Shown here piece after piece: positions 1 through 37,296 of a stretch of 37,296 nt of DNA (positions within the stretch are counted from its first letter, which is position 1; the number at the start of each line of letters is the position of its first letter). The stretch lies in IMG/VR virus record IMGVR_UViG_3300025168_000244, positions 1 through 37,296 of that record; one strand, given 5' to 3'. The notes under the pieces are model-generated. The model did no database searches and was not told where the DNA came from. It saw nothing but the letters and a program-made list of their open reading frames with translations. Source of the DNA: a virus. The position numbers were made by a program, and so were the translations under genes.

Positions 1-54
1 TGGTGACGGTGCAACCGCAGGTGTAGTGTATAAACTACTAGCTCTTTGTGTCAT
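1..54 (-). CDS. Start of a hypothetical phage protein (cut by window edge)
   Basis: Only the first 18 codons are present; the gene runs off the left edge. The ATG at 54-52 overlaps the TGA of the upstream gene (TGATG). A good ribosome site, TTAGGAG, sits about 7 bases before it, inside the end of that upstream gene. The visible N-terminus starts [12 protein letters not shown] and is not recognised. It follows the portal and two small proteins in the direction of transcription, so a head or assembly gene is possible. That is inferred from position only. Confidence 0.6.
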   Translation of the reverse strand, partial: MTQRASSLYTTPAVAPSP

Positions 55-257
55 CAGAAAACTCCTAAAAAACGTTGTGGGCGGGCAATCGGACTAAAAC
101 CCTTTACCATCCCGCCACGTGCCATTCGCTTGGCTGGAGTTTCCCCAGCCTCAGACAAAGCAATAGCAACTGCTTGATTTTGTTTATAGCCTTCGTCCAT
201 CAATTTCTTAATGTTATGGCTTTTTGTTTTGTTGCTACTACCCTTCTTTAATGGCAT
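54..257 (-). CDS. Small conserved phage protein, KxxNIxxLxxEG-QAVAIAL type
   Basis: A 67-residue basic protein. Residues about 14-37 read [20 protein letters not shown], a short helical motif seen in many phage small proteins and in some domains annotated DUF6496; its role is unknown. A Gly-Gly motif ([10 protein letters not shown]) follows, and the C-terminus ends in [11 protein letters not shown]. The start lies one base beyond the stop of the upstream 75-aa gene, and its own stop overlaps the next ATG, so it is translated within the portal operon. Family recognition is from memory of the motif. Confidence 0.8.
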
Positions 258-258
258 T

Positions 259-486
259 TTAACAACCTATATAACTTCCGCCTCTTTTCGCAGCACCCAT
301 GCCACGAGCGGTTTCTTTTCTAATTGGGGCAGCAAAAGTACCCGACGCGGATGTCGATACTTTAACTTCAGCAGTCTTTCCATAAGGAATACGGCCTTGG
401 TTGTCTATTTGTGCATAAGGCACTGCTTTTGGTCCATCCTTCGGGGCGGAACCATTTACTTTAATTTTACGTGGTTTCATTGCCAT
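259..486 (-). CDS. Hypothetical 75-aa protein downstream of portal
   Basis: A small basic protein of low complexity with no recognised domain. It has no membrane segment; the N-terminus is [12 protein letters not shown] and the end is Gly/Lys/Arg-rich. It begins one base after the portal stop codon and ends one base before the next ATG, so it belongs to the portal operon. Small basic proteins next to portals can be head-assembly or decoration components, but nothing in the sequence proves that here. Confidence 0.7.
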
Positions 487-487
487 T

Positions 488-2926
488 TTAATTGTCTCCT
501 GATTGTTTCAATATTTCACGCTCCATTGCAGACTGGATACGTGCTTTCGTTTGGTTCTCTTGCGAAGCCAAACGTTGACCAAACTGTTCCTGACGCGCTT
601 GCTGATTCTGAGCATCCAACTCCAGCTTGGCTTGGTCGATTTGTTGATCCGCTTCGTCAGAAGAAGCTTTAATCTGTAGCTCCTGTTCTTTCAACGCGAT
701 TAACGGATCAGGTGTTCCAGCCCCTGACATTTCGCCAGACATCTGTTTAACCTGCTGCAATCCTTCGGCAACAAACTGAGCAGTCATTTTCTCAATCTCT
801 AACATCTCTTCGTCAGAGGCGGGCTGACCACCTTTTTGTTGTACTTGTTGTAAATATGCAACCGCAGCTTGTTCTTTAGCCGCAATCTGCACATGCTCCA
901 TAATATGTTTCTGTAACGTTATGGCTACAGGAGGCATACCACCAACCATAGGTGAAGAGCCAAATACCAAGTGCGCCGTAATATGTGCTTGATGGTTCTG
1001 ACCTTCAAACGCATGTAACGGAAGCATATCCAAAGCATTAATGTTTTCTTGTGCTGGATCAATCGGTTTAGGTTCCTCCGACGGAGTTGCCTTCATTATA
1101 CGATCTACATCCGTTACACCAAGCGCCTCATACATATCACGATACACTTCATTGATATTATGTATTTCTGGAGCTTGTGTGGCAAGTTGCAGTTTAGTTT
1201 GCGCCAACATAATACGTTGAGCCTGACTAAATATATTAGGATTACTAACCGGTAATACATCTACGCGGTCATCAAAATCCTCTCGCATGATTGTTTCGTC
1301 GCCACCGGGGACAGTATACGGATACTGCTGTGGCAAACTTTCTGACATTACACGAGCAAGAATCCTAAACTCTTGACGCATGGCATAATGCAGACGCTTA
1401 TGGACAGCACTCATAACTCTTGAGCCCTGCTCCATCATAGCCATGGTAGTACCTACCGCAGCATTTTGATTTCCTTCGCCAACTTTAAGGTCCGTGATCG
1501 TCGCAAACCGTTGCGCGGCCTGTACAACAAACCCTAGAAGCTGAAACAATGTTTGATCGGGACCCTTGAAAGGCAACGGCATAAGACTGTCGCGAATAGC
1601 TCCGCCGGGCGCATCTACGTCCCTAAACTCACCGGGCTGTAGCGGATCATCGTCATCCCTGATCCGTAGTCCGCGGGCCTTGAACCCTGCCGGAAGGTTA
1701 GCAAGTGTACCAGCGTCAATTAATTGGCGTAGTGCAGAAGTCGCGGTTCGGGACAATCCACCAATCGTGTGGATCAGACCTAAACCATAAAAACCGAATC
1801 CCGGTAAAAACTTATAGTGTGTAAAATATTGTACTTTTTTCTTTAGCTCATCTTCTTCGGCGTAATTACGACGAACAGATAAAACCTGACCGTTGTCTTC
1901 GGATATAGTGACAACATAAGGAACCTTAATTCCTGTGAACTCGCCTTCTTCATCAACTTCTTCGTAACCCTCAAGGTCTAAGTCAACGTGGCATTCTAAA
2001 ATTGTGCAGTCATAATCAATTTGATTAGGCTCCATGCCTTCAATACGGTCCATTTCACCGTCTAAATCAGACATTTCCTTCTGTGCAGGGATAACTTCTA
2101 CGTCTAAATAGACCCCCGCAACCTGTCTTTTACGCAAATCATTAAGAGACATGCGTACAACTTGTGTAATATTAGGGCATGTTTCGAGGTCCGCGGTCTC
2201 ATAAGGAACAACTAAGTTCTCCGCAGGGACAAATTTAGATACGGCTCGACCCAATGTTTCCTCATAATACGTCTTTTTAAACGTAGAACCCGCTAATGGG
2301 AGATAAAATAACATTTGGTCCATGTCTGGCGTATACTCTTCCATTACATTTGTTATGTAATAGTTCATAAACTGCTTAACACGTGACGCTTGTTGGTTCT
2401 TAGAGGCTGTTTCTTTACCCATAACCACGGTCCTAACGGGACCCGCAGCCGGTAATAACTCATTAAAGGCTTGTGCTTGAAACTGTGTAGCTGCTTCAGC
2501 TAAAAGAGGGTGAGTTACACCAGAGGCTCCACGGAAAGGCTGTGTGCGCTCATCATAAGTGAAACCTAATAGCTCTAAACCATTGGTATAGGCATCTTCC
2601 CATTCTTGACGACTGGCTTTGTTAGCATCAAACTCGGCTAAAAGATCACTAGAAATACGCGATAGTTCGCGGTCCGGTATCTCTTCAGCAAGGTTTGCAT
2701 AAAAATCTTCGTTTACCCCACGCTGGTCCTGTGGATCAAAGTCAACGACTACTCCACCGTCATCTTCTGGTAGGATTTCAATAGAACCAATGTCATCGGA
2801 ATCTATTTCCGCCATTATAACTCCAGAACTATCTGGTATTTCTATCTCTAACTCCGCCGCTAAATCGTCGGGGTCTAGTTGAGATGGAACATCCATCAAT
2901 CCTGCGTTTGGTTTACCATTTGCCAT
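488..2926 (-). CDS. Portal protein
   Basis: An 812-residue protein that should form the dodecameric ring at the capsid vertex, the channel for DNA packaging and exit. It begins with an acidic leader (about residues 1-75). A core follows with a motif typical of marine phage portals: YTNGLELLGF, then PFRGASGVTHPLLAEAATQF at about residues 130-150. The last about 90 residues (from LIALKEQEL) are Gln/Glu/Lys-rich and predicted helical or coiled coil, like the barrel region of the P22 portal. Length is a little above P22 gp1 (about 725 aa). AGGAG lies about 5 bases before the ATG. TerL lies upstream in the same operon, which supports the call. Confidence 0.88.
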   Translation of the reverse strand: MANGKPNAGLMDVPSQLDPDDLAAELEIEIPDSSGVIMAEIDSDDIGSIEILPEDDGGVVVDFDPQDQRGVNEDFYANLAEEIPDRELSRISSDLLAEFDANKASRQEWEDAYTNGLELLGFTYDERTQPFRGASGVTHPLLAEAATQFQAQAFNELLPAAGPVRTVVMGKETASKNQQASRVKQFMNYYITNVMEEYTPDMDQMLFYLPLAGSTFKKTYYEETLGRAVSKFVPAENLVVPYETADLETCPNITQVVRMSLNDLRKRQVAGVYLDVEVIPAQKEMSDLDGEMDRIEGMEPNQIDYDCTILECHVDLDLEGYEEVDEEGEFTGIKVPYVVTISEDNGQVLSVRRNYAEEDELKKKVQYFTHYKFLPGFGFYGLGLIHTIGGLSRTATSALRQLIDAGTLANLPAGFKARGLRIRDDDDPLQPGEFRDVDAPGGAIRDSLMPLPFKGPDQTLFQLLGFVVQAAQRFATITDLKVGEGNQNAAVGTTMAMMEQGSRVMSAVHKRLHYAMRQEFRILARVMSESLPQQYPYTVPGGDETIMREDFDDRVDVLPVSNPNIFSQAQRIMLAQTKLQLATQAPEIHNINEVYRDMYEALGVTDVDRIMKATPSEEPKPIDPAQENINALDMLPLHAFEGQNHQAHITAHLVFGSSPMVGGMPPVAITLQKHIMEHVQIAAKEQAAVAYLQQVQQKGGQPASDEEMLEIEKMTAQFVAEGLQQVKQMSGEMSGAGTPDPLIALKEQELQIKASSDEADQQIDQAKLELDAQNQQARQEQFGQRLASQENQTKARIQSAMEREILKQSGDN

Positions 2927-2934
2927 TGCCGCTC

Positions 2935-3666
2935 CTAATGATCTGAGATGAAGTAACCATACTTATCACGAGGGAAATACAAGTCCATAGACCCTTTAGG
3001 GCTTTCAAACCGTCTTTCATCTCCATCTCTTTGCATAATTGCTTCTAATTGTTTAAATATTGTAGCATCAACTTGACTCGCTAGTTCGGCAGGCGTTAAA
3101 TTTATGCCCGACTGACGTATTAAAGAGGCTCCCACCGCATTATTACGCTTATCCATAGCACGATGTAAACGATTTGATGCACTAAAATCTTCACTCATGT
3201 TACCAACAGTCATCGCCGTGTTCGGTCCGTACTCCCTTGCAACCATTCCAGTGCCAAGCGCATGGGCTCGTGCATCTTCTAGTTCTTGAGGGGTGGGCAA
3301 GTCTTCTCGGCCCATGGGCCGCGCATGACGGTTCGGTCCGTCAACAGGATTTTGAACTGCCGGATAACCATACTCTTCGAGCTTTTCAAAGAAAGGTTGG
3401 CCTTCTGGATAATATGTTTCTTGGGACTCTTGTCCGGGACGACCAGAGGCCCGCATCTCGTCTTGCTTGTTAGCATCAAACTGTGTGGCACCTTCTGTGC
3501 CCATAAACGGAACAAGTTGATCTTTAAAGAAAGTACCTAAACCACGCTCCATATTCATGCGTTCAGGAAGTATAGGACCCTCACCTTCTAGAGTGACAGC
3601 AGCACCACCGTCTTCAAAGTAAGAGACGAAACCGCCTGCTCCAAGATTTACGGCTGCACTATTCAT
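2935..3666 (-). CDS. Hypothetical protein with DUF6973-like motif, between TerL and portal
   Basis: A 243-residue protein. Near its N-terminus is a Gly-Gly motif (YFEDGGAAVTL). In the C-terminal half the stretch DARAHALGTGMVAREYGP, later HRAMDKRNNAVGASL, resembles the His and MDxxNNxVG signature of the domain annotated DUF6973, whose function is unknown. The C-terminus ends in aromatic residues (FPRDKYGYFISDH). GGAAGG precedes the start by about 9 bases. It sits between TerL and portal, where many phages have an assembly factor. No catalytic function can be assigned, and the DUF6973 resemblance is by eye. Confidence 0.75.
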   Translation of the reverse strand: MNSAAVNLGAGGFVSYFEDGGAAVTLEGEGPILPERMNMERGLGTFFKDQLVPFMGTEGATQFDANKQDEMRASGRPGQESQETYYPEGQPFFEKLEEYGYPAVQNPVDGPNRHARPMGREDLPTPQELEDARAHALGTGMVAREYGPNTAMTVGNMSEDFSASNRLHRAMDKRNNAVGASLIRQSGINLTPAELASQVDATIFKQLEAIMQRDGDERRFESPKGSMDLYFPRDKYGYFISDH

Positions 3667-3691
3667 TTGGTGGGCCTTCCATTAAAAAAAG

Positions 3692-5155
3692 TTAATAATA
3701 CGCTTTCACTTTAGCAGAATTTTCTTCATCTTCCCAGTCATCTGTTGGCAGTTGAACGAAATTACCTTGTCTATAGCGCATAAGCGCCTGCGTCATACTA
3801 TCAACCAAATCATCATGTTCCCCATTCGGAAACGCCGCGACCTCTTCTATCAACTCGTCAGAAAAAGTTTCATCGGGGGCCCAAACCATACCAGCCTCAA
3901 ATAAAGGTGATACACTATGAACTCTACTCACCTTATCGTTACCACGGCTCGGTGTAAAGTTTACAACAGGTATTCCCATATTTCTTAATTCCTGCGTCAA
4001 AGGGGTCCCTGAAGCTTTCGCCTCAACAATAACAGTATCTGGTTCCCAAAACTTATAGTTGTCAAGCGCAACTTGCTTTAGCTCCGGAAAGTCCCAACGA
4101 CCTTTCTGACTATCTAACAAAATTAAATTAGGACCCGAACCACCTTCATTGGGATAAAATACCCCCCACGTTGTGATCGCAGAATAGTCAGCCGTTTCTT
4201 TCTTACTAAAAGCAGTATCGTAACTTTGAATCACATATTCTAAATGGGGGACCCGCTCTTTATCCCACAACTTCCACCACTCACGACGAATGATCGCATT
4301 TTCCTCACCCGTAGGATTTTGCTGATACTGCGCGTTCCACTTAGACGGAGGAATTGACGCCTTAACCGCAGTCAGATCATCTAAACTCCAATACTCTGGC
4401 CAGCACGGAGTCCCATCCTCGAAAATTGCAGGTAGCTCAACAACCTCCCATTGATCGGCAAGTGGGTCTTTGGCCATGGCCCGTAGTAATTGGCCCGTCA
4501 TGTCCTTCTCAGACCACCTAGTTTGAACCAATACAATCGAACCGCCCGGCTGTAAACGCTGTCTAGGACCACCTGTGTACCAATCCCAAGCATCCTCAAA
4601 GCCACTGCTGCTCATAGCAGTCTGCTCAGAGTGCGGATCATCAATAATCACTAAATCACCACCACGACCCGCTAAGTTTGAGCCAACACCTACCGCATAG
4701 TACATACCACCTTTGTTCGTGTCCCACCGCCCAGAGGCCTTACTGTCCGCAGCAAGCTTAACTTCCGGGAATATTTCTTTAAATTCGTCACTCTCAATCA
4801 AGTTTTTTGTCTTACGACCAAAGTTTACCGCCAACTCTGTCGTGTGCGTTGCCTGAATAATCTTCATTTTAGAGTTACGGCCCATCATCCATGCCGGAAA
4901 CAAGAAGGATGCAAACTCAGACTTCGTGTGCCGCGGTGCCATGTTGATAATCAGACGCTTTAACTCGCCACGAGCTACACGATCTAACTTCTCAGCAATG
5001 ATTTTATGGTGCCTACCTGCAATGAAATCGGGCCAAACTGTTTTAACAAAAGTTAAAAAATCATCTTGGCACTTCTCGTTCTTCTCAAGCTGCGCAAGCC
5101 GAAGCTCAAGCTTCAGTTTTTTCTCTTCTAACAATACATTTTTTGCCACACTCAT
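3692..5155 (-). CDS. terL: Terminase large subunit (TerL)
   Basis: A 487-residue packaging motor and genome-cutting nuclease. The N-terminal ATPase has a Walker A variant APRHTKSE at residues 73-80 (Thr where most of the family has Gly) and Walker B LVIIDDP at 168-174. The coupling region includes VLVQTRWSEKDM. The C-terminal RNase H-like nuclease shows Asp313 (QSYDTAF), the VEAKASG segment near 380, and HDD at 447-449. Length is usual for the family. An acidic tail ends VKAYY. TerL starts downstream of two palindromes at 5193-5231 and a possible promoter. The small subunit is not adjacent; it lies at 9497-10105. Confidence 0.95.
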   Translation of the reverse strand: MSVAKNVLLEEKKLKLELRLAQLEKNEKCQDDFLTFVKTVWPDFIAGRHHKIIAEKLDRVARGELKRLIINMAPRHTKSEFASFLFPAWMMGRNSKMKIIQATHTTELAVNFGRKTKNLIESDEFKEIFPEVKLAADSKASGRWDTNKGGMYYAVGVGSNLAGRGGDLVIIDDPHSEQTAMSSSGFEDAWDWYTGGPRQRLQPGGSIVLVQTRWSEKDMTGQLLRAMAKDPLADQWEVVELPAIFEDGTPCWPEYWSLDDLTAVKASIPPSKWNAQYQQNPTGEENAIIRREWWKLWDKERVPHLEYVIQSYDTAFSKKETADYSAITTWGVFYPNEGGSGPNLILLDSQKGRWDFPELKQVALDNYKFWEPDTVIVEAKASGTPLTQELRNMGIPVVNFTPSRGNDKVSRVHSVSPLFEAGMVWAPDETFSDELIEEVAAFPNGEHDDLVDSMTQALMRYRQGNFVQLPTDDWEDEENSAKVKAYY

Positions 5156-5192
5156 AGGGGTCCCTATCTAATTTTTCACACGCAGTTTTTAA

Positions 5193-5208
5193 TGTTTCAC
5201 GTGAAACA
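5193..5208. promoter_or_regulatory. parS-like: Perfect parS-like palindrome 1
   Basis: The 16-mer TGTTTCACGTGAAACA is a perfect inverted repeat and matches the bacterial chromosomal parS consensus TGTTNCACGTGAAACA, the ParB/Spo0J binding site, at every position. It lies 38 bases upstream of the TerL start. No parA or parB gene is seen in the window, so a host ParB is the likely partner, if any. An alternative is an operator or RNA hairpin in the TerL leader. Confidence 0.8.
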
Positions 5209-5215
5209 ATCACGA

Positions 5216-5231
5216 TGTTCCACGTGGAACA
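5216..5231. promoter_or_regulatory. parS-like: Perfect parS-like palindrome 2
   Basis: The 16-mer TGTTCCACGTGGAACA is a second perfect palindrome, 23 bp centre-to-centre from the first. It keeps the invariant CACGTG core and differs from the parS consensus at one position, with the symmetry kept. Two such sites in tandem within 39 bp are very unlikely by chance. Confidence 0.75.
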
Positions 5232-5239
5232 TAACACGT

Positions 5240-5269
5240 ATTATATGCGATTTTAAGCACAAATATAAG
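5240..5269 (-). promoter_or_regulatory. Possible TerL-operon promoter
   Basis: A TATAAT hexamer on the minus strand at 5245-5240 has a weak -35 (CTTATA, 5269-5264) with an 18-bp spacer. A transcript from here would start near 5233, so both parS-like palindromes would lie just downstream of the start site, in the TerL leader. The -10 is strong and the -35 is poor. Confidence 0.35.
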
Positions 5270-5314
5270 ACAGTTAATCTTATTTCAAATAACTGATGAA
5301 TATTTGAGAGAAAC

Positions 5315-5645
5315 ATGGCCCTAGCCTCCGCAGGCAGCCGCGGGGGCCGGGGTCGCTGGATCGAGTCGAATTGGCCACGATCTGCGCCATTTGACCCGAT
5401 AGCCGGGGGACCCTGCGCAATGTGCGCGGCCCTCTGCCCATCGGCAGCGGGCACCGTTCCGGGGATAACTGGCACCGGCCACGCTGGACCGGGCGCGGGT
5501 TAACTTTCACCGGCTGGGGTCCGGGGTTCGGGAACCGGGAACCGGGGCCAACTGCCACCGGCTGGGGTCCAGTAGCCCGCCGCCATCGGCCCGGTAAGTT
5601 TGGGCAGGGGTGCAAGGGGCGCGGCCCGCCGTATTTAACTGTTTA
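5315..5645. other. GC-rich non-coding island with short repeats
   Basis: About 330 bp of markedly higher GC than the flanks. It has three versions of a motif AACT(GG/TT/GC)CACCGGC (near 5466, 5502 and 5549), two copies of CACCGGCTGGGGTCC, and GGGAACC repeats near 5530. Open frames exist on both strands but are low-complexity, lack good ribosome sites and overlap one another, so I do not call a gene. Its place between the TerL operon and the early genes would suit a packaging start (pac/cos) or an origin; neither is shown. Confidence 0.6.
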
Positions 5646-5655
5646 ACACGGACAT

Positions 5656-5680
5656 AAAAAAGCCCGCACGTTGGCGGGCT
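5656..5680 (-). terminator. Rho-independent terminator T1
   Basis: On the minus strand AGCCCGC and GCGGGCT form a 7-bp GC-rich stem with a 6-base loop, followed by a run of T. It ends the 6225-5702 gene pair and belongs to a set of four near-identical terminators (with those near 6312, 7095 and 7605). Confidence 0.9.
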
Positions 5681-5701
5681 TAGTGGGGCACTGGGGCGGC
5701 T

Positions 5702-5905
5702 TTAGAACTCGAAGCCAACCCAAACAAGCTGCGAGCCTTTAAGCATGATGTCGCGGCTTATATCGTCCCAATCGTCGCAGCGGTAGCGTTTATAGCTGCG
5801 GTCATATTCGCCCCGCGTGTAAGTCTTTTTAGCGTCCAGCTTGCGGCGTAGGAACTCACCGCGGGGGACATCTTTTAACGGCATCTGCTGGATAGTGTCG
5901 ATCAT
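5702..5905 (-). CDS. Hypothetical 67-aa protein
   Basis: A small charged protein rich in Arg, Lys, Asp and Tyr, with no membrane segment or recognised domain. The core reads YDRSYKRYRCDDWDDISRD. Its ATG overlaps the end of the upstream gene by 4 bases (ATGA), so the two are translationally coupled. It is followed by a strong terminator 20 bases downstream. It is the last gene of a promoter-genes-terminator cassette; the function is unknown. Confidence 0.75.
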   Translation of the reverse strand: MIDTIQQMPLKDVPRGEFLRRKLDAKKTYTRGEYDRSYKRYRCDDWDDISRDIMLKGSQLVWVGFEF

Positions 5906-6225
5906 GCGGCACCCCCTGCGATGATGGTTACCCGGTCATTCTCGCCAACATCAAACAAGCCCCCGGCAGTAATTACCCGCTGCGAATGGTCCCGCTGGCA
6001 AAAGCCAAACGGTGCGCCCAATTCGTCGCAAATACCATTTAAGCGTTCGCGGGTTGTGACAGTGCCCCAGCCTGCGAGGGTGACCCACACGCTGCCGTCA
6101 TCTTCCCGCTGCGCGATGCGGTTACCATGTAGCCAAACGGTGCGCCCGTCGGTTTCAGTGCGGGCAGCTTTTGCAGCTTCACCCCGTGCGAATGCTTGCG
6201 CGATCTTTTTGGTTTCTTTTCTCAT
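5902..6225 (-). CDS. Hypothetical 107-aa protein
   Basis: A soluble protein with a basic, Ala-rich N-terminal helix (MRKETKKIAQAFARGEAAKA). A beta-rich part follows with TVWLHGNRIA and VWVTLAGWGTVTTRERLNGI, a pattern seen in small phage accessory proteins. No domain with known function is recognised. TACGGAG lies about 9 bases before the ATG. It is the first gene of its cassette, starting about 45 bases downstream of a well-formed promoter, and it overlaps the next gene by ATGA. Confidence 0.78.
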   Translation of the reverse strand: MRKETKKIAQAFARGEAAKAARTETDGRTVWLHGNRIAQREDDGSVWVTLAGWGTVTTRERLNGICDELGAPFGFCQRDHSQRVITAGGLFDVGENDRVTIIAGGAA

Positions 6226-6276
6226 TGTTTAAATCTCCGTAGTGAACACGCGGCCACCGCGGCCCCGATGTATAGG

Positions 6277-6306
6277 ATTATACGCGATAGATCGCATAGA
6301 TGTAAA
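6277..6306 (-). promoter_or_regulatory. Early-type promoter P6.3
   Basis: TTTACA (6306-6301), 18-bp spacer, perfect TATAAT (6282-6277). Plus-strand copies ATAGGAT (6272) and ACGCGAT (6282), 10 bp apart, are degenerate forms of the heptamer ATGSGAT found at most promoters here. An exact ATGCGAT lies on the minus strand at 6297-6291. It drives 6225-5702. Confidence 0.85.
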
Positions 6307-6311
6307 CAGGC

Positions 6312-6340
6312 AAAAAAAAGCCCGCACAATGGCGGGCCTT
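6312..6340 (-). terminator. Rho-independent terminator T2
   Basis: A GCCCGC/GCGGGC stem with a 6-base loop, followed on the minus strand by eight T residues. It ends the 7010-6367 gene pair and sits only about 6 bases upstream of the next -35 box. Confidence 0.9.
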
Positions 6341-6366
6341 TAAGAGTTACCGGGGACGGGTTTAGG

Positions 6367-6594
6367 TTAACCATTGAAAGCCCCCCAAGTGCTGGCCGAC
6401 CACGGGCCGGTTATTAGCGCGTCAATTTCGGCAGCGGTTAAAGGGTAGCTGCGGCCCGCCCGGTCGAACCGTTCGCCATCAACTACCACTGATAGGCTGC
6501 TAGTATCCCCGCGAGGGTCACCGTTAAACCAAACGGAAAAACGCGAAACCCTGCCGGGAATTTTTACCCCGTGAAAATAATGTGTCGCCTTCAT
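6367..6594 (-). CDS. Hypothetical 75-aa protein
   Basis: A small protein with a beta-rich first half (HYFHGVKIPGRVSRFSVWFNG). It has a short motif YPLTAAEIDALITGPWSAS near the C-terminus, with the look of a small phage accessory protein. There is no membrane segment or recognised domain. The stop of the upstream gene and this ATG overlap as TAATG, implying translational coupling. It is the last gene of its cassette and is followed by terminator T2. Confidence 0.72.
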   Translation of the reverse strand: MKATHYFHGVKIPGRVSRFSVWFNGDPRGDTSSLSVVVDGERFDRAGRSYPLTAAEIDALITGPWSASTWGAFNG

Positions 6595-7010
6595 TAGTCA
6601 AACCTCGATATTTTAGTTTCACGGGTTGCACGGTCGCGGATCGCCGCTATTCCGTACTCATAAACAAAGCACTCAAAGCCCTCGAAGATGTAACGCGCCA
6701 GCGGTGCCAGTGCTTCGTCTTCGTCATGTTCGCTTTGATAGGTGCCGTTATGATCATCAACGGTTCCCTTGTATGGGTACGCGTTAAAGCCGCCGAACTG
6801 GTAAGCGTCATCCATACCCGACGCGATGGCGTCCAGTGTTAAGGGTGAAGCCATTAGGCAAGCTTGACAAAAGAAGTCAGGGATTAGGCCGCAAGCTTCC
6901 GCCAGTTGCGCTGGCGTTGCCCCGCCTAGGTCTTCGCTTTGCGCTGGGTTATAGACGCGATCCAATACCACGTCCGACGGTCTTAATTTCATTTCTATTA
7001 CATTGCCCAT
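6594..7010 (-). CDS. Hypothetical 138-aa acidic protein
   Basis: An acidic, soluble protein with no domain I recognise. It contains three Cys, and the segment TVDDHNGTYQSEHDEDEALAP is strongly acidic. The C-terminal part (FECFVYEYGIAAIRDR) looks like a beta hairpin. ACGGAGTAAATATT precedes the ATG. It is the first gene of a two-gene cassette with its own promoter and terminator, which suggests it can be gained or lost as a unit. Confidence 0.75.
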   Translation of the reverse strand: MGNVIEMKLRPSDVVLDRVYNPAQSEDLGGATPAQLAEACGLIPDFFCQACLMASPLTLDAIASGMDDAYQFGGFNAYPYKGTVDDHNGTYQSEHDEDEALAPLARYIFEGFECFVYEYGIAAIRDRATRETKISRFD

Positions 7011-7057
7011 AATATTTACTCCGTAATTGCGGCGGCTTTATTGCCCCCGTGTATGGG

Positions 7058-7087
7058 ATTATATGGGATAACTTTATAGAAAGTAAA
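7058..7087 (-). promoter_or_regulatory. Early-type promoter P7.1
   Basis: TTTACT (7087-7082), 18-bp spacer, perfect TATAAT (7063-7058). Two exact plus-strand copies of ATGGGAT at 7053 and 7063 (10-bp period) flank and overlap the -10. It drives 7010-6367. Confidence 0.85.
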
Positions 7088-7094
7088 GCCCCAT

Positions 7095-7122
7095 AAAAAA
7101 AGCCCGCACAACGGCGGGCCTT
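7095..7122 (-). terminator. Rho-independent terminator T3
   Basis: A GCCCGC/GCGGGC stem with a 6-base loop and a seven-T tail on the minus strand. It ends the single-gene cassette 7518-7141 and lies next to the -35 of P7.1. Confidence 0.9.
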
Positions 7123-7140
7123 AGTTACTATTAAGAAAGC

Positions 7141-7518
7141 TTAAACGCTCAAGGTCAATTCCAATTCAAAGTTTGAATAATCAACGTCGACGCAAACATC
7201 CCCGTCGTTTATTAATTCTTTGAGAACGTTGCGGATATGTTCGTCGCTGTTTGGTTCGGTTTCTAACCGTTCCGATATACGGCGATCAATAAACCGCTCG
7301 ATCTCATTAAGCAAAGAATGCCCCGCGCTATCTTTAAAGCTTTGGACCTGCGCCGACATTTCGGAAACGTTGCGCTCAAGCTGGACCGCATAATCGCGCA
7401 AGTTTTTAAGGTCCGCCGCGGCGGCTCTAATATCTTTGCCGGTCTCTTCTAATCCGTCGGCTAAGTATAGCGCCGCTAATCCGTCTAGGTGGTCTAGGTC
7501 TGTTTTTAAGTCAATCAT
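7141..7518 (-). CDS. Hypothetical 125-aa coiled-coil protein
   Basis: Mostly helical, with Leu spaced in heptad style from about residue 8 to 85. Segments such as DLKNLRDYAVQLERNVSEM and LLNEIERFIDRRISERLE suggest a coiled coil and dimer or oligomer formation. The C-terminal tail (VCVDVDYSNFELELTLSV) looks like beta strands. There is no catalytic motif or membrane segment. The gene forms its own cassette, with a strong promoter upstream and terminator T3 directly downstream. The function is unknown. Confidence 0.75.
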   Translation of the reverse strand: MIDLKTDLDHLDGLAALYLADGLEETGKDIRAAAADLKNLRDYAVQLERNVSEMSAQVQSFKDSAGHSLLNEIERFIDRRISERLETEPNSDEHIRNVLKELINDGDVCVDVDYSNFELELTLSV

Positions 7519-7569
7519 TTTAATTACTCCGTAGGTTAAGGTTAAACGGCCTGCCCGCCGTCGTATGGG

Positions 7570-7599
7570 ATTATATGGGATAACTTTGTAAAAAGTAAA
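7570..7599 (-). promoter_or_regulatory. Early-type promoter P7.6
   Basis: TTTACT (7599-7594), 18-bp spacer, perfect TATAAT (7575-7570). Exact ATGGGAT copies at 7565 and 7575 repeat the geometry of P7.1. The two promoters share a 20-base block around the -10. It drives 7518-7141. Confidence 0.85.
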
Positions 7600-7604
7600 G
7601 ACAT

Positions 7605-7632
7605 AAAAAAAGCCCGCACAATGGCGGGCCTT
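7605..7632 (-). terminator. Rho-independent terminator T4
   Basis: The stem-loop GCCCGCACAATGGCGGGC is identical to that of T2, with a seven-T tail on the minus strand. It ends the DUF932 gene. Confidence 0.9.
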
Positions 7633-7653
7633 TTCGGTTTAGCTGTTTAGAGT

Positions 7654-8844
7654 TTATGCGGTCACTTTATCCAGCAATGCGCCCGCTTTCTTTTCAATCT
7701 CTATTCGCGCATCTTGGTGCGGTATATCTCGCGCTATTGCGGTGATCGCCTGCGCCGCATCCCAAACCGTTTCAACCGGTCGGCCCTCTTCAGACATATG
7801 ACGGGCGGCGGCGGCTTTCGCCATGCGTCCAGATAATCCGGCGCGTTTGCTCAAAAACTCTAAGCGGCTTTCGTCATCCGTCGCAATCTTGGCAGCTTTC
7901 GCGGCTTGAACGCCCTCGACAAATGTAGCGGTCGCACCATGCGCAAAGCTTTCCAAAGCTGGGCGGGCTTCCATGGCGAAGCGATCCGGCGCGAATTTAG
8001 TGTGACGGATTTTAATTTCGCTAAAGTTCTCGACGCCCCAAAGGTTTCGATTCATGCAAACCCCGCGCAAATACATCGCCGCAATTCCTGCCGTTTTGCT
8101 GCCGGTCTCACTGTTCCAAGCGTAGAACCCGCGGAACATTAGATCGGGCTCGCCGTTAGCAAGCTTGCCGACTTCAATAGGGTTTCGATCATCCACAAGG
8201 AAAACAAAAACATCGCGATCACTTGCGAACAATGTTGTCGTGTCATTAGTAACGGGTATTTCTGGGTCATATACCGCCATACCGTCGCGGCTCCCCGTCA
8301 TCATGCCCGGCACTTTCCAACGTCCGCCAGATTGATCTACTAATCTTTTAATGGGTTCCAATATTTCCCAGTCATAAATACGCCCATAGTCTGGCCCCGT
8401 CGCGGCTCTAAGTTCGCCGCCATCGTTTTGACTGCCGAAAACCTTTATCAGTTCTTTACCCCGGTTATATTTCAAACCCCATTGAATGCAATCCGCTGCC
8501 AACGGTGCGGGCAAGTCTTTAAGGTAACCGGCAGGCGCTCCGGCAAGCTGGGACAATTGTCCAAAGCTCCAATTTGTTGGGCTGTTAACATGTTCCCGGT
8601 GATTGTCGTCGGCGTACTCAATCCGCAAATCTCCGCGGCTAGGGTTCGCTTCGTCAAATTCTCCAACAATCTGGATTTTATGAGTGTCAACCGTGCGGCT
8701 GGTCATTAGGGCGGCGTCGTTCTTTTTATATGCCAACATACTGTCGAGCGATAAAAACTTTTGATCGTCAGGGCGGTTATACCACTGTGAAGATACTGCG
8801 GAATTGCCAATCCCGTGCGCTAAAGCGTTAGTTTGATAAGTCAT
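7654..8844 (-). CDS. DUF932 / TIGR03299-type phage-plasmid protein
   Basis: A 396-residue protein of the DUF932 family, common on phages and plasmids and of unknown biochemical role. The usual blocks are present: the SNWSFGQLSQLAGAPAGYL-like N-terminal block (here TNWSFGQLSQLAGAPAGYL), then GPDYGRIYDWEIL, then YDPEIPVTNDTTTLFASDRD and FRGFYAWNSETGSKTAG with CMNRNLWGVENFSEIKIRHT. I place the start at the ATG at 8844, because ACGGAG lies 9 bases before it and the longer reading to 8895 runs into the promoter. It is a one-gene cassette with its own promoter and terminator. Confidence 0.88.
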   Translation of the reverse strand: MTYQTNALAHGIGNSAVSSQWYNRPDDQKFLSLDSMLAYKKNDAALMTSRTVDTHKIQIVGEFDEANPSRGDLRIEYADDNHREHVNSPTNWSFGQLSQLAGAPAGYLKDLPAPLAADCIQWGLKYNRGKELIKVFGSQNDGGELRAATGPDYGRIYDWEILEPIKRLVDQSGGRWKVPGMMTGSRDGMAVYDPEIPVTNDTTTLFASDRDVFVFLVDDRNPIEVGKLANGEPDLMFRGFYAWNSETGSKTAGIAAMYLRGVCMNRNLWGVENFSEIKIRHTKFAPDRFAMEARPALESFAHGATATFVEGVQAAKAAKIATDDESRLEFLSKRAGLSGRMAKAAAARHMSEEGRPVETVWDAAQAITAIARDIPHQDARIEIEKKAGALLDKVTA

Positions 8845-8893
8845 ATTATGTTCTCCGTAAAAACAAAATGGGGGCGGAATTGCTCCCACCCCC

Positions 8894-8924
8894 ATAATAT
8901 CGCATATCTTCTTATAGTTGTAAA
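8894..8924 (-). promoter_or_regulatory. Promoter for the DUF932 gene, P8.9
   Basis: TTTACA (8924-8919) and TATTAT (8899-8894) with a 19-bp spacer. The heptamer ATGCGAT lies on the minus strand at 8905-8899, next to the -10. The -10 choice is less certain than at P7.1 or P7.6. Confidence 0.6.
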
Positions 8925-8941
8925 GCTAATATTTAAAAAAG

Positions 8942-9070
8942 TTATCTGCGCCTTCGAACACGCTGCCGGGACTTAACTGGCTTACGATTGGGTTGGCGGT
9001 TGCGCCTATCCAACTCTTCGAGTGTTTCGCTGCCATAAATTAAACGGCTAATAAACCTTAGAATAAACAT
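8942..9070 (-). CDS. Small Arg-rich protein, 42 aa
   Basis: Found by reading the gap between larger genes. The ATG at 9070-9068 follows GGGGGTAAA, and the stop TAA is at 8944-8942. The first about 12 residues are hydrophobic and basic (MFILRFISRLIYG). A short acidic middle (SETLEELD) follows. The last about 22 residues are packed with Arg and Lys and end VRRRR. A nucleic-acid-binding or membrane-associated peptide is possible. A 22-codon frame (9123-9055) just upstream has an ACGGAGG site and could be a leader. P9.15 lies upstream. Confidence 0.5.
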   Translation of the reverse strand: MFILRFISRLIYGSETLEELDRRNRQPNRKPVKSRQRVRRRR

Positions 9071-9141
9071 TTTACCCCCAGTCTTTTTGAATGCCGGTCT
9101 TTTTCAATTGATTGCATTGTCATCCTCCGTAGTTTTGTTGA

Positions 9142-9621
9142 CTATGGGATTGTATGCGATGTTGTGGGACAGATCAAGGTGAAAACTTCGGTCCAGTCTA
9201 TTTTGCCTGCTATGTGGTGGTAAGGTTCAACCTTCAAACCCTCCATCTTTAAATCTACCGCATCAGCACCTTTGAACAAAAACATTTGTTCGGGTTGGTT
9301 TTTAGTCTTATGTTTTTTAACCATGACCCAGACGCTGCCGTGCCCATGATTAGTTAGCCAAGCGACTTGGTGCGGTCGCAAGTCTACCGCATTGCCTGCG
9401 GTCGCTTTCAATTCTACAAAGTGAAAATTGCCAAACTCATCTAACAAAACTACGTCAGGCACTCCGGGCATAGCCCACGTTTCTAACCGGGTTGCTTTAA
9501 TGTTGCGTCCGGTTTTCTCCATCCCCGTCTTCATCTGCCTCCAAAAGTCGGCCTCTCGCTTTGTCGCGGTTTTGGGGATTGCTCTCTCTTTCGGGAGTAA
9601 CGTCGATAGTAATCGGGGCAT
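9142..9621 (-). CDS. VRR-NUC-like endonuclease (PD-(D/E)xK fold)
   Basis: A 159-residue nuclease candidate. The key signature is PGVPDVV (Asp56) followed by FVELKA (Glu70, Lys72), the D-ExK core of VRR-NUC / Holliday-junction-resolvase-like enzymes. Glu23 in KREADFWRQM would supply the N-terminal acid, and LRPHQVAWL matches the usual post-core helix. Likely roles are recombination, repair or host DNA breakdown. It overlaps the small terminase gene by 125 bases in another frame. AAGGAG lies 13 bases before the ATG, a long spacing, but the N-terminal helix with Glu23 supports this start. Confidence 0.82.
   Translation of the reverse strand: MPRLLSTLLPKERAIPKTATKREADFWRQMKTGMEKTGRNIKATRLETWAMPGVPDVVLLDEFGNFHFVELKATAGNAVDLRPHQVAWLTNHGHGSVWVMVKKHKTKNQPEQMFLFKGADAVDLKMEGLKVEPYHHIAGKIDWTEVFTLICPTTSHTIP
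9149..9177 (-). promoter_or_regulatory. Promoter for the Arg-rich small gene, P9.15
   Basis: TTGATC (9177-9172), 17-bp spacer, TACAAT (9154-9149). Plus-strand ATGGGAT at 9144 and ATGCGAT at 9154 have a 10-bp period and the same position relative to the -10 as at P7.1 and P7.6. It lies inside the 3' end of the nuclease gene. Confidence 0.7.
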
Positions 9622-10105
9622 AGCTTTGTTTTAACTCCTTGAGTGCTTTTAAGACTTCATCTTTATTCATGCCGTCGATGCTGCCTGTTCTAATTTCACT
9701 CTTACTTACATAAATGTCACCTTGCGCTTGCCCTCGCCGGTACTCTGCTTGAACGGCGGCACTGTATGCCCCGTTATTTAGTGCCATATCCCGGATCGTT
9801 TGCAGGTCCCTTAGATGGCGTTGGTAGTTAACCCCAAACTTTTCGTCCAGTTCTGCACGATAAGCTTGGATAGCGTGTACTACGTGCGGGCTGATGTTTG
9901 GGTTTGTTAGCTCATACGCTCTAGTGTGAGCGGAGCTTACGGGGTAACCAGCATTGATCGCGGCCTCCCTCATAGTAATTTGCCCATCTTTCGAAACCAG
10001 TTCTTTTACAAACAGTTCCTGCTTGCGGGTCAAAGGTTGTGCTTTAGTTGCTCTAGGCCTGCCCGCTTTCTTTTTAGCGACAGTCTTAATAGATTTGCTT
10101 GTCAT
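9497..10105 (-). CDS. terS: Terminase small subunit (Terminase_2-like)
   Basis: A 202-residue protein likely to recognise phage DNA and load TerL. A basic N-terminus with an AT-hook-like GRPR (residues about 15-20) precedes LTRKQELFVKELV at about 25-37. The helix-turn-helix MREAAINAGYPVSSAHTRAYEL follows at about 44-66. This is the order seen in Terminase_2/XtmA-type small subunits. A helical region for oligomerisation (about 80-130) and a charged tail follow. It lies 4.3 kb from TerL, among early genes, next to an iteron-like region. The call rests on the N-terminal motifs; another HTH role cannot be ruled out. Confidence 0.72.
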   Translation of the reverse strand: MTSKSIKTVAKKKAGRPRATKAQPLTRKQELFVKELVSKDGQITMREAAINAGYPVSSAHTRAYELTNPNISPHVVHAIQAYRAELDEKFGVNYQRHLRDLQTIRDMALNNGAYSAAVQAEYRRGQAQGDIYVSKSEIRTGSIDGMNKDEVLKALKELKQSYAPITIDVTPERESNPQNRDKARGRLLEADEDGDGENRTQH

Positions 10106-10531
10106 ACAATACTCCAGTTATTAAACGATAGTTTGCCACAAACTAGAACGCTTTTACATATATAGGAAGTAAAATATATTTTAAATAAAAAAAACTTTCA
10201 GGCCCTTATACGCAGTCTGCTCCCTTATGGTTACATAAACTCTGGTACGGTTACATATTTGTTTTTAACTTATGTAACTGTAAATCTCTATATATAACAT
10301 AGGCTTAACTGCTCCGGTTACACGGTTACACCGGTTACACCTATTTTAACAAAACTTTTTTATTTTCTATTTATATCTCTATATAGTAGATGGTGTGTTA
10401 AGTGTGCCCCGTGGGCCGTGGATCACGTTATAATGTCCATGGTCAGCCCTCTATGCACGTCTTGCAGGCGTTCTTGCTTGCTTCCCCTATGTCGTCGGGG
10501 GGCGGGCCACCTTATAGAACAGGTATCTTTA
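10106..10531. other. Intergenic control region, AT-rich with leader
   Basis: A gene-free stretch between divergently oriented genes. From 10141 to 10400 it is AT-rich, with the GGTTACA repeats listed separately. A TATAAT at 10429-10434 on the plus strand, with no good -35, may serve the 10532 gene. A C-rich then G-rich stretch (10483-10507) could form a leader hairpin. The region suits an origin or a regulatory hub. Confidence 0.5.
10229..10339. repeat. GGTTACA iteron-like repeats
   Basis: Five exact direct copies of GGTTACA start at 10229, 10249, 10316, 10324 and 10333. One inverted core, TGTAAC, lies at 10273. The last three are packed as CGGTTACACGGTTACACC and onward at 8-9 bp spacing. 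They surround an AT-rich run (TATATATAACAT near 10290). Such an arrangement is typical of replication-initiator or repressor binding arrays. Confidence 0.6.
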
Positions 10532-10765
10532 ATGGAAAAAGTGTTGGTATTTGCACTTATCGTTGAGATTATGGCTAATGGTGCGGTGACCGACAAAGAT
10601 GCGGTGACCGACAAAAGCGAGTATGGTTTCTGGCGCGATGTCAACGATTGTGTTTACTTTGCGCGAGCGTTATCTCTTCAGTTCCAAGATGTACGGGACT
10701 TTGATATTCCTATAAAAGCTTATTGCGTACCCAAGTTTGTCGATGAAGACGTAGAAATTTTCTAA
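10532..10765 (+). CDS. Small secreted or membrane protein, plus strand
   Basis: A 77-residue protein. I place the start at 10532 because the N-terminus MEKVLVFALIVEIMANGA then reads as a signal-like hydrophobic segment; the upstream extension is low-complexity. An 18-base direct duplication (10583 and 10601) encodes AVTDKD/AVTDKS. The C-terminal domain contains NDCVYFARAL and AYCVPKF; the two Cys could form a disulfide outside the cytoplasm. Small proteins with this DC...AYC pattern recur in marine phages, with no known function. It is one of only two plus-strand genes and overlaps the convergent gene by 4 bases. Confidence 0.65.
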   Translation: MEKVLVFALIVEIMANGAVTDKDAVTDKSEYGFWRDVNDCVYFARALSLQFQDVRDFDIPIKAYCVPKFVDEDVEIF

Positions 10766-11139
10766 CCCTTGAACACCAATACGGCCAGCCCGGACAGTAA
10801 TCCACCTACCGCAGCTAATACGAGGTGCTTATTCTTTTTGTACCATGGTCCGAGTTCCGCGATAGCTGGTGGAATATCTTCGTGCCAGTGTTCGTCGGTC
10901 GTTTCTGGTGGTGTAATGACGATTAACTCAGCGTCTTTTGCTTTGGTTAGGTTTACAAGCAGCATATGGTCGCAGATTATTTTTTCATCCCAACGGTTCA
11001 CGAGCTTTGGTCCGCGGTTTGCGGTGGTCGGTACTTTGATGGGTTTAGGAAAGTCCCCGGATTTTATTTTCCGATAGATAGTTGGTGTAGACATACGTGC
11101 GATCTCGCACACTTCATCTATGGTGAGTAGCTTTTTCAT
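10762..11139 (-). CDS. AlpA-like HTH protein with C-terminal membrane anchor
   Basis: A 125-residue protein. Residues about 4-35 (LLTIDEVCEIARMSTPTIYR, then KIKSGDFPKPIKV) match the AlpA/excisionase-type winged helix that binds DNA. A middle region (about 50-95) has DAELIVITPPETTDEHWHED. Residues about 105-123 (HLVLAAVGGLLSGLAVLVF) form one clear membrane helix, preceded by the basic KKNK. A DNA-binding head with a membrane tail is uncommon for this family. It could tether DNA or regulate from the membrane. A promoter lies just upstream. Confidence 0.8.
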   Translation of the reverse strand: MKKLLTIDEVCEIARMSTPTIYRKIKSGDFPKPIKVPTTANRGPKLVNRWDEKIICDHMLLVNLTKAKDAELIVITPPETTDEHWHEDIPPAIAELGPWYKKNKHLVLAAVGGLLSGLAVLVFKG

Positions 11140-11170
11140 TACGGTCTCCGTTTAAGTTAGTAGCACCCAC

Positions 11171-11200
11171 AGTGTATGGGATTTTATCTATAAAAGTCAA
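11171..11200 (-). promoter_or_regulatory. Promoter for the AlpA-like gene, P11.2
   Basis: TTGACT (11200-11195), 18-bp spacer, TACACT (11176-11171). One exact ATGGGAT lies on the plus strand at 11176. The -35 overlaps the end of the preceding gene. Confidence 0.6.
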
Positions 11201-11373
11201 CCACGTAGTATCCGTTGCCAAGCCTTCTCTACTTCGAGGGTTTGTTGTTGTTTTTCTTTCTCGGACAACGACTCGTCTTTTGCAATTTGTACGAGGGTTA
11301 TGTTAACTAAACGGTTGATCCTACTAATGGACCACGTGTAGCTCATTTCTTCTATTCGCTTCTCGGCTTCCAT
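11197..11373 (-). CDS. Hypothetical 58-aa helical protein
   Basis: A short charged helical protein: EAEKRIEEMSYTWSISRINR, later SEKEKQQQTLEVEKAWQRI. I choose the ATG at 11373 because GGAGGTGGACAC gives an excellent ribosome site there; the upstream ATG at 11394 has none. It overlaps the upstream gene by 22 bases, suggesting coupling. There is no known domain. It could be a small regulator or adaptor, but nothing shows this. Confidence 0.65.
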   Translation of the reverse strand: MEAEKRIEEMSYTWSISRINRLVNITLVQIAKDESLSEKEKQQQTLEVEKAWQRILRG

Positions 11374-11558
11374 GTGTCCACCTCCGCGTACCATTTGCCA
11401 CCTTTGCTTTCCTTAACCTGAACGTTAATCCATTCGTCGGTCTGGCCCGTGAGCCACGTTATGAGGTCCGCTCTTTTAATACTGATTGCGCACTTAACAA
11501 AGTCAGGTGCTTTCTCATTGGGTTTTTTAGCCATCAGGCCATCTACAAAATCTGCCAT
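11352..11558 (-). CDS. Small conserved phage protein (MADFVDG type)
   Basis: A 68-residue protein of a type I have seen in many marine and alphaproteobacterial phages. It starts MADFVDGLMAKKP, then has KAPDFVKCAISIKRADLITW and VQVKESKGGKWYAEVDTWKP. The function is unknown; the pattern suggests a small beta-rich protein. TTAGGAG is about 9 bases before the ATG. The leader upstream contains a terminator-like hairpin (11577-11596), so expression may be attenuated. Confidence 0.78.
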   Translation of the reverse strand: MADFVDGLMAKKPNEKAPDFVKCAISIKRADLITWLTGQTDEWINVQVKESKGGKWYAEVDTWKPRSE

Positions 11559-11576
11559 TTTCTTTCTCCTAAACGT

Positions 11577-11596
11577 AAAAGCCCCCCGCTGGGGGC
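11577..11596 (-). terminator. Terminator or attenuator before the MADFVDG gene
   Basis: On the minus strand GCCCCC pairs with GGGGGC around a 4-base loop and is followed by TTTT. A further C6 run (plus-strand G6 at 11605-11610) could pair with the same G run instead. It could end the 12051-11706 operon or attenuate transcripts from P11.65. Confidence 0.7.
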
Positions 11597-11653
11597 AACC
11601 AAACGGGGGGCAGGTTCAACTACGGAGAACATGGTGTCGCCATGCTCAAGCGT

Positions 11654-11683
11654 AGTATAAACCGGTTAATATGGGATAAGCAA
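11654..11683 (-). promoter_or_regulatory. Promoter P11.65
   Basis: TTGCTT (11683-11678), 18-bp spacer, TATACT (11659-11654). ATGGGAT lies on the plus strand at 11671 and ATGCGAT on the minus strand at 11696-11690, so here the heptamers are inverted. It would transcribe through the hairpin at 11577-11596 into 11558-11197. Confidence 0.55.
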
Positions 11684-11705
11684 CACTTAATCGCATACAT
11701 GTAAC

Positions 11706-11909
11706 TTAATCCTCGCAAGTGTCACAAGAACCACCGGGAAATTCTCCCGCGGACAATGGGTCTGTTATCTTCAAACCACAGTTGCTACACTTTCGCATAA
11801 GACTGTCTTCGGTCCTACCTAAATAAATTAGCTCTAGATTACATTTGGGGCAACGGTTAGCCACCAGCCTTTTATGTATCTGACCCTTCTCTTTTATTAA
11901 GTTCGCCAT
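11706..11909 (-). CDS. Zinc-ribbon protein, 67 aa
   Basis: Two CxxC knuckles, CPKC and CSNC, are about 20 residues apart and form a classic zinc ribbon. A third pair, CDTC, is at the C-terminus (GGSCDTCED). I place the start at the ATG at 11909, where GCAGGT is 7 bases upstream; the ATG at 11939 lacks a site. It overlaps the RHH gene upstream by 38 bases. A nucleic-acid or protein-binding role is likely from the fold. Its pairing with an RHH regulator suggests a transcriptional function (inference). Confidence 0.75.
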   Translation of the reverse strand: MANLIKEKGQIHKRLVANRCPKCNLELIYLGRTEDSLMRKCSNCGLKITDPLSAGEFPGGSCDTCED

Positions 11910-12051
11910 TGCTTTTACCTGCGTCCTTGTACCATTCAAAGACCAGCCGTAGCTGTCCTCCTATGGTTCTGCCTTCTGATTTTGACAGTTCTTTTATTTC
12001 TTCATAAACCTCTCGTGGTACGAGAATGCTTTTCCAACGTGTTGTGTCCAT
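11872..12051 (-). CDS. Ribbon-helix-helix DNA-binding protein, 59 aa
   Basis: Found by reading the gap; the ATG is at 12051 and TAA at 11874-11872. The protein reads RWKSILVPREVYEEIKELSK then SEGRTIGGQLRLVFEWYKDA, the beta strand plus two helices of Arc/CopG-like repressors. The N-terminal strand RWKSILV would insert in the DNA major groove. AAGGACAA precedes the ATG. It has its own promoter and is an attractive candidate for the regulator that reads the shared promoter heptamers (inference). Confidence 0.78.
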   Translation of the reverse strand: MDTTRWKSILVPREVYEEIKELSKSEGRTIGGQLRLVFEWYKDAGKSNGELNKREGSDT

Positions 12052-12086
12052 TTGTCCTTCTCCGATGCCCCCGGAATATATCTACG

Positions 12087-12115
12087 ATATTATAGGAACA
12101 TATAGAAGAATGCAA
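12087..12115 (-). promoter_or_regulatory. Promoter for the RHH gene, P12.1
   Basis: TTGCAT (12115-12110), 17-bp spacer, TAATAT (12092-12087); a TATAAT is also present with a short spacer. It has no exact ATGSGAT heptamer, unlike most neighbouring promoters. Confidence 0.55.
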
Positions 12116-12116
12116 G

Positions 12117-12144
12117 AAAAACCCCCGATCCGAAGACCGAGGGT
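12117..12144 (-). terminator. Strong terminator after the papain-like gene
   Basis: A 10-bp stem closed by a TTCG tetraloop on the minus strand (ACCCTCGGTC and GATCGGGGGT, two wobble pairs), with A/T runs on both sides. It could act in both directions. It ends the 12611-12153 gene. Confidence 0.88.
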
Positions 12145-12152
12145 TAGTTTTT

Positions 12153-12611
12153 TTACTTCAGGTAGTACCCGTACACGCACCGGGTTCCGTCTCTTGAGCA
12201 ATCGTGGGTGTCTTGTATGACTCCATCAATCACCGCAGTAAAATGTCTTGAGACACTTACGACCAAATGGCCTGACGGTAACTCATCTGCTTTCAGGTGT
12301 GTCTTACACCCGGAGCCGATCTGCATGGTGGGGGTCCAAGTAAATCCCAGTTCCAGCATGTAATCTTTAAACCACTTTCGTGTGGTAGAAATTCCATCAC
12401 GTGCTGTCCGGGTTCTTTCACCTTTGTCGTGTTTCGATTTACGCTGCTTGGCGTTTCCTTCGGCTAGTCTGTCGTAGACTTGCTGGTAGGGTAGCCTTGC
12501 TGCTATGGCTATGGACCGGGTAACACAGTCGCCCGTGTCGCCTTTGTATCCTGCGGCCTTGCGGCCTCCGTCATTGTAAACGAACACAGGTGTAGGGTTG
12601 ACTTCACTCAT
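12153..12611 (-). CDS. Papain-like cysteine peptidase fold protein, 152 aa
   Basis: A phage protein with a probable papain-type fold. TGDCVTRSIAIAA puts Cys29 at the start of a helix. SRHFTAVIDG gives His123, and QDTHD gives Asp134 or Asp137, the order Cys-His-Asp of papain-like enzymes. PYQQVYDRLA follows the Cys helix as in related phage proteins. Possible activities include peptidase, transglutaminase-like or deamidase; the substrate is unknown. ACGGAGG precedes the ATG. It stands alone between a TTGACA promoter and a tetraloop terminator. Confidence 0.72.
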   Translation of the reverse strand: MSEVNPTPVFVYNDGGRKAAGYKGDTGDCVTRSIAIAARLPYQQVYDRLAEGNAKQRKSKHDKGERTRTARDGISTTRKWFKDYMLELGFTWTPTMQIGSGCKTHLKADELPSGHLVVSVSRHFTAVIDGVIQDTHDCSRDGTRCVYGYYLK

Positions 12612-12697
12612 GGTGAACCTCCGTAGTTGATTAAATTGTCAAAGAGCGTGGGGATTTGCCCTCCCCAATCAACCGGGTCATTCCGATTGATATACGC

Positions 12698-12726
12698 ACT
12701 TTAACATATTATCGCATACGTGTCAA
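12698..12726 (-). promoter_or_regulatory. Promoter for the papain-like gene, P12.7
   Basis: Perfect TTGACA (12726-12721), 17-bp spacer, TAAAGT (12703-12698). ATGCGAT lies on the minus strand at 12717-12711, in the spacer. It is just downstream of the DNA polymerase stop. Confidence 0.75.
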
Positions 12727-12743
12727 GCTAACTTTTTACAAAG

Positions 12744-14639
12744 TTATTTAGCTTCTCCCCACGATGGTCCGATTTCGATATCACATTTGGACGGTACTTC
12801 GAGCGGTACAGCGTTCTCCATTACGTTAGCCACCACTTGAGCTTCTTCGACACTCTTCACCGACATAGCAAGTTCGTCGTGTATCTGAAGCATAGGCAGT
12901 ATGCCTTGCTTGTAAAGATCGACCATTGCCTTCTTGGTCATGTCCGCGGCGGACGCTTGGATTAATCTGTTCAGCGCCTTGTAAGTGTATGCTCGTTTAA
13001 GGCGGGTCGTGGGCCCATACTCATCGACCGCGTCTTTGTAGGGCATAGCTTTGTTCATGGCAAACGTGTCTGGTTCCCACAGATCGAAGCGACACTTACG
13101 TCCAAGCAGCGAGGTCAGTGATCCGCCAGACGATTTCTCGTTCAGCCTGTTCATCACCCCAGTCATTAGTCCTTTAACAAAGGGCACCCTGTTGTGGTAC
13201 TGCTTCGTTAATGCTTTGGCTTCATCCACCGACACGTCCAATTGCTCAGACATTTTGTTCACGCCCATCCCATAAATTAAACCTAAGTTAATTGTCTTGG
13301 CCTGCTTTCTGGGAATGTTAGCCATCTCGGCTACTAAGCTATGGAAGTCTGTTTCCGGATCATCGTTGTATGCTTTAACAAACTCTGCTGCACCCTCTAA
13401 CGGTACACCTCGCGTTTTGCCGTAGACATGAGCATAATGTACCAAGATGCGCGGTTCCTGTTGCGAGAAGTCAATAGCCGCCCACTGTTCACCTTCCTCC
13501 GGAAGAAACAACGAACGAATCATTGGCCCCAGTTCTGGATCGCGGGCCGGGATTTGTTGCAAATTAGGATTAGACATGGAAATGCGGCCCGATACGGTTC
13601 CTCCATCGTCAGAACGGATTTGATTTATATGGGAATGTATTCGGCCATCAGCGTGGCAGTGTTTCATGATAGTGTTGATGAAGGTGCCGGATGTCTTGTT
13701 CAGATTCCTAGCCTGAGTGACGAGTTGGGCGAGGGGATGTTGATGCTCTTGCAGAAAGAGTTTAGTAAAGCTAGGTGCGCCTTTTTCTGTACGTGGATAC
13801 TGGATGCCGACTTTGTCGAACGCTTTCGAGAGCGACTGAGCAGCCCAGATTTCTACATTACTCCCAGAAATGCGCTTGATCTCCTTCATGACTTCCCTTT
13901 CCCGCTTGAGAAGACTATCCCTAGTTCGCTCTACCCTGTCGCCGTTAACCCGGACGCCCCGCATGGTCATGTCCACAAGACATGGGAGCAGATCAAGTTC
14001 GAGATTAGCGACGTTCCACAAGTTTTCTTTGCCAAGTTGAACGGAGAAATAATTCCAGAGTTCGAGGGTGAGTTCGGCGTCACCTTCAGCGTAAGGTCCA
14101 ACGTACATGGCTGGCATCTTCCACATTTCAGCTTTCGGATCGACACCAAACTCTCGCGCAGCCTCCACTAAACCTTTCTCAGATTTAACTTTGTTGAGGT
14201 GTTCATACGCCAACGCGTTCAAGCTGTAGCTGAAACGGTTTTCATCTAACAAAGAGGCAATGACCATGGTGTCAATGATGCGGCCTTTTACATCGAAGCC
14301 CATCTGTTTAATCCAGCCCAAGTCATACTGAGCGTTGTGCATGATCTTATCCGCAGGGCATTCAAAAACTTTCTTTAGCCATTTGTTAACCTGCTTTTCG
14401 TCTAAGTTACCACCACCGTAGTGACGTATAGGAATGTAACCAGACCAATCATCTACTGCAATGGCATAGCCCACCACTTCACCATCACCTGTTGGCCAAC
14501 CGGGCCCATGCTTCTTTAGGTTAGGGTCTCGTGTTTCCACATCAATTGCGATCTTCTTTGCCGACGTAAGGTCGGGAAGTTCTAGAGGTGGTATCCACTC
14601 ACTTTTTGGTGCGAACATTGCCATTTGTAGTTTTGCCAT
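12744..14639 (-). CDS. polA: DNA polymerase family A with 3'-5' exonuclease
   Basis: A 631-residue replicative polymerase (no 5'-3' exonuclease domain). The exonuclease site is Asp33/Glu35 (IAIDVET), then HNAQYDLGWI and AEGDAELTLEL. Polymerase motif A is AAIDFSQQEPRI, motif B RKQAKTINLGLIYGMG, and motif C QIHDE at about 585-589. The position equal to Phe762 of E. coli Pol I is Leu here (INLGLIYG). The start at ATG 14639 is chosen over the TTG at 14672; it overlaps the upstream gene by 41 bases. It is the last gene of the replication operon. Confidence 0.95.
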   Translation of the reverse strand: MAKLQMAMFAPKSEWIPPLELPDLTSAKKIAIDVETRDPNLKKHGPGWPTGDGEVVGYAIAVDDWSGYIPIRHYGGGNLDEKQVNKWLKKVFECPADKIMHNAQYDLGWIKQMGFDVKGRIIDTMVIASLLDENRFSYSLNALAYEHLNKVKSEKGLVEAAREFGVDPKAEMWKMPAMYVGPYAEGDAELTLELWNYFSVQLGKENLWNVANLELDLLPCLVDMTMRGVRVNGDRVERTRDSLLKREREVMKEIKRISGSNVEIWAAQSLSKAFDKVGIQYPRTEKGAPSFTKLFLQEHQHPLAQLVTQARNLNKTSGTFINTIMKHCHADGRIHSHINQIRSDDGGTVSGRISMSNPNLQQIPARDPELGPMIRSLFLPEEGEQWAAIDFSQQEPRILVHYAHVYGKTRGVPLEGAAEFVKAYNDDPETDFHSLVAEMANIPRKQAKTINLGLIYGMGVNKMSEQLDVSVDEAKALTKQYHNRVPFVKGLMTGVMNRLNEKSSGGSLTSLLGRKCRFDLWEPDTFAMNKAMPYKDAVDEYGPTTRLKRAYTYKALNRLIQASAADMTKKAMVDLYKQGILPMLQIHDELAMSVKSVEEAQVVANVMENAVPLEVPSKCDIEIGPSWGEAK

Positions 14640-14928
14640 TTTCTTTTTCCCTATGAGTGAACTCTGCCCCAAGGGCCGTGTATCCTGCTTTATCTAGCCA
14701 TGAATCAACATGGTCTATACTTTCTATTAAACGGCTGGTCTTCACCCAATCCATCATCAAAGCCACGTGTGCCGCGGTAAGATGACCATGCGAATCCAAT
14801 GCTCCCTTAACTATTTCGTTCCACCCCACCGCGATACGTTTGTGATTGTGGTATGCGTCACCGTAATCTTTGGCACGTTGCCCATTAATAAGCTTCTCTG
14901 CTTGCCGCAGAAGTTCTTCTCGTTTCAT
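14599..14928 (-). CDS. DUF6378-like conserved phage protein
   Basis: A 109-residue protein with the pattern QRAKDYGDAYHNHKRIAVGW, then HVALMMDWVKTSRLIES and DHVDSWLDKAGYTALGAE. This matches the family annotated DUF6378, frequent near phage replication genes and of unknown function. It is helical, and His/Asp-rich conserved spots suggest a possible metal or nucleotide site, unproven. The start is ATG 14928, one base beyond the preceding stop. A Lys/Asn-rich tail overlaps the polymerase start. Confidence 0.82.
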   Translation of the reverse strand: MKREELLRQAEKLINGQRAKDYGDAYHNHKRIAVGWNEIVKGALDSHGHLTAAHVALMMDWVKTSRLIESIDHVDSWLDKAGYTALGAEFTHREKENGKTTNGNVRTKK

Positions 14929-14929
14929 T

Positions 14930-15130
14930 TTAATGTACCGTCTGGTTGAGGGGCCCATAGACTATCCAATCCTTTTCGTCGTTGTCCCATTTTAAAGTAA
15001 GACCGGGCATATCCTCATCTTTAATTAAAGGGTTTGACCAATCATTGAGAGTCGGGTCCACAACAGGCCCGTGTTCTTTTTCAACATCGCGTAACAATTT
15101 CTGGTATTTGGATAAAGTAATTTTTGTCAT
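14930..15130 (-). CDS. Hypothetical 66-aa protein
   Basis: A small acidic protein between the helicase and the DUF6378-like gene. It begins with a helical part (ITLSKYQKLLRDVEKEHGP). A beta-rich end follows (LTLKWDNDEKDWIVYGPL). It has no recognised domain. Its ATG overlaps the helicase stop by 4 bases (ATGA), so it is coupled to the replication operon. It may be a small helicase or polymerase accessory protein, by position only. Confidence 0.7.
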   Translation of the reverse strand: MTKITLSKYQKLLRDVEKEHGPVVDPTLNDWSNPLIKDEDMPGLTLKWDNDEKDWIVYGPLNQTVH

Positions 15131-16641
15131 AGGTCATAACTCCGTGAAACATCTTCTGCGTCTACTATATACAAATTCTGTTTAGCACGAGTTACGGCAA
15201 CATAGAAAATGCGGTGAGTATCGTCCGGGTGGCGTTGGAACTGGGTATCCGCTGCTGGACTAAGGTCCGTGAACAGCACAACATTATCGGCTTCACCACC
15301 TTTTGACCCGTGGATCGTGGACGCTGTAATGCGAGGGACGCCATTAAACTTCTCGCCCCTACGTAAAAGTGCCGTAACGTAAGCCCTGTCAGTATCAGGC
15401 AGCTTGTTCATAGCTTGGGACCAGATCATATCTTTGTTCGCAAGCAACCCCTGATCTTTTAAATTATCAAAAGTTAAAATGTCGTTGTCTTCTATTCCCG
15501 GTAGCTTCTTAAAGCCCCGCGTCAGTCTTTCTCCAACAGACATGTAGCTGTAAATAATGCGAGCCACCTTACCTGTTACTTCCTTACCTTTTCGTACCTG
15601 CTCCCAACCATTGACCGCTTCACTAACCTTCTCGCTTATAGACCGGTTGCCGCGGTAGTTGAACAGATACCCACTAGACTTTAGGTCGTGAGCTACAGGC
15701 GTTAGTTGATAGCCTGCCTGCGATAAAATTAACCAATCCCCTTGCGCCATATCTAAAGAATTGATAGTTGAGATACGCGTCACATTGCCGGGTTCTGATC
15801 GTGGTTTGTACTGCTTTGGAAAGCGCCTAGCAATGCGACGCACGACATTCTCTGCTACATCGTGGACCCGACTAGGGATACGATACGACTGCGAAAGTAT
15901 CTCTGAACCTCCGGGTAAGTTAATAAAGTGGTCAACATCTGCACCAGCCCATCGGTAGATAGCTTGGTCATCATCACCTGCGCAGTACATCCTCTTGGAC
16001 TTAGTATCTAGTAAGTGAGCTATGTCCCACTGCAATGGGGATAAATCCTGTGCCTCATCTAAGAAGCACAGATCAAAATCTGGGCAGAAAGTGTTACCGT
16101 TGGTAGCAAATTGTTCAAGCATGTCAGTAAAGTCATACAAACCCATGCTTTCTTTGTACTCTTTCAAGCACTTCGATACGTGGAAAACAGTGTTCCACTC
16201 CTCTTCTATATTGCTTTTGTTATACTCTTCACGAAGGTCTGACTTGCACAAACGAGATAAGTTAATTAAACCAAGGATAGGATCACTACTAGCCACCATG
16301 CTGGGCACATCATCATCTATTGAAGTATTCTTTTGAGCGCCTAGCTCGACACCGATAGCACGACTTAACTCACGGTAGTTCTCCTCCTGCATAACCTGCT
16401 CTGGGCGTATGTCAGACATAGTCAAAGCTAGACTGTGCAGGGTCCTGAAGAACACTAAGTCTTTTTTAGGATCAAGATTAAACCGTGCTGCCGCACGTTC
16501 TTTAGCTTCGTTAGCTGCTTTACGTGTGAAGGCAAGAAAAGCTATTCGATCCGGTGGAGTTCCGCTTTCAAGAGCTTTGTCTACCATGTTTAAAAGAGTC
16601 GTAGTCTTACCTGTACCGGGTGGTCCAAATATCCTATACAT
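15127..16641 (-). CDS. UvrD/PcrA-like SF1 DNA helicase
   Basis: A 504-residue helicase. Walker A FGPPGTGKTT is at residues 5-14, motif II is CFLDEAQDLSPLQW, and motif III is CAGDDDQAIYRWAGAD. Motif V-like is ASTIHGSKGGEADNVVLF and motif VI is IFYVAVTRAKQNLYIV. It should unwind DNA in the 3'-5' direction, in replication or repair. It is shorter than cellular UvrD (about 720 aa), with reduced accessory domains. The ATG at 16641 follows GGGAGAAG and matches the usual MYRIxGPPGTGKT start; a GTG at 16677 is the alternative. No DnaB-type helicase is seen in the window. Confidence 0.93.
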   Translation of the reverse strand: MYRIFGPPGTGKTTTLLNMVDKALESGTPPDRIAFLAFTRKAANEAKERAAARFNLDPKKDLVFFRTLHSLALTMSDIRPEQVMQEENYRELSRAIGVELGAQKNTSIDDDVPSMVASSDPILGLINLSRLCKSDLREEYNKSNIEEEWNTVFHVSKCLKEYKESMGLYDFTDMLEQFATNGNTFCPDFDLCFLDEAQDLSPLQWDIAHLLDTKSKRMYCAGDDDQAIYRWAGADVDHFINLPGGSEILSQSYRIPSRVHDVAENVVRRIARRFPKQYKPRSEPGNVTRISTINSLDMAQGDWLILSQAGYQLTPVAHDLKSSGYLFNYRGNRSISEKVSEAVNGWEQVRKGKEVTGKVARIIYSYMSVGERLTRGFKKLPGIEDNDILTFDNLKDQGLLANKDMIWSQAMNKLPDTDRAYVTALLRRGEKFNGVPRITASTIHGSKGGEADNVVLFTDLSPAADTQFQRHPDDTHRIFYVAVTRAKQNLYIVDAEDVSRSYDL

Positions 16642-16801
16642 CTTTACGCTTCTCCCTGCTATAGATTTGTTGGACACGTTGCTTTGATATACACCAGAAT
16701 TTAGCGACGGCTGTCATAGTCATACGCTCTTTGTCTATCATCTTGACTATCTCAGCGTCTCGCATCTTTCGGTGTACTTTATCAGGTACGCCTGCTATCA
16801 A
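16634..16801 (-). CDS. Small helix-turn-helix protein, 55 aa
   Basis: Found in the gap between primase and helicase. A TTG start at 16801 sits 8 bases after GAGGAGG, overlapping the primase stop (16798); the stop TAG at 16636-16634 overlaps the helicase ATG. The C-terminal half MTAVAKFWCISKQRVQQIYS has the look of a sigma-70 region 4 type HTH (AxxxxxSxQRVxQI). The N-terminal half is charged and helical. It could be a DNA-binding adaptor or regulator for the replication operon. An ATG at codon 13 is the alternative start. Confidence 0.65.
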   Translation of the reverse strand: MIAGVPDKVHRKMRDAEIVKMIDKERMTMTAVAKFWCISKQRVQQIYSREKRKDV

Positions 16802-18339
16802 AATGGAGCCTCCTCTTGGTTACCAAAGGCAGGTGTTTTTAAATCCACCTCTGCATTTTCAAAAGCAGGAATTTTCCACACTCGAACGGATCGGCCTTTG
16901 ATCTTCAATACCATGCTGTCGCCGTTAATGTCTCTCAACCGCTGGGCAATCTTGTGGGATTTGTACTCAAAAAATTTATTCTTTTTCAAATAACTCTCAA
17001 AGTCTTTTAATCTGAAGTAAGTAACCTCTTCCTCTTCATCGGTCCAAGGGCGGCGTAACAAGATTTCTTCTTTATCCTGCGCCTGCTGAAGGTGACGGCA
17101 AAACTCTTCGAGGTAGTCGTAGAACTGTCCGCTTATACTGGCGTCTACAGCAACTTCCATGATCGCGCTTTCGTTGTCGCGCATCTCAGTTAACAGGGTG
17201 CTTATTCTGCTTTCCCATTGTTGCTTTGCTACGGAGCGTGGCATGAAATTAAGTTGTTCCATGCAAGCTTTTTGAAACAGGGGCTGGCTCATAAGAGCTT
17301 CTGTATCTAGCTCCAGAGGCTCGCCGTTAACGTCCATAAACCAAACCGGTGGGGTACTATTGTATTTGCGGAGATTAGCGATTGTAGCCCCTGCTACAGC
17401 CGCTCCTATGCCAAACTTACGTGTACGACACAGTTCTTTATTGCAATATGAATTTATTGGAGCGTCATTACATTTGTAGGCGTATTCTTTGCGTTCTAAC
17501 TGCTTCGCAACTATGTTGACCTCTGATAGTGGCAATGGCGGAGACACGTACTCCATGTTGTACCGTAGAATTTCCGATTCCCAGCTATCCGGAAACGCTT
17601 TTCGTAGATAGACGCCGATATTAAATAGACCATTGTTTCTTCCACCTTCGCTAATTCTCTGCTTGCACAGAATTTGTAAACAGGGTGGACCGTCCTTTGC
17701 GATTATATCGTTCTCACCACTGTCGGTTACTTGTAGCTTAACAATTTCTTCTGGGGTTTGAGCGTATTTTTCGTATAGCTCATAAAATTCATTCAGATCG
17801 GCAGACGTGCCATCATCTAAAAAAGCGTAACGTAGACCGTTCTCATGATCGTAGTAAGGTAGGTTGAGAAAGTTTCCTACGTCACCGCGGTCTAAATGTA
17901 ATTTGATTTGTTTGGGAAATATCTCACTCTCACCATAACCGAGAGCGGATGACATATGTTGCAAAGTCTTTTGCATGTCTTTTGCGGATACCCACTCCTT
18001 GGCAAACAAGAAGCAGTGTGCGCCACCGGATTTAGACCGGCATACTACTAAAGGTAATTTTAACTTTCTTACTTTTTCAACGAGATGTTTGTGATCTAGT
18101 GGATAAACGTCCACGTCGATACATCCCCAGACGCACTGGTTATTCTCGTTTATGGGGATGATACCCAATCCATTACCACTGCCGAGCAGGTGGTTTTCCC
18201 AAAGCTTCTTTGTTCGGGGTTCTCTTAGGACGCCAGCTTTGCCTTGGGCTTTGCCGTTCGCTCCTGTTTTTTCTATTTTGAAGTAGCCGTGGGCTTCCTT
18301 CAGACCATCAAAAATGGTCATAAACTTATCTACTGACAT
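16798..18339 (-). CDS. Archaeo-eukaryotic type primase (TOTE/prim-pol-like)
   Basis: A 513-residue primase candidate. The catalytic acids are in WGCIDVDVY (Asp75, Asp77), and RSKSGGAHCFLF gives His108, the nucleotide-binding motif. GDVGNFLNLPYY follows as in TOTE-system primase domains. A PriCT-like helical region begins at EGGRNNGLFNIGVYLRKAF. A Cys cluster (KCNDAPINSYCNKELC) probably binds zinc. The start ATG at 18339 follows GGGGGT. A terminator hairpin ends just 17 bases upstream. It is the first gene of the primase-helicase-polymerase block. Confidence 0.85.
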   Translation of the reverse strand: MSVDKFMTIFDGLKEAHGYFKIEKTGANGKAQGKAGVLREPRTKKLWENHLLGSGNGLGIIPINENNQCVWGCIDVDVYPLDHKHLVEKVRKLKLPLVVCRSKSGGAHCFLFAKEWVSAKDMQKTLQHMSSALGYGESEIFPKQIKLHLDRGDVGNFLNLPYYDHENGLRYAFLDDGTSADLNEFYELYEKYAQTPEEIVKLQVTDSGENDIIAKDGPPCLQILCKQRISEGGRNNGLFNIGVYLRKAFPDSWESEILRYNMEYVSPPLPLSEVNIVAKQLERKEYAYKCNDAPINSYCNKELCRTRKFGIGAAVAGATIANLRKYNSTPPVWFMDVNGEPLELDTEALMSQPLFQKACMEQLNFMPRSVAKQQWESRISTLLTEMRDNESAIMEVAVDASISGQFYDYLEEFCRHLQQAQDKEEILLRRPWTDEEEEVTYFRLKDFESYLKKNKFFEYKSHKIAQRLRDINGDSMVLKIKGRSVRVWKIPAFENAEVDLKTPAFGNQEEAPF

Positions 18340-18355
18340 TGTGACCCCCATACGG

Positions 18356-18385
18356 AAAAAAAACGGCGAGGCTTTCGCCCCGCCG
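18356..18385 (-). terminator. Terminator just upstream of primase
   Basis: The stem CGGCG/CGCCG plus GGC/GCC (one A-C mismatch) has a TTTC loop and is followed on the minus strand by eight T residues. It lies between the ssDNA-binding protein gene and the primase and should lower expression of the downstream replication genes. Confidence 0.8.
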
Positions 18386-18394
18386 CACGACTAA

Positions 18395-19171
18395 TTAAAA
18401 CGGTACGTTACCTGCCGTTCCTTCGTCATCCGTATGTTTCACAACAACATCTCCTGCCGTGATACTCTCCGCAAACCCTTTAGCGCGGGTGTACAGAGTT
18501 CCATCATCAATGACACCATCCACTGACATTTCCCATCCATGCCAAGAACCTTTTGAGTTCTCTTCCTGTACGGTTTTTAAGTGGTAGATGTGAGAGAAAC
18601 GAGGCGGTGTAAACGGCCCATTAGCTCCCTGCATTGACCGAGACGCCATCATGCTATTCCACTTGCGGCTCTTTTTAAGCTGCGTGGATTTCATCGCAAT
18701 AAGGGCTGTCTCGTGTGACCCGTCTGCGTTGATTAACAGAACAAAATGCTGGTGTGTCTCTTCAATGTACTCACCATTGCCGTCAACAACGTATTCTTTG
18801 TTGTCATCGGCAGACCGTTCCGTTTTCGGACGTGCTTGTCCGGGCTCATAAATTGCCGTAGGCGCACCGCTTCCGCTGCCACGCGGAGCCCACTGAATAA
18901 ACCTACGCTGGTAAGCACAAGGAACTACTCGAACCCCTTCTTTACCTTTGTATGGAATACCAGTTACGGTGTTATATATATCACCCTTACGAGCCGTTTC
19001 ATTCTCATCCAATACCGGATCATTGCCAGAAAGAACCTTGAGAAATGGAAGTGCTAAATCCTCCGTTCCCATGTTCTCCATGCCCTGTCCTGCATCCTGC
19101 TCCATCATAGCGGGGTTAAATACCGCTATATCTTTTTTGCCAGCTTTGGCTATATCTTTTTTATTTGACAT
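18395..19171 (-). CDS. Putative ssDNA-binding protein
   Basis: A 258-residue soluble protein conserved in marine phages. It has a beta-rich core: LPFLKVLSGNDPVLDENETA, GDIYNTVTG, GVRVVPCAYQRRFIQWAP, then HFVLLINADGSHETALIAM and SRKWNSMM. It lacks a catalytic motif. The C-terminus is acidic and ends DDEGTAGNVPF, resembling the DDDIPF tip of bacterial SSB, which recruits replication proteins. Its ATG overlaps the upstream stop (TAATG). Its place in a replication operon supports an SSB or gp2.5-type role. This is inferred, since I recognise no formal domain. Confidence 0.6.
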   Translation of the reverse strand: MSNKKDIAKAGKKDIAVFNPAMMEQDAGQGMENMGTEDLALPFLKVLSGNDPVLDENETARKGDIYNTVTGIPYKGKEGVRVVPCAYQRRFIQWAPRGSGSGAPTAIYEPGQARPKTERSADDNKEYVVDGNGEYIEETHQHFVLLINADGSHETALIAMKSTQLKKSRKWNSMMASRSMQGANGPFTPPRFSHIYHLKTVQEENSKGSWHGWEMSVDGVIDDGTLYTRAKGFAESITAGDVVVKHTDDEGTAGNVPF

Positions 19172-19761
19172 TATTTCTTACTCCCTTTTACATTTTTAAT
19201 TACTGCGCGTTGACCTATCCATGCTCCAAACAATTCCATTGGAAAATCTTCTCCCGCCTCGCAACGCTCTTTTACAAAAGCACGAAGTGTTTGAGGATGA
19301 ACCTCTGTTTTTTGTTCGGGGACATACCCTTGCGTTTGCGCAAACGCGGCAAAGGCTCCTGCTAAATCGTCTTCTCCACGGCCAAATTGACACAAGACAG
19401 TATTTTTAATAATGTCATCGTGCCCATGATCGCGTAGCCATTCATAGGCCTCTGGACGTTTATCAACAAGAATGGAAGCACCATAGGTTTGCTTAACCTC
19501 AACGGTAGAACCGTCATCTAGTGCAAATGAAGCTATGCCTATCTCTGCAAGCATCGCAGGCATCTCTTCATCCGTGAGTTTGATGTGACGTTTCTTGGCT
19601 GCTTTAAGGTCTCCCTCAAGAGCCGCAATAGTCTCTTCTTCATCACGGATTGTTCTGGCCAACGCGGCTATAGAAGTAAGCCCCTGCTGGTCAATTTTTT
19701 CAACGGATGATGCAGTCGTTTTTTCAAAGTCCTGCTCCATCATCTTACTAAGGTCACTCAT
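19171..19761 (-). CDS. DUF7173-like conserved phage protein
   Basis: A 196-residue protein common in marine phages. The N-terminal coiled coil (about residues 30-70: IRDEEETIAALEGDLKAAKK) is followed by MPAMLAEIGIASFALDDGST. Then come the conserved EWLRDHGHDDIIKNTV, FGRGEDD and EQKTEVHPQTLRAFVKER. I recall the pattern as DUF7173; its function is unknown. It is the first gene of the replication operon, transcribed from the divergent promoter region at 19801-19841, and is translationally coupled (TAATG) to the putative ssDNA-binding protein. Confidence 0.8.
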   Translation of the reverse strand: MSDLSKMMEQDFEKTTASSVEKIDQQGLTSIAALARTIRDEEETIAALEGDLKAAKKRHIKLTDEEMPAMLAEIGIASFALDDGSTVEVKQTYGASILVDKRPEAYEWLRDHGHDDIIKNTVLCQFGRGEDDLAGAFAAFAQTQGYVPEQKTEVHPQTLRAFVKERCEAGEDFPMELFGAWIGQRAVIKNVKGSKK

Positions 19762-19800
19762 CGTTTTTCTCCTTTCGTGGTTAAAGGCACCTTTCGGGCC

Positions 19801-19841
19801 TTGACAAATGTAGATATTATCTTATACCATACAGAAGTCAA
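19801..19841. promoter_or_regulatory. Interlocked divergent promoters P19.8
   Basis: Minus strand: TTGACT (19841-19836), 16-bp spacer, TAATAT (19819-19814), for the replication operon. Plus strand: TTGACA (19801-19806), with TATACC (16-bp spacer) or TACCAT (18-bp spacer) as the -10, for the SNF2 gene. The two promoters share the same 41 bp, so polymerase on one should block the other. Confidence 0.7.
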
Positions 19842-19865
19842 GTAAATATTTCAATAGGGGCAAAA

Positions 19866-21320
19866 ATGAAAAGCTACGAGTACGAAACTCAACCATACGA
19901 TCACCAACGCCAAGCGTTTGAAGAATCGTGGGCCGCGGATTACTACGCGTTGCTTATGGAAATGGGCACTGGTAAATCTAAAGTAGCTATAGATACCATG
20001 GGTGCTTTGTTCGAGTCCGGGCAGGTAAAGGCAGCACTCATTGTAGCGCCTAAAGGTGTTTATGATAACTGGGTAAAGGGTGAAATACCGATTCATTTAC
20101 CTAAACGCATACCTAGAAAGGTAATGAGGTGGTTGCCTACCAAGTCAAAGAAGTATGACGGTGAGTTAAAAGACTTTATCGTAGACTTTGATAAGACCTT
20201 TCTTAAAGTGTTTGTCATGAATGTAGAGGCGTTTAGTTCACCTAGAGGTACGGAAGCGGCAATAGCCTATTTGTATCAAAATCCTGACAACATTGTTATT
20301 GTTGACGAATCAACTACAATTAAAAACAGGAAGGCTGCGAGGACGAAGAATATAATTGCTTTACAGGAACGGGCTAAATACCGCCGGATATTGACCGGCT
20401 CCCCTATAACCAAGAGCCCTATGGACCTGTTTAGTCAATGTAACTTCCTTGCCGAAAAAGCATTAGGCTTTAATAGTTATTTTGCTTTCCAAGCGCGGTA
20501 CGCTAACGTTCAGAAACGGATGATGGGTCACCGCAGCTTCCAACAGATTGTGGGCTATCGTCGATTAGATGAACTTTCTGAAAAGTTAGACGGCTTTAGT
20601 AGCCGAGTTCTAAAAGTCGATTGCCTTGATCTTCCTCCCAAAGTTTATTTACGCCGGGAGGTTCCGCTCACACTAGAGCAAGCTAAACTATATTTGCAGA
20701 TGAAGAAACTTGCGTTAGCCAAGCTAGAGAGCGGCGAGCTAGTTACTACTGCTAGTGTTTTGACACAGATAATGAGATTACAACAGATTTGCTGCGGACA
20801 TTTGCAGCCAGACGAGGGCGAGATACAGACGGTTAAGAGCAACCGCTTGAACGAATTACTCGACCTTACTGACGAGTTTCAGGGAAAAGCCATCATTTGG
20901 GCGACGTATACACACGACATCCAACAGTTGGCTTCTGCCCTGCGCGACCGGTTCGGGCCCGAATCGGTCGCAACCTATTATGGTGCTACTCCACAAGATG
21001 AAAGGCAAGAGATTGTTGAACAGTTTCAGGACCCGGATTCACCTTTACGGTTCTTTGTTGGACAGCCTAAAACTGGTGGGTACGGTATTACATTAACTGA
21101 AGCTACTACCGTGATTTATTACAGTAATAGCTATGACCTAGAAATAAGGCTACAGTCTGAAGATAGAGCGCATCGTATTGGTCAAAAGAACAAAGTTACT
21201 TATATAGACTTAGTGTCACCGGATACGATAGACGAAAAGATACTACAAGCCTTGCGCAATAAGATAGATATTGCAGGAAAAGTGTTGGGTGAAGACGTTA
21301 AAGGTTGGTTAACTTACTGA
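19866..21320 (+). CDS. SNF2-type SF2 helicase/translocase
   Basis: A 484-residue helicase. The Q-motif-like YDHQRQAFE (11-19) and Walker A MEMGTGKSK (31-39) are clear. Motif II is DEST (147-150) rather than DEGH. Motif III is ILTGSPITKSP, motif IV-like is IIWATYTHDIQQL, motif V is GGYGITLTEATTVIYY and motif VI is QSEDRAHRIGQKNKV. Phage members of this group act in replication or recombination, possibly by moving proteins on DNA. AGGGG lies about 7 bases before the ATG. It is the only large plus-strand gene, and its end overlaps the convergent gene by 7 bases. Confidence 0.93.
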   Translation: MKSYEYETQPYDHQRQAFEESWAADYYALLMEMGTGKSKVAIDTMGALFESGQVKAALIVAPKGVYDNWVKGEIPIHLPKRIPRKVMRWLPTKSKKYDGELKDFIVDFDKTFLKVFVMNVEAFSSPRGTEAAIAYLYQNPDNIVIVDESTTIKNRKAARTKNIIALQERAKYRRILTGSPITKSPMDLFSQCNFLAEKALGFNSYFAFQARYANVQKRMMGHRSFQQIVGYRRLDELSEKLDGFSSRVLKVDCLDLPPKVYLRREVPLTLEQAKLYLQMKKLALAKLESGELVTTASVLTQIMRLQQICCGHLQPDEGEIQTVKSNRLNELLDLTDEFQGKAIIWATYTHDIQQLASALRDRFGPESVATYYGATPQDERQEIVEQFQDPDSPLRFFVGQPKTGGYGITLTEATTVIYYSNSYDLEIRLQSEDRAHRIGQKNKVTYIDLVSPDTIDEKILQALRNKIDIAGKVLGEDVKGWLTY

Positions 21321-22207
21321 AACGTCATCTGAAGTGAGCCTATTCCCATGTCTTGTGGTCCGGGCATTTGCGACATAGGGTTCGGTATTTGTTGGAACTG
21401 TTGTTCCATAGGGCCGCCACCGTAACCAAAGCTTTCTTCTGCACCAAAGTGTGCGCGTTCTGCTTGATCTACTAAGTCCACAAACTCTTCTACTTTACTT
21501 TGCATTTCTTGGGACTGCGGGCCAACATAAGTTTGGTTTAGGTAATTACTGTACACATTCAGCGGCGAAGACTGCATCTGATTCATTTTCTGACCAAACT
21601 GTTGTTGCATGTTTTGGAACATACCACCTACACCGCCCATTTCAGGACCTCGTGACATCTGTGATAAAGGTAGTTCCATTGTTTTAGCATCAAACATGCC
21701 CATCTGTTGTTTCATAGGGTTTGCATAAGGTGATTGGATCATACCGCCTGCCTCCATATGTTGTACGGGGTAAATCACTCCACCTTCCGCTCTTTGTTGT
21801 GTGTTGCCGCCTCCGGAATTGCCCGGACCGCCGGGTCCTCGTTCAGGACCATCTTGGGTTCCGGTGCCTCCACCTGTTGTTTCAGTAGTGCTGCCACCGC
21901 CAAAAATACCGGCAAGACCACCTAAATTTACATTTCCGGCAGTACCGCCGCTGGTGTGACCACCGTAACCACCGAAGCTAAAAGCCGGTTGAGTTTCGCC
22001 TGTTCCGCGGCCCGTGTAGCCATACTTAATAGCATCTTGTGCCGCTAAATCTGCGGTTTCTCTTGAGTCGGCTTTTTTCATGGCCTGCGCGGAAAAAGCG
22101 TCATAGTCGGCTTGACTGTAATTATACTTTTCGGGGTTCTCTAAACGGTCTTGTTCGTTAGCCGTGAAATAAGTAGATTTACCCGTATATTCTTGAAAAA
22201 TACTCAT
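21314..22207 (-). CDS. Gly/Gln/Met-rich probable virion protein
   Basis: A 297-residue protein, last of the virion block. The N-terminus is helical (KSTYFTANEQDRLENPEKYN). The middle is very Gly-rich (about residues 78-140), including GGYGGHTSGG and GGGTGTQDGPERG. Gly-Gly motifs (RAEGGVIYPV, MEAGGMIQSP) follow, then a Met/Gln-rich region with LNVYSNYLNQ and VEEFVDLVDQAERAHFG near the C-terminus. I do not recognise the family. Position after the large virion genes and TAATG coupling suggest a structural or ejection role (inference). Confidence 0.72.
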   Translation of the reverse strand: MSIFQEYTGKSTYFTANEQDRLENPEKYNYSQADYDAFSAQAMKKADSRETADLAAQDAIKYGYTGRGTGETQPAFSFGGYGGHTSGGTAGNVNLGGLAGIFGGGSTTETTGGGTGTQDGPERGPGGPGNSGGGNTQQRAEGGVIYPVQHMEAGGMIQSPYANPMKQQMGMFDAKTMELPLSQMSRGPEMGGVGGMFQNMQQQFGQKMNQMQSSPLNVYSNYLNQTYVGPQSQEMQSKVEEFVDLVDQAERAHFGAEESFGYGGGPMEQQFQQIPNPMSQMPGPQDMGIGSLQMTFQ

Positions 22208-25200
22208 TAAGCTTGACCCATTAGACTGCCTATACCGAGAAGTTCTCGGTCTTCTGGAAATAAAGCTGCAAACCTAGCCCGGTCTACAGGTCCTGAACCC
22301 TGTGATGCCGATTGAACGGCGGCAGGTTGTTGTTGGACCGGACTAGGTGCAGGTCCACTGTTCGGAGTGGGAATCTGAACAGGTGGATTCAAAGCGCCCT
22401 GTTGGTTAGAGGGCGGTAAAACTGGTGGTTGCTGTTGCTGGTTTCGCATACGTTCTTGCAAAGCTGGAATCTCTACGTTCGGGTCTTCAGCTAAAGGTGA
22501 GTCTAACCCACGATCTTCTTCCTCAAATCCTTCTCTCACGATAAAGGGAGACATAGACGTAGCAGTGTTAAACAACTTGTCGTTTAAGTAACTTACAATT
22601 CGTGCTGACAGCTTTTGTTGGCCACTTTCTGTGCCGGGTTTTTGCATCAAACTGGCTATTAAAACAGGGTCCGTAAACATCATGTCTATAGCACGAAGTT
22701 TAGCTGTTTGAGGTAACTCCAACACAAATTTACGAACTTCTCTAGTACCCGTGCTGGATGCTGAAATCACACCCGGACCAGAACCACCCACTTGTTTAAA
22801 GGCGGCGCTACCTGCGGCAGAACCTAACACACCCACATAAAAATCAATTATCGGTCCGGCGCTTGTCACAAAATCAGGGTCAGCTAGTCTACCGGCAGCG
22901 TCTGCGGCTTGAACTTTCATCATTTGTTGAGTCATGAACTTTAAACGAGTTTTTACCTTTTCTGGAAAAATATTAAATTGGTCGGCAACATCCATCAAAG
23001 ATTGGTCTGCTTTAGGCATCTTCCCAAAAAGCGTTTGATAAAACACTTGTGGATTAAATGCACCTTCGCCGCCCGCTGCTAAGTAGGCGTGTTCTAATAC
23101 AGCACGACCCATTGCGGCGTTTACTTCCGTAGTGTCTAAACCCGCTTCTTGTATTTCTGCGCTTCGGGCATTTTTTAAAGCCCGTAGTTGTCCGGTCCTA
23201 GCGGCTTGCCTAGAACGGACGTTATCCGCACCCATACGCCTTAAAGCGAACAAGTTACGGAAAGATTTAACAGCCGTGTCGGAGTTAAAAGCATTTGCTA
23301 CCGCTGCTGTTGGAGACATACCGCCAATAAGTTTTGCCAAATCAGTTTGGTTACGTGCTATTGCTCGCCCTTTTTTCAAGTTTTGTTGCATCACCTCTAC
23401 CGCTCTCTGGGCAGAAGCCGCATCAACCAAGTCTTCTTTTAGTTGTGGAAACACCTCTAAAACGTTGGCATTATCTTTTTTCCATTGATCTAAACCCTGC
23501 GCGTTAATAACGGTTACAGTTTTTTGAGTTTTTGGATCAAATACTTCTTTTGAGGCAACTTGTTTTAGGCCCCTAAGATAACTATCTATTAAATTTGTAG
23601 TAGTTGTAAAAACAGGTTCTGAAGTAGCTGCTACTTCTTCTGGTAAAAAATTAGGAAGACCTTGCTGGTCTGCAAATTCAGCCATACCCTGCAACTGCCT
23701 AGTACGGCTTAACGTTATACTAGGGTTTGATTTAATAAACATTTCAAAAGTAAGTTCGGGTGGTAATTTGGGTGCGCCCGATCTTTTTGAGGCACCTACG
23801 TCACCAACTACTGTTCGAGTAAAGAAATCATGTTTTGCTCTAGTGTAAGCTCTAGCCACATCATAAGCTTCGCCAAACCCTTCTATGTCCATATCGTCGG
23901 ACATAGCTTCTGCTACGGCACCTACTCTACGTGCTTCATCTGAAGTGGCAGGGTCTGCGGCCAACGCTCGCGCCTGCCTCAATAACTTGCTTCTTATTTC
24001 AGCTAATTGGTCCGCAGTAATGCCGGAGACATCCTGCGATGCTTCACCCGCCCTTTGTACTGCTCTATTTTCATTAGTAGCTTGTACTCCAGCGTAGTTA
24101 GCCGCTTGGTCTAACGCAACTGCCAACCTTTTTTGGTCTTCTGGTTCCGCTAAGTTTTTTAAATTTTGTCTTATATCTTGTTCTGTTCTGCGCAAGAAAG
24201 TTGCTTGTTCACCAAGAGGGAGAGCATTTGCGGTCTCCATGATGGTAACAATTTCGTTCTCTGCATCAAAACCCGCTAACTTGGCAACAGCGTTATCAAA
24301 AGAACTTTTATATTTTTCTGCTGAAGCTATTTCGGCATCGCTTAATTTAGGCAACGGTGTAAGCCCTAGATCACGTCTAGCGTCGTCTATAAAATCAAAC
24401 AAAACAGGTATAGATTTTTCAAATTGTTTTTGTACAGAAGGGTTTAAGAAACCTTGTTCCTCGAAGACCCGCATAAAAGCCGGTAAATTAGCAAAATCCG
24501 TATCGGGACTCATGGGACTAATTATTTCAATATTTGGTACAGCACCCCACAATTCTCTTTCTTTGGCCCCAGAGGCGGTAATGTAGTTACCCACCATTTC
24601 ATAAAGGCTTTCGGATAGCTCTTGTTGTGTCTTTGCGCCAGATTGTCCGGGCTGTGCCGCTAACCTTTCATTAGCTTCTAAGAATTTGGTCATTTTTATA
24701 TCAAGACCGTTTCTTAGCATATCGTCAAAAATAGATTTTCTTAACGCTGCCGCTTTTCTGACGTTTTCAGGACTACCGTCATCCATTAAGCCTTGTATAA
24801 ATTGAGTCATAAAACCAAGAGCTTCGCGCTCTGCTTTTTTACGAGCTAAGTTTAAACCGGGTTCGCCGCCAGCTTTTACGGCCTCAAGACCCATCAATAA
24901 GAGGTCACCGCCACGTTGTGCGGCTGTGAAATCTACACCGGGAAACGCCTCTTGTAACATTTGAGTCATTTCGGGGTCTGTAAGATTTTTAACTAAATCG
25001 TCGTATTGTTCCGGAGTACCGTAGTCGGCGTACAACCTGTTAATGTTTTCAAATAACTTTTTTTGTTGACCTGTAACCGCCATACCACCAACTTCATCGG
25101 CAGTTTCGCTGCCTAAAACACGGGGTAAAGTCTTGGCCAAAGTAGCGTACAGCAAGTTTCCGCCGATAAGCTCTGCCGCTAATCGGGTTCCTGTTGCTCC

Positions 25201-26085
25201 GGGGTCCATGCTTTCTGCTTGGTAAGCACCCGCAGCCGCACCTGCGCTTGCGGCTAACTCACCTGCCGCAGTCATCTTTACGTTTCTTCGTGCAGCCTGA
25301 CCTGTTGAAGATATGATGTTATCTAAACCAGAAACAAGCTTTAAAGACTGCGCCCTACCTGCATCGTTTGCAATGTTACTAAGCATCGCATTACCAGCGA
25401 TGTTGGAGGTTGGACTCATCAACCATGGAAACCTAATAGCGCCCACACCGCCGCCCAAGGTACGATAAGCCTCGTACTCGGCACGTTGACCGGGAGTAAT
25501 TACGGCATCTGGACCCATTACCTGTTCTTCTAGGTAATCTCCAAAAAGATATGTTGCACCACCGGATAAAAGGGACAAAGCCCCTGTTCCGACAGTGCCA
25601 ACTCCAAAACCTACTACCGCGCCCGGTGGCCCCGCGATACTTGCCCCCGCGGCTGTAGTAGCTGGAATGATCCGTGGTCCGGTCAATCTTGCCGTAGCTG
25701 CCATAGCTTCCGTAGCAGGTACGGATTTAAAAAATTCTGATAAAAAAGGCCGTGAAAAAGATGCGGGCTGCGCGTTGCTAAACAAGACTACTGCTTGATC
25801 GGCTGTAAAAGCGCGTTCCGTGGGCGTTTTATCCTTAGTGGAGGGCAAAAAGTCTAAAAAAGGAGCCGTTCCACCGATTAAACCTTCATATGTTAGAAAG
25901 TTAGGGTCTTGCGCCATCTGGTCGGCATAATCCATTTGCATGGTTGAAACCAAGTCACGGGCTAACGCTTCTGAGGGGTCCTCATAATTTAAACGAAAGT
26001 TATCTACTACCTCTGGGGTGAGAATTACAGGATCAATTTTAACCTGTGACGTAGTATTTTCTTCAACAACGTTTTCATCAGCCAT
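22207..26085 (-). CDS. Large probable internal virion (ejection) protein, 1292 aa
   Basis: The largest gene. An N-terminal segment (about residues 145-200: TTAAGASIAGPPGAVVGFGV, then TVGTGALSLLSGGATYLFGD) is Gly/Ala-rich and hydrophobic, possibly membrane-inserting. The rest is mainly helical and charged (LDQAANYAGVQATNENRAVQ and similar). The last about 100 residues are Pro/Gln-rich (PPVLPPSNQ, PTPNSGPAPSPVQQQ). The size, helical content and place after other big virion proteins resemble T7 gp16/P22-type ejection proteins. I see no lytic transglycosylase motif. It is coupled to both neighbours by TAATG. Confidence 0.6.
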   Translation of the reverse strand: MADENVVEENTTSQVKIDPVILTPEVVDNFRLNYEDPSEALARDLVSTMQMDYADQMAQDPNFLTYEGLIGGTAPFLDFLPSTKDKTPTERAFTADQAVVLFSNAQPASFSRPFLSEFFKSVPATEAMAATARLTGPRIIPATTAAGASIAGPPGAVVGFGVGTVGTGALSLLSGGATYLFGDYLEEQVMGPDAVITPGQRAEYEAYRTLGGGVGAIRFPWLMSPTSNIAGNAMLSNIANDAGRAQSLKLVSGLDNIISSTGQAARRNVKMTAAGELAASAGAAAGAYQAESMDPGATGTRLAAELIGGNLLYATLAKTLPRVLGSETADEVGGMAVTGQQKKLFENINRLYADYGTPEQYDDLVKNLTDPEMTQMLQEAFPGVDFTAAQRGGDLLLMGLEAVKAGGEPGLNLARKKAEREALGFMTQFIQGLMDDGSPENVRKAAALRKSIFDDMLRNGLDIKMTKFLEANERLAAQPGQSGAKTQQELSESLYEMVGNYITASGAKERELWGAVPNIEIISPMSPDTDFANLPAFMRVFEEQGFLNPSVQKQFEKSIPVLFDFIDDARRDLGLTPLPKLSDAEIASAEKYKSSFDNAVAKLAGFDAENEIVTIMETANALPLGEQATFLRRTEQDIRQNLKNLAEPEDQKRLAVALDQAANYAGVQATNENRAVQRAGEASQDVSGITADQLAEIRSKLLRQARALAADPATSDEARRVGAVAEAMSDDMDIEGFGEAYDVARAYTRAKHDFFTRTVVGDVGASKRSGAPKLPPELTFEMFIKSNPSITLSRTRQLQGMAEFADQQGLPNFLPEEVAATSEPVFTTTTNLIDSYLRGLKQVASKEVFDPKTQKTVTVINAQGLDQWKKDNANVLEVFPQLKEDLVDAASAQRAVEVMQQNLKKGRAIARNQTDLAKLIGGMSPTAAVANAFNSDTAVKSFRNLFALRRMGADNVRSRQAARTGQLRALKNARSAEIQEAGLDTTEVNAAMGRAVLEHAYLAAGGEGAFNPQVFYQTLFGKMPKADQSLMDVADQFNIFPEKVKTRLKFMTQQMMKVQAADAAGRLADPDFVTSAGPIIDFYVGVLGSAAGSAAFKQVGGSGPGVISASSTGTREVRKFVLELPQTAKLRAIDMMFTDPVLIASLMQKPGTESGQQKLSARIVSYLNDKLFNTATSMSPFIVREGFEEEDRGLDSPLAEDPNVEIPALQERMRNQQQQPPVLPPSNQQGALNPPVQIPTPNSGPAPSPVQQQPAAVQSASQGSGPVDRARFAALFPEDRELLGIGSLMGQA

Positions 26086-28700
26086 TAATTTGGTTCTCCG
26101 TTACTAGCCCTAGACAAACCACCTGTAACCGAACTGGAAGAACGGTCAGACTGGGCTTCTGCTATGGGATCGGTTGTTAAAAACTTATCGTACACCGCAA
26201 TAGCTCCAGTTGTTTCTGCAATCAATCGCCCTACTGATTCCTGCAAACCTTTTATTTCCGTACTTTCTTTTTCACTTTTTGAAAATTTAAATTTTTCTTC
26301 CGCTTCCCTATACATCATTGCAAGGTTGTTTCTAACGGTAACTAATTGGTCTCTTGCCGCATTGTCTGTTTTTACGCCGCCGGGTTTGAACCCGTTAACC
26401 TCTTCTTCTAGCAGCGCAACCTCTAAAGCAAAAATCCTACCGTCTACGCCTTGACGTGCAGTCTGCATTATGTTTCGAGCAAGGGCATTAAGTTGCGTAT
26501 CAGCCTGAGAAGTAATTTTACCGCTATTTCCCGCATATCCTGAACCTAAGCCACTAACATCTTTTATCTGCCCCCCCATCATATTAAAGAAACGGTTAAC
26601 CGTAGATGCCACGCCTTGAGACTTTGTTAGGTCAATACCTGTAATAATGAATAACGGTTCGTCTTCAAAAGCCGAAAAGTCAATAGTTCCGTCGTCCTTA
26701 AACGGTACACGACTAATCTCACCATCAACATCTTTATCTAGCGCCCCCTTTACACCTATTGTAGGCAAGGAAGCCCCTTCGATTGTTCCCCGTGCGTTTA
26801 TAGCATTCATAACGGAAGATGAAACAACAAGACCCGGTTTCATAACAGTGGTTTGTGTTGCAGGGTCCCAAGCAGGTTTTGCTCGCATCTCATTTGTAAG
26901 ATAATTATTAATTAAGTTAGCCGTGGTTTCGTCTAAAGTACCGTCTGAATAAGCTTCTAACGTATCAGCGTTAGAAATTAATTTAAGGGCTTTTGCTTCG
27001 TAGCTATTACCTAAATCAAATCCTGTCCCATCTGTCAAATCAGCCATAGAAGGCATTGCTGTTGCCACGTAGATGCTGTCGTCTAAAGCGTTAAAGTCTG
27101 CTCTTTGTTTGGGGTCATTCAGGTCATAACGTTTTATGTCTCTAGGGTTATTTTTATTAACAACCGTTTGAATCTTCGCAGTTGAACTTGCACCATTCAA
27201 GTCTCTACTACCCGCCTTTTCGTAACCCTCGGCGAGCAATCTAGCTGCTTCCGTTTTACCGGCGGGAGTGCTTACATCAAGACCTACGGAATCCCTTGTT
27301 GTTGGGTTTATGAAATTAACAATACTTGCCGCAGTTCCACTATCCGATTTAGGTGTGTAGTTTCCTGTAATACGGTAAAGTGGTTTACCCTCGGCATTGA
27401 CAGACTGTCTTACCCCCTCCATCGCTGTTATGTTAGCGGTGGATAAATTGTTAGCGTCAAAAGTATGGAAATCGGTGGTATCGTCAGGATTTATAAACGT
27501 GACAAAGGAAGGAGCTTCTGTCTCTTTAACTTCTGTGAAATTCACAGCATTAGGGTACTTGGCCATTAGAGTTTGTTGCTGACCTACTGTTCCAACAGGA
27601 CCTTGCCACAAAACAACGCCTTTAGCGTCTGTAATCTTGTAACTGTCACCGGGCTTAACGTTAGCCGCATCCGCCGCTATCGCTTTTTCACTCTGCAAAG
27701 CGGCTTGAGCCGTCTGTAAATTAGACAGATCTAAGCTTACCGATCTGTCTTTCTGCGCTTGTTTAAATTTGCCTAGCTCGCCAGCACGTTGGCCTATATT
27801 ACCTATAACAGGTGTAAACGCCGCGGCCAATTGTTCCGCGGGCGATGCACCGGGACGCCCTGCGCCTCCTGCAAACCCTAAAGCACCCTGTGCCACGTCA
27901 AACAACATTTGAGCTTCTGTCATTTTTTGTTGTTCAGCTAATGCCGCCTCTTGATCAGCCTCTCCATAAATAGAGCTAGTCAAAGCGCGTTGTTGGTCAA
28001 ACAAAGTTTGCAATCTAGGGTCAGACAGGGCGACACCGCCCGGTGCCATATACTGGACCGCGCCGCCTTGATTAAAATTTACAGAAGCAGGCCCTCCGGG
28101 GACCTGTACCGGAGCTTCCGGAGCGCCCATATTAACAGTAGACATAATGCCTTCTGCCATGGCCCCTTCAACTGGCCCTGACATTTCTTCAGCAGCCAAT
28201 CCTCCAATACCCTGATCTACCATCGCAATCTGCATAACAGGTTGCAACAGTGTTAACACTGATTCAGGCGTTGCCTGCGAATCTTCTGGACCAACCACAG
28301 TAGCTAGTTCTTGGTATCGCTGCTCAATAGGGAGTGAATCACCTCTAATGCCGTTAATTACGGTTTCGTAATCTTCTGCATTGTCCAAGTCTTCCATTTG
28401 ACCCGCATACTGAGTCAACATGCCTTCTAGCATCGCCGGATCAATACCCTGCTGCATAGCGCCTTGTGCCGCTTGGTTAATATCAACGGAATTAGGGTCA
28501 ATTGGCGGCATACCGGGAGGGGTCATTTGTGGTCCGGGAGCCGCGGGCATTGGCATAGGAGCCATGCCACCATCCTGCATGGGGATTACCCCACGACCCA
28601 TTAAAATATCTTTTTGCGTAACGTTCCCATCACCACTCAGGTCGGGGAAAGCTGCGCCTCCTTTGGCAAACATTTGTCGGCCCATTACTTCTCTATTCAT
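26085..28700 (-). CDS. Probable virion protein with N-terminal EF-hand-like loop
   Basis: An 871-residue protein of unknown family. Residues 20-31 (DLSGDGNVTQKD) form a 12-residue DxSxDGxxTxxD loop like EF-hand or dockerin calcium sites. It is followed by Gly-Gly motifs (FAKGGAAFPDL, MQDGGMAP, FNQGGAVQYMAPGGVAL). The N-terminal third is Met/Pro/Gln-rich; the middle is soluble and mixed (YKITDAKGVVLWQGPVGTV). The C-terminal part is helical. It lies between the coiled-coil protein and the 1292-aa protein. An internal virion or tail role is inferred from context. Confidence 0.65.
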   Translation of the reverse strand: MNREVMGRQMFAKGGAAFPDLSGDGNVTQKDILMGRGVIPMQDGGMAPMPMPAAPGPQMTPPGMPPIDPNSVDINQAAQGAMQQGIDPAMLEGMLTQYAGQMEDLDNAEDYETVINGIRGDSLPIEQRYQELATVVGPEDSQATPESVLTLLQPVMQIAMVDQGIGGLAAEEMSGPVEGAMAEGIMSTVNMGAPEAPVQVPGGPASVNFNQGGAVQYMAPGGVALSDPRLQTLFDQQRALTSSIYGEADQEAALAEQQKMTEAQMLFDVAQGALGFAGGAGRPGASPAEQLAAAFTPVIGNIGQRAGELGKFKQAQKDRSVSLDLSNLQTAQAALQSEKAIAADAANVKPGDSYKITDAKGVVLWQGPVGTVGQQQTLMAKYPNAVNFTEVKETEAPSFVTFINPDDTTDFHTFDANNLSTANITAMEGVRQSVNAEGKPLYRITGNYTPKSDSGTAASIVNFINPTTRDSVGLDVSTPAGKTEAARLLAEGYEKAGSRDLNGASSTAKIQTVVNKNNPRDIKRYDLNDPKQRADFNALDDSIYVATAMPSMADLTDGTGFDLGNSYEAKALKLISNADTLEAYSDGTLDETTANLINNYLTNEMRAKPAWDPATQTTVMKPGLVVSSSVMNAINARGTIEGASLPTIGVKGALDKDVDGEISRVPFKDDGTIDFSAFEDEPLFIITGIDLTKSQGVASTVNRFFNMMGGQIKDVSGLGSGYAGNSGKITSQADTQLNALARNIMQTARQGVDGRIFALEVALLEEEVNGFKPGGVKTDNAARDQLVTVRNNLAMMYREAEEKFKFSKSEKESTEIKGLQESVGRLIAETTGAIAVYDKFLTTDPIAEAQSDRSSSSVTGGLSRASNGEPN

Positions 28701-31700
28701 TAAAATAACCCCGCTCTTGATGCGCCTGCCGCTGCCGACAGACCCGCTACGCCCAGTCCGAGAATTTGCTGGGCGGGTGATGTACTGCCTCCAGAATTAG
28801 AGGCTAAAGTCATTTGACTAGATGGTGCGCCTTTATAAATGTCTGACAGATATGCCACACGCTTATAAGGCTCGTTTTGTTGTTCTACTGTGGTCATGCG
28901 CTGTGCTTCCAGAGCCGCCTGATCTTGTGCTTGTTGCTGCTTACCAACATCGAAGATAAATCCAGTTTCTTTCTGACCAAGCTGCTGCTCAAGTTCTCCA
29001 AGAGCGCCTTGACGTAAGCCAAGCTGGCTAAGAGCCTCGCCTTGCTGAAGGTTAAGCTGCCCGTAAGATGTTCCAAGACCACCAATTCCTTCGCCCAATC
29101 GACCTTGTAGTTCGGAACCTTGTAAACCAAGAGCCCCGCCTTGCTGTGCGCCCTGCATACCCATCTGAGCTTGACCTTGGCCAAGTTGTCCAGACTGACT
29201 TGCAAGCTGTCCAGCTAATTGTTCGGCAGATATACCAAGTTGCGCGGCCCGTGAAGCAATATCTGCTTGTTGTCCGACGCCTTGCATTGCCATGGCACCT
29301 GTTTGCTGGTTCATTTGACCCGCTAACTGTGCCGCACTCATACCTGTTTGCGAAGCTAGTTGTTGTAGGTTCATACCGGTAGTAGCCAAAGCTTGAGAGT
29401 TAGCCGAAGCCATTTGCTCGGCATTCATGCCTAGTGTTCCAGCTTGCTGTAAAGCACCTAGACCCATTTGACCGCCAGCTTGAGCGCCACGCTGCGCCAT
29501 TTCAGCCGCACTCATACCAAGTTGTGCGCCTTGACCGGCTAAACTACCCTGTAATTGAGAAGCAGACATACCTAAGTTACCCGCTAATTGTTCAGCCGAT
29601 ATACCGGATGCTGCTTGCTGTTGGGCGGTATTTGCTGCTAACTGCTCCGCCGAAAGGCCTAATTGACCTGCTTGCTGAGAAGACTGAGCTAATAACTGAT
29701 TGGCACTTATACCTGTTGCTGCTTGTTGTTGTAGCAACTGACCAGCAAACTGTTCTGCGGACATTCCTAATCCAGCCGCTTGATTTGCTAAAGTACCTTG
29801 TAATTGTGCCGCAGACATACCCAACTGTCCGGCTAATTGCTCCGCTGACTGCCCTAATTGACCGCCTTGAGCTATGTTTTGAGAAGCCATTTGTTCAGCA
29901 GAGAGAGATTGCTGACCGGCGCTTAAAGAGCCTGACTGAGCTAATTGCTCCGCAGACATACCAAGTTGTCCAGATTGTGCTAAATTAGCCGCAGCTAACT
30001 GTTCGGCATTCATGCCAAGCTGTCCGGCTTGATTATACGCAGCTAGACCCATTTGACCGCCTTGAACTTGACCCTGTTGAGCCATTTGTTCGGCGTTCAT
30101 ACCGGTTTGAGCCGCTAATTGCTCCGCAGATAAGCCTAATTGGCCCTGCTGTTGCGCTGTTCGTGCAGCTAGTTCTTCGCCAGATAGACCTAACTGACCC
30201 GCAGCTTGTGCCGCAGATAATCCAGCTTGCGCACCTTGAGACCCAAGAGCGCCAGTAAGTTGTGCGGCCTGTTGAGTTCTAGCTTGTTGTGATTCAAAAG
30301 CTTGTTGCGCTCTTTGAGACGCACTATCAAACCCTTGTTGACGCATACCGGCTGCGGTACGAGCTTGTTGCTCTAATATGTTTCTATCTAATTCTGCTTC
30401 AGCTACAGCTTGTCGAGAACCACCAAAGGCCCCCGCACTAACAGCTTGTGCGCCTACTTGTTGTTGTTGAATGTCCCCAGCACGTCTAACGTCAGCTAAA
30501 GCTTGCTGAACCGCAGCATCTTCGTACTGATTCATAAAGGCACCAGAAGAAGCGGGATCGTAAGCACCTGTAGTGCCTGCTAATCCTGCAATTCCTTGTT
30601 GGGCGCTTTGTGTTCCTAACGCTCCGGCCTGCTGTAAAGCAGCCGCAGCATCGGATGTTATTCCTCTTGCGCCGGAAATAGCCGCTTGCGTTTGCGCACC
30701 AGCTTGCTGGGCAGCCGTTTGTCCGCCTGTTCGAGCTTGGCCTGCAACGTTTCTAGCCGCTTGCGCAACATCGTCAATTCCTCCAATAGCTCTTTCATAA
30801 GCTCCCAAGCCTCCTGCACTAGCATTAGCAGCAGATTGTCTAGCAGCATCACTAACGCCACTTAATCCGCTTCCAACCCTTTGAGCCGCTTGTCTAGCAG
30901 CATCGGTAGCTCCGGCTACTCCTGCGCTGGTTTGTTGTGCAGCTAATCTAGCAGCATCTGAAGAACCCGCTAATTGTTGGGCCGTAGAAGTAGCGCCCAT
31001 ACGTGCGCCAAAGCCTGCATCCGCAGCAGCTTGTCCGCCTGCTAATCCAGCAGCAGCTAAAGCATCTGCGCCAGTGGCAGCAGTGCCACGAGCCGCGTTA
31101 ATAGCGCCTCGAGTAGCTTGACCAGCTTGTTGTGCTGCCGATAAAGCCCCAATTCCTGATTGTGCTAAACCTGTTCCGGCATCTGTGACGGCTTGACGTG
31201 CGCCTTGAATAGCAGCAGCACTATCTACTCCGCCTTGTTCAGCCGCGGACCGCGCTCCAGTGCCTGCTGTTTGAGCAACACCTTGTGCTAAACCTGCGGC
31301 TGTACCTAAATCTTGTTGTCCTTGAAGTGCTTGTGCCGCACTTTCTTGACTTGCTTGCGCAATTTGTCTCTGAGTTTCCGCCGCTTGTTGAATACTTCCC
31401 TGACCAGCTTGTTGAGCTATGTTTCGAGAAGCAGCATCCGCAGTGGCTAACTGATTTGCCATAGTATCTACACGGCCAGTAGCCGCGGCATCCGCAGCCG
31501 CTTGTGCGGCTAACTGATTTGCAGCAGTAGTACCTTGGGCTACGTCACTTACAATACCGGGAATTTGAGCCCCGGCTGCACCTAAAGCAGTTTGTCCGCC
31601 AGTAGCAGCTTGTCTTGCACCGGTTGCAGCAGTGCCCATAGCACCTGTTGCTGTTTCAGTAGCAGTAGCTCCATAATCTATAGCACCTTGAATACCTTCT

Positions 31701-32038
31701 TGAGCAGCTTCAACTTGACCCGGTACGTTACTAGCACCCTGTCGCATAAATTCAGCAGCTTCGTCCTGAAAGGGTAAAGCACCCGCCATTGTAGCGCCAA
31801 GAGCTTGTTGAGCATCACCAAGGGTGTAGCCTGCTTCTTGTAAATAAGGCTGATAACCACCAATACCCGCTTCCGCAAGTTCAGTTGCCTTAACCTGAAG
31901 GCCAGACATCTCCGCAACCATATACGGCGGTATTGTCTGTCCAAGGTCAGCTAGTTGTTTAGCAGATTTTAAGAGACCTAGCTTGTAGGCCTCAATGTCC
32001 GGTGCTTCGCGGACTATCGAAGTAGTTTGTTCGGCCAT
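28700..32038 (-). CDS. Ala/Gln/Gly-rich repeat protein, probable virion coiled coil
   Basis: A 1112-residue protein. The first about 60 residues are ordinary. Residues about 90-490 are Ala/Gly/Gln/Thr-rich with loose QQAG.AA repeats, then AFGGSRQAVAEAELDRNI. Residues about 600-950 form regular repeats of 18 or 11 residues (LGMSAEQLA core). The last 100 residues are soluble (VAYLSDIYKGAPSSQ). The repeat geometry fits a long helical rod. Fibre, tape-measure-like or ejection roles are all possible. No enzyme motif is seen. The AT/GC bias of the gene follows its amino acid content. Confidence 0.68.
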   Translation of the reverse strand: MAEQTTSIVREAPDIEAYKLGLLKSAKQLADLGQTIPPYMVAEMSGLQVKATELAEAGIGGYQPYLQEAGYTLGDAQQALGATMAGALPFQDEAAEFMRQGASNVPGQVEAAQEGIQGAIDYGATATETATGAMGTAATGARQAATGGQTALGAAGAQIPGIVSDVAQGTTAANQLAAQAAADAAATGRVDTMANQLATADAASRNIAQQAGQGSIQQAAETQRQIAQASQESAAQALQGQQDLGTAAGLAQGVAQTAGTGARSAAEQGGVDSAAAIQGARQAVTDAGTGLAQSGIGALSAAQQAGQATRGAINAARGTAATGADALAAAGLAGGQAAADAGFGARMGATSTAQQLAGSSDAARLAAQQTSAGVAGATDAARQAAQRVGSGLSGVSDAARQSAANASAGGLGAYERAIGGIDDVAQAARNVAGQARTGGQTAAQQAGAQTQAAISGARGITSDAAAALQQAGALGTQSAQQGIAGLAGTTGAYDPASSGAFMNQYEDAAVQQALADVRRAGDIQQQQVGAQAVSAGAFGGSRQAVAEAELDRNILEQQARTAAGMRQQGFDSASQRAQQAFESQQARTQQAAQLTGALGSQGAQAGLSAAQAAGQLGLSGEELAARTAQQQGQLGLSAEQLAAQTGMNAEQMAQQGQVQGGQMGLAAYNQAGQLGMNAEQLAAANLAQSGQLGMSAEQLAQSGSLSAGQQSLSAEQMASQNIAQGGQLGQSAEQLAGQLGMSAAQLQGTLANQAAGLGMSAEQFAGQLLQQQAATGISANQLLAQSSQQAGQLGLSAEQLAANTAQQQAASGISAEQLAGNLGMSASQLQGSLAGQGAQLGMSAAEMAQRGAQAGGQMGLGALQQAGTLGMNAEQMASANSQALATTGMNLQQLASQTGMSAAQLAGQMNQQTGAMAMQGVGQQADIASRAAQLGISAEQLAGQLASQSGQLGQGQAQMGMQGAQQGGALGLQGSELQGRLGEGIGGLGTSYGQLNLQQGEALSQLGLRQGALGELEQQLGQKETGFIFDVGKQQQAQDQAALEAQRMTTVEQQNEPYKRVAYLSDIYKGAPSSQMTLASNSGGSTSPAQQILGLGVAGLSAAAGASRAGLF
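29200..30240 (-). repeat. 18/11-residue repeat array within the coiled-coil protein
   Basis: About 19 consecutive units (residues about 600-950) start (L/T/M)G(M/L/I)(S/N)AEQLA. Unit lengths are almost all 18 or 11 (18 = 11 + 7), with a few 17 or 19. They are diverged at the DNA level, so the array is an old protein repeat rather than a recent DNA duplication. Confidence 0.75.
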
Positions 32039-33873
32039 TACGCTTGTGCCCTCCCGCGACTCTCCAGATTACGCATTATTGTATACATATTCTGAATGCC
32101 ATTGTTTACGTTTCCATTACCCAATCCCTTAACCGCATCGGTAGTCATCACAAACTCACCGGGCATTAACATTGCTCGAACGCTATCTTGGCCCGGAGTT
32201 CCTTCAGTAGGCGCTATTCCACCATTTCTACGTGGGAAGATAGGACCACCTTCGGCTGCTGTCACATAAGGACGTGCAAACGGACCGCCGGGGTTGCTGG
32301 CCATTAAGTAGCCTGCTTGATTAGTCATGGGATTATTTTGTAATGGGAATTGAGTTGGCGCGGTATAACCGTCCATATCTTCTCCCATTATCGCTAAATC
32401 CATTTGTTTGGCTTCGTACTCACCCGTCTCTTCATTCAAGACAGACTGTCCGAGGTCTTTAACAAGGTATTTGCCGGGATCGGCAGCAATTAAATCTGTG
32501 CCTGTGGTAACAGAGCCGTCACTATTGTAATCAAGGAACGGAGAAGGCTCTACTCCCGGTACTTCAAAGAATCCTGCGCCTGCGGCAGCAGTAGAGGCAA
32601 GGGCCGCGGACGGTCCAAACCTAGCCAGCATTCCGGGAGCGGCAGCTTTTTCAGCTAGTCTCAATCCGGCTTCCGTAGGTGTAATACCTTTTGCAGCCAT
32701 GTCAGCTACGTAGTTTTTACCGGCTTGTGTAGTAGCCTCGGCTATCTCCGCAGGGCTTTGACCTCCACGGAACATGTAATCGCCGGTTTTCTCAAGGAAA
32801 CCACGTTCTGCTGCGTCACCTGCTGCGTCACCTGCTGCGTCACCTGCTACCTTTTCAGAAAGTGATTTAGCAGCGGTTTCATTAGCTACCACGTCACCTG
32901 TAGCAGCGGGGGCATCTGTAATAGAACCTGTGGTATCGACTTGTGCGCCATCAGCAATAGGTGTTTTGCTCAAATCAGCCGCGGCATCTACACCATCAGC
33001 AATAGGTGTTTTGCTCAAATCAGCCGCGGCATCTACACCACCTTCTACAGTGCTTACTACATCAGTTGCACCCACAAAATCTTTTCCAATAGCGTCTCTA
33101 AAGCCTTGGAAAGACCCACTTTGTAAACCTTCACCAACGTTACTAAAAGCTTGTGAGAACCTAGCGCCGGGACTAGCGGCAGCATCACCTACTTTTTGGA
33201 AGAAAGTGCCGTCACCCTTACCGAATCCAGCAGTTACACCCCCGATGGCACCTGCAACAAGTGCAGATTTCAAAGCGTCTTTAATACTGCCGCCGCCGAT
33301 AAGCGTTCCAATACCGGAACCAAGTGCTGCACCGTACATAGGACCAAGCGCAGGCAACAAGTAAGGCATTGCAATAGGTAAGATGATCGGAGCAACCTTC
33401 TTGACTACTTTAATAACAGCCTTAACAATTTTCTTAATGCCTTTAACTACACCTTTAAATAGTTTCTTGAGGAAAAATTCAGGTAAACCCGTTGTAGGGT
33501 TAAGATCGTTGGATTCAGCACCAACAACATAAGATTCAGGGTCGTCAACACCTGCTTCTGTAAGAATATCGTAAATACGTTGCTTTATTACCTCGTCTTC
33601 AAGGAATTGAGAAGGTATGACTAATTCACCTTCGGCTACGTGAGCCAGCATATTGTCTTCGTTACGGCCATACTTGGCCATACGCTCTGCAAGCGCAGGG
33701 AATTGTGCTATGCCATCGTCTCCGAACTCTTCTTTGGCATCTGTTTCGGAATCATCTCCGTAAACTGCTTCAAGTTCGTCATCTTCCATGACGAAATCAC
33801 CAATACCACCGGTCGGGACTTCCAGTTCTTCTAATTCTTCGGTTTCTTCAACCATTAACGCTGTTTTTGCCAT
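32038..33873 (-). CDS. Probable membrane-active virion protein, 611 aa
   Basis: An acidic N-terminus (residues 1-55) is followed by NMLAHVAEGELVIPSQFLED (about 74-93), a motif I recall from marine phage proteins. Residues 133-160 form a cationic amphipathic helix (FFLKKLFKGVVKGIKKIVKA onward, ten or so Lys). A hydrophobic Gly/Ala/Pro stretch to about 215 follows, suggesting membrane insertion. A 15-residue tandem repeat lies at about 280-310 and an AAGD repeat at about 345-355. The C-terminus has AAEGGPIFPRRNGGIAP and LMPGEFVMTTDAVKGLG, a motif seen at the ends of tail/tape-measure-like proteins. A DNA-ejection role is inferred. Confidence 0.65.
   Translation of the reverse strand: MAKTALMVEETEELEELEVPTGGIGDFVMEDDELEAVYGDDSETDAKEEFGDDGIAQFPALAERMAKYGRNEDNMLAHVAEGELVIPSQFLEDEVIKQRIYDILTEAGVDDPESYVVGAESNDLNPTTGLPEFFLKKLFKGVVKGIKKIVKAVIKVVKKVAPIILPIAMPYLLPALGPMYGAALGSGIGTLIGGGSIKDALKSALVAGAIGGVTAGFGKGDGTFFQKVGDAAASPGARFSQAFSNVGEGLQSGSFQGFRDAIGKDFVGATDVVSTVEGGVDAAADLSKTPIADGVDAAADLSKTPIADGAQVDTTGSITDAPAATGDVVANETAAKSLSEKVAGDAAGDAAGDAAERGFLEKTGDYMFRGGQSPAEIAEATTQAGKNYVADMAAKGITPTEAGLRLAEKAAAPGMLARFGPSAALASTAAAGAGFFEVPGVEPSPFLDYNSDGSVTTGTDLIAADPGKYLVKDLGQSVLNEETGEYEAKQMDLAIMGEDMDGYTAPTQFPLQNNPMTNQAGYLMASNPGGPFARPYVTAAEGGPIFPRRNGGIAPTEGTPGQDSVRAMLMPGEFVMTTDAVKGLGNGNVNNGIQNMYTIMRNLESRGRAQA
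32809..32844. repeat. 12-bp repeat, three perfect copies
   Basis: TGCTGCGTCACC three times in a row within the 611-aa gene, encoding the AGDA repeat. Copy number could vary between relatives by slippage. Confidence 0.9.
32948..33037. repeat. 45-bp perfect tandem duplication
   Basis: Two identical 45-bp copies (32948-32992, 32993-33037) in frame, duplicating a 15-residue segment (VDAAADLSKTPIADG). Perfect identity points to a recent event. Confidence 0.92.
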
Positions 33874-34106
33874 TATCCTGCTCCGCCAGTAATGCTTTCA
33901 GGCATAGTTACCTGTATTATTGTACTGCGCTTCTCCTCTCCAGTCCACGACGAACCGCACTGAGGACAAATTCCTTCGGGATAAGACGCTATTTCTGCCG
34001 GAGTATCTACCTCATTACTACATTTAACACAATGTAGCACATCTCGGCTAGTGGCAGGTTTCCATTTGCTACCATCTGACATGGTAAGAACTGTATTGTC
34101 ATTCAT
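33873..34106 (-). CDS. Zinc-ribbon protein, 77 aa
   Basis: A small protein with CVKC (about residue 26) and CPQC (about 47), the two knuckles of a zinc ribbon, around EVDTPAEIASYPEGI. The N-terminal strand MNDNTVLTMSDGSKWKP and C-terminal IIQVTMPES look beta-rich. It sits within the tail gene block, joined by ATGA and TAATG overlaps, so it is probably a virion or assembly component rather than a regulator (inference). Confidence 0.78.
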   Translation of the reverse strand: MNDNTVLTMSDGSKWKPATSRDVLHCVKCSNEVDTPAEIASYPEGICPQCGSSWTGEEKRSTIIQVTMPESITGGAG

Positions 34107-34399
34107 GATATTGTTACTGAGACGCTTCCCACGCCTCCCTCCGCTTCTGATCCCCTCAAGTAGGGCATGTTAGCTACAGTAATACGCAACTCATCGCCGT
34201 ACTGAAAAACGCCACCAAGAGGAAGGTTATAATTGTCAGTCTGTAGATTAGGCAAAGTCAAAGCTGACGCCTGCCACGGACCGGGGTTATTAACTTGTTG
34301 CAAAAATACCGAGAAAGCTCGTGTAACTTCTGCCATATACTCGGCATTATAATCTCTTGGCGCATTTGGGAATAATGGTTGTACTAAGCCCCTACTCAT
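34103..34399 (-). CDS. Conserved 98-aa tail-region protein
   Basis: A small protein common next to gp10-like genes in marine phages. MSRGLVQPLFPNAPRDYNAE is followed by TRAFSVFLQQVNNPGPWQAS. The end is a beta-rich C-terminus (FQYGDELRITVANMPYL, SVSVTIS). The function is unknown; a small tail or adsorption component is likely from context. It overlaps both neighbours by 4 bases. Confidence 0.75.
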   Translation of the reverse strand: MSRGLVQPLFPNAPRDYNAEYMAEVTRAFSVFLQQVNNPGPWQASALTLPNLQTDNYNLPLGGVFQYGDELRITVANMPYLRGSEAEGGVGSVSVTIS

Positions 34400-36342
34400 C
34401 GTCTACCGTCCGGTCTTAGTTCGACACGCGGTGTTCCTAAACGCCATTCAACGCCCGTATTGTCGGATTCAATCTTTAATGCAAACGACCGGCCTCGCAT
34501 ACGAAGCCTTACTTGATCGGTATATTGTTCTACAGGTACAGTAGAGGACCTGATTATGTCGCTGACAGTAGTTTGGTCATACGCTGAACCCGGAAAACGC
34601 CTTGTTTGTAGGGTAAAGTCCACATTTGGCGAAGGAGAAGAAGAACCGTCAAAGGTTACATCCGGGATTAACTTGCTTAAAAGTACAAAGTTATCTCCAG
34701 CGCCCATAGACATTTGGCTGCTCTCTATATAAGCGTTTATACCGGCTGGCGGATTAACACTTCCATCATCATTGCCAAATTCATGGTAATACAAGTATCC
34801 ATCTAGGCTTGCTGCAATAGGATATTGACCAATACCGCGGTCAAGCCAAGCACTTCTAGCTAAAGTACCGTAAGACCAAACTTGTTCTTGATAGTTATAC
34901 ACAACATATCTGTCGATGTTTTGATTCATCAACCCGTTAGCATCTACAGTAGCCGAAGGGTAAAACCACCAAATTTCAGAGTATGAGGAGTTTACGGCTG
35001 CGGTAACTTTTTCTGCTTGGTCTTGGTTAAAATCATTAAAAACGTAAGATCGTACAGAACACGGCAGTTTTTGAACTTGACCTGTGTATAGGTAAAACTC
35101 TTGCTCGCCCATCCACATAACCATGTCATCTACTGCAATTGCAGCTAACGGACTGGCTATTGTAATGTTTTCAGACAACATCGAAATACCAAAGGTAAAC
35201 GGAGGTCCTAAATATTGCATGGCGTGTAGGGATTTATCAGTAAACACCAGTATCTGCTGACGTGTTTCGATGGCCGTGATTATTTCAGAGCCTGTACCGA
35301 TACGTAGATCACCTGCTGTGTTAGTCGCTTGAGCAGACCAAACCAATGGGTTTTCTTGATCGGAAAAACGAATAAGTAAGGGGTCTTGAACACCAATGTT
35401 GTTTTGAGCATCACAACCAAACACGATTACGTGCCTGTCACGATCCGAAATCATGACCTGTTTAGCGATAGTTGGCGTCGTAGGGTCTGCGCCCGCAAGG
35501 TCCGACAAGGCTACCGCAGGTGCAAAAGGTGCTGAACTGGTAGATTTATCCCAGTAATAAATACCGCCGTTGCGAACATTAATAATTAAGTCTTCACCGA
35601 AGTTATCATGGCTCCAGATACGCAGCGTATCACCAACCGCAGTTAGGTTAGCAGACGAACCCCATGCTCCACGAGACCATGTGCCCGCGCCCCAACCTGT
35701 TCCGGCTACGGTGGTGTCCAAACCAACGGTGATTTGATATTTACCAACAACAGAACCGCCGCCATTTCCTGTATCGGAACCGTTGGCTAAAACAGGAGTA
35801 GGTGTATAAGCACCATCTATTGTTATGTCGTTTAAAGAAGCAACATCTCTTGCAATGATCTTGTAGCTACTAGAGTTAACAATTTGATTTATTTGATATT
35901 CTTGATTTAATACCGCCGCAGTAATTGCTCCGCCTAAAGATGCGGCACCACTAAATGTAACAAAATCGTTTTCACTAGCCCCGTGGTTAGCGTCCGTAAT
36001 GGTAAGGGTAGATGATCCGTTGACCGCGGCAAACGTAACGTCGCCCGCGGCAGTGGTTAAGCGAAGAGGGGTTATGTCGTTATAACCCCCACCTTCGTTT
36101 ATGTAGTATTTTAAATGCGTTCCGACGCCCAAATAGCTTTCGCCTTGTAGCGCGACAAAGGGCTTTAATGCTCGGCAAGTGCCTAAAAAGCTTTTACCAG
36201 AGTATTTTTCCCAGCCGCCTATCTTCTCTGGGGTGCCGAAACGAAACCTTACTTTGTCACAGTCAAACCAACCGCCCTCGTTACTATACGAAGTGGTTTC
36301 TCTGTTTACTCCGGGCCTGAACTGTAACTTTTGTAAGGGCAT
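34396..36342 (-). CDS. P22 gp10-like tail / DNA-stabilisation protein
   Basis: A 648-residue beta-rich protein. It begins MPLQKLQFRPGVNRETTSYS, typical of the marine phage form of the head-closure or tail hub family. The motif GGWFDCDKVRFRFGTPEKIGGW follows, split by repeats of hydrophobic strands such as RHVIVFGCDAQN and LVFTDKSLHAMQYLGPPF (beta-propeller like). An Ig-like insert lies at about 100-210. It ends GTPRVELRPDGRR. In P22-type phages this protein plugs the portal and joins the tail needle. Its overlap with the 98-aa gene keeps the tail set together. Confidence 0.8.
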   Translation of the reverse strand: MPLQKLQFRPGVNRETTSYSNEGGWFDCDKVRFRFGTPEKIGGWEKYSGKSFLGTCRALKPFVALQGESYLGVGTHLKYYINEGGGYNDITPLRLTTAAGDVTFAAVNGSSTLTITDANHGASENDFVTFSGAASLGGAITAAVLNQEYQINQIVNSSSYKIIARDVASLNDITIDGAYTPTPVLANGSDTGNGGGSVVGKYQITVGLDTTVAGTGWGAGTWSRGAWGSSANLTAVGDTLRIWSHDNFGEDLIINVRNGGIYYWDKSTSSAPFAPAVALSDLAGADPTTPTIAKQVMISDRDRHVIVFGCDAQNNIGVQDPLLIRFSDQENPLVWSAQATNTAGDLRIGTGSEIITAIETRQQILVFTDKSLHAMQYLGPPFTFGISMLSENITIASPLAAIAVDDMVMWMGEQEFYLYTGQVQKLPCSVRSYVFNDFNQDQAEKVTAAVNSSYSEIWWFYPSATVDANGLMNQNIDRYVVYNYQEQVWSYGTLARSAWLDRGIGQYPIAASLDGYLYYHEFGNDDGSVNPPAGINAYIESSQMSMGAGDNFVLLSKLIPDVTFDGSSSPSPNVDFTLQTRRFPGSAYDQTTVSDIIRSSTVPVEQYTDQVRLRMRGRSFALKIESDNTGVEWRLGTPRVELRPDGRR

Positions 36343-36343
36343 A

Positions 36344-36580
36344 TCATCCGTCTACTTCTATTGCATCTTCGACATTCTCTGCTTTGGCAAGAGACGCCGA
36401 TAGCATATTGACAAAAGCCTCGCGGCCTACTTTTAGCTGATCCATATTAAAGCCAAGGCTTCCTAGCTTCTTGTCCAGATCAGCAATGTGGTTAACCATT
36501 GCAACTTCTTGCTCGGTTAGGTCTTGAATGTTGTGTTCTACATCATTGACAGTAATGGTTTTATTTTCATTTTTAGCCAT
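36344..36580 (-). CDS. DUF6447-like small phage protein
   Basis: A 78-residue helical protein. TITVNDVEHNIQDLTEQEVA, then VNHIADLDKKLGSLGFNMDQ, match a widespread family that I recall as DUF6447, of unknown function, usually next to tail genes. AAGGAG precedes two adjacent ATG codons; I use the second (36580) as its spacing of 7 is better, and 36583 is the alternative. The acidic C-terminus is EDAIEVDG. Confidence 0.78.
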   Translation of the reverse strand: MAKNENKTITVNDVEHNIQDLTEQEVAMVNHIADLDKKLGSLGFNMDQLKVGREAFVNMLSASLAKAENVEDAIEVDG

Positions 36581-36606
36581 CATAAGTCTCCTTATTTAAA
36601 TTAAAG

Positions 36607-36954
36607 TTAGCTCCAAGGAACGCCTGAAGCGGTTGTTGCAGCCGCATCAATTTGCTTTTGCACTTTTGAATCCCGGTCAGCTTCAACACGAGCTTTAGCT
36701 TCGGCAGCGGTTTCGTCGCCTTCGATCAAGCTGTCGTATACCCAACCAAGAACATCGTTCTCTGTTAGATCAGGATAAGGAATAAATCCTGCCGAAGAAG
36801 CATCGTATGTGCAACGCAGCTTGCCGCCTTCTGAAGCAGTGTACGATGGAGTACCATCGCTTGCCGCTACCATCGACCAGTAGACTAAAAAGACACCGCC
36901 ATCGGCGTCCACGTGTTGCATGTCCGATACGGACCATGTGTTGTTGATTGCCAT
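36607..36954 (-). CDS. DUF7936-like conserved phage protein
   Basis: A 115-residue protein starting MAINNTWSVSDMQHVDADGG, followed by VFLVYWSMVAASDG and KLRCTYDASSAGFIPYPDLT. This pattern is widespread in marine phages next to tail fibres; I recall it as DUF7936. The core is beta-rich with a helical C-terminus (AEAKARVEADRDSKVQKQID) ending VPWS. It may be a virion-associated or chaperone-like protein for the tail. AGGAG lies about 9 bases before the ATG. Confidence 0.8.
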   Translation of the reverse strand: MAINNTWSVSDMQHVDADGGVFLVYWSMVAASDGTPSYTASEGGKLRCTYDASSAGFIPYPDLTENDVLGWVYDSLIEGDETAAEAKARVEADRDSKVQKQIDAAATTASGVPWS

Positions 36955-36978
36955 GTTGTTTTCTCCTTTAATGACAGT

Positions 36979-37296
36979 TTATGATTCTAAGTCCGCTACT
37001 CGCGCACGTAGGGTTTGAATTTCTTTAACAAGCATTGGGACTAGCTTGCTGTAGTCCACAGCCATCATGTCTTCTGGATCGTCTGTTTTACTAACAGCTT
37101 CTGGCGCAACAGGGTCTAACTCTTGAGCAACCATTCCGTACCGTTGATGCTCACCGTCTGCTTTCCAATCAAACTTTCGCACTTGAATAGCATCAATTAA
37201 TTCACCGCTATCGTCTGCATCTGCAATATTTTCTTTTAGGCGTTGGTCTGAACTGGTAGCATAAGCAGTGCCAGAACCAGCCGTACTTATGTTTCC
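36979..37296 (-). CDS. Tail fibre C-terminus with Peptidase S74 auto-chaperone (partial)
   Basis: The open frame continues to the window edge, so only the last 105 codons are seen. SSDQRLKENI, with the Ser-Asp cleavage site, is followed by IQVRKFDWK, YGMVAQELDPVAPEAVS and VDYSKLVPMLVKEIQTLRAR. These are the signatures of the S74 intramolecular chaperone, which helps fibre or endosialidase trimers fold and then cuts itself off. The end is a short coiled coil. The N-terminal receptor-binding part lies outside the window. Confidence 0.9.
   Translation of the reverse strand, partial: GNISTAGSGTAYATSSDQRLKENIADADDSGELIDAIQVRKFDWKADGEHQRYGMVAQELDPVAPEAVSKTDDPEDMMAVDYSKLVPMLVKEIQTLRARVADLES

Follow-up and report, generated by a model that had tools for sequence, protein, structure and literature searches.

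Host-type parS palindromes upstream of terL in an aquatic phage lineage and their possible use of host ParB

Phage-plasmids (P1, N15 and the like) encode their own ParA and ParB together with a private parS. The parS of the chromosomal ParABS system (ParB/Spo0J) is a 16-bp palindrome, whose consensus, including a degenerate position, appears as TGTTNCACGTGAAACA in PMC7022226; the parS2 and parS3 sites of Pseudomonas aeruginosa have the TCC form, according to PMC4368675. Entrapment of the phi29 genome in the spore via host Spo0J links a virulent phage to this protein family (Meijer et al. 2005, as cited in PMC9437464), and the citing paper describes alphaproteobacterial phages that carry CtrA sites and so co-opt a host regulator. 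Mycobacteriophages of cluster O contain more than 30 copies of a different palindrome, whose function is given as unknown in PMC4351075.

We analysed IMG/VR virus record IMGVR_UViG_3300025168_000244, the whole 37,296 bp of which are called the window here. It is judged to be a fragment because relatives span 54–56 kb. Two palindromes upstream of its terminase gene resemble chromosomal parS in the 16-bp sequence, in the degenerate position and in the kinds of variants (TTT/AAA and TCC/GGA), but they lie on a virus genome in which no member of the ParB or ParA families was found, near terL instead of a chromosome origin, and one phage lineage has the site in frame within a gene. As with phi29, the DNA of a virulent phage would have its fate tied to a host ParB homologue, the window having parS sites but no ParB; the phi29 case, however, is bound to Bacillus sporulation, whereas the present phages are aquatic, belong to another family and have the site in a different context. 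With phage-plasmids the window shares a centromere-like site on a phage genome, yet this site belongs to the host type, and searches found no ParA, ParB or tyrosine integrase. CtrA-site phages likewise present binding sites for a host cell-cycle protein, although CtrA is a transcription factor and ParB a CTP-dependent DNA clamp. If these palindromes do recruit host ParB, a protein known for bacterial chromosome segregation would also be a widely used viral host factor.

The palindrome pair and the terL region

The palindromes stand in tandem at 5193–5208 (site 1, promoter-distal, TGTTTCACGTGAAACA) and 5216–5231 (site 2, promoter-proximal, TGTTCCACGTGGAACA), with a start-to-start distance of 23 bp, and neither is assigned a strand. 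A first-pass annotation had placed two parS-type palindromes here and called one an exact consensus match and the other a symmetric one-change variant. Both descriptions proved correct: site 1 is the exact consensus, and site 2, the form known as P. aeruginosa parS2/parS3, departs from it by one base per half-site, or two mismatches in total. Each is thus the palindrome TGTTNCACGTGAAACA or a symmetric variant of it with the CACGTG core intact. Allowing up to two mismatches, they are the sole parS matches in the window; with up to three mismatches there are three matches against 0.20 expected from shuffles, and three were reached in 0 of 100 shuffles. Chance occurrence was rejected on these shuffles, on backward controls in IMG/VR and GenBank and on controls in the TerL samples (below).

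The first gene after the pair is TerL, the terminase large subunit (3692–5155, minus strand; phrog_38, E 2.4e-112; PF17289), and the near ends of the two sites precede the first base of its ATG by 38 and 61 positions. The terminase small subunit (9497–10105, minus strand; phrog_51, E 2.4e-10) lies ~4.3 kb upstream of TerL. Along the terL strand the order is a stem-loop (5681–5660), a GC-rich non-coding block, a promoter-like element (5277–5250), the TCC site, the TTT site and terL. The stem-loop (5660–5681, minus strand), terminator-like and with a T run, stands between the terL promoter region and the small genes that precede it; three terminator-like sites occur in the region against 0.8 expected, one of them being the TCC parS palindrome itself. 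Directly upstream of the pair, the promoter-like element TTAACT-16-TAAAAT (5250–5277, minus strand) is a single find against 0.3 expected, and the presumed terL leader, or 5' UTR (5156–5249, minus strand), which we infer from this layout, contains both sites.

Of the 73 relatives whose upstream sequence is 200 bp or longer, 50 keep the promoter-like element as TTAACTG...ATCGCATA, the motif having been drawn from the same loci. The earlier claim that the sites lie just after a candidate TerL promoter agrees with the window. Among the relatives closest to the window (sample A, the best 80 of 598 TerL relatives listed, at least 87% identity), the first site begins 0 (13 loci), 12 (30), 13 (5), 24 (3) or 25 (1) nt past the conserved ATCGCATA. 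A spacing of 0, 12–13 or 24–25 nt holds in all 52 of the 52 sample A loci having both elements, many of which are near copies. At 0–25 nt after ATCGCATA, the first site is therefore placed at the start of the presumed terL transcript.

The GC-rich non-coding block that precedes the terL promoter (5290–5650 in the window) changes fast and occupies the same place in sample A, with a mean GC of 0.62 at −450 to −150 across the 57 loci with enough flank. In 55 of 73 loci it ends in a conserved motif resembling CATGTTTCTC, the motif being derived from those very loci, and three imperfect repeats of 26 nt are present in the copy of the window. The block is possibly a packaging site or an origin. Elsewhere in the window an SNF2-type helicase is encoded on the plus strand (19866–21320), the remaining family-matched proteins all being on the minus strand. 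By TerL comparison only, the nearest isolates are 023Pt_psg01 and Pelagibacter phage HTVC027P, both at 64% identity.

Recurrence, placement and codon use of the site

Two further samples were taken alongside sample A: the best 80 of 600 relatives of the L225 TerL (sample B) and the best 80 of 224 relatives of the L192 TerL (sample C). Exact parS-type sites, counted in the form TGTTYCACGTGRAACA, occurred in 57 of 80 loci in A, 32 of 80 in B and 49 of 80 in C, fractions that may run somewhat high because all three query loci carry sites themselves; the backward-read pattern occurred in 0 of 80 in each. Two exact sites were present in 20 loci of A and 14 of C, and on the terL strand the TCC form came first in 17 of the A pairs and the TTT form in three (L035, L052 and L053). 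The perfect 16-bp palindrome TGTTTCACGTGAAACA was the commonest in every sample (49, 32 and 29 loci in A, B and C), ahead of non-parS runners-up found in 3, 8 and 22 loci, so that in C it leads by little. In IMG/VR, 44 stretches contain the two window sites side by side, with a 5–9 bp spacer and in either order. A distant blastn search with the intergenic region returned short matches only, the parS-bearing ones of which prompted 30-nt searches.

Conservation is concentrated on the palindrome. In the leader site nearest terL in sample A (30 distinct 40-mers), 11 of 16 positions are invariant and three vary once. Positions 5 and 12 show only T/C and A/G variation and correspond to the degenerate position of the published consensus. 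In the flanks 20 of 24 positions fall below 0.6 bit. Candidates for this comparison were picked with up to three mismatches, so some conservation is built in; a mismatch outside positions 5 and 12 occurred in 3 of 78 instances. The site is nonetheless dispensable, because the available stretch of 102 of the 240 sampled relatives has none (two of the 23 siteless sample A loci have less than 110 bp of upstream sequence) and because decayed copies exist (L064, L062 and L071, with L352 one base off at an in-frame place).

The first-pass annotation had named absence of both palindromes from all relatives as an outcome that would refute it; parS-type sites instead recur in all three samples, and their place differs by lineage. 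Five classes of place were distinguished, namely the terL leader (mainly A, with a few in C), 121 bp upstream (B), far upstream (A, B and C), ~2 kb downstream (C) and far downstream (C). The far-upstream sites include some at 3 kb, and those ~2 kb downstream stand in frame within a gene. A TerL tree was built from 87 clusters (96% identity), 50 of which had a site in one member or more; explaining presence and absence took a minimum of 18 changes, of which branches with strong support forced 12, and the place classes required 24, on what is a quick tree with long branches flagged and rows that differ in their amount of flank.

Whole-record searches covered 22 viral records 44 kb or longer. Exact sites were found in 12 of them, giving 18 sites at one to three per record, and none in the other 10, which include all five GenBank phages. 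Seventeen of the 18 lie within 4 kb of the TerL start. The exception (position 40272 of G006, a 55.7-kb relative) is ~5.7 kb downstream; it is a third site, TGTTCCACGTGAAACA, outside the terL leader, and its homologous point falls just off the left end of the window. HTVC027P has one site with one mismatch, close to the gene of its terminase small subunit and between the convergent genes gp31 and gp32. In three relatives the GC skew does not turn at the sites as it would at an origin.

Sample C offers a comparison between the site and the peptide that it encodes. Here 50 of 63 sites lie 1.47–3 kb downstream of the TerL start, and with respect to long open frames on the terL strand 51 of the 63 fall in one frame, four in another and eight in none. 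The peptide encoded by the 51 in-frame sites is V[SP]R[EG]T, which in most cases belongs to a proline-rich part of the long gene that comes next. Open frames of 150 codons or more on the terL strand yielded 52 such peptides, of which 51 were spelled with the parS codons, L352 being the exception. The proportion was 14 of 15 among 96%-cluster representatives and 55 of 58 on both strands, where some sites may be counted twice. Several neighbouring peptides of the same loci vary freely, with 11 spellings in 21 cases for LPPSL, 8 in 16 for EPLPP, 9 in 18 for KGFLG, 13 in 28 for RVKG[FL] and 4 in 7 for TPAEE. Others vary little (QLETK, 3 spellings in 9 cases; LPASL, 2 in 9; GSPQL, 2 in 4), and the contrast is clear, though not uniform. 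Since the place shifts by lineage and the in-frame peptide keeps its parS codons while several neighbours vary, selection acts on the DNA site and not on the peptide, an RNA hairpin or a single promoter; the palindrome is conserved as a DNA site regardless of reading frame and promoter.

The loci concerned (L341–L419) hold the in-frame parS with frozen codons at ~+1.9 to +2.1 kb from the TerL start, as a binding site imposed on coding sequence. In six of the sampled loci (L362, L363, L371, L391, L397 and L400) another part of the gene contains a further in-frame site, which suggests fresh gains.

The same sequence is not confined to TerL relatives. The exact 16-mer occurs in at least 120 IMG/VR stretches and the same palindrome read backwards in one; among 50,697 GenBank phage records the exact TTT form occurs in 286 and the exact TCC form in 58, with both backward controls at 0. 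Carriers of the TTT form belong to unrelated groups, including Listeria, Gordonia and Arthrobacter phages, phi29-like phages, inoviruses and Microviridae. Pseudomonas phages account for 17 of the 58 TCC records, matching the parS form of Pseudomonas given in PMC4368675 and PMC7022226. Klebsiella phages account for a further 10, although Enterobacteriaceae are without chromosomal par genes according to PMC7022226; the annotated rows among these 10 fall within genes, stem mostly from one jumbo-phage lineage and may be chance occurrences. For the TTT form, no enterobacterial name stands among the ten commonest phage names, nor is there an enterobacterial host name in 107 distinct rows of the 286 (60 best and 60 spread, 13 common to both), some of which name no host. 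Mycobacterium phages are outside the ten commonest names even though their hosts have ParB.

Probable host ParB recruitment and the rival explanations

The first-pass annotation saw no parA or parB beside the sites, and profile searches bear this out for ParB: the window has no ParB_N domain match. ParB_N (PF02195) was found in 0 of 24 viral records, among them three relatives of 54–56 kb, one complete, and in 4 of 4 MAG bins. HTH_ParB (PF17762) and the ParA-type AAA_31 (PF13614) each matched in 0 of 18 records, the latter set including the window and the complete relative G007, a 55.7-kb genome taken as complete because of its 127-bp terminal repeat. With no ParB_N, HTH_ParB or AAA_31 match in the phage records searched, the locus does not qualify as an autonomous ParABS cassette. 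Among 117 of the 118 IMG/VR loci with exact parS (L166 was omitted, its contig being identical to that of L038), ParB_N passed the cut-off in three and reached E ≤0.01 in five.

Three other accounts of the records were considered and set aside. Lysogeny was rejected on finding a tyrosine integrase (PF00589) in 0 of 15 records. Contamination of the viral contigs with host DNA was rejected for the phage family because the sites adjoin a phage terL; few parS records have ParB_N. Five MAG bins hold relatives (one Rhodobacteraceae, three Verrucomicrobia-type and one Rhodospirillales), three of them with parS upstream of TerL (L131, L133 and L134), and host assignment from these bins was dropped, the binning of phage contigs being unreliable. 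As a separate observation, the 116,662-bp IMG/VR record L224 packs twelve exact parS sites into 5 kb, shows no match to ParB_N, and may stem from the origin region of a bacterial chromosome instead of a virus.

We consider it highly probable, on comparative sequence grounds, that the window palindromes are parS sites that recruit host chromosomal ParB to the phage genome. The phage most likely borrows the host protein because no gene for a protein reading this tag was found in the phage. Recruitment of host ParB would account for the exact consensus, the limited variation, the free placement, the missing phage reader and the recurrence in unrelated phages. The borrowing proposed in the first-pass annotation is accordingly the best-supported reading. 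Counting against it are the many relatives without a site, the decayed copies, the isolates searched whole that lack an exact one, the TCC form in Klebsiella phages and the place of Mycobacterium phages outside the commonest names.

In one rival reading the sites are an operator, and a protein of the phage itself reads the same palindrome to repress or activate the late (terL) operon without host ParB; the fixed spacing after ATCGCATA in the 52 sample A loci is the classical place for a repressor. We nevertheless regard a phage operator as quite unlikely: in relatives the same 16-mer sits 3 kb upstream, within a coding gene 2 kb downstream or, with one mismatch, where two convergent genes meet; it is also present in unrelated phages as small as 5–18 kb; its variation falls almost wholly at the position where chromosomal parS varies; and 18 records contained no ParB-like HTH. 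The palindromes might instead act in the transcript, forming hairpins or pairing together in the terL leader as an attenuator, terminator or stabiliser. The leader does fold better than shuffles (z −3.55), with the palindromes paired with each other, and one palindrome scores as terminator-like; such folding, however, is expected of any perfect DNA palindrome, and Rfam gave no match in the window. In 24 of 172 sites (1 of 77 in A and 23 of 63 in C) the terL strand reads TGTTCCACGTGAAACA, in which a C–A mismatch breaks the stem, while in sample A the central ACGT, the would-be loop, is invariant or nearly so, the opposite of a kept stem with a varying loop. Many lineages have a single site, and others have it in coding frames with frozen codons. 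A role of the sites purely as RNA hairpins, which the first-pass annotation had listed among refuting outcomes, is contradicted by the codon-embedded and stem-breaking sites, and we regard an RNA element as exceedingly improbable.

The proximity of 17 of the 18 sites in the 12 long records to the TerL start would also suit a packaging (pac/cos) site or a site recognised by TerL or TerS. Yet the place moves by kilobases among relatives, close relatives keep TerL without the site, and phages that package their DNA in unrelated ways (Microviridae, inoviruses and phi29-like phages) have the 16-mer too, which makes this reading most unlikely. The annotation had further proposed a decoy for host ParB; the phage sites would then titrate the protein and disturb host chromosome segregation or division. 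Phage replication would multiply the number of sites, and parS would be the right bait. An array for titration, however, is expected to have many sites, and this option is not favoured because each of the 12 site-bearing long records has merely one to three exact ones; it also leaves the clustering near terL and the promoter spacing unexplained. We hold a decoy to be very unlikely.

Recruitment of host ParB could proceed as follows. After injection, host ParB dimers would bind the phage parS sites, and the bound ParB would close into CTP-dependent sliding clamps and spread across the terminase region. The phage genome would then be handled as a partition complex, with host ParA setting its position, host SMC being loaded onto it, or both. 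In the lineage of the window, ParB would probably also keep the packaging operon from being transcribed until replication of the phage has diluted the protein. In an engineered lambda-parS imaging system, the marking of injected phage genomes by ParB within ten minutes is routine, as described in PMC13190303.

Given recruitment of ParB, the chances are about even that its use is positioning or SMC loading. Gating of the late operon is a possible use, though we advance it tentatively, and titration or some other use seems rather unlikely. A ParB gate on terL, raised in the annotation as a switch for TerL, is plausible for the lineage of the window, where the first site follows the promoter element by 0–25 nt and where this version fits best; other lineages have the site in coding sequence, 3 kb away or, in HTVC027P with one mismatch, between convergent genes. 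Because places vary in this way, the gate cannot be a function common to all lineages unless clamps act over kilobases. Bacterial precedents point both ways: at parS3 and parS4 of P. aeruginosa, ParB represses at promoter-near sites, and in B. subtilis genes beside Spo0J sites are unchanged upon loss of Spo0J (both reported in PMC7022226). A more speculative and, in our view, doubtful extension is that unrelated phages convergently gained host-type parS to load a ParB clamp, which here would serve as a copy counter for the packaging operon. While few genomes are present after infection, they would be covered by ParB and terL would be silent; replication would dilute ParB and open the packaging genes.

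Isolates with the site

Among the titles, abstract openings and text passages covered by a search of the literature, none describes parS without parB in these phages. Term searches of two papers on HTVC023P-type and related phages (PMC9599517 and PMC10149686) gave no mention of 'parS' or 'ParB', and PMC12753301 has no mention of 'parB', 'parA' or 'partition'. What a phage would gain from host ParB, be it positioning, SMC loading or gene timing, becomes directly testable through three genetic handles: named exact-site isolates on laboratory hosts, close relatives without sites, and the lineage in which codon choice betrays selection.

Among 14 named phages with a parS-type site, 13 have one of the two symmetric forms and Arthrobacter phage Atuin has the mixed form TGTTTCACGTGGAACA. 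The phi29-like phages B103 and Voltaire have exact parS sites and no ParB_N. Further isolates that combine an exact site with a laboratory host are Goe1 (B. subtilis), vB_PpuM-Amme-3 (P. putida KT2440) and DSS3P8 (Ruegeria pomeroyi DSS-3). ParB_N was found in one of the 14, Microbacterium phage Quhwah, whose parS lies within a gene annotated as a DNA binding protein and whose ParB_N is elsewhere (49574–49831); Quhwah may be a contrasting case with its own reader.

Exact sites also occur in very small genomes. Bajarodino virus 6, an inovirus and thus a tiny ssDNA phage, has three, and Microviridae rows likewise have exact sites. Vibrio phage phi 3 has an exact parS (2934–2949) that separates the A1 gene from the A2 gene within its long terminal repeat, a stretch that we take, by the example of phage T5, to be the first DNA to enter the cell.

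Follow-up and report, generated by a model that had tools for sequence, protein, structure and literature searches.

The virus record IMGVR_UViG_3300025168_000244, from a marine phage, raises the question of what sequence element is common to the many promoters of its small genes, and which protein reads it. The window analysed here is the whole 37.3-kb record (37,296 nucleotides), which carries a tailed-phage gene set composed of portal, terL, terS, DNA polymerase, helicase and primase. Small genes fill the interval from the polymerase (12744) to terL (5155), almost all of them on the minus strand; many are individually equipped with a terminator-like hairpin, a promoter and a Shine-Dalgarno-like site. 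The hairpins are situated upstream of the promoters, so that the interval reads as a series of terminator-promoter-operator-gene units.

6316 to 6341, minus strand: terminator-like hairpin preceding a promoter, from the sequence
5660 to 5681, 7099 to 7122, 7606 to 7635, 11581 to 11596 and 12120 to 12145: further terminator-like hairpins before promoters

The original prediction placed the heptamer ATGSGAT (ATGGGAT or ATGCGAT) at eight promoters, and every listed copy lies where it was claimed. The heptamer occurs 18 times in the window, compared with 7.4 ± 2.6 times in dinucleotide shuffles, none of which (0 of 100) reached 18; the tandem ATGSGAT-N3-ATGSGAT occurs three times and was absent from the shuffles. 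Rather than being as frequent in coding sequence as at promoters, the heptamer is concentrated in the non-coding DNA, where 2464 bases hold 12 of the 18 copies (odds ratio 28, p 9e-11). When a greedy ORF caller was applied to full-length relatives, the coding/non-coding contrast was only weak, probably on account of spurious ORFs covering promoters, and tests of spacing and tests anchored on promoters were therefore used in its place.

Although the motif is real, the heptamer falls one base short of the full unit, which is the octamer TATGSGAT (reverse complement ATCSCATA). The window holds 15 exact octamers, compared with 1.7 expected, and four octamer pairs 10 or 20 bp apart, compared with none in 300 Markov simulations. 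A motif built from 220 pairs in relatives returned ATCSCATA, with A at position 8, a position left unseeded, in 90-96% of the pairs and two free bases between neighbouring units. All eight promoters carry the motif, but a ninth site, at terL, had been overlooked, as had additional copies at P6.3 and P9.15. The nine octamer-bearing promoters are of the ordinary sigma-70 type, and most drive one small gene each.

5240 to 5251, minus strand: terL promoter, one octamer ATCGCATA (5251-5244) overlapping the -10 TATAAT (5245-5240); kept in relatives, in the same slot as other units
6271 to 6306, minus strand: P6.3, -35 TTTACA (6306), -10 TATAAT (6282-6277), driving 5902-6225; three octamers from 6271, 6281 and 6291, centres 10 bp apart, the third inverted; orthologues in relatives
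7052 to 7087, minus strand: P7.1, -35 TTTACT, -10 TATAAT, driving 6594-7010; octamers 7052-7059 and 7062-7069; kept in relatives
7564 to 7599, minus strand: P7.6, -35 TTTACT, -10 TATAAT, driving 7141-7518; octamers 7564-7571 and 7574-7581; kept in relatives
8896 to 8924, minus strand: P8.9, -35 TTTACA, -10 GATATT (or TATTAT), driving the DUF932 gene (7654-8841); single inverted octamer 8899-8906; up to three degenerate units at 10-bp spacing in relatives
9143 to 9177, minus strand: P9.15, -35 TTGATC, -10 TACAAT, driving 8942-9070; octamers 9143-9150 and 9153-9160; third unit 9163-9170 degenerate in the window, stronger in some relatives
11171 to 11200, minus strand: P11.2, -35 TTGACT, -10 TACACT, driving the AlpA-like gene (10762-11139); single octamer 11175-11182; conserved
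11670 to 11697, minus strand: P11.65, driving 11352-11558; inverted octamers 11670-11677 and 11690-11697, centres 20 bp apart, either side of a putative -35
12698 to 12726, minus strand: P12.7, -35 TTGACA, -10 TAAAGT, driving 12153-12611; spacer occupied by a single inverted octamer (12711-12718); in some relatives a pair of units at 10-bp spacing
12081 to 12098, minus strand: P12.07, promoter of a gene for a ribbon-helix-helix (RHH) protein; weak pair TTCCTATA and ATCGTAGA (about two mismatches), 10 bp apart over the -10; kept in relatives

Two copies had been proposed to start 5 bases to either side of the point where the -10 hexamer begins. In plus-strand coordinates this offset is exact at P7.1, P7.6 and P9.15, and at P6.3 it is exact when octamer copies with one mismatch are taken. 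No exact octamer was found at P10.1 (terS) or P12.07; judged by its sequence, the weak pair at the latter is a possible means of weak autoregulation of the RHH gene.

The geometry of the sites was examined in 158 relative loci collected via the polymerase and via the DUF932 gene (about 1.5 Mb of relatives), and in comparison groups of 81 HTVC023P-type and 81 DSL-LC04-type loci. In the relatives, 57 same-strand 7-mers lie 10 bp apart, compared with at most two at every other spacing, and octamer centres are separated by 10 (145), 20 (48), 29-30 (18) or 39-40 bp (11), counts that overstate the number of events since the relatives are not independent. Direct, divergent and convergent pairs all occur at these centre distances, and inverted pairs at 20 bp have 44 unique contexts. 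The DSL-LC04-type control loci have no octamer centres at 10 or 20 bp. HTVC023P-type phages have mainly single units or other spacings without the 10-bp array, and show no enrichment of ATCSCAT pairs at 10 bp. Phase is kept regardless of orientation, a pattern that a two-fold symmetric reader with its axis at the octamer centre would produce; P6.3, with its inverted third unit in phase, is an example. The RHH-type arrangement of at least two subsites in helical phase is thus present in either orientation, and we infer that an RHH protein binds there.

The distribution of the motif across lineages points to the same protein. An exact search for the tandem in all viral contigs returned, outside the relatives, a set of records (the O group) in which terS, portal, terL and further structural genes match those of the window but its polymerase, helicase and primase find no match, the replication module being a different one. 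In an unbiased repeat search of this group, ATCCCA was the top repeat for 10-bp spacing. An unbiased search for 7-mers behind TTGACW placed TATCCCA, ATCCCAT and ATGGGAT on top in HTVC023P-type loci and TGGGATA and ATGGGAT on top in the O group, with nothing similar on top in DSL-LC04-type loci. Promoter-associated ATSSGAT is found in HTVC023P-type pelagiphages and the O group besides the window group. A query built from eight aligned RHH sequences (window type and HTVC023P) detected an RHH protein in 10/10 O-group records longer than 29 kb (E about 1e-7), and such a protein is also present in HTVC023P and in every window-group record tested. DSL-LC04 has neither the RHH protein nor an excess of the motif, though in polymerase (56%) it is the closer relative. 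RHH-like proteins of other kinds are encoded in 8 of the 81 control loci. Among the protein families of the window, and with few full records per group, only the RHH family is present in the window, G019, G020, HTVC023P, G005 and G006 and absent from DSL-LC04, which makes it the preferred reader.

As a forward test, five contigs from bacterial genome assemblies were picked by the RHH protein alone. Three of these (L449, L450 and L451) contain 7, 3 and 5 octamers, respectively, compared with 0.6-0.8 expected. Many of these octamers accompany TTGAC-type promoters, and L450 and L451 also have copies immediately upstream of the RHH gene. The other two, L452 and L453, have no octamer excess. The co-occurrence of octamer and RHH protein across lineages supports the proposal that the sites form an operator array read by a single phage regulator. 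Three candidate readers had been named; lineage distribution singles out the RHH protein, while the AlpA-like protein is missing from several motif-bearing phages and a 55-aa helix-turn-helix (HTH) protein was not found in HTVC023P. We consider it quite probable, from these sequence comparisons, that the phage's own RHH protein uses the octamers as its operators.

11872 to 12051, minus strand: RHH protein of 59 aa (MDTTRWKSILVPREVYEEIKELSKSEGRTIGGQLRLVFEWYK...), proposed reader and repressor, examined by AF2, Foldseek, VIA-align and Pfam

The AF2 model of this protein has an extended stretch at the N-terminus, followed by helices at residues 13-26 and 30-47 (pLDDT about 90). The strand is unformed in this monomer model; strand pairing in RHH proteins takes place in the dimer alone. 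Matches from Foldseek and VIA-align are mostly RHH proteins (Arc, CdbA, MatP, CopG and omega), with Arc at the top of the Foldseek matches at an E of 0.07, which is weak, the protein being very small. Pfam RHH_5 scores 20.9 bits (E 3e-4), under the cut-off of 26, and the best sequence-profile matches among solved structures, with weak E-values and from different hosts, are the viral regulator AvtR (E 0.0017), CopG (0.07) and Arc (0.11). The model and its structural matches fit the beta-alpha-alpha fold of RHH proteins. The predicted DNA-contact strand, [KR][WY]KS, is nearly invariant across the three groups, with overall identity down to about 20%.

The location of the units suggests how the protein may act. 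They lie over the -10, the start, the spacer or the -35 of near-consensus promoters, which argues for repression by occlusion, and they are in helical phase, which argues for cooperativity. The likely action is repression of the single-gene early units: one symmetric RHH dimer would occupy each octamer, and adjacent dimers, lined up along the same face of the helix, would bind cooperatively and keep RNA polymerase out. On phage entry the early promoters would be active, the RHH protein encoded in the polymerase-proximal region would then build up, and once accumulated it would turn off the accessory genes and perhaps lower its own synthesis. Alternatively, the RHH protein could read the same sites yet activate, or toggle between early promoters and later ones, among them that of terL, where one octamer lies. 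Activators rarely sit over the -10 and the start, which the units cover at near-consensus promoters, and we regard such a role beyond repression as unlikely.

The assignment of the sites to a phage protein can also be weighed against a host transcription factor that phages might share through related hosts. Phages can exploit host regulators, and an operator common to several phage groups would be explained in this way. The motif, however, follows a phage gene, that of the RHH protein: the motif occurs where this gene does, is absent in DSL-LC04, and is also carried by contigs picked by that protein alone. A host reader is, by this evidence, decidedly improbable.

Two HTH proteins and TerS were considered as readers besides the RHH protein. 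The AlpA-like HTH_17 protein is itself encoded by a member of the regulon, with an octamer at its own promoter, and was favoured at first because of the 10-bp direct repeats, which head-to-tail binding would fit.

10762 to 11139, minus strand: AlpA-like HTH_17 protein, regulon member (Pfam HTH_17, 29.7 bits)

A precedent is BldC, a MerR-like protein that binds cooperatively to direct repeats (PMC5859096). BldC reads direct repeats, whereas the units here hold the same phase when inverted, and exact centre distances of 10 and 20 bp between inverted units suggest a symmetric reader. Moreover, a reader of the AlpA or BldC type was not encoded wherever the motif occurs: L134, L141 and L151 keep the motif without the AlpA-like protein, and HTH_17 went undetected in HTVC023P and in 9/10 O-group records longer than 29 kb. 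It is thus very improbable that this protein reads the sites. The 55-aa HTH (16634-16801) has a weak match in one O-group record and none in HTVC023P. A TerS-like protein is common to all groups, including the motif-free DSL-LC04, and is therefore unspecific.

That the octamer is instead part of an extended phage promoter for a modified polymerase or sigma factor, as its fixed offset over the -10 at four promoters had suggested, is barely credible given that the units occur in both orientations and in slots around the -35, in the spacer, over the -10 and at the start, that ordinary -35 and -10 hexamers are retained, and that the scanned proteins include no phage RNA polymerase or sigma factor except the sub-threshold region-4-like 55-aa HTH.

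The RHH protein as reader invites comparison with characterized regulators of this fold. Arc of P22 is likewise a small RHH repressor that a phage encodes and that sits over promoters of the phage. It acts on one palindromic operator region, and CopG controls one plasmid promoter; unlike Arc, the regulator proposed here would serve a multi-promoter regulon with orientation-free units. Omega (ParB of pSM19035) is an RHH dimer, and a pair of repeats is bound by two such dimers at high affinity (PMC9499535); like the proposed system it uses a short asymmetric unit repeated directly or inverted at promoters. Omega sites are contiguous heptads with a 7-bp period, whereas those here are 8-bp octamers with a 10-bp period over nine phage promoters; contiguous 7-bp units were not found. 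The octamer is only partly palindromic, whereas an RHH dimer should favour near-palindromic subsites; for asymmetric sites there is a precedent in omega.

In archaeal viruses, a regulatory sequence precedes many small early genes, which the viral DNA-binding protein Aca8 is proposed to shut off (PMC11065993). The present phage resembles that system in having a regulatory sequence common to many small early genes. Aca8 differs in being a predicted winged HTH and in acting with an archaeal promoter element, where an RHH protein is the candidate here, and the likeness is drawn from sequence and carries no claim of anti-defence.

The literature yielded no description of a TATGSGAT operator or of a 59-aa RHH protein. 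In annotated phages, tblastn with the window RHH or the O-type RHH gave no match, and the HTVC023P-type RHH matched only HTVC023P itself, as a ‘hypothetical protein’. The regulon and operator type are new, within the Arc/CopG/omega kind of regulator. A defined operator and its reader would offer a testable transcription-control element for these phages, a sequence handle for finding early host-takeover genes, and a handle on early-gene switch-off in abundant, poorly understood marine phages. More tentatively, and with rather less than even confidence, we suggest that the small RHH protein could be an old master switch common to marine phages (the window group, HTVC023P-type pelagiphages and the O group, whose replication module differs). 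Its octamers, free in orientation and spaced by whole helical turns, would then mark swappable single-gene early units, many of them for host takeover or anti-defence, that could be found by the operator alone.

A more distant form of the system may exist in HTVC027P, which encodes a diverged RHH-like protein (KYKSLAV) and has few window-type heptamers (4 in 30 kb). TAGGATA occurs at four of its TTGACA promoters, with six copies in 30 kb compared with 4.5 expected, which is only suggestive of a drifted operator unit. One of the TAGGATA promoters precedes gp34-gp33, two genes whose expression is reported to be high, with its peak, at 6-9 h (PMC12753301).

The interval between the terL promoter and terL contains two perfect chromosomal-type parS palindromes:

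5193-5208, perfect chromosomal-type parS palindrome, TGTTTCACGTGAAACA
5216-5231, perfect chromosomal-type parS palindrome, TGTTCCACGTGGAACA

In records G019 and G020 a parS pair is present with 24 bp spacing. Among the 158 relatives' loci, fetched by polymerase and by DUF932 gene, 55 carry parS sites, with more than one site in 28 of these. A search for ParB family proteins in five of these phage records gave no hit, and the palindromes may be bound by the ParB of the host.

At the terS promoter P10.1 (window 10105-10200), the sequence TTGTGGCAAACTATCG is kept in relatives and the octamer TATGSGAT/ATCSCATA is absent; because this conserved region lacks the octamer, terS seems to lie outside the octamer regulon.

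Portal, terL, terS, and structural genes are common to the window group and the O group (L184-L262, G005, and G006), the latter being phages in which ATSSGAT is promoter-associated and the ribbon-helix-helix family occurs. No match was found between the replication genes of the two groups, which, together with the common genes, suggests that the replication module has been replaced.

Pelagiphage HTVC027P, which encodes a diverged RHH-like protein near 11.6 kb, has four TTGACA promoters with TAGGATA (414, 17689, 19247, and 19797), possibly a drifted operator of that protein. Separately, its genome contains an intergenic parS-like palindrome, GTTTCACGTGAAAC, at about 16410-16430.
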